Positions 1 through 64,000 of a stretch of 64,000 bases of DNA are shown here, piece after piece; position 1 is the stretch's first letter; each line of letters begins with the position of its first letter. The translations under genes and the position numbers were made by a program. Where the stretch lies: contig JADNRV010000007.1 of the NCBI GenBank assembly GCA_015499995.1, positions 248,001 to 312,000 on the forward strand, written 5' to 3'. The notes below the pieces were generated by a model. That model ran no database searches, was not told the DNA's origin, and was given only the letters and a program-made list of their open reading frames with translations. The DNA comes from Flammula alnicola. Taxonomy: Eukaryota > Basidiomycota > Agaricomycetes > Agaricales > Strophariaceae.

Positions 1-380
1 GATGACAAAGTAAATCGGGAACGTCTTGTGCTGGAGTGCGCCAAACTGGTGACGCGCTTAAGAAATGTCGAAGTTTGAATAATCATTGTTGCAGATGAGA
101 AGGTACAACTCACGGAGAGTCTTGAAGGCAATTACACCTGCATAGGATTGAGAAATTTGGGCATGTCAACATTTTATTTAAGAGTCGAACTCACCTCCAA
201 AAAATGATATCCATACAGCTACAATCAATTCTTATCATCAGAATGCGCCCTCTCCGATTTGCGAAGTAAAACAGAAAACTCACACATTCCAAAGAGCCAT
301 GCGTACCCGACGAGGTACAAACCATTGAGGTTCACCAGTTTCGCCAACGACACGAAAGTAATGACTTCTACTTTAGCCAT
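1..380 (-). CDS. TMEM205-like (DUF4149) membrane protein, partial
   Basis: This is the 5' part of a gene that runs off the left edge. The ATG at 380-378 opens an exon coding for a hydrophobic start (MAKVEVITFVSLAKLV) and GLYLVGYAWLFGM. Short introns then separate tiny exons for SVWISFFGG (24 nt) and VIAFKTL (24 nt), and a last exon for RHQFGALQHKTFPIYF reaches base 1. The order of a tyrosine-rich helix, W-I-S-F-F-G-G, A-F-K-T-L and F-x-x-L-Q-x-K-x-F-P-x-Y-F is typical of the TMEM205/DUF4149 family of small four-helix membrane proteins. Their molecular role in fungi is poorly defined. The rest of the protein lies outside the window. I am fairly sure of the family because the reading frame stays consistent across three splice joints. 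Confidence 0.8.
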
Positions 381-716
381 GACACAGGATAGTTAATTCA
401 AGTAAAGATATCTAACGTTTCAGACTGCACAGGTATGCAAACGAGGTGGTGGTTGGGGGTACAGAGTAATCGTGAGTAATGGAACACTTAGGCGATACCG
501 GCTATGACGGCATCAGTAGTGGAACAGTTCCAGAAGCTTTGATCCCGGATGCATGCAAATAGGTCTCACTCAGCGTATCTAATTTAAAGCGGTTTCAAAG
601 GCTTATGCACTAGAGCAACGTCATAATGGCGAGCAGATATCACGAGTGGTAAAGCAACAGTTTCTCCATTGCTCAGTATAATGTATCTCCACAAGCGTCT
701 AGCAGATATATAATAT

Positions 717-1782
717 TTATCCAACGACGAGCTTGTCGTCTACTTCGCTGAACTCATACTGAGGAATCTCGAGGTTCAACTAGAAAAAGATAAATGAGAC
801 GGCAGTCATCGAGCGAGGACGCTAGAACTCACAGGAGCGGGGCCTTTTCGGGCACGACCCGCTGTGGTAGGAAAAAAGAGTCAGATAACACAAATTTGAC
901 AATGATGGAAGACTACGAACAGATATCGTAGTGAGAGCCGTGGCAGGGGCAGAACCTACAGAGGGGTGAGCAATTGGCATAAAAGCAACAGCTAGTTTAT
1001 GAAACATGGACGCACCAGCCTCCGTAATCGCCAGCTTCACCAATAGGCACGCATCCCAGATGGGTGCAGACACCCAACATAACGAGCCATTCAGGCTTCT
1101 TCACGCGGTCCTCATCGGATTGGGGGTCACGGAAGGCCTTCCAGTCGGCAGAACGCGCCTCTTCGATCTCGCCTTGAGTCCTGTGCCTGATGAAGACGGG
1201 CTTTCCGCGCCATTTGATGATGGCGTTCTTGCCCTCGGGGATAGTGGCAAGGTCAACTTCGACCTTGGCAAGAGCGAGAACGTCGGCGGAGGCAGCCATA
1301 CTCTGGAGGAACTCTGACACGGAGGACTTTGCGGCAGAGGCAGAGAGAACACCGAGAGAGCCGACCATGAAATAGGAAAGGGCGCGGTTGCTGTCCGGGT
1401 TGGTGCGATAGGCAGAGAAATCTGGGACTTCGGGCGCGTCCTTCACGGCGGCTGAGGTGTGGATGAGTCGCTGTTGACGGTAGTTCGAGGGCGAAACTAA
1501 AAGTAGCGACGCAAATAAGAAACACACAAATTTCGAATCGTTGGAACACTGACCTGTGGTGAAAGTTTTGGAGACAAGACCCGAAGAACTCAGAGAGACG
1601 CCTCCAGCCCACCGTGGGGCAACATCTGAGCGAGGACCAGGTCCGGAGTGACCATGGCTATGGGGATCATGGGGTGCCCTCGCCGCGGTGTTGAGCAAAG
1701 GGGCAAAAGGAACACCGCTAGGAAGCGTGCGGACTGAGGGGGTAAGGGTGACCGCCTTTTTGACGGCCTGGAATGTAGCCAT
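717..1782 (-). CDS. RIP1: Rieske iron-sulfur subunit of ubiquinol-cytochrome c reductase (complex III)
   Basis: The Rieske protein carries the 2Fe-2S cluster that passes electrons from ubiquinol to cytochrome c1 in the mitochondrial inner membrane. Five exons are visible: about 1782-1554, about 1496-1016, 955-921, 861-833 and 779-717. The first is a basic, Ser/Ala-rich presequence. Then come the mature start (VPDFSAYR), the membrane helix with [10 protein letters not shown], and the hinge. Cluster box 1, CTHLGC, is in exon 2; box 2, CPCHGSHYD, is made by joining exons 2 and 3; [15 protein letters not shown] and the end KLVVG complete the fold. The ATG at 1782 is preferred over an upstream in-frame codon because it opens the targeting sequence. 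All cluster ligands (two Cys, two His) and the disulfide pair are present, so the enzyme should be active. Confidence 0.95.
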
Positions 1783-2040
1783 AGTGGAGAACGATGTGTA
1801 CTGAATAAAAGTCACAACGACGAGCTCAACTTTGGCGGTCAACCGGAGTTTGCCGCGCACCCTTGCACTTTTCCGTTCCGTCCCGGTTGGTCCAGTCTCA
1901 ACTTCAGTCTGTCGACATTCAAATTCATGAAATAGATACTGAACAACTCTCTGTTTGTGACATTCAATCCTTTATGGTATCTACACTTTCTATACTATTA
2001 CTATGCATACAATAATTTACATTGTCCTCTCATCTAGTAC

Positions 2041-3659
2041 CTAAACTTTCTGCAAATGCTGGCTCAAGCATTGCAGCACGCGTCGTTTAGGGAAAGAAGG
2101 CGAAACACTCTCTCCGCGCTGCCGGACAAGTCGACGAATCTGAGTTGGATAATCTGAGATGATCCCATCCACACCCCAGTCAATCAGTTGCTCGGCGATA
2201 TCCAAATAGTTGACCTATCGAAGGCTCAACGACGCAATCCCCAACCGAATTTTAGGGATAGCTCACCGTCCAGGGCTTGACCATCATCCCCAGCTCGTGG
2301 GCTTGCAGGATCATTTCCTCGGTGGTAAAGGGAAAATAGCCTCCGTCAACTGGCTCAACACCATTTCCGATTGAAACAGCAGCTGGCGACAGAATGTCCG
2401 CCTTGATAGATTTCGCCGCATGAGCAATTCGCTCCCCCATAGTTTCACCAGGAAAATCTTCGAGTCGAAGCCCGGCAAGCCATGAAGAGGTGCCGTTGTC
2501 TTCACCTAACGCTGTGGTTCTACGCAGAAATCTTGGTCAGTGTGAGTAACATTTCTCTTCAAATTACGCACTGCTCAATCAAAGCAGCAGTCGGAATTGT
2601 CGGCTCAAGATTCTTCACTTCGTGGTGAGGACTGAAAAATGACACTAGTAGAAAGAGACTTACTTTCATTGCAATCAATGTTCTCCAATCGAAACTTTGA
2701 TACTGTGAGTTTTATCAGACACCTGAGCTGACCAGCATTGAAATACGTAGCTTACCGTAATTTGCGACAGCCTATACGAACTCTTCACGAATTCGTTATG
2801 TTGCAACGTGACAAAGTCATCAACACCCCGAGTGGAAGTAGGGTCTACCGGGTTGATTTTGGATTCGATATTCCAAGAAATTTCATGTTTGGGGTCAGCA
2901 CATTGCGCAAACTTGAACAACTCGCTAAGCGTCGAGATTTTCGTTCCAGGATAGGTCAACTGTAACGCTGAAAATTCCGCCGTTTCAACAATTCAGGATT
3001 GCTGAACAAGGCACCTCTCGACGGGACTCACGAAAATTCGCTAAACGCTTCGAACCGCAATCCAAGGTCTTGATCTGCGCCAAGGTAAGATCTACAATGC
3101 GTTTTCCTACATATGGGAAATCTGGATCATTCTTGACCTACGGCAGGATATAAGCTTTTGAATGGACTCATGCGGAAGGAGATGTCGCACCGCAGGCACC
3201 GTATCGTTGCACTTCTCAGCCATTATTTCCTCGTCATGCCAGACTACTACGACGCCATCCTATGCGCATATTAACGATACAATTTAATTATGGACGATGG
3301 GCACCGGAAGACTGGCTTGCTCACCTTCGTAATGCCGTTGTCGAGTTCAAGAGTGGTAACACCATCGATCAGGCCCCTTGCGTTTTCATGGCATATCAGA
3401 AGTGAGCACAAGGCGCATGCCTTTGCGAAACCCACCACGCGAATGCCGGAAGGGTGCTTTCAACGTTTTCGCCACGACTACCTCTGTGTCCCTGTTTCAT
3501 GAGAGAGGTTAGAGGCAAATAAAATGAAGTATAGCCTTTCTGGCGTACTTGGATATCAAAAACATTTGGCTTCTGCAATCTCATCTGGGTTGGATTGCAC
3601 AGAGCCGGGAAGATCGCGGAAAAAAGATACGCGCATTGCGAGGCCGTCAAGAAATTCAT
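2041..3659 (-). CDS. Secreted glycerophosphodiester phosphodiesterase (GDPD, PLC-like fold)
   Basis: The predicted enzyme hydrolyses glycerophosphodiesters to glycerol 3-phosphate and an alcohol. The first exon starts at the ATG at 3659 and gives a hydrophobic N-terminus (LTASQCAYLFSAIFPALC), a likely signal peptide. Split exons then give the GDPD signatures in order: GHRGSRGENVESTLPAFAW (catalytic His-Arg and metal Glu), GVTTLELDNGITK (metal Glu and Asp), DGVVVVWHDEEI (second catalytic His), a central LTYPGTKISTLSELFKFA, SWNIESKIN, SFDWRTL, and near the end LIDWGVDGIISDYPTQIRRL. The stop is at 2043-2041. At least five introns interrupt it. The active-site set is complete. Secretion is inferred only from the N-terminus. 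A role in scavenging phosphate or phospholipid products outside the cell is inference. Confidence 0.88.
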
Positions 3660-4247
3660 CGTCAAGGCCCGATGTATAGGCGAGTCGTTGAAAGTAAGGG
3701 GTGGATCGTACGACGCTGAAAGTAGGCAGCAGATTCGCGTATCGAATTAGACACTCGGAGCTGTAGTGTCCTGCGGGCTGTTCACCGGAGTCCAACGGGA
3801 TGATCTTCTCCCATCATTCACGCAACCAGACCATCTTAACATCTTTTGTGAGGCGCGGACACTGGCTGGAGCTGACGAGATTTACTACTGCGTGTGTGAG
3901 CAACGACGAACGTTCAACGGTTCAAGAAAATGAAAAAATTCTGATTGGGGAGCACCGACGGGTAAACGGTCGGATTTTTCCGTCGAGGGAGCAACGTTCC
4001 ATCTTTTTCGCGGCTCCGAGAGCACGTCTGGCACGTTCCGCGCTCTCGGAGAAACTGATATCGTGCCCGAAATGGAAGCTGCAAACACGGTGTGAAGGCT
4101 TCTCACTCTGTGGAGGTGAGTCCCGTAACAGCCCGCAATCCCATATAAGTACCCCGGTCTCGGGAAGATCCTAAGTCTTCACTGATGTTGAGCTTCTACA
4201 CATTCACCGAGATAACGAGAGATAACGAACGTGCTGGCCGTATGTCT

Positions 4248-4601
4248 TCAAATTAAATGTAGCTTACGGCAGGTAACTCGAAGTCGTATGAAACGATAAT
4301 ATTCAGACGTCGAGCGATGGCCACAGCAGTACGACGTATGCGGACCAGTAAAATTTTCACTCTTCCCCATGGACCCTCCCGGTAGCAGATAGTCAGACGC
4401 GCACTGAACCATAGTCTTCCCCTCTATCTTCTGCATTCCCAGCGAACCGCGTGCTGTGAGTAAATGCGTTTGCGATTTCATGGCATGTGAGAGAGAGGAA
4501 TCAGCGGAGTCAGACTGGAAGTTTCGCAACACCGCGATGACGGCAAATATGGCGCCCATGTCGAAGCTTGGAAGGGATTTTGGCTTCGTCTTCATGGCCA
4601 T
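4248..4601 (-). CDS. Possible small hypothetical protein downstream of COX19
   Basis: A 117-codon open frame starts with ATG at 4601 (MAMKTKPKSLPSFD) only 65 bp past the COX19 stop on the same strand. It has a short hydrophobic stretch (GAIFAVIAVL) near residue 17, then no motif I recognise. The second half (rich in Ser, Tyr and Cys, ending in RKLHLI) does not look like conserved protein, so the true gene may be shorter or spliced, or the frame may be chance. No homologue is recognised. Confidence 0.25.
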   Translation of the reverse strand: MAMKTKPKSLPSFDMGAIFAVIAVLRNFQSDSADSSLSHAMKSQTHLLTARGSLGMQKIEGKTMVQCASDYLLPGGSMGKSENFTGPHTSYCCGHRSTSEYYRFIRLRVTCRKLHLI

Positions 4602-4665
4602 GAGTTAAGTAAAATTTCGGGAGTGGTGGTTTCGACCAAAGCGGTTTTGCAAGACAACATCCAAG

Positions 4666-5113
4666 CTATTTCTTGGCCGGCGGGTTGTCACTCATGGGGG
4701 TTGGCGCAATCTTTTCGTCTTTAGTAGCGGTGGCCGATTTATTATCGACGTTCGCCAGTCCAAGGTTTTTCCACTTGTCCTTCTCCATCAGACCGCTATG
4801 TGATGGAGTCAGCGGTTGCACAGATCTCAGCGAAGTAAACAAGCTCACTTGTTCATGCGGCAGTCGAGGTAGTCCTTGCTAAGGCTCCTGCAGGGACTCG
4901 ACGTGCTGCCATTTTGCTTCAGGCAAGCCATATACAGTTGCATTTTGTCCTTGCATTCTCCTGGTGCATTTGTATTTGCATTTCGTCAGCGAATCCGTAA
5001 AGCTCGAAAAGAACTTGGTCGTACGAACCGTAATGGTCTAATGGGAAGGATCCACGATCAGGTGCTGATACCTTGAACCCGACATTGATCGAAGGAGGTC
5101 TTCCAAATGACAT
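4666..5113 (-). CDS. COX19: Cytochrome c oxidase assembly factor COX19 (twin CX9C)
   Basis: COX19 is a small soluble protein of the mitochondrial intermembrane space needed for copper delivery to cytochrome oxidase. The ATG at 5113 gives MSFGRPPSINVGFKVSAPDRGSF, the family's typical start. After a first intron with a GTTCGT donor, exon 2 carries both CX9C motifs: C-KDKMQLYMA-C and C-RSLSKDYLD-C. A second intron splits the Asn-Asn codons before GLMEKDKWKNLGL, the conserved C-terminal segment. A short lysine- and proline-rich tail ends at 4666. Length (roughly 100 residues) matches the family. All four structural cysteines are present. Import by the Mia40 relay is expected from the family, not seen in the sequence. 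Confidence 0.95.
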
Positions 5114-5501
5114 TGAATATATTTGGCGTCTTCAAGAAGCGCGTAGAGTGATTATTGAGGGTGAAAGACGGAAGTGGTTCCGTGTCGATGGGCGTGGGTC
5201 TGCGTGGGAACGGGATTTTCGACCGACGACGCGACGTTATAAGGATCGACAACTGTTGATTGCTGCACCCTAAATTTACTTTCAGAATCGCTGGCTGTGC
5301 TTCAAATCCCTGGCCCAACTTTCTCAGAGAACTGCAGATCTTCTATGCTGGCACAATACATGTAAACTTGCGCGATTATAAATGATAGGTATGAAGGAAA
5401 TCCACAAGTCCACACAACTCTGTCGCTGATATCCTACAATCTCCAGATCTACGTCCCAAAAACGAAAAAAGAGAAAAGCGACGTGAATGGAATATACTCG
5501 A

Positions 5502-6593
5502 CTACTTCTTATTCTTTGACGGTTTCTTGCCTTTCCCTTTTGCACCTGAAACTTTCTCTTCATCCTCAGACGGCTCCGAGCCCGACGATTCCGACGCAGA
5601 CTCCTCTTCTGGAATTGCGGAACTACTTCCTGAGGGCCCAATCGCGGAACTACTTCCTGAGGGTCCACTCGCGGACTGACCTGTGGCTAAGGCTGCCGCC
5701 TCGCTCAATGCCTGACGGTGAGCAAGGTTACTTGCTGCAAATCGTGTGCCCTTGAGCATGACGATCTCCTTGAGCCATCCGTTCTCTCGTCGCAGGTCAG
5801 AGGCTTCACGCTCTAGCTCTTCAGCTCTGCCTGTCAAGTCCGATACCGACCGTTCGAGGCTGATTGTCTTGTGCTTCTTCTTGATTCTGAAACGCGCTAA
5901 AACAAGGAACCGTTCGTTAGGCCTATCATCTCCAGAAACGCGGTTGGATCTCTTACCGGAAGCGGCTGTATTTCGGCGTCGTTTCTCCTCCGATATTGCT
6001 TCCGTTTGCTCGCCTTCGGGTGAACTGCTAGTGTGAGTGTGCGCGCCGCCTGGGGACTGTGTCTGCTGTCCTCGCCGACCTTGACCTCTCATCGTGGCTG
6101 CAGGTGGCGCGGAACTATATTGCGTCTCGAGGAATGGAAGTGTCCCCATATTTGCACTCGAGCTAGCATGGCGTGGGTCGTAATGGCTTGGTCCTGGTTG
6201 TGGTTGGTGAGGTGGAAGCGTAGGCCAAGGGAAGTCTAAAGAAGACAAGGGCGGCAGCTGGGGAGGTGGCATGGAGCTGTGGTGCATGAAGTTGCCATAA
6301 AATCCAGGAGTAGGATTCATGGACGGATAAGTACTTTGTGACAGCATGTTAGGATATGCTTGATCAATGTCTGAACCAGCGGCAGCTGCGAATTGTGCTA
6401 ACAAGGCAGCATCCTGAACATCTGACGGTATTGAGGTCCTGGATGCGACAGCGAGGATATTGAAGATATTATACTCACTTACACTAAGGGGTTGCTGTCC
6501 TGTATTATGCTGTCCTGTATTATTATTGGTGGAGCTGGATGTAGATCTTGATCGTTGTGGATTTCGGGAGTTAGAAGGCGGTTCATGGTCCAT
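5502..6593 (-). CDS. bZIP transcription factor, CYS3/Met4-like basic region
   Basis: The ATG at 6593 opens a Ser/Asn/Gln-rich leader (MDHEPPSNSRNPQRSRS). A likely intron follows, then a proline-rich and glutamine-rich middle. The DNA-binding domain is KRRRNTAASARFRIKKK; a 61-bp intron cuts it between Ser and Ala, and the join restores N-T-A-A-S-A-R-F-R. A zipper follows with leucines seven apart (LERSVSDLTGRAEELEREAS and on to L-K-E). The RFRIKKK pattern is typical of the CYS3/MetR/ATF4-like fungal group that acts on sulfur or amino-acid genes, but the exact target pathway is inference. The tail is Gly/Ser- then Glu/Lys-rich, with a short repeated GPSGSSSAI, and ends KKPSKNKK. It is divergent from the kinesin gene across about 790 bp. 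Confidence 0.88.
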   Translation of the reverse strand: MDHEPPSNSRNPQRSRSTSSSTNNNTGQHNTGQQPLSVSEYNIFNILAVASRTSIPSDVQDAALLAQFAAAAGSDIDQAYPNMLSQSTYPSMNPTPGFYGNFMHHSSMPPPQLPPLSSLDFPWPTLPPHQPQPGPSHYDPRHASSSANMGTLPFLETQYSSAPPAATMRGQGRRGQQTQSPGGAHTHTSSSPEGEQTEAISEEKRRRNTAASGKRSNRVSGDDRPNERFLVLARFRIKKKHKTISLERSVSDLTGRAEELEREASDLRRENGWLKEIVMLKGTRFAASNLAHRQALSEAAALATGQSASGPSGSSSAIGPSGSSSAIPEEESASESSGSEPSEDEEKVSGAKGKGKKPSKNKK

Positions 6594-7228
6594 ATCGAAT
6601 TCAAAAACTAGATGTTCCCAGTTTTCTAACTCTTGTGTCGCGGATTTTGGGGAAGTAGGAAGGCTGAGTTCCTGGGATGCCTCGCTTTTGAGAGTGAACA
6701 TAACAGGAGAGTGGACGAGTAATAATACGCGGTGCATGCATTTCAGGATCGAGGGAGAACATACGGTAAGAGCCTTGATTCGCCATCGGGACACAAGATT
6801 GCGACAGTTCGAACGAGTAACACGCAAACAAATGGACGGCTTCTGTATCATTTCAGTGACTTATTGATGCTTTGTCCTTGATAATTCGCCATGTTAGTGA
6901 ACCATCGAAATGCCTTTAAGGCTACCTTCCTGTAGTCCAATAATATAACGCCTCCGATGAACTGTTCGAAGCATGACGCCTAAACCGCAAATTATTGGAT
7001 GCAATTTCGTCACGGCGAGCCACATGGACGGCGCCTTCATGGTCAAAAACAAATTTTGCGCTAATGCCAAAAACTTTGCTGGGCAATAGAGCAACCGTAT
7101 TACGTTCATAACCGTTACAACTCCTCCTTCAAGCTCTGTATTCGCAAGAAGGCACGAAACACGATCTATGAGTTCAATGAAAGCGCGACGCGGCAGCGAG
7201 CCAGTTCGCCGGTCGGTCCGCTTACCGA

Positions 7229-7236
7229 TTACGTAA
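7229..7236. promoter_or_regulatory. Palindromic TTACGTAA, candidate bZIP-binding site
   Basis: A perfect 8-bp palindrome of the kind bound by bZIP dimers lies in the shared region between the bZIP gene (start 6593) and the kinesin gene (start 7386). Function is inferred from sequence only; such a site occurs by chance about once in 65 kb. Confidence 0.3.
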
Positions 7237-7385
7237 AAGTCAGGTCACAGAAGTTGAACGCCGTCATGTGATCACAACGCGCTTCGTGCACGGGTTGTGT
7301 TTGCCTCGCGATTTCCAAATTATCAAAGGGTACCTTGCCTCAGAGTCAAACACGTTGAACCTCGACAATCCGAGGGCATCCGAAA

Positions 7386-10300
7386 ATGTCGGGGAAGCCT
7401 ACTATTGCCACCAGAGCATCATCTCGGACTAAAACTGCGACTGTGATCCCAGCGGCGACGAGAACAACCAGAGCACGGACTGCTACTGCCAAAAAAGCCA
7501 CCCCAACTGCTGAAGCCCCAGCCCCGGCCACGAAACGGACAGCAGTCAGGAAACCTCTTGTTAGCAAAGATAACTCCATCGATGTTCCCACACCTCCAGC
7601 TAAAGCGAAGGCAAAGTCTGCTCCTGTTCGAAAGATAGGTAAACAGGCCAATGGAGCTGCAGAGTCAGAACGTGAACCTATCATGGTAAGTAACCCGCCA
7701 ATCTTTCACAATCAAAAGGCTCAGAAAGGACTCCAGGCCTATCTTCGCATCAGACCTCGTCTTGGAGACGAGGAACCCACATCGTCCCCATACTTGACTC
7801 CCCTTTCAGACTCGACTGTAAACATGACAGACCCCCAGGATCCACACAGCGGTCGTTCCAAGTATCGATTCTCAGCTGTTCCACCCTCGTCCCTCTACAC
7901 TTTCTCACATGTGTTCTTGCCCAACACCACGCAGCACGATTTCTTCACTAAGACGACCCTTCCCCTTGTCCAAGACGTTTTGACTGGTCAGAATGGCCTG
8001 CTTTTCACTTACGGTGTCACGAACTCGGGGAAAACATATACTGTGCAAGGGGGAACAGAAGAAGGAACTGCTGGAATCTTGCCTCGGTCTTTGGATGTTA
8101 TCTTCAACAGCATCGAAGGTTTGCATGGCGATGGACGGGTAAGGGGCATATTCTTCTTGTTATGATTTCAAATCCTCATTGTTATTTTTTTAGTATCGTC
8201 CGGTGCGTCTGCATGGAATAGAACTTTCAGACGACCAGGATTCAAGGGCGCCTCCTACAATGCCTGAACCTGCACTGGCTGACGTTCTTGGATCATTTGA
8301 GGATATCACTGAACCAGAATTTGACATCGATACGACAGCCGTCAAAGTGGATCGTAACCACGAGTACACTATCTGGATCTCTTATGCAGAGGTCTACAAC
8401 GAAAAGGTCTACGATCTCCTAGCGTCCGTCAAAGGCGAATCCCACACACATACAGACGGAGCAACCGCACGCTCAGCAGGCGGAAAGCCACTTTTGCTGA
8501 CACGGCAAGCTTTGCCACTCAGGCCATCGCCAGCCTCGGACAACATGGATACCGATTCAAATGGGAAATATATCGCTGGTCTCCGCCAATTTCGCGTTCA
8601 CAGTGCTTCCCAAGCCAAGGCAATCATCAAACTTGGTCAGCTTCATCGCCGCGTTTTCGGTACTTTGGCAAACCGAGAGAGCAGCAGGAGTCATGGAATG
8701 GTTATAATCAAGGTCGTCAGGGGTCATCGAGGAGAAAAAGATGTATGCATTTCTTCTATTTATCTCGTATTCCACTTAAATATCATTCACAGGACCCTAC
8801 ATCCCTCCAAATATCCAGGTTGACTCTGGTCGATCTTGCAGGCTCTGAGCGGACGAAGCATACACATACCACAGGAGACCGTTTGAAGGAAGCAGGCAAC
8901 ATCAACAAGTCGCTTATGGTTCTCGGCCAGTGCATGGAAGTTATGCGTTCAAATCAACGCAAAATCGCAATAAGCCTGTCCCAAGAGGCTGGTAAAGAAG
9001 GTCGCGTGGATACTCGCGATGTCAAGAAAGCCCTGGCAGTTGTGCCATTTAGGCATAGCAAACTTACCGAAGCCCTCATGGACTATTTCATCGGCGATGG
9101 TAGGACTGTGAGTTCCATTATCTTGCCTACTATCTCATTACATGTTGCTAGATATTGACCTCGTTAATCAAGGTTATGATTGTCAACGTCAATCCGTATG
9201 ACACAGGCTACGATGAGAATTCGCATGTCATGAGATTCGCTGCTCTGGCGAGAGAAGTATATGTTACTCCTGCGCCAGCCCCAATGCAACGCATACCTGT
9301 AATTGGTCCTGGAAGCTTGCAAGGCAAGAAGATTAAGCATCTTGGCCCCTTGATGTTGAAGGATCCCGATATTGCTCCTCGGCCATACACAAGAAAGGTT
9401 ACTATCTCCATGGCCGGCTTCGACAATGGGAAGAAACCGGTTGAGGCTATCTTGGAAGTTTGTGAAGGTGGGGTATTTCGTGATGATTTTTTCCTCAAAT
9501 TCTAATTTATTTCTCACGTCAGAGGACGAACAGAACTATGAACCAGACAATGACCATGATGACGAAGACGACGACCCTATCAACCCATTGGTGGATGCAC
9601 TTTTCGATGAAGTCGAGAACTTGCGCATGCAGGTTGGTGCGATCCTCATTTGTTGTCCTTCCTGATCTCATTTCTCAGTAGATTTTCGAGTCTGAGATGA
9701 GGTGTGCACTAATTGAAGCTGAAACCCGAGAAGAAGTTATGCGAGAGATGGAGGAGCGTATGCGGGCTATGGAGGTGATGTATGCTAGGCGATTGATGAG
9801 CGAGGTAAGTCGTTGCGTATATAACAGAGTATTAGGCATTAACTGTGACTATAGCTGGAACGAAATGAATTGAAGACAGATGCAAAGATCGACATGCTTC
9901 ACCAATCTGGCCTTTTTGGCAGCCCCACCAAGGCTAGTCGACGCGTTGCTGTGGAAGAAAGCTTCTCAGAAGAGGAAGACGTCGAAATGAGTTTGGTATG
10001 GGTCCATGACTTCCTGCGTTTGATCTCACCCTAATAATTATTATCTTCGCATATCTAGATCGAATATGGACAAGAAAACGCGTCCGAAGGCGACCGTTCT
10101 ATGTCCTTGTCGCCTTTAGCAAAGAAAGGCAAGGCAAAACAAATGTCTAAGCCTCAACGGAAGTCCAGTGTTGCCCCCCAGCCAATTATCGAGAAGCGAC
10201 CATTCATTCCCGATCCGCCCATGCTTCCCTCGGATACTGAAGATGCTGAACTCACTGAAACAGAAGGCGACGAGGATGAAATCAGCAGCGTTGCCCCGTC

Positions 10301-10866
10301 GGGCACCACAGCAAGTGAATTGGGAGACGAAGATGGAGATGACGAGGAATATACCGAAGAAGAAGAGGTCGACGAAGACGAGGATGACGAGGTGTGGGAG
10401 CCACCCTCTTCGAAGACACCAAAGGGCAAGAAACATCCATTGCCGAGAGTTAGCCCTTCGCCACAGCCGAAAACCCGTCAGCCCGCTTCCAATAAGTCGC
10501 CGGCAAAGAATGTGCGAGTGTCCAACTTGGCCCGAGACCTCGATGAATTGAACATAGATGGACATGAACCCGACGACTCTGTCGTCGTCCTGCCCAAGAA
10601 AAAATGGCGAACCTCTGTGCAAACAGAAGGAAATGACGAAGATGAGGACGATGACGAAGTCGATATTCCGGTGGTCAAGAAAAAGAAACGGTATTTACCC
10701 TGCAACGAGAAGCTGTCGGAGTCCTGGGCGCTGACCAAATTTTTTCAGACAAATTGGCAAGAAACCAATTGCAACGGAAGAAGACATTGATAGAGCTACC
10801 TATGATATCGAAAAAAAGGTGGCTAAGGTTCAAGGGGCTGGAACCATTAGACGATTCGGCAAATGA
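7386..10866 (+). CDS. Kinesin-6 family motor (Klp9/MKLP2-like)
   Basis: This is a plus-end microtubule motor of the group that acts in the anaphase spindle midzone and cytokinesis. The ATG at 7386 begins a basic Thr/Ala/Lys-rich tail of about 95 residues (SGKPTIATRASSRTK). The motor follows: KGLQAYLRIRPRL, a P-loop of the kinesin-6 form (YGVTNSGKTYTVQGG rather than AGQTGSGKT), a long acidic insertion after the FNSIEG helix, YAEVYNEKVYDLL, switch I (NRESSRSHG), switch II (LTLVDLAGSERTKHTHTTGDRLKEAGNIN), PFRHSKLTEAL, and IVNVNPYDTGYDENSHVMRFAALAREV. Behind the motor are coiled-coil exons with E/R-rich helices, an acidic low-complexity stretch, and a basic end (TIRRFGK). At least nine introns interrupt it. 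The large loop-6 insertion and the modified P-loop place it in kinesin-6. Confidence 0.93.
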
Positions 10867-11217
10867 GCTGCTTACCGCTGACTGTTCCATGTAATCTACC
10901 ATGTTCTCGTTTCTTGTTTTTCGCATCTTCTCACTAATCACTTCATGTTGCACATATATTCAATTGACTTGGAAATGTTTTTCTCATCCGCATGATTGAG
11001 CCTGTGCGAGTCAGTAGCTAAGTGAAAATTTGAAATGTCGCCTTCTGGCACTTGACATTTGCGATGCGCCCGCTCGAGTCAAAAAGAGATGGTATGACAA
11101 TAGCCAAACAACACGTCAACAAAAGACTAATTAGGTTGGCAGCGCATTCATATAAGTTCGTAACTACTCTGAACCTGGACGCCCACTCACGTCCATTCAC
11201 ACCCTATCCTCTCTCCC

Positions 11218-12663
11218 ATGCCGAAAGACACCACGAAAGACACGACCGAAGAAATGCTAGGAAGCGTAGTAACAACTGTGGCACGGTCTTCGCGCACTGT
11301 GGTACGAGCCTCCACTTTGACTGAGTTGTGGACCAAGAAGTCTTCAACTTCAACCACCACGAAAGCCAAAGTCTCCAAGTGAGCCGTATCCATCAAACAG
11401 TCTGAGCCAACTTAAATTACTTTTCTTGTCCTACAGGGTTGTTGTCGTCGCGGAGGTTGAGGCCAGCGATGCGCCAGGGCCATCGTCTTCGAGCAAGGCG
11501 TCTTCCTTGAATCAAGGCAAAGCCGTTACCGAGGCGCTTTTGGACTCTTTAGAAGAAGACACCATGGGAGAATCGTGGAAGGAGGTGCTTTCACCCGAGT
11601 TTACGAAGTCGTATTTTGTTCAGGTGCTTCTCATATCGAATTATACAAAGTCGAATTCCCGACTGATATATATATATATTATATAAAGCTCAAGAAATTT
11701 TTGCTGGCGGAAAATACAGCTCACACTGTATATCCGTCGAGTACGCGACTCTCTTCTCTACATACTTGAATCTGCTCTTATCCTATATGCCAGTTGACAA
11801 TATCTACTCCTGGTCAAGGCTGACGCCTCTCGACCAAGTGAAGGTCGTTATTCTTGGACAAGTCTGTCAAATTTCTGTCCATAGTCTTCTTGTAACTGAC
11901 ATATTCATACCTGTACTGCTTAGGATCCGTATCATGATGTGGGACAGGCCCATGGTAGGGTTATTACTACTATCTTGGCCCGCCGCTTAGTGCCTAACAT
12001 CTCAATATAGGACTATCCTTTTCTGTCCTCCCACCCATGAAACCACCCGGATCATTGAAGAATATCTACAAACAATTGGCCACTGATTTTCCCGGATTCA
12101 AAGCACCGAAGACTGGGTCAGTACTCTTTCCAGAACTGGTTGAACTGAAACTGATTTTCTTTTCCCAGCGATCTTACGCCTGTGGCCAAGCAGGGCGTTT
12201 TGTGGCTCAATACGAGTCTAACAGTCCGAGCTCATAAGGCTGGCTCGCATTCTGGTAAAGGATGGGAGACATTTACAGCCCAAGTGATCCGTACTGTTCT
12301 ACAACGGAAGGGTAATGATCAACCAGGTGTCGTTTTCATGGCGTGGGGTCTGCCTGCTCAGAAGACCTTTGACAAAATTGGTGTCAACCAGGTAAGCAGT
12401 ACCACATCATGATCTATCCTCCTTTCTGTGCTTAACTTCTTTCATAGACAAAACATCTGCTTTTGAAGTAAGCTTTTTTCCTTTATATCAACCTGGCCTC
12501 TCTCAATGTGTCTCTGTTCATCTTCAGATCGGCCCATCCCTCTCCTCTGTCCGCCCACAGAGGTTTCCTCGGAAATGGGCATTTTAAGAAGGCGAATGAA
12601 TGGCTGGCTGAGAAATATGGGAAAGACGCAGAAATTGACTGGACAGTCCTTAGTGGAAAATGA
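11218..12663 (+). CDS. UNG1: Uracil-DNA glycosylase
   Basis: UNG removes uracil from DNA to begin base-excision repair in nucleus and mitochondria. The ATG at 11218 gives a Thr/Ser-rich leader ([14 protein letters not shown]) with TLTELWTKK, possibly a PIP-like or targeting region. The catalytic domain follows: [42 protein letters not shown], the water-activating loop [60 protein letters not shown], and the DNA-intercalation loop [13 protein letters not shown]. It ends ...DWTVLSGK at 12663. A 31-nt exon (11924-11954) carries the active-site Asp with PYH. All catalytic residues (Asp, His of HPSPLS) are present. About eight short introns are used; the exact border near 11690 was chosen because it joins KSYFVQ to LKKFLLAE. 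Confidence 0.95.
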
Positions 12664-12800
12664 AGTTGACTGACACGCCTCGAGCCGTAACCAAACATTT
12701 ACCGAGGATAATACTTTATACCCCACATCGAGACCATATTATTTGGTTTACTACCCTATGTACATAGTATATCTATAAACTTACGATGAGTTACCCGGAC

Positions 12801-13846
12801 CTAAAACGATGATGGCCTGTAGATACGATTGCGGTTCATCTCAATCGGTTTCCAGTGCGCGGTCATTCGCAGTGCGCCGCGAGGACATCCGCTCAGTGGC
12901 CACCACCCCCTCTCCCTCTCGACGTCATCTTGCGCTTCCAAAAGTTCATCCAAAGCCACTGAAACATGGCCGTAAAGGGCAGCGGGACGTTTGCAGCAGT
13001 GATCTTCACCGTCGACTATTTTGATGACGATGGTCGTCGATGTTTTTTCGAAGCATATGAAATCGAAGGCCGAATTCCACACGGGAGCTTGGCCAGTGAA
13101 ATAAGATGGGGCTGTCACATGGATTGGGGCGTCAGCCCAGCCAAGACTGGCTGTAGCCACCAGCTTGCTAGGTGCTGGTAAATAGTCTTCCCAAATGAAG
13201 TCTTTAGCTTGCTGGATTCGTAACGTGACGATACCCGCGTCTGTTAAATAGAATCGACAATAGTATAGAAGTTCAGTCTGGCCAGATCTGAGAGAAAACC
13301 ACTCACTTGATAGTTGGATTCCTTCCTCGTTCGAGCTGGAAGAAAAGGAGGAGAACAGGACGGGATAATAGAAGACATCAAAGAGTAAGGTCCCCTTCAC
13401 ATCCACTGGGTTCTTCGGGGCATGGATAGCGCGCTCTTCGCCAATCATCCTCGGCTCAACGTCGAGGATCCCAAGAGAGAACGTAGCGAGGCCGATCAAG
13501 CTAGGTTTGATAATCCTGTGCTGGTTCAGAACCTCAAACTCCAGGTTCTCCTGCAGTGAATAAATGATGACGTCCGTCGATTCCGAAAACCAGTTCGGAG
13601 AATGTCTGTACATGTAGCATTAAATTTTTCGAGCCAGAAGGTAAGCACAATTTCGAGTATCTCCAAGGGTCTCTGTGCTCACGTCTTCATGTCTAGTGTT
13701 GTCGTCTGCTGGCGCGCTTCCGGACGACCCCGTGTGCGAATTCGAACGAAAGGTCGAGGTTTGAGCAGCGTTCTCTGAATATTGGCCGCCTGTATCACGA
13801 CTCGAACAGCACCAATGGCAGTCCCGCTGTCATTACGGTCAGGCAT
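12801..13846 (-). CDS. Stand-alone double-C2 protein resembling part of tricalbin
   Basis: Exon 1 (ATG at 13846) gives MPDRNDSGTAIGAVRVVIQA, a C2 start. The second exon continues that C2 (NWFSESTDVIIYSL, LEFEVLNQHRI) and a linker ending in a hydrophobic FDVFYYPVLF. After a short intron a second C2 begins (AGIVTLRIQQAKDF) and runs to WWPLSGCPRGALRMTAHWKP. Order and wording match the first and second C2 domains of the tricalbin gene at 56-62 kb (GVVQIVVYSARG; VGIVRVTIHQAKEL; WFPLSGCKTGKMRLSAEWKP), but no transmembrane hairpin, SMP lipid-transfer domain or later C2 domains are found upstream or downstream. Several acidic calcium ligands appear to be replaced. It is probably a partial duplicate that is still an open gene. 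Function is unknown; membrane binding is plausible. Confidence 0.7.
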
Positions 13847-16800
13847 GTTCGACTGGATGGGTTTATATATATTCGAACTGTTTCCGCAGAAACAACTCGA
13901 AATCACGCTTCGAATGCAATTTGTCTGCTATGACACACGAGGATTAGTAGAATGTTGTACGGTTTCATCGACGACGTCGCGTACCATTGGCATCAAAATT
14001 TGGGCGAGATATTTAGAAGTATTGTTGGTGGATAGGCCTCGACGACGACGACGGGAGGCTGAATGAGAGAAAGGATACCTGTCCTTGAACCACAGCTGGG
14101 CCTTGGTGGGGCATCGAGGCCACCATATAAAAACACAGCTTGTACACGGAACTGCATCGTGTTCACCTGTGAGCAGGCATGAGGCACCGACGGCTTTAAG
14201 CTACCTCGCATTGACATCAGGAAAAACCAGTTTTGCTAATCCCAGGAAATTAGTGAGATTTCGTAGAGCGAAAGCAAAATCTGACTCTTTTCAGGTATTT
14301 CAGACTAATGCGAGTAGTGGTCGGTAATTTTGAGAATTACCTGCAGTTATTTTCGTGAACCACTAATCCTCAGTAAATAAGAAGAATTATTGCGGCCTCT
14401 AACTCTTTCGAAAAGCTTTCGAGCTGATTATTGAGGCTAGTTTGTAATTCATGAAAATTCGAAGTAATGAATAAGAATATGTAAATGGCCATTCAAATAG
14501 CATCTTATCTCAAATCCTTAAGTGCGAGATTAGGAAGAAGTTCGATTAATCAGTATCTACGACATTTGGTTCACTAAATAATATGGCATCTAAAGAGGAG
14601 AAATAGGTTATAGCCAGACCATCCCACTGTACAGGGAACGAGAGCGCTGGATATGTACACGACGACAGAGGCTCCCCAGCCGCGTCCCTACTACCATTCC
14701 ACCGCATGCAAAAGCGGACGCAAACGGAACAGAATGCCCCACACACTCAACGGCTCTCACTGACTTGCCAGACCCACTGACAGTGGTGGTAGCGGCCGGT
14801 CACACTCTCGCCGCCGCTCTCGGTCCCGTGTTCTGCTGGTAGTGTGGTGAGGTGGAGCCTTGAAAGTTGAAATATCGTCCAGCATTGATACCTGTGGGGA
14901 AGAGAGAAGTAAATTCAAATATAAGAAACGATATACAACTTAGCTGTTGGGTACACGCTATGCTCCTCACCTGCTTCCGGATCCTTCTCAGCTATGCATG
15001 CGGTCAGCGGTCGCAGATGATTGTCATGGGGCTTCATGCTCGGCATTGGCATTGGTTGAAAAAAAGGATGGCGGTGGGCGTGGATAGTGGTATTTACTTA
15101 TGTCGAGAGCAGCGGTGCAGATGGTGGTGACCCTGGTCAGAGGAATGTCAACGAAGTAGAACTTAAGGTGGAAGTTCAAACGTTCAAACGTTCAAAGTTC
15201 AAATTCATTCACATAAGTCCATTCAAACTCCGAATGCCAAACTTGGCGCAACATTCAACGAAGAATCGATCCAAATGCGGAATGTGGTTCATCTTCCTTC
15301 CCACCACATCTGCAAGACTGCAACGCTTCGTTGTTCTCCCTCCACTCCCATTCCTGGAGTTTACAATACCTACGGCCACGAAGTGTCCATCCAACAGACG
15401 AGTATGAGGACCTCGACTTGAAATAGTCGAGGCCGCTGTCCATCTGTGAGTAGGCTTTGAACTTTGAAGTCATCCATCTGTAAGCCAACTAACCGAGCCC
15501 GGGCTAGTGAGCTTGGACGTGAATCGCAAGCTATCTCGTCATTTATAATGCACCATGGATGTTCCCTAGGTGAGTATTACATACCGCGTCATCACATCCA
15601 CATCATATTTTAACCGTCCCTCATGTGCGATGTTCCATTACTACATGCAAACTCTTCGGTCGTCTCTCTATGCGGATTGGAACATGTAAGCCCGCATTAT
15701 TCTGTGAATGAAAGAATTGACCTCATTACCTCCTTGACAGTATTCTGGCCACTGGGATCGAGCCGCGCCTCATCGTTTGATACGCACATCATCGACTCTA
15801 TCACTATTGCTCAGACATGACGATTTCCAACAACTAGCTTCCTGGCATGACGTACTAAACCTTGTTTGCACCTTGCTTTTGCGCGCCTATCTCTCGCGGT
15901 TGCTTTTGGATCGGTATCGTCTTCATGGGCTGTCGTGGGTAAGTTGAATATGTTATTCTCTGCTGGTGATGATGCCGCTTCCTTGTCTTTCGCATCACCT
16001 TTTTTGAATGATACTTCTCCCAATTCACAACCTGGCAGCACTCTTGTTTATTTCATCACCTGTTCTGCCCTTCCCGGGTAAACTATGGTTGGTCTGATTC
16101 ATTACGCGATGTCCATACCATAGATTACTTGTCAGTTATGTTTCCTATGCAGAATCTGTAATGTATTCTTCTAGTTAATATTGCCTATTGAGCTATTTGA
16201 TTAGTGCATGTATGTAGAATAATTGTGTAAATCCGTATCTCTGAATGTTATCTATTTGATTTCCCTATTCACCCGAAAAACCGTGAATAATACCAACAGA
16301 AATTGCATGAAGACAGCCCGAAGTCATTTGATATTACTCAGAAAATCTAGCTGATCAGTCATGACCGTTCAGTTGATCAAAGTTATTGTACGAAAAAAGT
16401 CAGAATTTCTGTCAATAACCGAGGGGACCTGTCTAGAATGCCCCAATCCAACTAAATCCTCTTAGAGGTGTTTTTCCGGTTATTTCTCTCTTTTTGTCTC
16501 TATTCGTCCCTAGTCCAGGATAATTTTTGGGGATTAACAAAACTGGATTTTCCTGATGGAGGTGGCTGGACTGCGAGGTGAGTGCTCTTGTCGAACTTCT
16601 GGTGTAGGGTTGTTCTGGTGTAGTGTTGGCAGGATTCATTGAACTTTCTCTTGCAATGGTACTTGATCGTCAGGAAACTAGACAGTCGCGTCGGGCCGCG
16701 GCGGTACCGTAAACGCGCTGCCATCTGAACAGTGCACACGATTCGCGGTACGCGTAGTCGCGTAACCGCTGTCGCGGTTGACCGCTGCTAAACTGTCGCA

Positions 16801-17165
16801 TTAAAACTGCGATGCTGAGTCTGGGCTAGCAAGTAACAGCAACTTCACATAAAAAGTTCAATCATGGGACATGGAAGAATCTCGTCAGTCTGGCCTACGT
16901 AGAGTCCAGACATATAGCTCGATTATGACGTTACGCACCAGCCTTTCTCTAAAAAAAGAAAAATGCGAATTGCGGATAATAATAGCGTTGAGAGATAAAA
17001 AGGTCCAGTAATTACACAAAAGTTCGAAGATGATAATATAAGCAAGTAAAATGTCGTCGTTATTAGAAGGAAGAGTAGTCTAACCTTGATCAGAACATCA
17101 TTCGGCCACGACGCGGGTATCCTTCCAATGCATGGAGTAACGTCCGTAAGGGATACGTCGTCATT
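13847..17165. other. Gene-poor stretch with no supported gene
   Basis: I find no reading frame with recognisable protein features across these 3.3 kb. Frames of 60-106 codons occur but lack conserved motifs and credible splice joins. The stretch includes an AT-rich part (14.3-14.6 kb), a short GTTCAAAC-type repeat near 15,175-15,200, and a CpG-rich patch at about 16,680-16,800 with several CGCG and CGGT words. Nothing here can be assigned. Confidence 0.5.
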
Positions 17166-17924
17166 TTAGATGGTGATGGCGGCGCCGAGCAAAGTGCTGA
17201 TCATAACGGTCGCAATACCGATAAGGAGAGGGGTCTGGATGCCCATAGAAGGGGCACCATTATGGGAGGCTGCAGATGCAGCTGCTCCTGTTGCAACGGT
17301 GAAGACTGAACCGAATTTTGAGGTGACGACACCGGCGCCGGACGTAGCGAGGGTGATTCCTTCACCACCTTCGCTCGTGACGATTGTGAAGGCTTGGCCA
17401 CCAATCGCTAGAAGAACATGTCAGACGAGCGAATTTAACGAGCAGCGAGACATGCATAACTTACAAGTAACGCTTGCAAAAATACCGCTTCCTAGTCTCG
17501 TAACGTCTGAAGCAATACCACCACCTATAGAGGTGACATCTGTGGCAATGCTAGCACCTTTAGACGTGACATCGGAGAACACGGAAGCGCCCCCAGCTGT
17601 GACCTGAGTGAACACGGAACCAGCCCCGCCTGTGACTTGACTAAACACAGAAGCAGCTGAAACAAAAACTGGTCTAAGAACATATAAAACATAAGAGAAG
17701 ATGCATCACGAACCTCCGCCGGTAACGACAGAAATAGCGCTGTCAACTGTGAAACCAAAAACAAATTAGCATGTAGCACTAGTCTGAAATAATGCGGGGA
17801 AAGCACTTTGTCGGTCCTCAAGCTGTGGTTCGTACTGAGGGGCAGGGGTGGGCTGAGGGTTGGGCGAAGCTTGGGCCACGGCAGCAAGGAGAAAGAAAGT
17901 AGCGGCGAATATTTTGTTGAACAT
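17166..17924 (-). CDS. GPI-anchored cell-surface protein with 11-residue repeats
   Basis: The ATG at 17924 gives a signal peptide (MFNKIFAATFFLLAAVAQAS), then a Pro/Gln-rich mature start (PNPQPTPAPQYEPQLEDRQ). After two introns comes an array of about seven 11-residue units of the form G-G-A-S-V-F-S-D-V-T-S (examples: GGASVFSDVTS, KGASIATDVTS, IGGGIASDVTR). A fourth exon holds a Gly/Ser/Thr-rich region. The end is a hydrophobic tail (TPLLIGIATVMISTLLGAAI) after a small-residue stretch (SHNGAPS), a clear GPI-attachment signal. The four exons splice cleanly in frame. The pattern fits fungal wall mannoproteins; the specific role is unknown. A TATA box lies 86 bp upstream. Confidence 0.8.
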
Positions 17925-18009
17925 TATAGGGCGTTACAGGATGAAAAAATGTAGAAAAAGGATGGGAGAAGAAGAGTAGTGAAACTAATGAGAGTGCGGA
18001 GATCAGCAG

Positions 18010-18017
18010 CTTTTATA
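18010..18017 (-). promoter_or_regulatory. TATA box of the GPI-anchored protein gene
   Basis: TATAAAAG on the minus strand lies about 86 bp before the ATG at 17924, with a CT-rich leader between. The placement fits a core promoter of a strongly expressed fungal gene. Confidence 0.6.
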
Positions 18018-18212
18018 TGTCGAAGAAAAATAGGGTACGCAGCTGCACTGGGGCGGCCGAGGTCGGACTTGGAGCAAAACCAGTGCAGTGCATGCGGATT
18101 ACGTCATGACCCGTGTCTAATGCTTATGTCATTACATATGTACATCTAATCTTTTGGATCTGCGAATATGTAACACTGACAGTTGGATTCGGACATTTCA
18201 CAGACTATCACG

Positions 18213-19296
18213 ATGCCTCGTGCAATCATCTCTCCCTCCGTTCTTGCTTCAGACTTTGGACATCTCACTGCAGAATGCAAGCGCATGATTGTCGGCGGTG
18301 CCGAGTGGCTGCATATGGGTAAGTACACAGCGTAGTTGTCTTCTATCCATAAATTTTTACCTTGTTTACAGACGTTATGGATGGGTGATTACCTTTCTTC
18401 AACAGCTCGCTGTATCTAATCGCATGTCGATAGCCATTTCGTCCCTAACATAACAATGGGTCATTTTCCCCCGATCTTTCTCTTTTATATTCGTGGTATT
18501 CACTCCGAACTGTAGGAGCTCCCATCCTCGCAAGCGTACATAAAGGAGTTCCCGGGATCTTCATGGATTGTCATATGATGGTGGCTCAACCTGAAAAAGT
18601 CTCCTATTTCCCCTGATTCAGACGTGATCACCCCTATTTACTCACCACACTATCGCCAGTGGGTCGACGACATTGCAGACGCTGGCGGCTCAATGTATTC
18701 TTTCCACCTCGAGGCTACTGGTACGCCAGGATCAATCAATACGATTATCAGAAACCAACCTGACATGCGCTCTAGATAACCCTGTCGCCCTCATAGACCA
18801 GATACACAAACGCAACATGAAGGCCGGCGTCGCCATCTCCCCCGATATACCATCCACAGCCATCTCCGACGAGGTGGCCAACGCAGCCGACATGCTGCTA
18901 GTCATGACTGTATACCCAGGTAAAGTAGCAACGATAAAACGCCATGTCAAGCGCATCTGCTCATCCGCCGAGTCTAGGACGTGGTGGCCAGAAATTCTTA
19001 GATAGATGCATCCCAAAACTAGCTGAGCTACGAGCCCGTTTCCCGGAGAAAGACATCGAAGTGGACGGAGGCGTCAGCCCCAAAAACATCGGCGCGTGCG
19101 CAGATGCTGGTGCGCTTTCTCGCCTACCCTTCTACCTTCATCGATCTCAATTGTAAAAATTCATTATCCATTTACAGGAAGCAACGTCATTGTCGCCGGA
19201 ACGGCCATATTCACAGCGGAAAACCCACCAGCGGTAATCCAGGAGTTCAAAGACGCTGTGAACACTGCCCAGGCCAGGTCGTCGACGTCCGCATAA
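18213..19296 (+). CDS. RPE1: Ribulose-phosphate 3-epimerase
   Basis: RPE interconverts ribulose 5-phosphate and xylulose 5-phosphate in the pentose phosphate pathway. The ATG at 18213 gives MPRAIISPSVLASDFGHLTAE, the standard start with the Ser of the active site. Eight or so short exons follow: GGAEWLHM, then DVMDG from a 13-nt exon (18372-18384), HFVPNITMG, APILASVH with the DCHMMV motif, WVDDIADAGG, FHLEAT, MKAGVAISPDIPS, DMLLVMTVYPG, GRGGQKFLDRCIPKLAELR, EVDGGVSPKNIGACADAG, and SNVIVAGTAIFTAENP. Metal ligands (His of LH-M-D, Asp, His of DCHM, Asp of VDGG) are all present. It ends at 19296. Length and order match the family, so it should be functional. Confidence 0.95.
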
Positions 19297-20292
19297 CACT
19301 CGTCAAGCTGTTAAACTCTTGCTGGGGAAAGATTTAATCATTTATCTATTTAGATAGAATAGCTGTGTCGCTTTTTTCCTGCTATCGATCGGATTACTGG
19401 ATGTATGCTTAAAATAGATTTTCTATTCATGGATGGCTGGCTGTACGTCCGCAGCAGCCGCCCAGCGTGCTGCATACTTTTGTCTATAACTCGTGGCTGA
19501 GGCAATAGAGTCTTGAGAAAACAGGGCAGTGCCGATTATTGGTACAGATGGGCAACGGTGACCGTAAATTTAAAATTCGCAATGCGACCGCGCAGCACTC
19601 TCAAGCCAACGACTGCTGCGGTCCTTCCACTTATAGTCGGTGCCAAGACTATATCATTATGCACTGACACAGCCGTGTACGTTGTACTGCCAAAAATGAA
19701 CAGCGACGAGTCGCAGAGCAGTACGCATTTATTTAAAACTGACTGAAAAGAGCACACGGGAGCTCGAGCATACTTAGATGGATGATTATGTCCATTAACG
19801 ATGGGTATACTAGCGAAAAAGGCCTGATAAGCTAATCAAAAACGGGTCGAATAAAATCATCCGTGATATCTACATTAGTACAGTGCCTGAAGAGTTCAGA
19901 GTTCAGAGTTCGTCGAATGGGGCGATTCTAGGAATGCCGCCATTCTTGGGAGGCGGTAGGAGGGAGGGAGGTGGCTTCAAGTTGGGCTAGAACGGTGAGA
20001 GGTTTGGTGTGATGATGAGCCTTGAGCTTGGGGTGTGGGCGGGTCATGACTGGTGCTTTTTCTTGAAACATATGGGTAGGTCGCTAAGCCCAAACCGTTT
20101 GTTAAGAAAGATAAAGTCCGTGTGTGTCCGTGTGAATGCGTGCGTGCGTGAGTTGAGTGCGTGGTACGGATGTCGTGTTCCTTCATGGGTTATACATAGC
20201 CCACAAAGCAGTTTGGTGCGTCTTCTTCCTTTTCCTTTTTCCTTTGCCACAGGCCAAAAAAATTGAAAATACTTCCCTGGACCCTCCCACTC
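19297..20292. other. Intergenic stretch, no supported gene
   Basis: About 1 kb between the converging ends of RPE1 and the GT32 gene. It holds a GTGTGT/GTGCGTGC-type low-complexity patch near 20,115-20,155 and a repeated CAGAGTT word near 19,894. No conserved protein is visible. Confidence 0.5.
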
Positions 20293-22844
20293 CTACCACC
20301 GCAGCATCTCGCCATACATATTCGGCCGCTCGCCTCTAATGTATGACTCGAATATGCGCTTCAGCACCGTCGCCCAGTCCAGATCGCGCCTGTCGTCCTC
20401 GACCCTGTCTTCCTCCTCCTCCGAGTCGGCGTAGCGGATCCCGTGTTTCGCTGGGTTACGTTGGCGCAGCGCGCGTCGGGCTATCCGCTCGCCCTCTGCA
20501 AAGCGCGGGCCGAGGTCTGGCCAGTTGCGCGCAGGGTCGAAGGGCTTCCACCTAATAAAAGAAAAGAAAGGATAGGAGAGTGAATATGCGTTTATTTTGG
20601 AGGTAGAGAGGCGTGTAAGGACGCACCAGAAATTGTGGAAGTGATAAGAATAGGCGCCTCTGAAGAAGCCTTCAAAGCCCAATGCTTGAGGGGCAGCGCT
20701 ATCTGTCGACGGCGTGTCAAAGAACTGCTCGAAGCTATTATAAGAAACAGGTTTAAGTTAGTTAGGTATTCCGCGTCGAGGGAAAAGAAGGAAAGAAGAG
20801 GCAAGAGCAAACTTACTTTGTGAAGAAGGGCTGCGGTGGCCGCATATGTTGATGGTCTTCCGTGATGAGCCAAGCCGAGTCGAACAACGCGTCCGGGAGA
20901 CGCATTAGGAGTCCCTCCAGGTGCGCCTCTTTCGTGTACTGCGACACAGTCATGGGATGGAAGTCCATGTTGTTCTTCAGCGCGGTGCGGAAGAGGAACT
21001 TGCCCAGCGCGGAGTTCTTGTTCAGGTGCAGGACCGCAGTGTTGTATTTCTCCAGCCGCGACCACCGGTATGCGAACGCGCCCTTCCAGCCCCAGAGTTC
21101 TTCCCAGTCGCGCAGGAATATCGTGTCCGCATCGAGGTAGATGCCTCCGAAACGATGGCACAAAATAAATCGCGCCATATCGGACAAAATGACGGAAAGC
21201 CGGTCGTAACTTGAAAGAGACTTCGAACCAGTGCGATTGACAAGCTCATCCTCCTTGGTCGACGTCGCTTTCGGCGGAGTCGTCGAGTTATCCGTTGAAG
21301 TTCCCTGGGTCTCCTTCAGCTTAGAAGGCACTGAAAAGACGTCTCCTCCCGAGTTGAAGAGGTCCCTGGACCGCCATTCGTCCTTCAGTTCAGGCACACC
21401 GTCCAGTTGCTCCGTGGTATTCCAGATTTTGAAGTGGATGATATCTTTGAACCGTGGGTGTAGGAAGGGCGAAGCCCACGGGTTAGACTTTAATTGAGCA
21501 TACATGTCGTGCACCGCGGTCGGATTAGGTACAGCTGCTGCGGGTCCTGGATTGATCCAGAGCCAGAACTGCGGCCTGCAAACGCCGTCTGGTGGATACT
21601 CGCCGTTAATCTGCAGCCCAGTGTTCTGAGTGAACAGGAAGGAGAGTATGGCGAGATAGGGCTTGTCTGTGAACGGCCCCGTCCAGAACATGTGGAAAAT
21701 ACGTGGATGCTCGCTGTCGCATTGCGAGGGTGACTGAGACGCAGATCGGTACTTGATGGGCTTCGGCAAATTGATAGGAGAGGCTTCCCAATCAGCGCCC
21801 CACTTTTTCGTGAGCCCACTGTCAGGGTCAGAACCGTCATCCGTTGTGGTGGTAATCATATAGTCTCCATATGCAGGATCATCCTCCGAGTCAAGACTGC
21901 GTGCCACGTGTGTCGTCTCGTTGTTGGGTTGCTCAATGTAGATGTACTTCCAGTCGTCCATTTTTCCTCTCCGTACTCGCTTGCCATTATCGAGGCCAGC
22001 ACCTACTCTTAGCACCTCCAGGCAATCACGTACGAACTACAAAAATGAGCACTTTCAGGATGCGAGTTGGAGAGCAAACAGACCTTCTTTTCTGAGAAAT
22101 CACAATGATCCATAACGACGTCCAAGTCGGCGATACTGCCCGGCACAGGTCGTGGTGGGTAAGCAATATTCTCGGGCGAACTCTGAATATCAAGGTAGAT
22201 TCGTTTTGACCCAGTACCTTTGGTTTCTGTCGCGTATCGTCCTTGCGGAGGTGACGACCTTCGGGGAGGTAGTGCAGGGTTTTCAGCGACGTACTTAAGC
22301 CTGAGTTGGTCGGGCACTAGATAGGGTGGTGCGTCTAGCTGCAGCGAACATGCTAGAAAAATAAGAAACACTACTCACCCCTTTGCCGACTTGGAAAGTG
22401 ACCGCTCGCTACCTCCCATTGCAGTATCCGTTGTAAATCCTCTCTCTTGTACACGAGTGTGGGGGGGTCGTGGGGGAAGGGTGTTGGCCATCGCTTCGCG
22501 TGTGTGCCAAAGCGCTTCGCAAGAGCAAATGCGAAGAAGATAAGGAACAAGATAGAGACACACAACAGCAGGGAACCTCTTTTCCGTCCGAAACGCGTCG
22601 TACTGAAGTGGTGTAACCGTCGAGGGTTGATGAAGTAGACGCGGACGCGGCGCATTGGCAGCCCAGGTATTCGGAGCGAGAATACGACGAACCAGGGGAA
22701 TTGCTGGGCTCTGCTCGCGTACTTCTCCTGCACGGCGGTCGAAGACGAGGATGAGTAGACTGGCAGGGCATTGCTGAACGAAAGACGGCTGCGTTGGTGC
22801 CCATTCTGCCGCTGAGGTTTTGGAAAGTAGGCGGACGTTGCCAT
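20293..22844 (-). CDS. Type II membrane glycosyltransferase, family GT32
   Basis: The ATG at 22844 gives a short cytosolic region (MATSAYFPKPQRQNGHQRS), basic residues, then one membrane segment (SLLLCVSILFLIFFAFALA) that should anchor the enzyme in the Golgi. The luminal part spans several exons: PPYLVPDQLRLKYV, a large middle exon with PRIFHMFWTGPF, KPYLAILSFLFTQN, and the nucleotide-sugar signature DMARFILCHRFGGIYLDADT with its DAD (DXD) metal motif, followed by FLRDWEELWGW and AVLHLNKNSALGKFL. Two short 3' exons give FFDTPSTDSAAPQALGFEGF and an acidic end (PNMYGEMLRW). The DXD and surrounding sequence place it in the glycosyltransferase sugar-binding group of GT32. The sugar transferred is not predictable; a role in protein or wall mannan is usual. 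Confidence 0.87.
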
Positions 22845-23148
22845 GAGGGGGTTGAGGCAGACGCCACTTGAATTAATGCGGCAGCAGCAAGGCTGGCAGG
22901 AGAGGTAATAGATAAGAGAAAGCACAAATGTGATGGTCTGTCCGCCAGCAGGTTCTAGGAGTTTGTTGTCGAAATTTCCGTTCACTCGTGATGGGAGAGT
23001 AATTTTATCTCCGTTAAGCGAACAGGCATATTTTGGTTTCGCTTTTACTTTTTTTCTTCATTTTGCGATCACGGCAAATCTATATTTTTATGTATGGGGC
23101 TGTACAATCGTATCTAGTCGATCAGTTCTCAAAGTTTCACTCGTCAGT

Positions 23149-25414
23149 CTAGACATCAGCAGAGCCCAACGGCTGCAACTCCAAATCCGCACTGTCCGTC
23201 GGTACGGAAAGGATGCGCAGGGTGTTGGTGTGGCCGAGCCCACCCTTCCAGCCTTGCACCGCAACGATGGTGGAGCCGGGCGTGATGATTTTCAGCGCCA
23301 GCGCATTCCTCAGTCCAAACCGAATTCGATTGTCCACCTACATGTGACACACCGATCAGCCAGGACTATTCCCGCGGTGATGGAAAATACGCACATCAGT
23401 CTGCCACTGGTGGGTTTCAATGCCTCTTGGTTCGGGGTACCAGAATGGGTAGCAACCACGGTGCAAGTGGATCTGCCTTGAAGTCTGCTGATTACGAGTG
23501 ACTGGAGAAAAAATATTAGGATCTAGAACACCTCCAGACCAGGAAATCCGTAACGTACCAGTGATAATTGGGACACTAGGGCGGTACTTGGAGATCAAAC
23601 GTGCGGTATTGCCACTGGTCGACAAAACGAGAATAGCACTGGCGCTCTGTTCAGAAGCAGCGGCAACAGCAGCAATGGCAACGGTTTCCGCAGTTTCGGT
23701 TGGGCGCGGTTGGATTGACCGGATGTCGTCGAAAAGGGGAGGGTAGCAAATGGCAGCCTCAGCCAGAAGGCAAGTCTCCGCCATCATGAGAACTTGAATT
23801 CTCTTCAATTGACGTGACTCCATAACACAACGAAATCACGCACCAGACTGGATAGGGTAGTTGCCCTTGGCGGTCTCTCCTGACAGCATAACACAGTCGG
23901 CACCATCGAGGACGGCATTGGCAACGTCACTGACTTCAGCACGGGTTGGGCGGGGATTGTACTAGAAATTCCTGAGAACTTGAATATAAATGAAGAGCAA
24001 AATTTCCTCACTGTCATAGACTATAAACATGGGCGTCTATTTAGTAATAACTCCGCCATAGAGCGGAAAAAACGCACCTCAAGCATCTGGGTTGCGACAA
24101 TGACGGGCTTGCCCACGATGTTGCACTTTGCGATCATCATCTTCTGCGCCAGGAAGACTTGGCTGGCGGGAATTTCAATACCGAGATCACCACGAGCAAC
24201 CATCACGCCATCTGTCTCCTTCAGAATCTCGTCAAAGTTGGCAACACCTTGTTCATTCTCGATCTTGACAATGATTTTAATGTTAGCGCCATCGGGTCCG
24301 AGAACAGTGCGAATGTCTTTGACGTCCTGGCCCTGACGGATGAAGGAAGCAAAGATCATGTCGACACCGTTTTTGACACCAAATTGCAAGTCCTTCTTGT
24401 CTTTTTCAGAGAGGGCAGGAAGGTCAACTTCAGTCTTGGGAAGATTGACACCCTTGCGCGAAGAGATGTTGCCGCTGTTCAAGGCGCGCACTCGGACGTT
24501 GGTTCCGTCAATAGCGAGGACCAAGAGCGACAAGATACCGTCATCGACGTAGATGAGCTTTCCCGGGGCAGTAACCTTGGGCAAGTTGACCTACGGCGGT
24601 TGGGTTGGAAAAATAAAAAGTTACGGAAAAGGGAGCAACGTACATAGTCGACCCACATAACCTGATCATCGCAGAGTTCATTGTACTTGGGATCGGTGGT
24701 GACGATGAATTCGTGTCCAGCGACAATGGGCCACTGTTGGATGATGTCAAAAACAGCTCGGGTGTATTTGATCGACGTCACATACGTCTTTCCCCTCCCT
24801 CGTCAGACCCGTGCGAATCTCAGGTCCTTTCTGTGCTTCTTGTTCAAATTCATTCAGAGCGGGGAAATTGTCGGCTTACGGTGTCCAGAGCAATCGCAAC
24901 CGGGCGGCCATGGGGATCCTCTGCATAAGTCCACTTTGTTAAGAGCATGTTGATTTATTTCGAGATAGTACTGGTGACTTACGGGCAACCATCGCCCTCG
25001 TGTTGTCGATTACGCTTTGGTGATATTCATAAGAACCATGGGAGAAATTCATCCGGACTGAAGGGAGGGTTAAGAGGTTGTAAAATGTTAGGAAATGACG
25101 ACACACATACCGACATTGACACCAGCGCGTCGCAGCTCTGCCAACTTTTCAACAGTGTTCACTTTGGGGCCTAATGAAAGAAAGAAAGAACGAAAGACAT
25201 AAAAAGCTTAGAACGAAACATCTTGATTGAATACATACCGATAGTGGCGATAATGGACGTCTGTGATTGAGTCTATCAGTGTTGAACGAGTCTAATGACG
25301 AAGACTGCATACCTTGCGCTTGTGCTTGTTCTCTTCGTTGGCAGTGAGAGCATGCTCAGTGCTCAAGGTTGAGTTCCACTCGAGTTGAGAGCGAATACCG
25401 TCAGCAGGATACAT
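23149..25414 (-). CDS. PYK1: Pyruvate kinase
   Basis: Pyruvate kinase makes pyruvate and ATP from phosphoenolpyruvate at the end of glycolysis. The ATG at 25414 gives [20 protein letters not shown]. Split exons give [89 protein letters not shown], the catalytic [18 protein letters not shown] (active Lys and Glu) and [30 protein letters not shown], then [20 protein letters not shown] and [15 protein letters not shown]. The C-terminal domain has [19 protein letters not shown] and ends in [11 protein letters not shown] at 23149. There are about nine introns. All catalytic motifs are intact. The 640-bp region upstream is shared with the divergent RBR gene and holds a TATATAAAG word near 25,590. 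Confidence 0.96.
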
Positions 25415-25980
25415 TTTGTCGATGGTTGTGGATGAAAGGGAGTTAGAGAAAGAGGAGTGGATTTAACAGAATGACTTAAAATAGCGGAGGTAGAGGGGAT
25501 GGCAAAGACTAGCAAACTCGCAGGGTTGTACTATAATCAGTAATCGATGAGAAGGTGCACGTTCATCTTTACATTATGTACAGGGCCCTTTATATATCGC
25601 TTGTGGCGGGTCGAGGCGCGCACGGACAGTTATGACGGCAAGTTCATCTGTTTCGCCCCATTTCGACTTGTGTGTCAGAGTTGGGGTCGACCAACGTTGT
25701 CTTCCCTAAATAACGGCCGCAAGTGGCTTTTTTGCCTCCGTGTACACCGTGGAGTACGCGTCGTCTCAGTTCACGCGACATTATGAGGTTGTTCATCCGG
25801 CGCGCGTAGCGAGGGTTCCAACACTCAGAAGTCAGGTGTGAGCTTTTCCTGGATACCAGACGGAACTAGCTGAATCACTGATATTCATAATAGTCTCTTC
25901 AGCGAATCACCGAGACAGAGGATGGCATAGTATGACATTCTTTGACTCGATTCTAATAACAGAGGGCTCCGAGAAGACTC

Positions 25981-25990
25981 TATTTATAAA
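25981..25990 (+). promoter_or_regulatory. TATA-like box of the RBR ligase gene
   Basis: TATTTATAAA lies about 61 bp before the ATG at 26051, a fitting distance for a fungal core promoter. Confidence 0.45.
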
Positions 25991-26050
25991 CCGCGGCCAG
26001 AGGGCTCAGCAGTATTTCCAATGCCCCCGCCATAAATAATGGCCTCGAAT

Positions 26051-27710
26051 ATGCATGTAGACCAGACGTCTTGTCAAGACCGACAGTTGGAGGAGTACGA
26101 GGTTTTAAAGGTGCGCATTTATCCATCCTAAAAGTACTGTGCAGTGTGCCGATGATGAGCGGGTTGGTTATCCACGTCATTAGGCCATATATCCGGATTT
26201 TATTTCAAATAGTTCTGCTTTTAGTACCGACAATATCATCCGCCTCAAGCTTGGCATCGAGTTACCCAGCGAAACAGGTTTTCAGATTTTCCATAGCACC
26301 CCAACTTACGGTCTGACTCTGCAAGCAACGTCGATAACGTTGTTATTCCTTCCACCCATCCTGATCGATGTCTATCTTCCCAAGGAATACCCATCATGCC
26401 AACCTCCTCAAATCCTCAGTATTTCTGCAGAGGCGCAATGGTTCTCGAAAGAGGACGCCCTGAGATCGACTTTGCTGGATAGTTGGCAACGCGGAGAAAC
26501 TATTCTTTATTCATGGATAGAGTTTGTTCGGAGCGGGCAATTTCTCCGAGAGTTGGATCCATCCGCTGGTGATGGCAATGTTGAGACCATTAGGTGAGTT
26601 CTCATCGCGCGCTCAAAGAGAGGGTGTCCATATGCTGACTGCGGCCATCGTGAAGACTTGTTCATGACGTTCCAGAAATCTTGATTGAAAGTCTGATACA
26701 ACATGATGCTAACGCGAGACGCATGGCCTTCGAAAAAGGATCTTACACATGTGCTGTCTGTCTGGAGGCACATCGAGGAACGAAATGTGTGCAGCTTTCT
26801 TGCTCCCATGTGTTCTGCAAGCCTTGTCTAGAAGAATTTTGGACGATATCCGTTCGGGAAGGCGAACTGACCAAGGTCAGATGCATTGACCTCGGATGCA
26901 TGAAGAGCAAAAAGGAAACCTCTGAAGAGGAGATCCAAGAAGTCCTTTCGAGCACTGCGTTCAGCAGGTGGAAATGGCTCAAAGAGAAACGCGAATTTGA
27001 GAAAGGTAAGACAACTACTACAACCGTTGAAGCCTGGGCTGACCTCTGTGAAAGATTCAGATCATATATACTGTCTTGTGTGCGATGGCCCTGTGAAGGC
27101 TCCAGACCATGGCCAAGAAGATGGGGCTTGGACTAGATTCCGACAGTGTTCCAGCTTTCACTTTACTTTCTGCAAAGTCTGTAAACGTGCTTGGTATCAT
27201 TTGTTTCTCTCCGTATTCCAATACCCCAACCCACTTGTTTCTCTCCAGGCATGGCCCAACGTTCGAGTGTCCTGTGCCGTTACAGGTTCTCATGCGATAC
27301 ATCGCCGCCATCACAGATAATGAAGACGACATGTGGCGCCAGAACACTGAACGGCAGTTCACCTTGTGGGTTCTAGATCGCCAGGTCAGGCATTTCCAGC
27401 AAGAAGCCGAGAAAGCTCGCCAGAAGGCTCTTCAAAAAGACAATTTCCGTCGTGAAAAGACATCAACCAACTTCAAATCGAGCGAAGAATGGCTCGCACG
27501 GTCAACTCAATGCTGTCCTCTGTGCGGTGCATATATTCAACGCACAGAAGGGTGTAATACTGTCAGTCTCGCCTCTTGCGCATATAACAGGGTTTTATTC
27601 TATGTGTGTGCTGATTTTCTCACCAGATGGTTTGTCGATGCGGACAGGTCTTTTGCTACGCGTGCGGAAAACCCGACATATCCCATAGATGTGTATCAAC
27701 TATTCGATGA
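26051..27710 (+). CDS. RWD-RING-IBR-RING E3 ubiquitin ligase (RNF14/Itt1-like)
   Basis: RBR ligases pass ubiquitin through a cysteine on RING2. The ATG at 26051 gives MHVDQTSCQDRQLEEYEVLK; after one intron an RWD domain continues (AIYPDFISNSSAF, IIRLKLGIELPSE, ILIDVYLPKEYPSCQPPQIL). RING1 is CAVCLEAHRGTKCVQLSCSH with VFCKPCLEEFW. The IBR region is YCLVCDGPVKAP to FTFCKVCKRAWHGP. RING2 starts at CCPLCGAYIQRTEGCN and ends MVCRCGQVFCYACGKPD with the catalytic Cys expected in CRCG. The short tail is ISHRCVSTIR. The RWD plus RBR order matches RNF14/Itt1, linked in other species to translation-termination and stalled-ribosome quality control; that role here is inferred from family. A decayed copy follows directly downstream. 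Confidence 0.88.
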
Positions 27711-27959
27711 CGCAATGCAATGAAGGGCTCGTGTTACTCATAGCAAAATCCTTTGCAATCCACTGGTTGGACGAAAATAACGGTCGGAAGATACAGCCGA
27801 GAGTAAATATAGGCCAATAAACTAGGCAGCTAATACGGCCAAAAATTGAAGGCGGCCAACTGTCATTCACACATCTTTTCAACGAAGTCGCGACCATGAG
27901 TGAGTGATATGATAATCATTGAATTCAGTTAACTTCGATGGTCGTCCAGCTTCTATTTA

Positions 27960-29050
27960 TACTTTACAGTGCATCGGATCTTGTTATCTTCAGCCTCGCT
28001 ATAAATGTTTCCCATTCAAAGAAGGTTGGAGGACAATGAATTATCAAGACCTGCGGATTTTCCCCCAAATCTTGCGTGATATACTTACACAGTGATAGAC
28101 CCTGTATCTGGACTTAATCATCTCAGATGAGTGTGCTTTTAGCGGCCAGAGCAAAATTCATCTCAAGCTTGGTATCGAATATCCGGAAGCAATAATGGCC
28201 CAAAGCGCACGAGGTCTTAGTGGCGATAACGATAGAACTGCCAACCCATCCTCCCTTCCACGTCGCCCTCATATTTTTTTATTGAATCCTGCAGGGCATT
28301 TATACGTACTCAGGTATGCGCGAAATTCACGATTCACCCCAGAAAGTGAGGTGAGATCTTCACAGATCGATGCACATGGCTGACAATCCGGAGAAACATT
28401 GACAATTCTCTATTTTTGGATAGCGTTTATTCTGGATGGACAGTTCCTCCAAGAGGCCAACCATGAGCTGGAGCTTCTATGATGCTCAAAACAGCGATGC
28501 TATCATGAGGTGAATTTTCATCGCACGTTCCAATGGAAGATGGTTTCGAGCGCTGACCGTATCTACAAAAGATTCCTCGTGATATTCAAACCCGAGGTAC
28601 GGCGCCCATCTTGTCGAGCATGATGCATATGTTAACGCGGCGTCAGAGCCTTTGCGATGTCTGCCCACGAGACACAGAAGAACAACGTTCTTGCTTGCGT
28701 ATCTAAATTCTAGCTATACATAGCGTGTTGTGGACAGGTGGAGATAGCTGACTGCTAGCATGAATTCAAAATGGTGAGTCGCCTTTGACCTTGATGCTAA
28801 TCCTGCGAAAGGATTCAGTTTATATTGTCCTGCATGTGAAGGCTCTCCTTACCTCGAGTAATTCTTAAAGGGTTCTGAAGCCACGAATTGCATGTGGCCA
28901 GAAAATAATCGTGAAATATTTTTCTTCGTCTCCGTACTTTCGTAGGTGTGGCGCATTTATTCAACCAGATGGCTGCAATACTCCACCAGCCCTGCGGTTT
29001 TTCTCATAGAAAGCTGATAAAAGTTTTCTAGGCGTACAGTATATATCAGG
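27960..29050 (+). pseudogene. Decayed tandem copy of the RBR ligase gene
   Basis: The segment keeps scattered matches, in the same order and strand, to the gene at 26,051-27,710. Near 28,025 GTTGGAGGA matches the first exon; at 28,105-28,190 the RWD part reads LIISDECAFSG and then IHLKLGIEYPE, against FISNSSAFST and IIRLKLGIELPS in the parent. Near 28,420-28,460 TGGATAGCGTTTATTC matches TGGATAGAGTTTGTTC; near 28,500 GAGGTGAATTTTCATCGC matches TTAGGTGAGTTCTCATCGC; near 28,615 GAGCATGATGCATATG matches AACATGATGCTAACG; near 28,950 TGTGGCGCATTTATTCAAC matches the RING2 start. The zinc ligands are mostly gone and no long frame survives, so it cannot code for the ligase. Confidence 0.72.
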
Positions 29051-29188
29051 TAACTCTGTTCACTCAATAACTTTGCTGACACGAGAATCCGAAATATGGA
29101 AGATGGACGATAGCAATTTAGGAGAGCGAGTACAAACTAATCGAACATTTGCATACATAAATAATCCAGACGCGAATCCACTGAACCC

Positions 29189-31969
<2,781 letters not shown>

Positions 31970-31976
31970 AATGGCG

Positions 31977-32018
31977 ACGCGTAGGAAGTGGTTAATTGCA
32001 AAACGCGACTAAACGCGT
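31977..32018. promoter_or_regulatory. Two ACGCGT (MCB) elements at the MCM3 start
   Basis: ACGCGT occurs at 31977-31982 and 32013-32018, 8 and 44 bp before the MCM3 ATG, with a partial AACGCGAC at about 32002 between. ACGCGT is the MluI cell-cycle box bound by MBF (Swi6/Mbp1-type) in fungi and controls G1/S genes. Function here is inferred from that precedent. Confidence 0.65.
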
Positions 32019-33501
32019 CAACTCTCGCAAGCATTGTCAAACTTGCGCAAATACGATTCGGCTGACCGGCACAAAAGTGCGCACTGCAATACTGTTACTG
32101 TACAATCATATGTTCCAATTACTCCCGCAGCGGTGAAAATTCAAAAGCCCGCTATATCTCTGGATCATAAGGACCTTTATCCGCGCTCATTCTACCCGCT
32201 CAGCAATGACACGACAGTGAACACTGAAGTCCAAGCATCGGACTCCGGGAGGACACCGTTGACACTGGAAGCAAACTTCCCCATTGGACACACAAATTTT
32301 CCAAGACAATTTTTCTCTCTGACAAGTCTGACGAAATGTCTCTGGGAAATGGAAGAACTGCTTCGCCTCCGCAGCCCTACTTGACTCTCAGGCAACATGT
32401 CTCCTGCCCTCGTATCAGTCGATACACATTTTTCTACGCCCTTGACATTCCACGGACTCAGCATGTCGGGGGTTGTGCCAACGCTTCGATGTCGTTCATG
32501 TTGCTCGTCCGCGCCCGCCAATACCATCGGTCTGAATCGGCCTCCATGTGCACCTCGGGCCCTTGGCTACTCCTCGTCGCAACCTTTGTCATATGAACAA
32601 TCCGTCACTCCAAAATAACATATCTACCCACACGCACGACATTCTTCGCTTCTCTCACCGTTTATCTGTCACTGGCACTGTAATAAGTCGACTCGGAGGC
32701 TAAAACTATGTTCTCTCACCGCCTTGACAAGCACCGTCGCCAATGGATATGATATTCACACACAAGAATGGGTTTGTAGAGACGAGGCCGCTCCCAGATC
32801 CGACCTAATTTCGTTATACTCTTTGTCTCCGAACCTTCGGGAAATGCTATAATGAACCAAAATTGAGGGGGGAAAATACTCGGACCTCCTTAACCCCTCC
32901 TGCACAAGCGTTTCTATCAGCATTAGTAATTACAAAGATATTTCGCCGTTCATATGCTTAATGGAGTACTTGCCACAGTTTTTTAGAAGCCGAGGTTAAC
33001 GCAGCTCATCAGTCCGGCTTTGACGTAGACAGGTTCTTCTGTTCTAGGAATGCCACTTTTGATAACTGTTGATGTGAAGCTGTGTGAGCCTTGTGTCGAT
33101 TTTAGGATTTCTCAACATTCATCTGCTCAACAATCAACCAACTAACTTGGGCATTGAATTGAGGGTGAAAGAAAAAAAGACAAAAGAAAGGAAGTACTAG
33201 GTATACTAAAACAACAGTCTCTTGAAGAAGGATTGTGGGGCTCTACCATAGGCTGGTGAGGAAGAGCCGAAACGAAAATAGAGAGTCAAGGAGCGTCAGG
33301 CAACAGGTCGCCGCAAAATAGAAGTGTGTGGGATGAGGGGACGGATCAATGGCTGCGGGCTTGGTGGGTTTTTGCTGCTCACTAGTCGTAGTAGTAAGCA
33401 CGGAATAAGGCAAGCGTAAACGTCGACTGGCGCAATCGGTCAGTCAATTCGGTGACGTTTAGCTAAAGAAAGGCTAGCTTACGTTGACGCATCATCATCA
33501 A
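32019..33501. other. Intergenic stretch, no supported gene
   Basis: About 1.5 kb between the MCM3 start and the end of the repeat-peptide gene. Frames of 70-116 codons exist around 32,034-32,620 on the plus strand, but none carries a motif or a convincing splice structure. A GA-rich patch lies at about 33,165-33,200. Confidence 0.45.
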
Positions 33502-33816
33502 TCACCAGTCTGAAGCGCGCTCTTCATTCTCTGACCGCCTCCAATCAGAGGCTACGCCACCGCGCGCTTCATTATCCGACCGTCTCCAATCGACACCACC
33601 ACGGGCTTCGTTGTCCGACCGTCTCCAGTCGACAGTTGCACGCGCTTCGTTATCTGACCGCTTCCAGTCGACAGCACCACGAGCTTCATTCTCCGACCGC
33701 CTCCAATCTGAGTTCCCGCGCCTCCAATCCGACTCTCCACGCCTCCAGTCCGAGGTCCTGCCTTCAACCTCCGCGACAGTGTCCCGTCTCCAATCAGAGA
33801 CACCAGCCTCCGCGAC
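33502..33816 (-). repeat. Imperfect coding tandem repeat of the peptide precursor
   Basis: Exon 2 is an in-frame tandem array with unit lengths, including the dibasic pair, of 11, 15, 7, 7, 13, 13, 13, 15 and 10 residues. The central 39-bp units are the most alike (about 80-90 percent identical by eye), with mostly silent or conservative differences, so the array has both expanded and diverged. Confidence 0.85.
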
Positions 33817-33952
33817 CTGATAAGAGAGGGTACGTCAGTTAACTACGGAATACAGCAAGGAGGAGATGTTGAATACGTACAGGGGCAGCTGCCACTGTCG
33901 AGGTCAAAAGGAATAATGAGATTACAGCGAGGTAACGAGATGCAAACAGCAT
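33502..33952 (-). CDS. Secreted Kex2-type repeat peptide precursor (nine Asp-Trp-ending units)
   Basis: Two exons (33952-33881 and 33816-33502, a 64-bp intron between in phase 0) give 128 residues. Exon 1 is a signal peptide ending ...STVAAAP. Exon 2 is entirely repeats, each ending in Asp-Trp: VAEAGVSDW, DTVAEVEGRTSDW, GESDW, GNSDW, SENEARGAVDW, SDNEARATVDW, SDNEARGGVDW, SDNEARGGVASDW and SENEERASDW. The first eight are followed by Arg-Arg or Lys-Arg (seven RR, one KR); the ninth ends at the stop codon. Dibasic sites between units are what Golgi Kex2 protease cuts, as in mating pheromone, epichloecyclin and ustiloxin precursors. Ends of every unit are conserved while the starts vary, as expected for processed products. 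The product is not recognised. No UstYa (DUF3328) oxidase is seen in the window. A TATA box lies 53 bp upstream. Confidence 0.8.
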
Positions 33953-34004
33953 TGCGGTAAGAGGGATGAGGAGGAGTAACTGATGGAGGTCCGCTAACCC
34001 ATTG

Positions 34005-34012
34005 CTTTTTAT
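34005..34012 (-). promoter_or_regulatory. TATA box of the repeat peptide gene
   Basis: ATAAAAAG on the minus strand (within GCATAAAAAGC) lies 53 bp before the ATG at 33952. The leader between is CT-rich. Strong core promoter placement, as for other secreted small proteins. Confidence 0.55.
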
Positions 34013-35454
34013 GCGTGGTTAAGCAAGATCAAATCCGATGGGTCCCGTGTGTCTGGACTCGGGGGAGGGAAACAAGTCAGGCCGTCTTTCCGCATCTGGT
34101 ACTTTGGGCACCCTGTCATGAATTCCCAGGACGGCGTCCTTTTTTTGGCCAGTTCGCAACATGTGTCTCCCAACTGACAGGTGTCGGCACTAATTGTGCC
34201 GTCCGCGAAAATAGATTTTCCGTGCGCTCTCTACGCATGATGGTGCATCATGCGGAGCTGGTCAAGAGGAACATATGTATACGCTGGATCCCAAGACGGT
34301 ATCGCGTTGCGTCCCAAAAGAGCCCAAGAGCAACTGCGGAAACCAGAGAGCGAAACCCGGGAAACCCTGAATACCAAGTAAATCCCAGATCAATGAACGG
34401 TGCCTTGAAATGCTCACACTCACACAGTCTCCTTAAATCAGGGCTTCCTTTCGATCATCGACCTTGCTACTAGAGTTTGGTTGTGCCTTCAGCTTCCTTG
34501 CAAGTTCCGCCTTGAAGAAAGTATATAGTCAGTATGTAAAGCATGCATCCTTGACAATGCTTCATCACCTGATTCTAGCTAGCATGCCAGAGCATCATGA
34601 TGCGATAGAAATCGATGACGCTGTGGCCCATCACAAGGTGCCCCACGTACGATAAACGTCAAGTCCAGTAAAGTCCTCGCAGTTGTGCATTTCAGAAGAA
34701 ACTGATCTTGTCAGAGCCCTAAAGCTTGGGAACGTACTAAGAAAAGGAATTCTTCAAGACAACGTCTTGCACCTGGATATTGCACCTGGATACCTATTCC
34801 AAGTGGAACGATCTTGAGTATTATTGTGAATGTGAAAAAACCATGCCTGTTTCGGACATATTTCGCAACGATGCCTCGGCAGAATGCATCGCACAGAAAT
34901 AGGTATCCTCTAGATTCACACTTGCAGTCAGCATTCATGTTTTGCTGGCGAGATGATTATAGAACATGCCGTTTGTTTACAACATACCTAAATTTATGTC
35001 CGGTAGAAAATTTCAAATATGTCGATTGCTTCCCTCCATTGACTATTGTCTGGAGGACAGCTAAACCGAGACTGCGGAGACCTGTATGACGGTGAGATGA
35101 CGAAGTGACACGCTTGAGATTACTTATCGCAACGTGAAACGATGTCGAAGAGCGAGGTACCTTCCGGCACTAGAAGCACCTACCACACAGATGTAAACCA
35201 AGGAGGAACCGATATCAATAAAATGGAGAGCCTTGACGATCAGTCCACGATGTTCATGGACTTGCTTTGATCCTTCAGGTTCTCTCGATCGTTGGATGGC
35301 TTCGCGGAAGACAGTTAAACTCTCCTTGGGAAGTAACCAACGTGCCAGAACAAGGCCATCGAATTGTTGGTCAGACGGAAATAAGCATGGGGTGCGACCG
35401 GATCATGATGTCATGTTGACTCTACATATGGTGTTACAGATAACTTGGAAAAGA
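34013..35454. other. Intergenic stretch, no supported gene
   Basis: 1.4 kb between the peptide gene promoter and the PRP17 end. A 152-codon plus-strand frame at 34,015-34,473 starts from GTG, lacks any recognised motif and overlaps the peptide promoter, so I do not support it. Otherwise nothing is visible. Confidence 0.45.
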
Positions 35455-37552
35455 TCAATCCTATGGGTCTATTATGAGCGGTATACAAGGGAATTGGAAG
35501 GTTAGAATGCTTACCCAGAGCTTAATGAGACCATCCCAGGATGCCGTGATGACCTTGGACTAGAGAAGAAAGAAGTTAGATGTAACGGGGTGATCAGAGC
35601 ATTCACTAAAACTCACAGTATCATGAGGAAGCCACTCGTGGGCGATAACAACCTTTGAATGTGCTTTCAAACGCGACTTAATGCGCCCTGTCTTCCAGTC
35701 CCAGAAGACGACGTTTCCTTCTCCGTCTCCACTGCTGATCCATTTTCCGTCCGGGGAGAAACCGACTTGACAGGCATAGCCTGCAACTGAATGACCTGCA
35801 AACCGCTTCTTGCGATTCTGCCGGAAGTTATCCGTGCTATAAATCAGGATTTGATTATCAAGCGACTGCGCGGCGAAATATTTTTCTGTTGGGTGATGGT
35901 CAGTCTCTAGTTCGGCTTATGATCAGAAAAAAAACCAGGACTTACTTGACGGATGCAGAGTGACGGCTGGCATGGAGTGCATGTGAGGCTCAGCGATATA
36001 TTTAATCACGACCGGAATGTCGAAGTCCCAAGCTCTTATTGTTTTATCGTCCGAGGTCGTAACAAAGCGGCGGTTCTCATCAACGAAGGTGATAGTGTTT
36101 ACTGGCCCAAGATGTTGGTCGTACTCTTGAGTGATTTCTCCAGAATTAATATCGTACTAAAAGTACAAGATGAGGAACCAATTCATTTCATTTCATTAAT
36201 GAGTAGAAAACTCACTTGAATGATTTTTTTGTCGGACATTCCGGCAAGGAAAATATTTTGCTTGTCTTCGTCGGGATGGAAACGGATAACATAAGGGATT
36301 TTGCCGTTGCTGAATCGCTTCAAACATTGTCCAGTTTCTGTATCCCATAATTTCATCTGGCGGTCATAACCGCAAGAAAGAAACCGGCGACCGTCGTTGG
36401 AGAAAGAGACGTCTTTCACAGCTTTTGTATGGCCATGGAACGTTCTCAAGCAATTTCCATGAGTATAAATATCCCAAAGCTAAAATATTCATGTCAGGAA
36501 GCTAAGAAACGGGCAGGCTTGGCAAAATACTGACCTTGATCTTGGTGTCCATGGAGCCACTCAGTAGCAGATGCCCTGTTTCCGGGAAGGTGCGAATGAC
36601 TGAGACGCCCTGTGTATGGCCCGTCCATGTATGCACACAAACTTTGGGAATGAAACACTCTTGCGAGCCAGCCTCCTGCAAGAGGTTCGGATTTTCTGCA
36701 ATAGGAGGAGACATATATGTTCGGCCTTGGTAATCAGTCATAGATTTGCCATGGAATACCGAATATTCTTGGGCATCGATGCCGCGTTTTGGCTTCCCTT
36801 TCTTTGCGATAGATTGCGGCTCCGGCTCTTCTTCCTCCTCCTCTTCTTCGTCACCTTCGCCCGTGCCCTCCAGTCCTGCCAAGAAATGTTGTTGTGGTTC
36901 TTCGCCTTCCCAAGATGCCCAAGGCCCGACATATGCGCCATCACCGTCGACAACTGACACGTCGCCTTTTTGCTTTCGCTTTCGCTTCAAATCTCGTTTT
37001 TGATCTCTTGACGCGCGGAGGGTATCGATAGTGGCGAACTTGTTCGCCTGTGCATTGTCAAAGGATCCAAGGATAGCGGGTGCATTTGGGTCTATGGATG
37101 GATTGGCGGAGTACCCCAAAATTGAATGTGTTAGATGCTGAGCTCGGAAGGCATGCTCAGACATGGATTGCTCTTCTACATGCCCAGCCAACGCGTTTTG
37201 ATTCTTGAAGCGACTTCTGTCACCAAACGGGTTTTCTGGTCCTTGAATAGGGAGAATCATATCTTGGTATGGTATGTTCACGTTCATTTGTGTGTCACTT
37301 GGACGAGTGACCAAAGACGTCATGTTCAAAGGATCCTGAAATTCATTAAGTAGACATATTCGACGATGGAATGCCATTGTTGCTTACCTCCGCCAGAACA
37401 TGAGGGGCAGGATCCGCGCTGGTCGATTCGGACTGCGCTTCGTCAACGCGAGCTTTCTTCGCTACTGGAAGGGCAGACAAACCGAAGGCATCATTTTTCA
37501 CCGACATTATAACATCGTCCTCGTCGGAGGAATAAGATATTGGAAGCGACAT
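35455..37552 (-). CDS. PRP17: Pre-mRNA splicing factor PRP17/CDC40, WD40 protein
   Basis: Prp17 joins the spliceosome for the second catalytic step. The ATG at 37552 gives [16 protein letters not shown]. The N-terminal half has [52 protein letters not shown], an acidic run and [18 protein letters not shown], then [22 protein letters not shown]40 repeats follow over five exons: [100 protein letters not shown] and [15 protein letters not shown]. The last coding exon holds one codon plus stop: a 54-bp intron ends at 35461 and joins Asp-TGA (35460-35455), restoring the usual KLWD end. It starts 226 bp from the divergent Myb gene. Confidence 0.94.
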
Positions 37553-37778
37553 ATGTACTCCGGTGAATGCGCGATGATGGAAGCGCTACACCAAGAAATA
37601 TAAGTAATAGGGAGCCAAGGGAGCTGTAAGGACTACAACTTGCCGATGTTGTATTTTGGAATGAAGTCACAACGAGTCACTCTGTTACGCAGCCGTGACC
37701 TGTTACCGTTTACAGCCTTGCTGGGGCTTCATGTTCTCCGAGTCCCGAGTCTAAACTCACAAGCACTGACATGATTTT

Positions 37779-40188
37779 ATGACTCCTGAGGCCATGGCTG
37801 AAAGAAACATTAGTCGACCGTGGTCAGAAGAAGAAGGTATTGTCTTTATAATTTCTTTCTTCGTTGGTTCCAATATTAATTATGTTTCTCTACAGACCTT
37901 CAACTAAGGCAGGCTGTTGCCCTCTACGGTGAGAACGATAATTGGAAAATCGTTGCCCTTGGGGTACCTGGCCGAACTAACAAGGCTTGTAGGAAGGTAC
38001 GTCAATATATGTCCTATATCATGCAGAATCCAGTGGATCTTATTTTTCTTATTTTATCTTATTATCATCCCATTTAGCGGTGGCTACACTCCCTTCAACC
38101 AAATGTCAAGAAATCAGCCTGGACACCAGGCGAAGATGAACAACTAATAGAACTTTATGAAACATATGGCCCAAAGTGGTCTGCCATTGCGCGACAAATA
38201 CCTGGCAGAACAGACGATGCCTGCTCAAAACGCTACCGAGAAGCGCTCGATCCAAACCTGAAGAAAGATCAATGGACTCCGGATGAAGATGAGCGTCTCA
38301 TGGAAACTTACAATCGCATCGGGGGGAAATGGGGACAAGTGGGTCATGAATTGCAACGCAGTGGCCTAGGTTGCAGAAACAGGTTTGTTCCCACATTCTA
38401 TGGGGATGAGCGGGCCCTGATCACTGTAACAGGTGGCGTCTATTGGAACGCAAAAAAGCTTCTCGGTCATCTCAGCATTCAACTCCTGAACAAACTATCG
38501 ATACGCAAGAAAATCTAGCGCCTTTGGAAGAGGTTTCCCACCACGAAGCCACCCTGGATTTTCAACACTGGCCACCTTACTATCCACCTGAAGCATATCC
38601 CACATTTCCTACAGATGAAGACTCTAGTACTGTGCGCACCTTTCGTGAACCGACGCCAGCAGCATTGGACATTCCAGATCCTAACGTGGCTCCATTTCAA
38701 TTTTCCTCATCATCACTCAGTGCCGCACTCTCCGATCCTCCCCGGCCACCGCCTCCATTACCCCCGGTCAGCGTCAGTAACACTCCAGAGCTCCTGGTTC
38801 AGGATATCCCAAACGATCCCGAACGACAGCCTTCTCTTTCTCCTCTTTCCCAATATAACGGAATCCCAGAGATGAATGACGTCCTGATGGCGCTGGACGA
38901 CTATCCACAAGAACCTATGGATCAACGGAATTTGGAGGCCTCTATAACTCAACTACCTTACGACCCCGATACTTTCAATATTGGCCGACTATCTGATTCT
39001 AGTTTCTACACTTCTGCTTCGCCCATCTTCATCCCATCTGAACTTTCTCGAACATTTGATCCTCTTCAATTTAGCATTTGGAAGCCTCGGACGGTCCCGG
39101 AAATCGACTTTGATAATTCTCCTCGTAGTATTGTTGATAGCCATTCGATATTGAATGACGGCCATGACGATTTATCATCAGCATCATCGACACCATTTAT
39201 ATTCTCCACACCTTTGTCACCCAACTCTAGCCCAAATCCTGGGTCCCTCATGGATTTACCTAATGCTGAGCAGCCGTCTTTGCTATTCGCTCCTCCGAAT
39301 GAATCGCATTTCAATCACCTTCGTCGTACAAGGAAGATAAATTCAAGAAAACCTAAACCCTCGATGAAGATTAGCCTTGCCACTCGACTTTCTTCGGTAC
39401 TGCCTCTGGAGTACGTATTTATTATTATTCTTCCTGATATCACTTTATTTAAATGCTTTTTGGTTTACAGTCCTAATCTTCGCCCGTATGCTTGTGGGCG
39501 CCCAACTTGCTGGCCTGCCGGTGCAACAACAAGCCACAACTGTTTTAGCACATCTGGAGAATTGCTAGATCATAGTAAAGACCAACACTCCGAAGAAGAA
39601 GTTGCTGAAAAGCCGTATCGGTGCTCATTGCCTGGCTGTGAAAAGTCTTGGAAGGTTTGTCGTTTGCTTTCATTCTGTAGATGATCTCATAATTGTTTTC
39701 TCCTGGTTTTCGCAGTCAATAAATGGCCTGCAGTATCATCTGCAAATGTAAGTTTTCTTAATGTCGACCTTCTGTCTCGGGTACTCTCTCTGATATATGA
39801 CGTGGTTATTAGATCCACGGCACACTTTACGCGTGCACTCTTTTCCAGATTTTCTGCACAGCAACCCGGTACACCCGACCAAAGTACTTCCTCTTTAAGC
39901 CCAGAGGAAGTAGAAGATTCAGAACCGGAACGCAAATATGCTTGTCCTCGCCCAGGTTGCTATAAAGCATATCGTCAGCCGAGTGGTTTGCGGTACCATG
40001 TTAAATATGTCAGTCATCTCTTACGTGGTTCTGACTTCCATTTTCTCACAAAACTTGTCATGCCACAGGGCCATCCGCTTGATATGCCTGCTCAACTTTC
40101 TGTGGTACCCCCTGCGTTAGAACGCCAAATACCCACCAAAGCCAAGAAACTACGAGCGAAGCCTCCACCCGAAGCGACAGCTACCTGA
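37779..40188 (+). CDS. Three-repeat Myb protein fused to Sfp1-like C2H2 zinc fingers
   Basis: The ATG at 37779 gives MTPEAMAERNISRPWSEEED. Three Myb/SANT repeats follow: WSEEEDLQLRQAV...CRKRW, WTPGEDEQLIELYETYG...CSKRY and WTPDEDERLMETYNRIGG...CRNRW, each with its tryptophans. A long Pro/Ser-rich region of about 300 residues lies in one exon. The end carries cysteine/histidine pairs: RPYACGRPTCWP...H...H, YRCSLPGCEKSWKSINGLQY-H and YACPRPGCYKAYRQPSGLRY-H-VKYGH, then GHPLDMPAQL. The G-C-x-K-x-Y...G-L-x-Y-H form and the GHP ending resemble Sfp1 zinc fingers. Both parts bind DNA, so this is a transcription factor, target unknown. At least six introns interrupt it. Fusion is supported by a continuous frame through the large exon. 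Confidence 0.82.
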
Positions 40189-40640
40189 AGTTCTAGGATC
40201 CCCTCTATGCTCTCCGAAAATCCGAGGCTACCTCTGGCTTCTCTGATCGTGTGGATGTTGGGATCCTATTCTCATCGCTTAACACAATTCTATCTCGGAC
40301 TATACAATCTAACATGTTTAGCGTGACTGTTTGACACGGTCATGTTGCATTTCTCTCTAATTGCTTTCAACAGCTTTCGTGTTTCGGCACCTCGATCTAA
40401 TTAGATCTTGTTTACCAGCTTTTAGGACCGATTTTCTGTCGCATGGATCTCTGCTTACTTTATCGTGCTCTTAATTTCGGGTATCTAGCGTCAGTAGTAC
40501 CTCTTTATTAATAATGTGCCATATCCAATGAACAATCTGATTCACAAACGCATTCCGGAATAGATATGTGAAGGAAATCCATCCTATTATGCTGCTGGAT
40601 ACAAGTTCGTTACATCGGTACCTATTACCTAAATCGTTAA

Positions 40641-41885
40641 CTATTGCCCAGCTGCGCCAGGACCACCAGGACCAGAAAACTGGTCCGCCCTACAATAGGT
40701 GTCAGAAGGCAAGGCAGATTTATGATCTAACAAACTTACAATGACCGGAGACTAGGATCTGACATAATTTCTTCCATTGAGGGCATGTTGCCAGACTGCA
40801 CGCGGTTCATCTGTACGGATCGGAGTGGTTAAGACCTTAATCACTCGGAGAGTAAAATAGCATTACCATGTTTGCCACGCCTGGATTTGATAGGAGATTT
40901 GCAAGCCCTCCATTGGCCGCCATTTGCTGAGCCATAGCCATAAGTTGAGGGTTGTTCATCATGCTCGCAAGGTCGGGCATTCCGCCTCCTCCTCCCGATG
41001 AACCTCCCATGCCCATGCCTCTCAACATGTCAGCCATTCCACCGAGTCCTGCACCTGCACCGGCTCCCGTACTTGGGGTTTGCGCATCCGAAGGGCTCGA
41101 GCTCACTGCGGTGTCATCGGAAATTCTTTCCTTGGCGTTCTGGAGGCCAGACTTTAGGCCTGCGTTTCCGGGTTCAAGCTTCAATCCCCGGTCAAATGCG
41201 CTAGCCGCTGCCTTGAAGTCTCCAAGGGAATATTGTGCGTGTCTAGGATAACAGATCAGAGTAAGAAGACTTATAGAAACATAGAGAAATTACCCAAGTC
41301 TGTGATATGCTTTAACGAATTTGCTGTCCACGGAGATGGCCTTCTCAGCATCTCCGACTGCTGAAAGATGATCACCCTTGCTTGAGTGTGCCGCAGCCCG
41401 ATTGGAATAATACACTGGATTCGAAGGATCCAACGCAATAGCCTTGGTGTAAAAATCGATAGCAGCGTCATATTGCTTCTGTGACATCTGCGCGTTGCCT
41501 GTTTGCTTGAATTTTTCTGCATTCGCCTTATCTTCTGCTGAAGGACCTGAAGGTTGGGATGAAGACCCTGAAGAGGATGCTTGTGGTCCGGGCGAGGTCA
41601 CTTTGGCCCGGGTCTTTATAAATACATCGAAAATGCTCTGCAGAGTGGCAGGCTTCACAGATAATTTTTGCGCCTGCTGTTGGTTGGATGGATCAACTCC
41701 AAATGCCTCCCCAATACATTGAACTGCGCGGACGCTAAACGAACTTTCTTCAAGAATTTTCAACATAAAAACGCACTGGCAACTTCCAGACCTTCTTGAT
41801 CATCGGCCTTTACTGTCCCTTCTTGGATCGACTGGTTCAAGAACTCGATAATGGCGTATACGAGGTGCTGCTGTTTCTCGGACAT
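40641..41885 (-). CDS. SGT2: SGT2-like TPR co-chaperone (SGTA)
   Basis: SGT2 hands tail-anchored membrane proteins to the GET pathway. The ATG at 41885 gives MSEKQQHLVYAIIEFLNQS, the N-terminal dimerisation helix that binds Get4/Get5. After introns come QCIGEAFGVDPSN, a Ser/Gly linker, and three TPR repeats: AEKFKQTGNAQMSQKQYDAA, YYSNRAAAHSSKGDHLSAVG and YHRLGHAQYSLGDFKAAASA. The C-terminal substrate-binding region is Met/Gly-rich (MADMLRGMGMGGSSGGGGG, SMMNNPQLMAMAQQMAANGG), then MNRVQSGNMPSMEEIMSDPS and a Gly/Pro-rich end. Domain order is the full SGT2/SGTA architecture. The convergent Myb gene ends about 450 bp away. Confidence 0.93.
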
Positions 41886-42038
41886 GGTGATCGGGATCTG
41901 AGGGGTATTGTGACGCAGGGGTAAACAAGTGAAAACAAGTAATCCTTGTGAGCGCAACTGGAACGAACGACTCGAAAACTCAGACTTCTTCATCCTCTCG
42001 AATTCAAGAAGAATTCAAGCGAAATCTAAATATTCGCA

Positions 42039-43699
42039 ATGTCGTTCCTTTGCCGCATTTCCGGAGAGTTGCCCCAGGAACCTGTTGTCACAAAATCTGG
42101 CAATGTTTATGAGCGACGACTCATAGTAAAGTACATTACAGAGAATGGGACCGACCCAGTAACAGGAGAAAAATTGGAGGAATCAGATCTTACTGTTGTG
42201 AAAGGATGTACGTGTCATTGTCTCCTTTAACTTCCTCTCCAGGTCCCCTCCGTTACTCTGCAAGCAGTAAGCTGACAATAGAATACCTTTTTTCAGCTCC
42301 AGCGACTGCACCTCCCCGTCCACCGACACATGCATCTGTTCCTGCCCTCCTTCACTCACTCCAGAATGAATGGGACGCAATCGTCCTTGGCACATATAAC
42401 GCGGAACAAAAGTTGAATGCAACGCGTCAGGAGCTGAGCTACGCGCTTTACGAACTGGATGCTGCCCGCAGAGTCGTCGCACGTGTAATCCGCGAGCGTG
42501 ATGCAGCAAGAGAGTACGTATGCCTAATGTCTATCACTGAAACCCAGGTTTAACTATTTATTCGCAGAGCTCTTGCAAACATTCAAGCTTCCATGGGAGT
42601 CGCTCCTTCAGCACCTGCCGAAGACGTCGAGATGGCGGAGGAGGGTGGCGTAGAAGCTGGTTTGCCAGCTAACATCACTGCCCAAATCGACGAGACCCAT
42701 CAAACTTTGAGCGCTGCTCGCAAAAAACGCAAGCCAGCCCCCGGATACGCAACCGTCGCAGAAGTCAAAACCTTTGTCGCTTCGCACACCATTCCGTCTC
42801 TCCATTCCGCATCGCCTTCTGGAATCACAAGTTTGGCTATCTCTCATGCTAACCCTTCACAATTTTTGACCGGTGGCAACGACAAGGTCGTGCAGCTATA
42901 CGACAAGAGCACCGACAAGGTCTTGGCCTCCTTGAAGGGCCACACCAAAAAAATCAACCATGTTGCTTTGCGCGAGGCCAGTGGCGAACCTACCCTCATT
43001 CTATCGGCTGGCGCAGACAAAATTGCCAAAGTCTGGTCCCACGACACTGCATCGGGAGAATATATCCCCAAATCCACCGTTCGTTCGCACAAAGGCGAAC
43101 TCACTGGTCTTGCAGTACATCCCACCTCGACTCTATATGCCCTTTCTTCCACCGATAAGACGTATTCCCTCCACGATTTGTCGAATTTCAGTCAGATTTT
43201 CCGCTCTGCGCCTTCAGAAGAGGCGTTTACTTCGCTGGCCATTCATCCCGATGGAACACTCCTTGGTCTCGGTACCCCAACATCGACCATCCAAATTTAC
43301 GACATCCGTACAGGCGCCATCGCTGCGTCGCTTTCGCCCCCTGATGCTGCCCCCTTTACTGTCAACACCCTTGCCTTCTCCGAAAATGGGTACCACCTGC
43401 TGGCTCCCAGTTCGCTGTCGTCGGTCGCTATTTGGGATCTGCGAAAGCAGAAAACCACCCACACCATCTCGCTCGGCGACGACTTCAAGATCAACAGAGT
43501 CTCGTTTGACACCAGCGCGCAGTTCCTAGGTGTTGCGGGCAGCCTCGGTGCAAGGATTTTCGCGCACAAGACATGGGAGGAGCTTCTCAGACTCGAAGAA
43601 GGAGGAGAGGTTTCAGATTTTGCTTTCGGTGAACAAGGCAAGGAAATTTGGGGTGCCACGGGCAGAGAAGTCAGGATTTGGAGTCTGCCTGCTGCTTAA
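42039..43699 (+). CDS. PRP19: U-box E3 ligase and splicing factor PRP19
   Basis: Prp19 is the core of the NineTeen complex that activates the spliceosome. The ATG at 42039 gives the U-box: MSFLCRISGELPQEPVVTKS, YERRLIVKYITENGTDPVTG and LEESDLTVVKG. After a first intron joining Gly-Ser (GSPATAPPRPP) comes the tetramerising coiled-coil region (SVPALLHSLQNEWDAIVL, LNATRQELSYALYELDAARR). The large last exon has the seven-blade WD40 domain: SGITSLAISHANPSQFLTGG, VLASLKGHTKKINHVAL, HKGELTGLAVHP, IHPDGTLLGLGTP, ENGYHLLAPSSLSSVAIWDL and FAFGEQGKEIWGATGREVRI, ending SLPAA at 43699. Only three introns are used. All domains are complete. It sits 150 bp from the divergent SGT2 gene. Confidence 0.96.
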
Positions 43700-44043
43700 T
43701 GTACAGTACTTACCTGCTTGTATTATGTCCTTGTTGTGTTCCATAAAACGTATTTTATCCTATTACCCTCTTTTTTCTCCCTGTTTTATTTTTCCGATCA
43801 AAGGTTTGAAATCGTATCACACAGTAAGGGGTTTTGAATCATTGTATGTCATTGCAGTCGTTTAAGGTACATGAGTACATGAGAATGTAGAGGTTATGCA
43901 GTTATCGCCCAAAAAAGTGATGAGTGAGTGAATGAAGAACGTGAAGGGAATAATAGTTATGCTAAAAAGTGAAGGGCATTTCAAATGATACAGTGGTATG
44001 CGTAAAAAAAAAAAAGTCATTATCTCCAGCGCCGAAAGGGCGT

Positions 44044-46838
44044 CTAAGACCAGGTAGAGGGCCCAACGAAACCCGATGCGGGTAGGGGTTTAAATGGCAT
44101 GCCGTTCGCATCCGCTGTATTCATCCATACACTGCGAAGAAAGAAAGAGAAATCAGCAATTGTTGGAGCTTGCGGACGACGAATAGAGAGAGACTCACGT
44201 ATTGCCCCACCAGTTGAGCTGAATGCCGCCCGTTTTGGCCAATCCCAATGCGAAGAAGATCACAATCGTAGAAAGCGCGACGCCAGCGTCGAGAGCTGCA
44301 GAGAGGATGTAGTTGTATCGCATCCACCATCTGAAGTGGAAACGGCGGATGACGTAGTTGAAGATGAAGCCCCAAAGCACCCAGGAGATGTAGTTGATTC
44401 CAGAGGCGGGTGGCATGGCACCGAGGCCGGCGAAGAAGACAGGGACGTTGATGTAGCGCCAGATGGACAGAGGCCATTTACGAGCGGCAAGGTAGAAGGG
44501 GATGGGGGCGAGGATGCCGATGGGGAAGAACCAGAGCAAGCCAGAGTATCTGAATCGCAAAAGAGTAAGTGACTGGATTTTTGGGAAGATAGAAGTGAAA
44601 CTTACGGAGCTCCAGGGCTGAAGAGACGACGCGGTCCGACAGCTCCCCAGATGACAGACGCAGTCGCAAATGTAGTAGATCCTGGGCATATGAAGCCTTG
44701 CTTCTGTCCGGGCGTGCAGATATCTTCGATGTTGTTCAACATCCAGTCCTGGATGACAGTAACCCAAATGCAGGCAATGACGGCTGCGACAACCTGAACC
44801 GAGAACATCATGCGAGGAGGGACCTTCATGTAGTGGCCAAGCTTGAGATCGCCTGCAAAGTTGATGGCCTGGTTGCAAGTAATGAACGCGATCGTCTTGA
44901 AGCACACGTTGGCAATGGGGCGTCCAGGAATCATGTAGCCGGCAATAAGTTCGTACATCACCTGCGTTGGCACTTGCTGATTGGTGATAGCCTGCAGCAT
45001 GGAAAGGGGGATGGCGAGGATGAAGGATAAGAGGATACCGACAACGGCGGCCCAGATAGGCAGCTGGGTTGGGAAGATCTCGATGGAGATGCAGAAGAAC
45101 GCAAAGGCGATGGCGCCAACGATGGCGTACCACCACATAGGGACTTCAGGGTAGTATTGCATGAGACGAGCGTGCACATCGCGTTCGTCCTTCAAGGTGT
45201 TACGGAAGCGACGGACGATATCCTTGCGGAACCACAAGAAGGTGTGGACGAAGACAGATGGGAATGCTGCGAAGGCGATACCGCACGCCAGGGCTTGCGT
45301 AGTGGAGATGAAGACTGGCGAATATGCTGCGTATTTGACAGGATCGAAAATGCCGTTAGTGATGATTTGCGAGGCCTGATACATGTTTCCAGTGTTATCG
45401 AACGAGATAATGGCAGAAATCGGGAAGTAAGCTGCGTTCCAGACATTGGTGACTGAAATAGGGTTGTTAGACTCGGATAAAATGGAGTAGACATAATTGC
45501 TCACAGTAAAGAATGGGAGCAAAGATCCAAAACATGAGAATGAAGGCAACACCCGTGTTCATTTGTGACCACCACTGTGAATCGTAAAATCAGAAACCGA
45601 AAGAATGTAAGCAAGCGAGAAGACGCACTGGTGTTACAAGAGGGCTGCCGATGAAAGCAATCATAGACCAGTCGAAAGTGAGGACGCTCATTCCCAAGCC
45701 GGTGTTCGTTCCGAACAACGCATTGACGACGACGTTGTTAGGAGCGATCCAGCATACCCAGTTGAACATGCTCAAGGCCGTGAAGAGATATCCCGGAACC
45801 CAATACCAAATAAAGCTACAGGCCATGGCGATGCAGAAGAAGCGTTCACGGGTCATGTGGCCACGGTCGCGCTTGCCATAATTTTTGTGGAGGGTGTTGA
45901 ACAAGGCGGAGTTGACCAAGGCGCCGGGCCAGATCATGCTTGATGGCCAAACGACGAATTGGCGCAACAAGCCACCGAGGGAGAAACCGAGAATTTGGGA
46001 GCCGAGGGCGAGGAGCAATTGGAAGCTCATTGGAGTGTTCATGCCATAGAAAACGCGGGCGGTAAGGACGACCTCGGTCGAATAGGCACCTCCGACAACG
46101 ACGTTGGCCATAACTGTAATGCAGACGTGCTCCTTGATGGAGAAGGGACCCGGGTTGAGCGACCAGACATAACCGAAGGTGTTGAAGCGTGTTGTGGGAA
46201 GGACAGCTGCAAGTCCCCGACCAAGAGGAAGACAGACAAGCTGGGCAACGATGCCAGTGAGGTAAACGGAGGGGTCTGATAAATTGTTGTGAGCACAAGG
46301 CAGACGAAGACATATAAAATGACGTACAGCGCATAGAGAAAATTTGATTCAAACCCGAACTCAAGAGAACGAAAATAATACCCAAGAACCACATGCGGAA
46401 TGTGTTGACAGGCATCAACGGATCGTCAACGCTTGAGACTGAAGCTCGCACTTCTGGGTAGGGCGATTCACTGTTGCGCAAGGGGTCAGAAATAAAAATA
46501 CCAGAAAGTGGACGTATAACCTACTCGTCAAAATCAATGGCGGTCGAATTTCTTGACTCCGCTCGTGAAGTTGAGTACCGATCAGAGTCCAGATGAGACT
46601 CGGCGTCGACGTCGGATGAAAGCCATTGCTTTCCGCCCTTCTTCTCTTCGGTTTTTTCGACAGAGACGAAGGAAGGAGGGCGAGATAAGTTGTAATTGGG
46701 ATCATTCAAGTGCTCCATGACGAAGTCGACGTCCTCTGGAACGTCGGGAACATTGCGGACACGCATTTCATTAGCTTCGATTCCGTCGACAGATTGGAAT
46801 CGCTCAGTCGAAGAAGTGTAAGGTCTAGCCTCTTCCAT
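44044..46838 (-). CDS. OPT-family oligopeptide transporter
   Basis: OPT proteins carry tetra- and pentapeptides or related compounds into the cell with protons. The ATG at 46838 gives an acidic cytosolic N-terminus (MEEARPYTSSTERFQS, VPDVPEDVDFVMEHLNDPNY). Then come DDPLMPVNTFRMWFLG and many membrane segments: YLTGIVAQLVCLPLGRGLA, GYVWSLNPGPFSIKEHVCI (the conserved NPGPF motif), GSQILGFSLGGLLRQFVVWP, FCIAMACSFIWYWVPGYLF, DWSMIAFIGSPLVTPW, IPLSMLQAITNQQVPTQVMY and INVPVFFAGLGAMPPASGIN, with the end KPLPASGFVGPSTWS at 44044. Eight or more introns interrupt it. The motifs and length are those of an intact fungal OPT; the substrate is not predictable. Confidence 0.93.
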
Positions 46839-47462
46839 GGCGAGGGTATGGTTGGACGTAGGTGGTGAATAAAATGGAGGAGGACCGCAAGGGGGGGATG
46901 GCGGGATATCGAAACTAAATGGGACAGCCGTCTTTTTGAGGAGAAACGGCCTCAATCTCACGGGAAAGCCACAAGATTACATTTCGCAAAGAATCTGATT
47001 GATTCCGAGTTCGCAGGATAGAAGCCAGGAGGCGGATGTCCCGAAACAATTAGACAATAGTGGCCAATAACAAGTGATTTCCACCGCGGACGACTCGAGT
47101 CAGATGTAAACTTAGGGTCGCATCCATATTGATTTCCCATGGACCGTTGACTCGGAGGCCCGGTCATATTGCACGAATTTGTGCTGTCCCATAGGCCCTA
47201 TGAAACCTCTAACGAGGGGTTTATGGTCTCCGTAAACTGTGAAAAGAGAGGTATTAGAGGTCGAAAAACTCGCAGAAGAGTCGCGAACGCACCGCCATAG
47301 TGGGAAATATGATATGGAAGTCAGTTTGGCTCCGGGAAAGTGATATTGGGGGTTATTGTCGTTATTGTGTTAGCGCACGATGAGAGTCCAAGAACGAACA
47401 CACAGTTGCCGAGCGCGCTCCATTTTGGGATGCTCTTCGATCAGCTGAGTTGACAGTTCTTT
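46839..47462. other. OPT promoter region, no gene seen
   Basis: About 620 bp upstream of the OPT start. No supported reading frame. The stretch contains direct hydrophobic-codon frames on the minus strand that lack a splice structure. Confidence 0.4.
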
Positions 47463-48039
47463 TTGTTCTCTCAAATCCAATCGGCCCGATCAACCTATTA
47501 CGTAACATTCAACTCGCATCTTGTGCCTGACGATATATATTCGAGCTACCAAATCTATCTTGCATCGAGCAATTGTCCTTCAGCCAAGAGCAACCTAGCC
47601 CTCTTCGACGTCGTAATTTACTTATTATCTACCCTTTTTCCCTTCTCGCTATTTCATATCCCGATTGTCGTAGTGAGGATCCGTTATTATGACTCCAGGA
47701 CCTTTTCTCTCACTGCTGCCACGAGATCTATTTTCAACATACAATATGCTCACCCAATCTCGACAACAGACGCGAGCAACACGAGAGCTCTGGATTCCCT
47801 CCACTCACGATTCGAAGCAATTCCATCCGTAGCTGCAAAGTATCAAAAAATTGGAACATATATCAAGCATACGTACGCCTCTTATCTTATCTTGCTGCAT
47901 TATGTCACGGAATTTATTTTGGGTAGCCGGCGCCTGCCTAATTAATTCATTGGACATTCTTCATATTTCTGCTCTCAGGCATTCGTCAAGGCAGAGTCTC
48001 CATTTTCACGAGCTGGATCGTGCTGTTGAGCGTTTGTAA
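47463..48039 (+). CDS. Possible small spliced gene of unknown function
   Basis: An open frame runs from about 47,463 and contains DSLHSRFEAIPSVAAKYQKI followed by GTYIKHT. A GTACGC donor at 47,873 and a CTCTCAG acceptor ending at 47,978 (106-bp intron) join it in frame to HSSRQSLHFHELDRAVERL and a stop at 48,039. That join and the helical, charged composition suggest real protein. However, the frame has no ATG, so an upstream exon is needed and I cannot place it. No family is recognised. The 5' limit given is only the limit of the open frame. Confidence 0.22.
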
Positions 48040-49862
48040 AGATGTACACCGTCTCAGAACAGCGGATCCACCCTCGCCACCGATCTTCATGCAGACGGTA
48101 CCGGTCGCCAAGGTCGCCCTAGAAATGCACGCGCTGGGCTCACTTTTCTTGCACCGTGTACGTCCTTTCCAGCAGCAGTGCCGGGACCAGTCCTGGATTC
48201 TTCAATGCTCTGCGACAATTATTCCCCCTGCTCTTGGCTTATTGCGGTCATTGGTCTTTTCAAACTGTTTCATATGAAATTTTAGATCATTAGACCGACC
48301 ATCTCTGCGGGTTTGCATAAGTTTGCACTACTGTAATCTACGCAGTAGGCTACGTCGTTCGTGCATTTTTTGGTCGACTTGGAGTGTCAATTTTTTTTAA
48401 TCCTAAGAATGAATATTGAATCAATGCAGTGCCCAAGCTACTGGTTCTCGGATGAATTATGGCATTCTGACGATGCCCCAGTTGCGTGCAGCTGCTCCGA
48501 CTCGAACCTCCTCACCTCCTCAATGATTTCACTACTTGCGTCATTAATATTGTCACAAAAAGCGTTGGCCACAGATCATTTTTTGAATATGCATCCTCCA
48601 TTAGTATGGTCCATATAGTTACGTGCTCCGGTTTCCTCCTCCTCCGATGAGTCCTTGTTGACGTGACAGTTCATTTTCAGTCAAGTTGAATGTGTGGCGT
48701 CGGCCAGTGATCAAACCATCTGACGCCGGTCTATCAAGCGCTAATTTGTGTCTCGGAGCTTGCCGAACACGATCGATTGAAATGTCAGTTTGTATGGCCG
48801 CAGTGTAAGCGCCCATGTTTCGTCATCCAATTCCAAAATTAATGACGCTCGGTATATAAGAAAGAAATATGAACCCCGTTATCTAGAGATAAGCTGCAAT
48901 CATATTCATTCACATCAGGGCTGATGCTGGAACGCTATCTCTATGGCAGGGTTTGCGTCTATAAGAAGAGCGTTACGATATACGTATCTCCAGTCCAGAG
49001 ATATTCGAAAGTCAAGACTTTGGTTATACTGCTCGACTCTTTTTCTTGCCGCTAGGCCACTTTACATCTCCTTAGATAATAGATAGCCTAGAAAGGCCCG
49101 GCCTTTGCTTCAATAACCTATAGACAATTGACGAAATTGTAACAGGGAACTTTCCTGTTCTAAAGTAGCCAGATGAATCAGACGAAGAACTCCCTATGAG
49201 TGAGTGGGCGTGTCCCATAAGACAAACTTGAATTAGAATTGGATATAAAAAATGAAATTGTAAGCAGTCAAGTTAACATGCCCGCTTGAATGTTGATGGT
49301 TATTAGAGCTAAATTGGGCGCATGTCCGTCATGGAGGTCAAGAGATATGATTCGAGCACTCCCTCACTATTACGCTCGTCGACTTCGACCAATATTAACG
49401 TACATATTGATCTCTGACGGTGATATATCACACAAAACACAAGCCCTCATGGAAATTGCCGGGATTCGCTTGCTGCCGATTCGGCAAAATATGCTTATTT
49501 TGGGGTTCTCCCACCATACTACTGGGTATCCGAAAGAGGAAAAAGAAGCAAAAAGAAGGAAAAGAGAGAGAGAAAGAGAGATTTCACAGAAATGGACAAA
49601 TTTTTTTTCTCCGATCGATATCCTAGCTTGATTCCGTGATCCTCTCAATTTTTCTGATTTTTAGCTCTTTTTTCCGGCGCGCTTTGCGCGCATGAAGCTC
49701 GAGAATGTATGAGACATAATTTGACCTACAACCTTCATTAATTTACCTATGGACCTGCAATTAATTATAAGTATTTCACGTATATATCTAAACCTTTTGG
49801 ATACAAAAACCCATAGACCATCTGCCCAAACTGGGCGGAAAAAGGGCTCTCGAGGAGGGGAT
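48040..49862. other. AT-rich gene-poor stretch
   Basis: About 1.8 kb with no conserved reading frame. It holds a purine run (AAAGAGAGAGAGAAAGAGAG) near 49,560-49,580 and is richer in A and T than the neighbouring genes. Nothing can be assigned. Confidence 0.45.
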
Positions 49863-50284
49863 GGCAGATAACATGCCAGCCAAATATGGTAATGGCAGAT
49901 AACATTGGCCGTGGCAGATAACATCTCGACGTTTTCCACAGCTCAAGGCGAAAATTAAAGAAATTTGAACAGACCAATATTTTATTTACATTCTAAGCTA
50001 CACCCATGCACAATTTCAAGGCTCAAGGATAAGATTTGGGTGCATGAATTGACAAATAGTCATTTGAGACACTGTGAGAGACGGATTTGCCTGTGGCAGA
50101 TAACATTCTCATTTATTACCCCGTTTTAAGGCCAGTTAAAAAAATTCTAAAGAGACAAATTTTGTTAAAACATGCATAGCTACGCTCCTGCAAGATTATT
50201 TGGTACAGGGTACAGCTTTGCGTCCAGGAGGTCAACAACAACACTCGAGAAATGGCATTTCGGGTTTTGCCGGGCAGATAACAT
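49863..50284 (+). repeat. Five direct copies of the 12-bp motif GGCAGATAACAT
   Basis: Identical copies lie at 49863-49874, 49893-49904, 49913-49924, 50095-50106 and 50273-50284, all in one orientation. Five perfect 12-mers in 420 bp cannot be chance. The DNA between copies is not repeated. No terminal inverted repeat or target duplication was found around the set. It may be subterminal repeats of a degraded mobile element or a protein-binding array. Confidence 0.75.
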
Positions 50285-50409
50285 ACCCAGCACTATGGGC
50301 GGTAAACCTATTTTGGTAAGTAGGAAGTTATAGCCGGACCGCTCACTCCGCCATGGTGTTCCTCAGAGTGTCGCCATCATGTGCATTTCAGATTGTAAAC
50401 ATCGATCAG

Positions 50410-50417
50410 GTGAGCAC
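50410..50417. repeat. Left 8-bp target site duplication GTGAGCAC
   Basis: GTGAGCAC directly before the left inverted repeat of the element at 50418-51108; the identical 8-mer follows its right end at 51109-51116. Confidence 0.75.
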
Positions 50418-51108
50418 AGGACCCCTCTTTATTCTGCAAGAGGTCCGATACTGGTGCGGACCTAAATGGGTCCAAAATCTGGCCTATGTCCGATACTAGT
50501 GCGGACCAAAACGCCAAAATTTGGCTCAATGTCCGATATTTTGCGCGTACCAAAATGCCTAGTCGGTACTGATGTCCGATAAGTACTTGATGCGGACCTT
50601 TGTCGACATTCCCAATCAAGTTACCATCCGAGAAAATTTAACAGGTTAAGAGAGTAGCCTGCCGTGCTTCATGGTGTTTCATGTTGTCATTCACGTCCGT
50701 TTTTCTCTCTATCTGAGTGATACAGTTGCGATCTCAAACTTAATGGCACACCGAGCGTGGAAAATAAGAGTTTGATGAAGGGCAAATAAAGGGAGTTCAA
50801 GAGGAAGGCATCGAACAAGCTTGGAATGAGGACACTATGCACCTTGCAGTGTTGTTCTTTCCTTTTTTGTGGTAGCAAAGGCGGAAGGGTGGATAATCAC
50901 TGTCGTTTTCTGCCAAAATCTGTATATTTACTGACCGTGCGGACCAAACTGACTGAAAAGTATGTCCGATACTTAATGCGGACATATAGAGCTCGAAAAG
51001 GGTAGGTCCGATATTTATGCGGCCCAGAACGCCGAAATTTCGTCCGGACCTAAGTGCCAAAAAATGGCGATTTCGTATCGAACATCTGACAGCATAGAGA
51101 GGGGTCCT
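50418..51108. mobile_element. Non-autonomous hAT-like DNA transposon (691 bp)
   Basis: The element begins AGGACCCCTCT and ends AGAGGGGTCCT, a perfect 11-bp terminal inverted repeat, and is flanked by 8-bp duplications GTGAGCAC. An 8-bp duplication is the hallmark of hAT transposases. Inside, GTCCGATA occurs six times in one orientation (50443, 50488, 50531, 50574, 50964, 51006), spaced 42-45 bp within each end. Most copies are followed by TGCGGAC, giving short GTCCG...CGGAC hairpins. The centre (about 50,640-50,930) has no transposase frame, so movement would depend on an enzyme from elsewhere. The intact duplications and repeats suggest a fairly recent insertion. Confidence 0.78.
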
Positions 51109-51116
51109 GTGAGCAC
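51109..51116. repeat. Right 8-bp target site duplication GTGAGCAC
   Basis: Exact match to the 8-mer at 50410-50417, directly after the right inverted repeat. Confidence 0.75.
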
Positions 51117-51669
51117 GTAGGAATGGCGACTTGTAATGCCCAGTGCCAGTGAGGACTCATTTTCCGAATTCGAGAATGTCTAACACATTCTCATACAGCT
51201 CCAGACAAGCTCCAGACAAGATGATCTGATGTGTTGGACTCAGTTCCGACGACGTACATAGTGGTACGACGAAACGCATATCCTGGAAAGTTGAATAAGT
51301 AATGTCAGACCCGAGGCTGGGTCTGCACCTCGGATGATTTTCAGTCTTATTGCTACTGTGAGTCTGTGATCAGGATGGACCTCGAATTCCAAATCTAATG
51401 CAGGATGCTAATGGCTGAGCTGTTCTATGAAACTTGCCAAGTTCCCCCCTTGGGTCACCCTATAATTAGCAGAGTATGAGCACCTCATACGAATGACAAG
51501 CCAATTTCGTCTATATTCTCCCAGTATGCGGCACGATTGCGTTTTCCGAAGCCTAAATGACGAGATCGCTATTTTTCAGGGCCCTTATATTAAATGACGC
51601 ATTTCAGGCATTTACAGTCACTGTACGAATCCCGTTTCCCAGAATAAGCCCGACGACCATTCACAAAAT

Positions 51670-53072
51670 ATGTCTTCGACTTCCACCAGCACCGTTGCCG
51701 AGACTGCACAGGCTGTTGCCACCTTGAAGCTGAGCTCTCCCGAGGAAAAGAAGGAACCGGAATACCGCTATGCCCACCTCCTGCCCCACTTTTCTCAAGA
51801 TCGGTATCCCCCTCTCACTCCCTTTGAGCACGTTGATCCTGGCCGCCGTGCACTTTCGCACCCCAACCCTCGTGCCTTCCTTGATGGCGCAACCAGCGTC
51901 GACGAACTCACCCCTAGCCTTGGGACAGAAGTAGTTGGAATCAACCTTGCTGAGCTTGATAGCACAGGTCGTGATCAACTGGCTTTGGAGGTTCGTCCTG
52001 GTATTTTTAATATCCCCTCGATTCCTCCTAAATCCTGGAAATAGGTCGCGCGTAGAGGTGTCATCGTCTTCCGCGATCAGCAAGATTTTATTGACCGTGG
52101 CCCCGAATTTTATCGTCAATGGGGAAGCTACTTTGGCCGGTAAGCTGCCAGTCTATACAGCTATTATAAGAAATGTTTGAACTAAAGTTGACATTCGGAT
52201 CAGCCTCCATATTCACCCTACCTCTGGCCATCCTGCTGGATATCCAGAAATCCATTTGGTGTACAGGTATGTATACCTTAACACTACCAGCCTCAATCCC
52301 ATGCTAACAGCTCGACTTTCGTCAGAGATCTGAGCTCAAGTTTCAATTTCGAGAACGATGACTCTGTGACTCCCACCGTTTGGCACTCGGACGTTTCGTA
52401 CGAGCTGCAACCCCCGGGCCTTACTACCCTTTTCCTTCTCGCCCAACCGAAAACTGGTGGAGACACTATCTTCACCTCACAAGTATCCACCTTGAAGAAG
52501 CTTTCGCCCCAATTCGTCGCCTTCTTGCGCACCCTAAAGGCAGTACACTCCGGCGTCGAGCAAGCAGAGTTCTCGCGGTCAGGCCGACGGGGCGGCATTG
52601 TGCGTCGGGACCCTGTGGAAAATGTCCACCCTGTTGTCAGGAGACATCCTGTGACTGGCGAGGAGGCTCTCTACGTCAACAGGCAATTCACGCGCCGCAT
52701 CGTGGGTCTCAAACGCGAGGAGTCAGGCATGTCCCATTTTACTTATTCTCACGTCTATATTGCACAATATTAACGTCGTGCGTATCCAGAAACAATCTTG
52801 AAATTCCTGTACGATCACATCGACAAGAGCGCAGATAATCAGGTTCGTCTCAGATGGCGCCCCAACACTGTTGTTCTGTGGGATAACCGAGTCACTGCTC
52901 ATGTATGTTCACATGCTTCGATCAATCGAAGAGTAGTCACTAATCTTAAGACCTCTTACAGTCCGCCATTGTTGACTTTAAGGAGACTGGTGAAGCTCGT
53001 CATGGTGCTCGGATCACTCCCCAAGCGGAACGTCCCATACCTGCACTTGATGGTCTCGATCTGTCGTCATAG
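51670..53072 (+). CDS. TauD-type alpha-ketoglutarate-dependent dioxygenase (JLP1-like)
   Basis: The family oxidises sulfonates such as taurine, or related small molecules, using Fe(II) and alpha-ketoglutarate. The ATG at 51670 gives MSSTSTSTVAETAQAV, then RYPPLTPFEHVDPG and SLGTEVVGINLAELDSTGRD. A second exon gives ARRGVIVFRDQQDF, a third HIHPTSGHPAGYPEIHLVYR, and a large exon DSVTPTVWHSDVSYELQPPG with the H-x-D iron ligands, TTLFLLAQPKTGGDTIFTS, GEEALYVNRQFTRRIVGL. Later exons add LKFLYDHI and LRWRPNTVVLWDNRVTAHSA, with the second His ligand and the Arg that holds ketoglutarate expected near the end (GEARHGARITPQAERP). It stops at 53072. Sulfonate use is inferred from family resemblance. Confidence 0.9.
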
Positions 53073-53267
53073 GATTAATCACCTGTGTTATATTTGAATT
53101 TACCAGAAAATGTATGTATGCTGCCTCAGCTTGAAAGCCCTTGGCAAATTCTAAGAACGTGGAGGCCATCACGGACATTCGGCACTATATCCTTGTATTG
53201 GACTTTGTAATCTAAGTCCGATGAAAGTGATTCATGAAATAATCTCCTCAAGAAAGAGCTGCCTAAC

Positions 53268-54850
53268 TCACTGCTGCTTTTCTCGGAGAGAATAGTACAG
53301 GTCGAGGCATGTGTTATGGTTGGTCATAGACTTTTCCAGCAGGTCGGCAGAGAAATTATAGATCTGGATAGATTTGCGAAGTTTGAGAATTTCCACTGGG
53401 AAACGTGGTATCATCTCCGTTTCAATAGGATGAACGACTTCCTTTTCAAATTCGACATCCACCATCCTTGGGGAAGATTAAAGAGAGGCCTTAATGAATA
53501 GTCGTCAGCATTGCAATTTGACAAGGAGTCGGAAACAGACGTACTGGGATCCAAATGGGTGCCGCTACCTATCAGTGCTGGAAAATGTTTCAATGAAAAG
53601 GTCTGACTACCAGTGAATTCTAGGTTTCCAATTTCGCGAGAATATGTTCATTCGCTTGTGCTGAATGACCCATATACATACGCTCGAATATACGATCCGT
53701 CATGATTGGGTTGCGACATGCGGATGTCATTAAAGACATCTGACAATTTCTTGAGTGAAGGCACTTTTCCCATGAGGTTTAAAAACTCGTCGCCCGTGAT
53801 GAAAGGATTGCCGAGTGATAAATATTGTAAGGAGCATCGGAGTCAGCATCCCGAACGCGCCAAAAGAGATACGAGCGCATCGGTTTCAAATTGTGTATGT
53901 CTCCCGTTATAGGTGTAAATCTCCAGAACGGGAAGAAGAAGCTTGCTGAAAAGAGGAGTCAGTGTTACAAAGGGTCCACCTCCAAGCTCTAGGAATTTGA
54001 GTGACGACAAGGTGACAGCGGGGGGATAAGTCGACATGTTATTGGAAGGTACGACGCCAGGAAAGATGCAAGACATTAGTTGTGGAGTCCGACGTAGAAT
54101 TTCCAAACATTCGGTTGGAGAGAGTATCGATGCATAAATGTGTGTGATTCCACCTCGTTGAAGCCGTAAGCAGACAAGATAAGTATGCGAAATATGGAGA
54201 TTCTGGAGGCGAGGGGTAGATTTTAAATGCAAGATCTGCATATTTCTAACTCGCTGCCCAAGACGAGGCCCGATATACAGTGATTCAAATTCAAAATAAT
54301 TGCTTTCCTCTGCGTAAAAATCTTGAAACCCTGCATCAAGTAACGTTGACGAGGCTGTGAGCCGAAGGGATAGTGGGAGTTGGCCTGAACGGGAGAGCCA
54401 TTCCTTGGTCAGTTCCAGAAGGAACGTATGATCTTGCCTTGTTGAAAGGTGTAAGTGTAGCAAGTCCATATCGAAGAGGTCGACCAGGCGATATCCTCCA
54501 AGTTCTGCATATCGATCCAAGAAGGAATGGAACGCATATATCGAATATTTCTGGATTGTACAGGTTGAAGTCGGGTATGCAGCAGGTAAATGTATGCGAG
54601 ATGATCTCGGGAGGAAGGAGACTGATCATTGGGCTTTCAACTTCGTGGACTTTTGTGTTCAAAGGACGTCGCCTCTTCGATAGGTCAGCCAGCAGTACTT
54701 GAACTCGGGCAACGGCTGCATCGAGTTCGCTGGGCTCTATATTTGGATCGCTTGCATAGTTGCCTTTGAGCGTTTTGTGACATAGGGGTTCGAGTCGGTA
54801 GAGATCGCGCTTCAGGTTCTTGGTGTCGATAAACGGGAGGTATGAATGCT
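53268..54850 (-). pseudogene. F-box protein gene, broken by frameshifts
   Basis: The frame from about 54,850 reads RDLYRLEPLCHK and ELDAAVARVQVLLADLSKRR, then an F-box (MISLLPPEIISHTFTCCIPD ... LLGSICRTW). Near 54,510 the expected WRDIAWSTSSIW is cut: TGGAGG is followed by ATATCGCC where a GAT codon would restore the frame. A second shift moves to LLHLHLSTRQDHTFLLELTK and EWLSRSGQLPLSLRL. The leucine-rich-like part runs on (THIYASILSPTECLEILRRT, SLKFLELGGGPFVTLTPLFS, TDALVSLLARSGC) to an in-frame TGA near 53,845. Beyond it the family-like sequence resumes (CSLQYLSLGNP). No ATG opens the first frame. Several breaks make loss of function the best reading. Confidence 0.62.
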
Positions 54851-55126
54851 CTTGCTGTTGAGAACTTCTAGCCGACAGGATAGCATTTTAGGAACATTTG
54901 TCGAAGAACAAATGTTCTGTAAACACAAACCTGAAGCTGTTGGAGAGTTAGATAGGACGTTGACTTTGGAGAAGGCTCAAGGAGTCGCGACTCGCAATGG
55001 TTGGCCGTTGTACATATTGATTTCGGGAGCTGATATCCACTGATCCGGGGTTGTCGACCCCGTGGTACTCCGTGAACTTTTCACCGACCTTCCTCCTATC
55101 CCTCATTTGAGCTTCCCATTAAAGCG

Positions 55127-56118
55127 ATGATACCCACCCCAGATCTGTCACATCTTACAAGAGGCGATTATGACCAAGTGTACGAACCAGCAGGTAACGC
55201 ATCGAATCCATTTCTTCCACCGGTTCTAGTTTTGAAATGCAATGGGTTGATCAGAGGACACCTTTCTATTACTCGACGCGTTAGAAGAAGACGCAGAAAG
55301 CCTGAGATGCTTGAAACCCTCAGTTTGTCTCGAAGTGGGGTAAGCGTGGTACCTACTTCTTATATGCGCAATTTTCTGACTGAGAATCCAGCTCAGGATC
55401 GGGCTGCGTGACTAGCTTTATCGGCGGGATTCTGGGCCCATCCGTACGTGCGTTTTCTCTTTATCGTGGAATAGATATTGTTGAAAGTAACCAATTCATC
55501 AGTGTATCTTTGCACGGACATCAACCCCCGTGCTTGCCGATGCACCCGACTGACTGGTCTCCAAAATCAGGTGAGGGATGGAGTTTTTGCATGCCGGCGT
55601 CATCTCATTTTCTGCGCAAATCAGGTGGATATCCAAGTTGTGAATGGGTCATTGGCTACTCCTTTCCAGCATCGGCTGGCCCGTAAAATAGACATAATCA
55701 TATTCAACCCACCATACGTGCCGACGTCAGAAGAAGAGGCATTGGGTGCCCAGACACTCGGAGACTTAGGAGGCGCTTGGGCAGGAGGTTCAGATGGCAT
55801 GCAAATTACGAACATCCTTCTGAACCGCATCGAGGTATTCCACACCACATCGGTTGCATTTCTTGATCCAAAGAGAGTATCTTGCAGGCCTTACTATCAC
55901 CAACCGGCCGTTTCTACCTTGTCGCGTTGAAGCAAAATGACATAACGCAAATCATACGACATATGCAAGAATCATACCATCTGAAGGGAGAAGTATGACT
56001 TAAATCTGTTTTGCTTTCTCAATGCTTACTTTCTTGGTAGATTGTTCTGCAACGCCGCGCAGGTCGAGAGCATTTATTCATTATCCGTTTTACACGCGAT
56101 AACCAATCGAATCCATGA
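55127..56118 (+). CDS. MTQ2: eRF1/Gln N5-methyltransferase MTQ2 (HemK2-like)
   Basis: MTQ2 with Trm112 methylates the GGQ glutamine of release factor eRF1. The ATG at 55127 gives MIPTPDLSHLTRGDYDQVYE. Exon joins yield PAEDTFLLLDALEEDAESLR, VCLEVGSGSGCVTSF (the SAM-binding motif I), VYLCTDINPRACRCT (motif II Asp), VVNGSLATPFQHRLARKIDI and IIFNPPYVPTSEEEA, with the catalytic NPPY. Then come GGAWAGGSDGMQITNILLNR and, after further exons, ILQAFTITNRPFLPCRVEAK, IIRHMQESYHLKGE and IVLQRRAGREHLFIIRFTR. It ends at 56118. NPPYVPT is the Mtq2/N6AMT1 variant. All core motifs are present. It is divergent from the broken F-box gene. Confidence 0.88.
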
Positions 56119-56314
56119 ACCTCGACAAAATGAGAAGCATGCGAACAAAGTCGACTGCAAAAACACAAATTACTGCATGTGTAGAACTACAAATGAAAAT
56201 CCCAGCGAAAAAAAGGAGAGAGAACATGACACTAAATAAGATTGAGAGTAAGTAGATAATTTCGGAATAACGACGTTACGAGTGTCAGTTGATAAAGATG
56301 ATTTTGAATAGGCA

Positions 56315-59300
56315 TCACTCGTCGCTATCATTTGGACGGCGTCCTCGAAGACTGAACCGTGAAGGAGAAGCGAAGGAGCTCCGCCTCTCTCCGGAATGGA
56401 CCGAGGCAGCACTGCTGGTAGTGGGATTGGGATTGGGATTGGCTGATGCATCGAACTCCAATCGTAATCGCATGAGGCCGCCTTGTCGGAGTTCGATAAA
56501 GACATCGGCCGCTGAGACGCCTTGAGGTTTGATATGGCGCCAGATCTAAGGAAACGAAGTACCAGGTCAGGGAGATGCATTGAAAAAGAGCAGGAAAAAC
56601 GTACATCTACTTCACCCTCGCCAATTTCCTTGTCCTTTCCGAGAGTTTTATGATCATGAATCCACACAAAACATTTGGGTGTAAACACAGATGCTGCACA
56701 AGTAAACGACTCGTTCCTGCAGTGGGCGTGTTTGAATATCAAGTCGACATAAATTTAAACATAGGAGAACTTACCATTCTGGACAGTTCGTCTTGCCAGT
56801 ATGCTTGGTCTTATACTCCTTGTCGCCTACCCTAATAGTCGCATATGGCTTGACATCTTGATGAGGAAGATCCTTGGCATCCAAGACAGTAACCCGCAAT
56901 GTTCCAGGTTCATGTGTCGCCACACTCGGGCCATTGAGAGCTTCCGTCGATGGAAAGGCCGCAGCTGCAACCCGCATATCGGGAGACACTCCAACGGGCT
57001 GAGAAGCTTGGCCAGTAGGTAGGTCGGGAGGTACACCCGCAGCCTCTTCCGGTTCCTTGTCTCGCTTAAAAACGCCAGTAACGCCATGGAAGACGCCTTT
57101 TCCTGCACTGGCAGGTAGACCTCCAAGCGACGTCATTGCTCGGCCAGCGCTCGTGAACGTAGACGTGTTCTTTCTCGATTTGGCGATAATTTCAGGCTGG
57201 AAGACGAATCGCAGGCGGATTTGGCCCTTGTCGCCATGTTTGTCGCTCACGAGATGAATCAAACGTTCTTGGGCTTCGAATGGCTCCAGGTCGGCGAGCT
57301 CAATCTTTCCAGTACCTAAGCTCTTCGCCACTTCAATCTGATTCCAATCGAAAATCTCCAGACTGAAGTCTGCTGCCACTCGTGAAGGCTAAATTTGGCC
57401 GTTAGATTCTGAATCACGTTACACTTGTAGTTGATAAAGACGTACCACAGAGACCTCAAAGTTTTCATTCCATTCCGGAGTGAGAGTCTTCTTCTTTATT
57501 TGAGACTTGAACACCTTTTGACCATTCAACGTGAAGACCGCATAAGGATCAGATTTTCCTACAAAAACATCAGCTACGATAAGAAAAAAGAACCGAAAGT
57601 TTCAACAAACCTCCTCGGTCGACACCACGGATTTCGCGACCGTCGACGAGTTCAACGCGAAGAATACCTTGGTCTAACACAGAGATCAGACAACAAAGAA
57701 ACAACATTTAAAGTCACACTTACTGTTCACGGTCTCCCTTGGTTCCAACTTTACAGGCACGGGGATATACCGAGCTTCGACCACCACAGTCGACACATTT
57801 CTCTCGAGATCATCTTTTAAAGTATACGTCTGCGGTCCGTTCTAGGAAAGTTATCCTGCAATCAATACCCGAACCAGTCTACTAGAGAACAAAGGGCGTA
57901 CCAAGGTGGCCTGCAGGAATGCCTTGGCGTCGCCTTTCCACTCGGCGACGATCTCGTCCTTCTCACCTTCGTCGGCGTCGTTCAAGCGAAGCCAGACACG
58001 ACCGAAATCAACCTCCTTCATGAACCCTTCGCCGACATAATCCCATTGGGCGTTCTTGCCGCGAGCCCTGACGGTGCTAAAGCAAGGCCAGTAGGCATCG
58101 TCGACGAGGACCTCAACCCGGGCCTTCTTCGCGACGCGGCCCGACATGATATGGAAGACGATGATACCGGATTCTACGAACACAATTTCAGACCTTGTCA
58201 AAAACCAGGATCAGAATAGGAACTCACGTTGTTCCAGAAGTTCTTCATGAGTCATTACGATGCCCTTTTCTTCGGGTGCTGGCTTTTTCTCGCCGTTAGC
58301 ACTTTTCAGCGAACCGTTCGTCTGGTGCGTTTCAGCAGTGGCAGCAGTTCCTGTAGTACCGGTAGTGTTTGTCGTATCGACAGTTTTCGCGCTCTTCATA
58401 CTATCGAGCGACTTGGCATTCTTGGTGTGCTTCTGGACCGATGTCTCCGACGCAATCATCGTACCCTCTGGTATGCCCTCGTCGGATGAAATTGAGGAGC
58501 CGCCATCTGACACATATCCGCCATCCTCATCCCGATCCTTTTGCTTAGCGAGTGTCTGGGCTTCGGTGACCTGCTTCTCGAAGGGTTCCCATCTGGCATT
58601 GAGAGACGGGATGAACTCGGCGGTGTAGTGGAGAGTTCCCTTGACTCCTCCACCTTTATCAAGATGGATAGAGTCGGTAGCAGTTTTGATGCCTTTGGAC
58701 TGGAATGGGTAGTGAGGGTCTTCAGGAGATTCCACCGCAAGCTCAGATACATGAAGCTCGACCGAACCAAGAGAACGATCCTAGTGACATTCAATACCAA
58801 AATTGACGAAGGCAAACGGATCGACTCACTCGTGTCAGATTTTGATAGTCCATGCATTCAAGCAAGAGGGTCTCCTTCAACGTGTGGACTAACCAAAGAA
58901 ACTTCAACGAATTTTCAAACAAGACTTCAACAAGTTTTCTTACCAGGAATATAGATAATCTGATCCCATACAGGGTTCAAGTCTACATGTAACAACCGAA
59001 AAATTAGAGTAAATGTACCAGAACAAAATTATTCACGCACTATTGTTGACGACCTCTGTCCTGCCCTTAGTAACATTCTGGACTTGCACTCGGACGTAAG
59101 GATCGCTCTATTGAAAAGGTCGAACTCGTCAAAAAATTCCATGGAAAAACCACAAATACAATGGTCGCATACCTTGCCACCGAGAGTAGCTTCCACATTC
59201 CTATAAAAAGGCCAATCAGAAACCCGGGACCAAACCAAAAGAAGAAACCAAAAAAAAAACATACTTGACATCAACAGCCCTGTCAATCAGCAGCTTGACC

Positions 59301-62106
59301 ACCCCAATCGGCGGTTTATATTGATCCGAGCCATGCAACGCGCCCGCCATGCTCAGGGGCTTCCACTCCGCCGACAGCCTCATCTTGCCCGTCTTGCATC
59401 CACTCAACGGGAACCAATCCCTCCCTGCCTCCGCCTTGGCGTCCAACAAATCCGCCAGCTTCATCGACATGTACCCAATAACAGGGTCCTTGAGGAAGTC
59501 TCGATCGTCGATCACCTTGAGCCCAATCGTCGCGGTGTTCTTGTCCGTGCATAAGAACTCGTAAGGGGCTTCCCAGATGGGATTGTTGGTGTGCTTGAAG
59601 CAGCGGGTCGAGAAGGATGAAGTTTTCGAGCTGTTCAGGTAGACACGGGCGAAAGGGTTGAGGTCGCCAGAGAGCGATTTGGTGTGGTCGAGCTCCTTGG
59701 CTTGATGGATCGTAACACGCACGATTCCAACAGCTGTGCATGACAAAAAAATCAATCAGTACACGCATATATGCATCAAAGAATAGAATAAACGCACTAG
59801 ATTGGAGAACTTCCTCTTTGCCTTCCTCAGGCTCAATAACTGGGAAGTAATTGATATCAAATCTCAATTCACCGCGTTGCTTGCCATCTTTCAGGAGTGG
59901 CGAAACAACGCCCTCTTGCGTTGGATCTTCCAATAGCTTCTCAAAAGGAAACGACGCAGAACTCATCAAAGTGTTCTTGCGATGGTCGTTGAAATCATAC
60001 ACGATCATCTCCAAGATATCCTTGAGCGAGTGCACGAGCAAGTACTTGGTCTCCATCCATGTAGGATTATACCTGCAAAAGTTACCACAAATTAGGTTTA
60101 GTCATATAATTCAACCGAAGCATCAAAGATACATACGTGTTAGACTTGTACTTCGTCTTCGCGAGTTCACCGCGGCCACTGATAGACAAGCTAACGAACG
60201 GATCAGGAGTACCACCGCCAATCTTCGTGCCGTAATTCCACGTGCCGAATATACGACAATCTGCACGACACCGACGGCCGCATCGAGCGGCTTGCCCGAA
60301 AGCATCTGCTCCAAATTCAGACTGAAAACATTCGGGTCATACATCATAGGACCCAGAGTCGCGTGCGTCATGTCACGAATGAAAGAAGACAGGCCCGGGA
60401 TCTAAAATAAACACATGTCATAAGTCAGCACGTTTCCTGCTTCTTCCTCGCACGCGACCAAGCAGAGTGGGAGGCATGTACGCACGTTAGCGATATCAAA
60501 CCCAAATGTTTCTCCACCGATCGGTTTCAGGACATAATCAATAACGGGTTTCTCCAAAAAGCACATATCCACGACTTGGACGTGCGGGAAATTGGCCATG
60601 AGCTTCAGGCGAATGCGCAACAGCCCGCTGAGCGACACGTCCTCCACGAGAATAGGCAGCGCGGCAGTCGCCAATCCCTTGCCCAGGCGCACGGAGAGCT
60701 CAATCCTAGGGTTGACCTTGTCCTTCTTCTGCTTCTCTGTCATGTCAGAGGTATCCTTCGGGGTGAACGAGAGACCCCAGTCCATCATGACTACATCGTC
60801 CTCCGTCTTTGGGAATGTGCGCACTCTGTCTATCCTTGGCGACTTGTTGCCAAGTGTAAAGTCGGGCATACGGAGGGAATCGAGGAATGCGGGGGTGTTT
60901 GTGCTTAATATCTGATCGACAGATGCAAGGATGGTGGCAGATAAGACGGGCTCGTAAATTGGCCAGAAGTGGTCGAGGAAGTTGTTGATCCAATCTGCAG
61001 ACTCGTGCTCCGAGGCGAGGCGGACCTTGACGAGCTCGCGTTGAATGTCGTCGCGTGCATACCTCCTAACACGCTCCATGGACGTCGAGTAATATGTGTT
61101 GCACACCGCGAGCACAATGAAGAGCCATCCCCAGCCAAAATTGAAGCGCGTGAGGAAGTGAGAAGCTAACACGGCCTACACGCACACAACACACAAGATA
61201 ACGAAACAGCGCGCACACACAGACACATCATAAAAACGCGAGAAGAAGCAAATGAATCAAACCGAATCAAAGGTAAGTTAGCACTTCCATAGCACATCAA
61301 ACAGGGGCCGTGGATACGCACGAATATGATGATGCCAGCATTATGATACCAAGTTCCATAGAATTGCTCGTAAACGAACATGTCAAGCACGCCCTTGTCC
61401 CTTTCCTCGCCCTCAGGAAGGGGTGGTTTGTCAATGCCCGATACTTGTCGCCAGCCAACTCTGTACCAATCTGGGATAGCATGCGCGGCTTTCGTTGGGA
61501 GGGCCCCAGGGAGCAGCGCCGCTTCTTCCTGCACTTCCTGGGCGACCTGTTTCGTGTCTTTCGCTATGACGGTGGGCTTCGCGTCATCCCCGTGATCCTC
61601 GATGACGATGGTTGGAATAGCGGGGGTTGTAGTACTGTCACCGATTTTGATTTCTGTATACAAATAGAGCCAGGTGTGAGTATTGACGAATGATCAACTC
61701 GTCCCCACAAAAAGACAGAAAGGGTGTCACAATAGAGGTGTGCTGACGGCAATAGGAACTGATACAAGGACCCAATACCGAAACACCTGACTAGGACATA
61801 TACTCCACATTGTGGTGTCAAACATATGTGCTCGGCAGAGTTGGCTTTGCGTAGCATATGCGCAGCGCGCCGCAGGAGACGAAAAAACCAAAGACAGTGA
61901 AACTCACCGCGATCTCGTTGTGGCTGCGGTGCAACGCTGGCGAGCTGGTCGCGGCCCTTTCTCACCTGGGCAGCTTTCTCTTGTGGTGTGGCGTCGGGGG
62001 CGAGCGTGTGGGTTGGAACGCCCTTCTTTTCGGCTTCCGCACCTTGTTTCTTGAGGGTTTCTCGGTCTACACCATTGCCGTTGGGGGCAGGTAGACCGCC
62101 TGGCAT
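56315..62106 (-). CDS. Tricalbin (ER-plasma membrane tether, SMP and C2 domains)
   Basis: Tricalbins link ER to plasma membrane and move lipids. The ATG at 62106 gives MPGGLPAPNGNGVDRETLKK. Then come an acidic stretch, WYRVGWRQVSGIDKPPLPEG, a membrane hairpin (FNFGWGWLFIVLAVCNTYY), and the SMP domain (WINNFLDHFWPIYEPVLSAT, SPRIDRVRTFPKTEDDVVMM, LLRIRLKLMANFPHVQVVDM). After GKPLDAAVGVVQIVV start at least five C2 domains: the first with DPFVSLSISG, the second VGIVRVTIHQAKELDHTKSL to WFPLSGCKTGKMRLSAEWKP, the third SDPYVRVQVQNVTKGRT, a fourth RVELVDGREIRGVDRGGKSD, and a last GTLRVTVLDAKDLPHQDVKP. It ends RPNDSDE at 56315. Many short introns interrupt it. Architecture matches yeast Tcb1-3; which paralogue is unclear. 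Confidence 0.93.
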
Positions 62107-63849
62107 GTTGAAAGTTGAATTGAGGGTTGCTGCCAGGGTTGTGGGGGAGGAGAGAGGGGGGAAAGAGAGGGAGCCAAGGAACGATAAGGTGGTATGGAGT
62201 AGGAGCGACTAACAGCTAGAAGGAAAGCAGTGTCTCTTTTGAATACAGGACTATAAGGGTCGGGAATGCATGCCTGATGTCACCGCAATCATAAAGAATC
62301 ATTTGAAAGGCTAGCTCGCGTCACGCTTGTTATTTGCGTCACACTCTATCTGGTTCTTCCGACCGAGACCTTGCAAGACTTGCGGCGCTCAGTCTCATAT
62401 TCGGGCGTTATCTGGATAATGAAAATGTGGCCTTCGAATCCCACCAAGCGCGCATGGAAAAGTCAGCACGTCGACGAGAGCACAATATCCTCAGAGTATA
62501 ACTATAACGAAATAAATCAGAACAAATACCACGCGCTGTCGTTCCAAAAATATCCCCTGTCTCGAAAATCTCGATCAGGATGCGGATCGCGAAGGACGAT
62601 GACAACACTGACTGAATCAAGCTGCGCTATCGCACCACTGCCCTTACCCCAAAGTCGCCCCACCCCCAGTGGCATGAGCATCCTCGCGGTATCCACGCTA
62701 TGATGCCCAGAGGCCACCCATGATATAAGTCCAAGTCTCTTTCCCCACGTACACGTTGTGCTCAGCACACGACCATCGACCAAGCTCCGACGCCACAGGG
62801 CATTGCCAGGATGCATGCTATGCATCGCGCAATTGTTTGATGCGCAGTGATTTGCAAAATGTTGAATGTCTTGTTTGTCCGGAGGTAAGAACCCGCCGCT
62901 GAACCGCCACACTGACTGTTCGACGGCGACGGCAGCTGAGATCCTGAGAGCTCGTGACAAAAATATGGTGCGCATGCGTGGCTGACCGGCTACATGGTGC
63001 GCTTCCGTTGTCTTTTCACGCACTCAGACGGATGCTTCAGAAATTCTACGATGATCCAAGCTATCTCCCCCATCATCCTTTATTTATCAACCCAAGTCGC
63101 CGAATCGTTGTACCGGCAAATTGAAGTGTTGGTTTTTGCGGTTGCACAATCTCAACAATACCACTAAAACCCTCGAAACCATAGTCACGAAAACAAAACG
63201 ATACCATACATCTAGAAAGTCAGTCTCAATCGAACCTGGTTTATGAAACCACGATTGAAAACCGCTGAAAAAAAATAATTCCAGGAACCTTCGTCAAATT
63301 GTATACATATTAGCATTCCAAGTCCTCAGACGCCGCCCCATCCTGCCCTATCTCACAATGCAGTCACGGTGATAATTCCCAGCATTACTTGGACAAGGAC
63401 AAGGAGGAAAAAAACGCAGCTTCTCGAGCACTGGCGATCGATATCCCGGTAATTACACAGGATATAGTTAGTACCTTTCTGAATAACGCTTCCATCACCG
63501 AGTCCAACAAATATTCATGTGGCCGCGGCGGCCCGCAACTCTCCATGTGCTCAGAGTGTTGGGCGCCTAATGCTTTATGTACATAACTGTTCCGAGCCTG
63601 AGGACGCTACTTGGTATTCGCAATGAATTCCAATACCCAAATTTCCGTCCTCATCTCCAAGCATACAGCCCAGACCTACTACACTAAATACTTGACTTTG
63701 TATGATAAGGAACTGCAAGGCGTATATCACATGGATTCAGGTGTGCCCAGCGGGCCGTCGTGTCGAATCTCGATCGAACGTTTGCCTGGCCCTAAGTACA
63801 CAGGGCACACACCTCGCTTGCAATATGCAAAATAAATGGACTTAACTCG
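62107..63849. other. Right-end region, no supported gene
   Basis: About 1.7 kb upstream of the tricalbin start. A 168-codon minus-strand frame (62,517-63,023) starts from GTG and matches no family I know; shorter plus-strand frames near 63,400 and 63,620 are also unsupported. I see no tRNA or other RNA gene. Confidence 0.45.
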
Positions 63850-63873
63850 AAGTGCAAGTGCAAGTGCAAGTGC
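63850..63873 (+). repeat. Hexanucleotide microsatellite (AAGTGC)4
   Basis: Four perfect tandem copies of AAGTGC. Non-coding as far as can be seen. Confidence 0.9.
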
Positions 63874-64000
63874 TAAGATCATCCCACCAGAGCCTCGAGG
63901 CAGCCCAGTGGCAGCTGACCGCGGTCCGCTAGCCAAGAATGACAATCTATGCCCGTTTATATCAGTACATGAAAGGTCAGCGACGGTGCCCCTTCTTCCT

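Follow-up and report, generated by a model that had tools for sequence, protein, structure and literature searches.

What is made from a short fungal gene whose second exon is a run of nine units that all end in Asp-Trp (DW), and what could their common end be for? The question arises at a locus of Flammula alnicola, within a stretch of 64,000 nucleotides that was analysed as a whole and is called the window here. A first-pass annotation had read this locus as a Kex2-type repeat-peptide precursor of an undescribed kind and had attached weight to the C-terminus that its units share. In our analysis, the gene very probably encodes a KEX2-processed repeat protein (KEP; Le Marquer 2019, PMC6339444, defined the class), with linear peptides ending in -DW as its predicted products.

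The precursor gene and its nine units

The gene lies on the minus strand from window position 33952 to 33502 and reads in frame from ATG to stop over 128 codons. Minus-strand translation bore out what the first-pass annotation had claimed of its coordinates, its frame, its single intron and its nine -DW units, and the start of the protein is signal-peptide-like. As had also been claimed, eight of the units are followed by RR or KR and the ninth runs from -DW directly into the stop codon. All features listed here are on the minus strand.

33502..33952, minus strand: KEP gene, precursor of 128 amino acids, from translation; identical in the second haplotype on contig C87
33881..33952, minus strand: exon 1, 72 nt, signal-peptide-like MLFASRYLAVISLFLLTSTVAAAP, from translation and hydropathy, with a putative cleavage site
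33817..33880, minus strand: GT-AG intron, phase 0, 64 nt, GTACGT...CAG, with a branch-point-like CTGAC motif, read from the nucleotides
33502..33816, minus strand: exon 2, 315 nt including the TGA, nine DW-ending units, eight of them followed by RR or KR, then the stop; from translation
33790..33816, minus strand: unit 1, VAEAGVSDW, with the XA dipeptides VA-EA ahead of GVSDW
33745..33783, minus strand: unit 2, DTVAEVEGRTSDW
33724..33738, minus strand: unit 3, GESDW
33703..33717, minus strand: unit 4, GNSDW
33664..33696, minus strand: unit 5, SENEARGAVDW
33625..33657, minus strand: unit 6, SDNEARATVDW
33586..33618, minus strand: unit 7, SDNEARGGVDW
33541..33579, minus strand: unit 8, SDNEARGGVASDW
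33505..33534, minus strand: unit 9, SENEERASDW, which runs to the stop codon

The A of the branch-point-like CTGAC stands 18 nt upstream of the 3' site, and the intron is needed, since the unspliced frame stops within it. Exon 1 reaches a best 11-residue mean hydropathy of 2.4, and it is by its sequence and hydropathy that it is called signal-peptide-like; both the signal peptide and the splicing are thus predicted. A Pfam search with the precursor returned no family at E 0.1. The C-terminus is ASDW and the precursor has no Cys, i. e. the CaaX end of an a-type mating pheromone is absent.

With at least three like repeats separated by KR, RR or KK as the mark of a KEP, the gene offers nine units and eight RR/KR pairs. 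By the mark of Trp-ending cores (Vogt et al. 2022), all nine units end in DW, eight of them ahead of RR or KR. RR follows seven units and KR one (unit 5). In the 104-residue body, which contains nine Trp, all eight dibasic pairs are directly behind DW, and none of 20000 shuffles of its residues reached nine sites (mean 0.06, maximum 2). Elsewhere in the six frames of the window DW[KR]R occurs only once, isolated, near 13446. The sequence gives good support to the reading as a Kex2-type repeat-peptide precursor. The units end in SDW (6/9) or VDW (3/9), and six of them (2, 5, 6, 7, 8 and 9) contain a single internal Arg that is followed by 4-7 residues. XA pairs (VA-EA) are present only at the start of unit 1, directly behind the signal peptide; an STE13-type XA or XP start is absent from units 2-9. 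The predicted peptides have 5-13 residues and a side-chain net charge of -1 to -3.

Units 5-8, four of the nine, were compared with two codons of unit 8 dropped for alignment. The codon differences, summed over pairs so that one change may count several times, were 27 synonymous versus 14 non-synonymous. Third positions took 37 of the 50 pairwise nucleotide differences, and NG86 dN was 0.11-0.15 versus a dS of 0.65-0.97 in four of six pairs with defined dS. Thus the variation among these units is mostly synonymous and at third positions, as coding sequence predicts. An alternative reading is that the dibasic pairs escape cleavage, which would leave the repeat protein whole, or that the frame is no gene at all. 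The signal-peptide-like start, the intron, the mostly synonymous variation and the related precursors described below argue against it, and we regard it as very improbable.

In the assembly (74.4 Mb, 861 contigs), the second haplotype of the locus is found on contig C87, which matches window 29060-38569 at 98.8% over 9.5 kb. Over the 451 bases of the KEP gene the two haplotypes show 0 differences. Divergence between the two haplotypes is patchy, with about 2% across a WD40 gene and zero across 33500-34499 and 31000-31999. Because 31000-31999, compared as two 500-base blocks, is likewise free of differences, the identity of the KEP gene is weak evidence for constraint, and it was rejected as a sign of selection. 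The following genes are found around the precursor.

About 30.5-32.0 kb, minus strand: MCM helicase gene, Pfam match at 30511-31179, the rest by eye
About 35.6-37.4 kb, minus strand: WD40-repeat gene, Pfam match at 36505-37383
About 44.2-46.4 kb (44249-46406), minus strand: OPT oligopeptide transporter gene, by Pfam, 10-13 kb from the precursor

Related precursors in the genome

A whole-genome protein search with the precursor, at E up to 10, found two places only, the window and C87 (four exon matches). Hence two other precursors with Trp ahead of [KR]R escaped that search. The first of them is on contig C347 and was found when the genome was searched for the pattern DW-[KR]R. It extends over C347 22903-23518 in three exons and has 162 residues with eight Trp-[KR]R sites, of which four end in DW, one in EW and three in PW (PPW). 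Trp stands ahead of eight of its ten [KR]R pairs; the two Trp-less pairs are upstream. In BLASTP, the precursors encoded in the window and on C347 were 27% identical over 137 columns with an E of 1e-9, a value from a single comparison that is inflated by composition and repeats. Contig C214 is the other haplotype of this locus, with a one-base length difference in the assembled repeat region that shifts the frame versus C347.

A search with the broader pattern Trp-[KR]R gave at least 118 matches versus 23 for the reversed control. The census of such precursors covers some overlapping runs, picked by eye among the matches listed up to C667, and is thus a lower bound. The third precursor is located on C290 (ATG at 92626, minus strand), and a copy at C505:2170-2426 is known from pattern matches alone. 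The C290 gene was read in two parts, from the start to the first donor site and in the repeat exon, where Trp stands ahead of all eight [KR]R pairs. Its units, e. g. EAEAEADPTPPSW and DAAPTPPGW, end in PGW, PSW or PAW and show STE13-type XA/XP runs. A first donor site of phase 0, just behind the signal-peptide region, is common to all three precursors.

Several other candidates for DW repeats were discarded. A pair on C235 lies in a chance frame without further repeats, and on C257, C545 and C744 the stretches that matched contain a stop as judged by eye. A candidate on C401, which came from the broader Trp-[KR]R pattern, proved to be a frame of acidic MEET repeats rather than of WRR.

The three precursors end in DW, in DW/EW/PPW and in PGW/PSW/PAW, respectively. 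Because of this, Trp directly ahead of the predicted Kex2 site is their constant, and Asp is variable. The idea that the shared C-terminus matters gains from the two additional precursors as far as Trp is concerned; its extension to Asp does not hold in general. What is new here are these two further Trp-[KR]R precursors alongside the window KEP, and among them the C347 protein, in which DW and PPW ends occur together. With three precursors of this kind, the genome leads to a concrete hypothesis, namely that the Trp is recognised, and they supply a small set of synthetic peptides with which to test it.

Predicted processing and possible roles

In a profile search the kexin P-domain, the only part of kexin searched for, gave six matches on four contigs above the family cut-off. 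DPPIV_N gave nine matches on three contigs, for which we infer an identity as STE13. The signal peptide would route the precursor into the secretory pathway, where kexin would cleave behind the eight RR/KR pairs. A KEX1-type carboxypeptidase would then strip the basic residues, leaving nine linear acidic peptides with a common C-terminal Asp-Trp, and STE13-type removal of XA/XP pairs (VA-EA) would shorten unit 1. Expression, cleavage, trimming and secretion of the window KEP are all predicted steps.

Possibly, the six long units are also cut behind their single Arg. Products of yeast-expressed KEPs were apparently cut after a single Arg (PMC9769878); for the window KEP such trimming is a tentative and somewhat doubtful proposal. 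All nine peptides would then have 4-7 residues and end in [SV]DW (GVSDW, TSDW, GESDW, GNSDW, GAVDW, ATVDW, GGVDW, GGVASDW and ASDW). If real, it would account for units 3 and 4, which have no spacer.

As to their role, we see an even chance that the -DW peptides act in signaling or biotic interaction. The C-terminal Trp would be the element that is recognised by a receptor, a transporter or a partner organism; it is proposed for this part since the related precursors all have it in common. Vogt et al. propose biotic interaction as the role of KEPs (PMC9769878). In the experiments described there, six kep knockouts of Coprinopsis cinerea, including that of the Trp-ending 490115, had no detectable phenotype and thus lend no support to a signaling role, and synthetic peptides had no antibacterial activity (PMC9769878). 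A more far-reaching and rather unlikely interpretation is that the mushroom KEPs with DW ends and those with Pro-Pro-Trp ends belong to a single ancient family of peptide signals that act outside mating and are recognised by their C-terminal Trp. In its DW form, single-Arg cuts would replace STE13 trimming, and the nine units would come to the same size of 4-7 residues. This interpretation comes from the co-occurrence of DW-only, PGW/PSW/PAW-only and mixed DW/EW/PPW precursors, the mixed one of which links the published kinds.

The other possible roles are compatible with the reading of the gene as a KEP. A RiPP, which the first-pass annotation had listed as an option, has lost weight. In a dikaritin-type RiPP, UstYa/DUF3328 oxidases would cyclise the units through Trp. 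The precursor plan is the same, and UstYa is present in the genome with at least 23 matches on 10 contigs in an exon-level search. However, none of these matches is on C667, the 679-kb contig to which the window belongs, and none is on C87, C214, C347, C290 or C505, which disfavours this role. Nor do the nine units contain Tyr or Phe, for which Trp could possibly substitute. According to Umemura 2020, of 1680 basidiomycete KEPs no more than 103 (6.1%) have a DUF3328 gene nearby (PMC7329392), and the comparable -AADW peptides are linear or minimally modified (PMC9769878). All in all we consider a dikaritin-type product very unlikely.

Elsewhere in the genome, four close UstYa (PF11807) matches each were found at C767:76-84 kb, C852:133-142 kb and C177:43-52 kb. 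These groups are possible dikaritin-type clusters.

It is also unlikely that the units are structural peptides which build up a layer or fibrils at the surface of the hyphae, in the way of Ustilago maydis Rep1. Rep1 peptides are longer and more hydrophobic; the units of the window KEP, with their 5-13 residues and net charge of -1 to -3, are short and soluble-looking. What this role has in its favour is the KEP plan, as Rep1 is a KEP with amyloid-like fibril-forming peptides (PMC9769878).

A mating signal like the alpha-pheromone, read by an STE2 receptor, would share the Kex2/STE13-like plan and the C-terminal Trp, which recalls the 'PCW' end that is well conserved among Sordariomycetes, Fusarium included (PMC6339444). 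In basidiomycetes, however, a-type pheromones serve in mating (PMC6339444), and the precursor is without Cys. The genome gave no STE2 matches, an absence that is unproven since control genomes also gave none, and instead 43 STE3 matches on four contigs. We regard a mating role as very unlikely. STE3-type receptor matches occur several in a row at C712:58-74 kb and C457:143-163 kb, likely a mating-type receptor region on two haplotypes. The multiple STE3 copies, the STE2 search that gave no match here or in the controls, and the two diverged haplotypes suggest that the fungus is a dikaryotic basidiomycete, presumably one of the mushroom-forming Agaricomycetes.

The OPT gene suggests a special case of the signaling role that we prefer, in which the Trp-ending peptide would be secreted, imported by the transporter 10-13 kb away and act inside the cell. 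Qsp1 likewise has a C-terminal Trp. In Cryptococcus, Qsp1 needs Opt1 and, by inference, acts once imported, but it is matured extracellularly by Pqp1 and not by Kex2 (PMC7537855). Moreover, OPT is common in this genome: an exon-level search that scored 71 of 87 candidates gave at least 84 matches on 20 contigs. Among the listed matches none is on C214, C347 or C505, and on C290 about 220 kb separate the precursor from the nearest one. Thus no general link between OPT genes and Trp-[KR]R precursors emerges, the position of the OPT gene near the window KEP is probably coincidental, and a Qsp1-like route is quite unlikely.

Comparison with known repeat-peptide precursors

The survey of Umemura 2020 counted 7878 KEPs, with 5.30 per basidiomycete strain (PMC7329392). 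According to Vogt et al., BLAST finds many basidiomycete KEPs with a C-terminal Trp (PMC9769878). Products of some were detected by mass spectrometry: SGTGEASAADW from KEP 2599 of Lentinula edodes (shiitake), which has seven repeats; SGVAADW, MSGVAADW and LSGVAADW, all ending in -AADW, from Pleurotus (the oyster mushrooms P. ostreatus and P. eryngii); and peptides ending in -PSW from culture fluid of C. cinerea (Vogt et al. 2022, PMC9769878). The first-pass annotation had called the precursor undescribed as a kind and had known of no acidic units ending in Trp. Since -AADW KEP peptides had already been detected in shiitake and oyster mushrooms, this claim of novelty falls. The class, i. e. Trp-ending KEPs with a DW sub-kind, is already known, and the gene itself is a new member of it. 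The literature we found names no function or receptor for Trp-ending mushroom KEP peptides; our searches of the open-access literature found, by title and abstract, no later functional work on such KEPs.

Among the more distant systems, the dikaritins (ustiloxin, phomopsin, epichloecyclin) have a KEP-type precursor as here. They differ by an UstYa oxidase gene nearby and usually a Tyr in the core, neither of which was found for the window KEP. Ascomycete alpha-pheromone precursors resemble it in their signal peptide, repeats and Kex2 sites and, in some cases, in a C-terminal Trp. Unlike the window KEP, they have STE13 dipeptides and Cys in the cores of the PCW groups. Their receptor is STE2, for which this genome gave no match in a search that was silent in the control genomes as well. 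U. maydis Rep1 is a basidiomycete KEP like the window gene but gives rise to fibril-forming surface peptides. C. cinerea KEPs 490115 and 447393 (QYKAPSW, QMRPPSW, GPPAPSW; PMC9769878) combine the KEP plan with a C-terminal Trp, as the window KEP does. Yet with their -PSW ends they are closer to the third precursor, on C290 and C505, than to the window gene.

The nearest known systems, judging by the published peptides rather than full sequences, are L. edodes KEP 2599 and Pleurotus KEPs 1091723 and 1439342. Like the window gene, these are Agaricomycete KEPs with dibasic-cut repeats that give short -DW peptides. A likeness of unit 8 (trimmed to GGVASDW) to the oyster mushroom peptide SGVAADW is not significant, as 7055 of 20000 shuffled sets do equally well. 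Three differences stand beside the common plan: the L. edodes and Pleurotus peptides end in -AADW, whereas those of the window KEP end in [SV]DW; the Pleurotus KEPs carry STE13 dipeptides ahead of their cores, whereas the window KEP has an XA run in unit 1 only; and, unlike the sequences reported for both genera, the window KEP has a single Arg within its long units.
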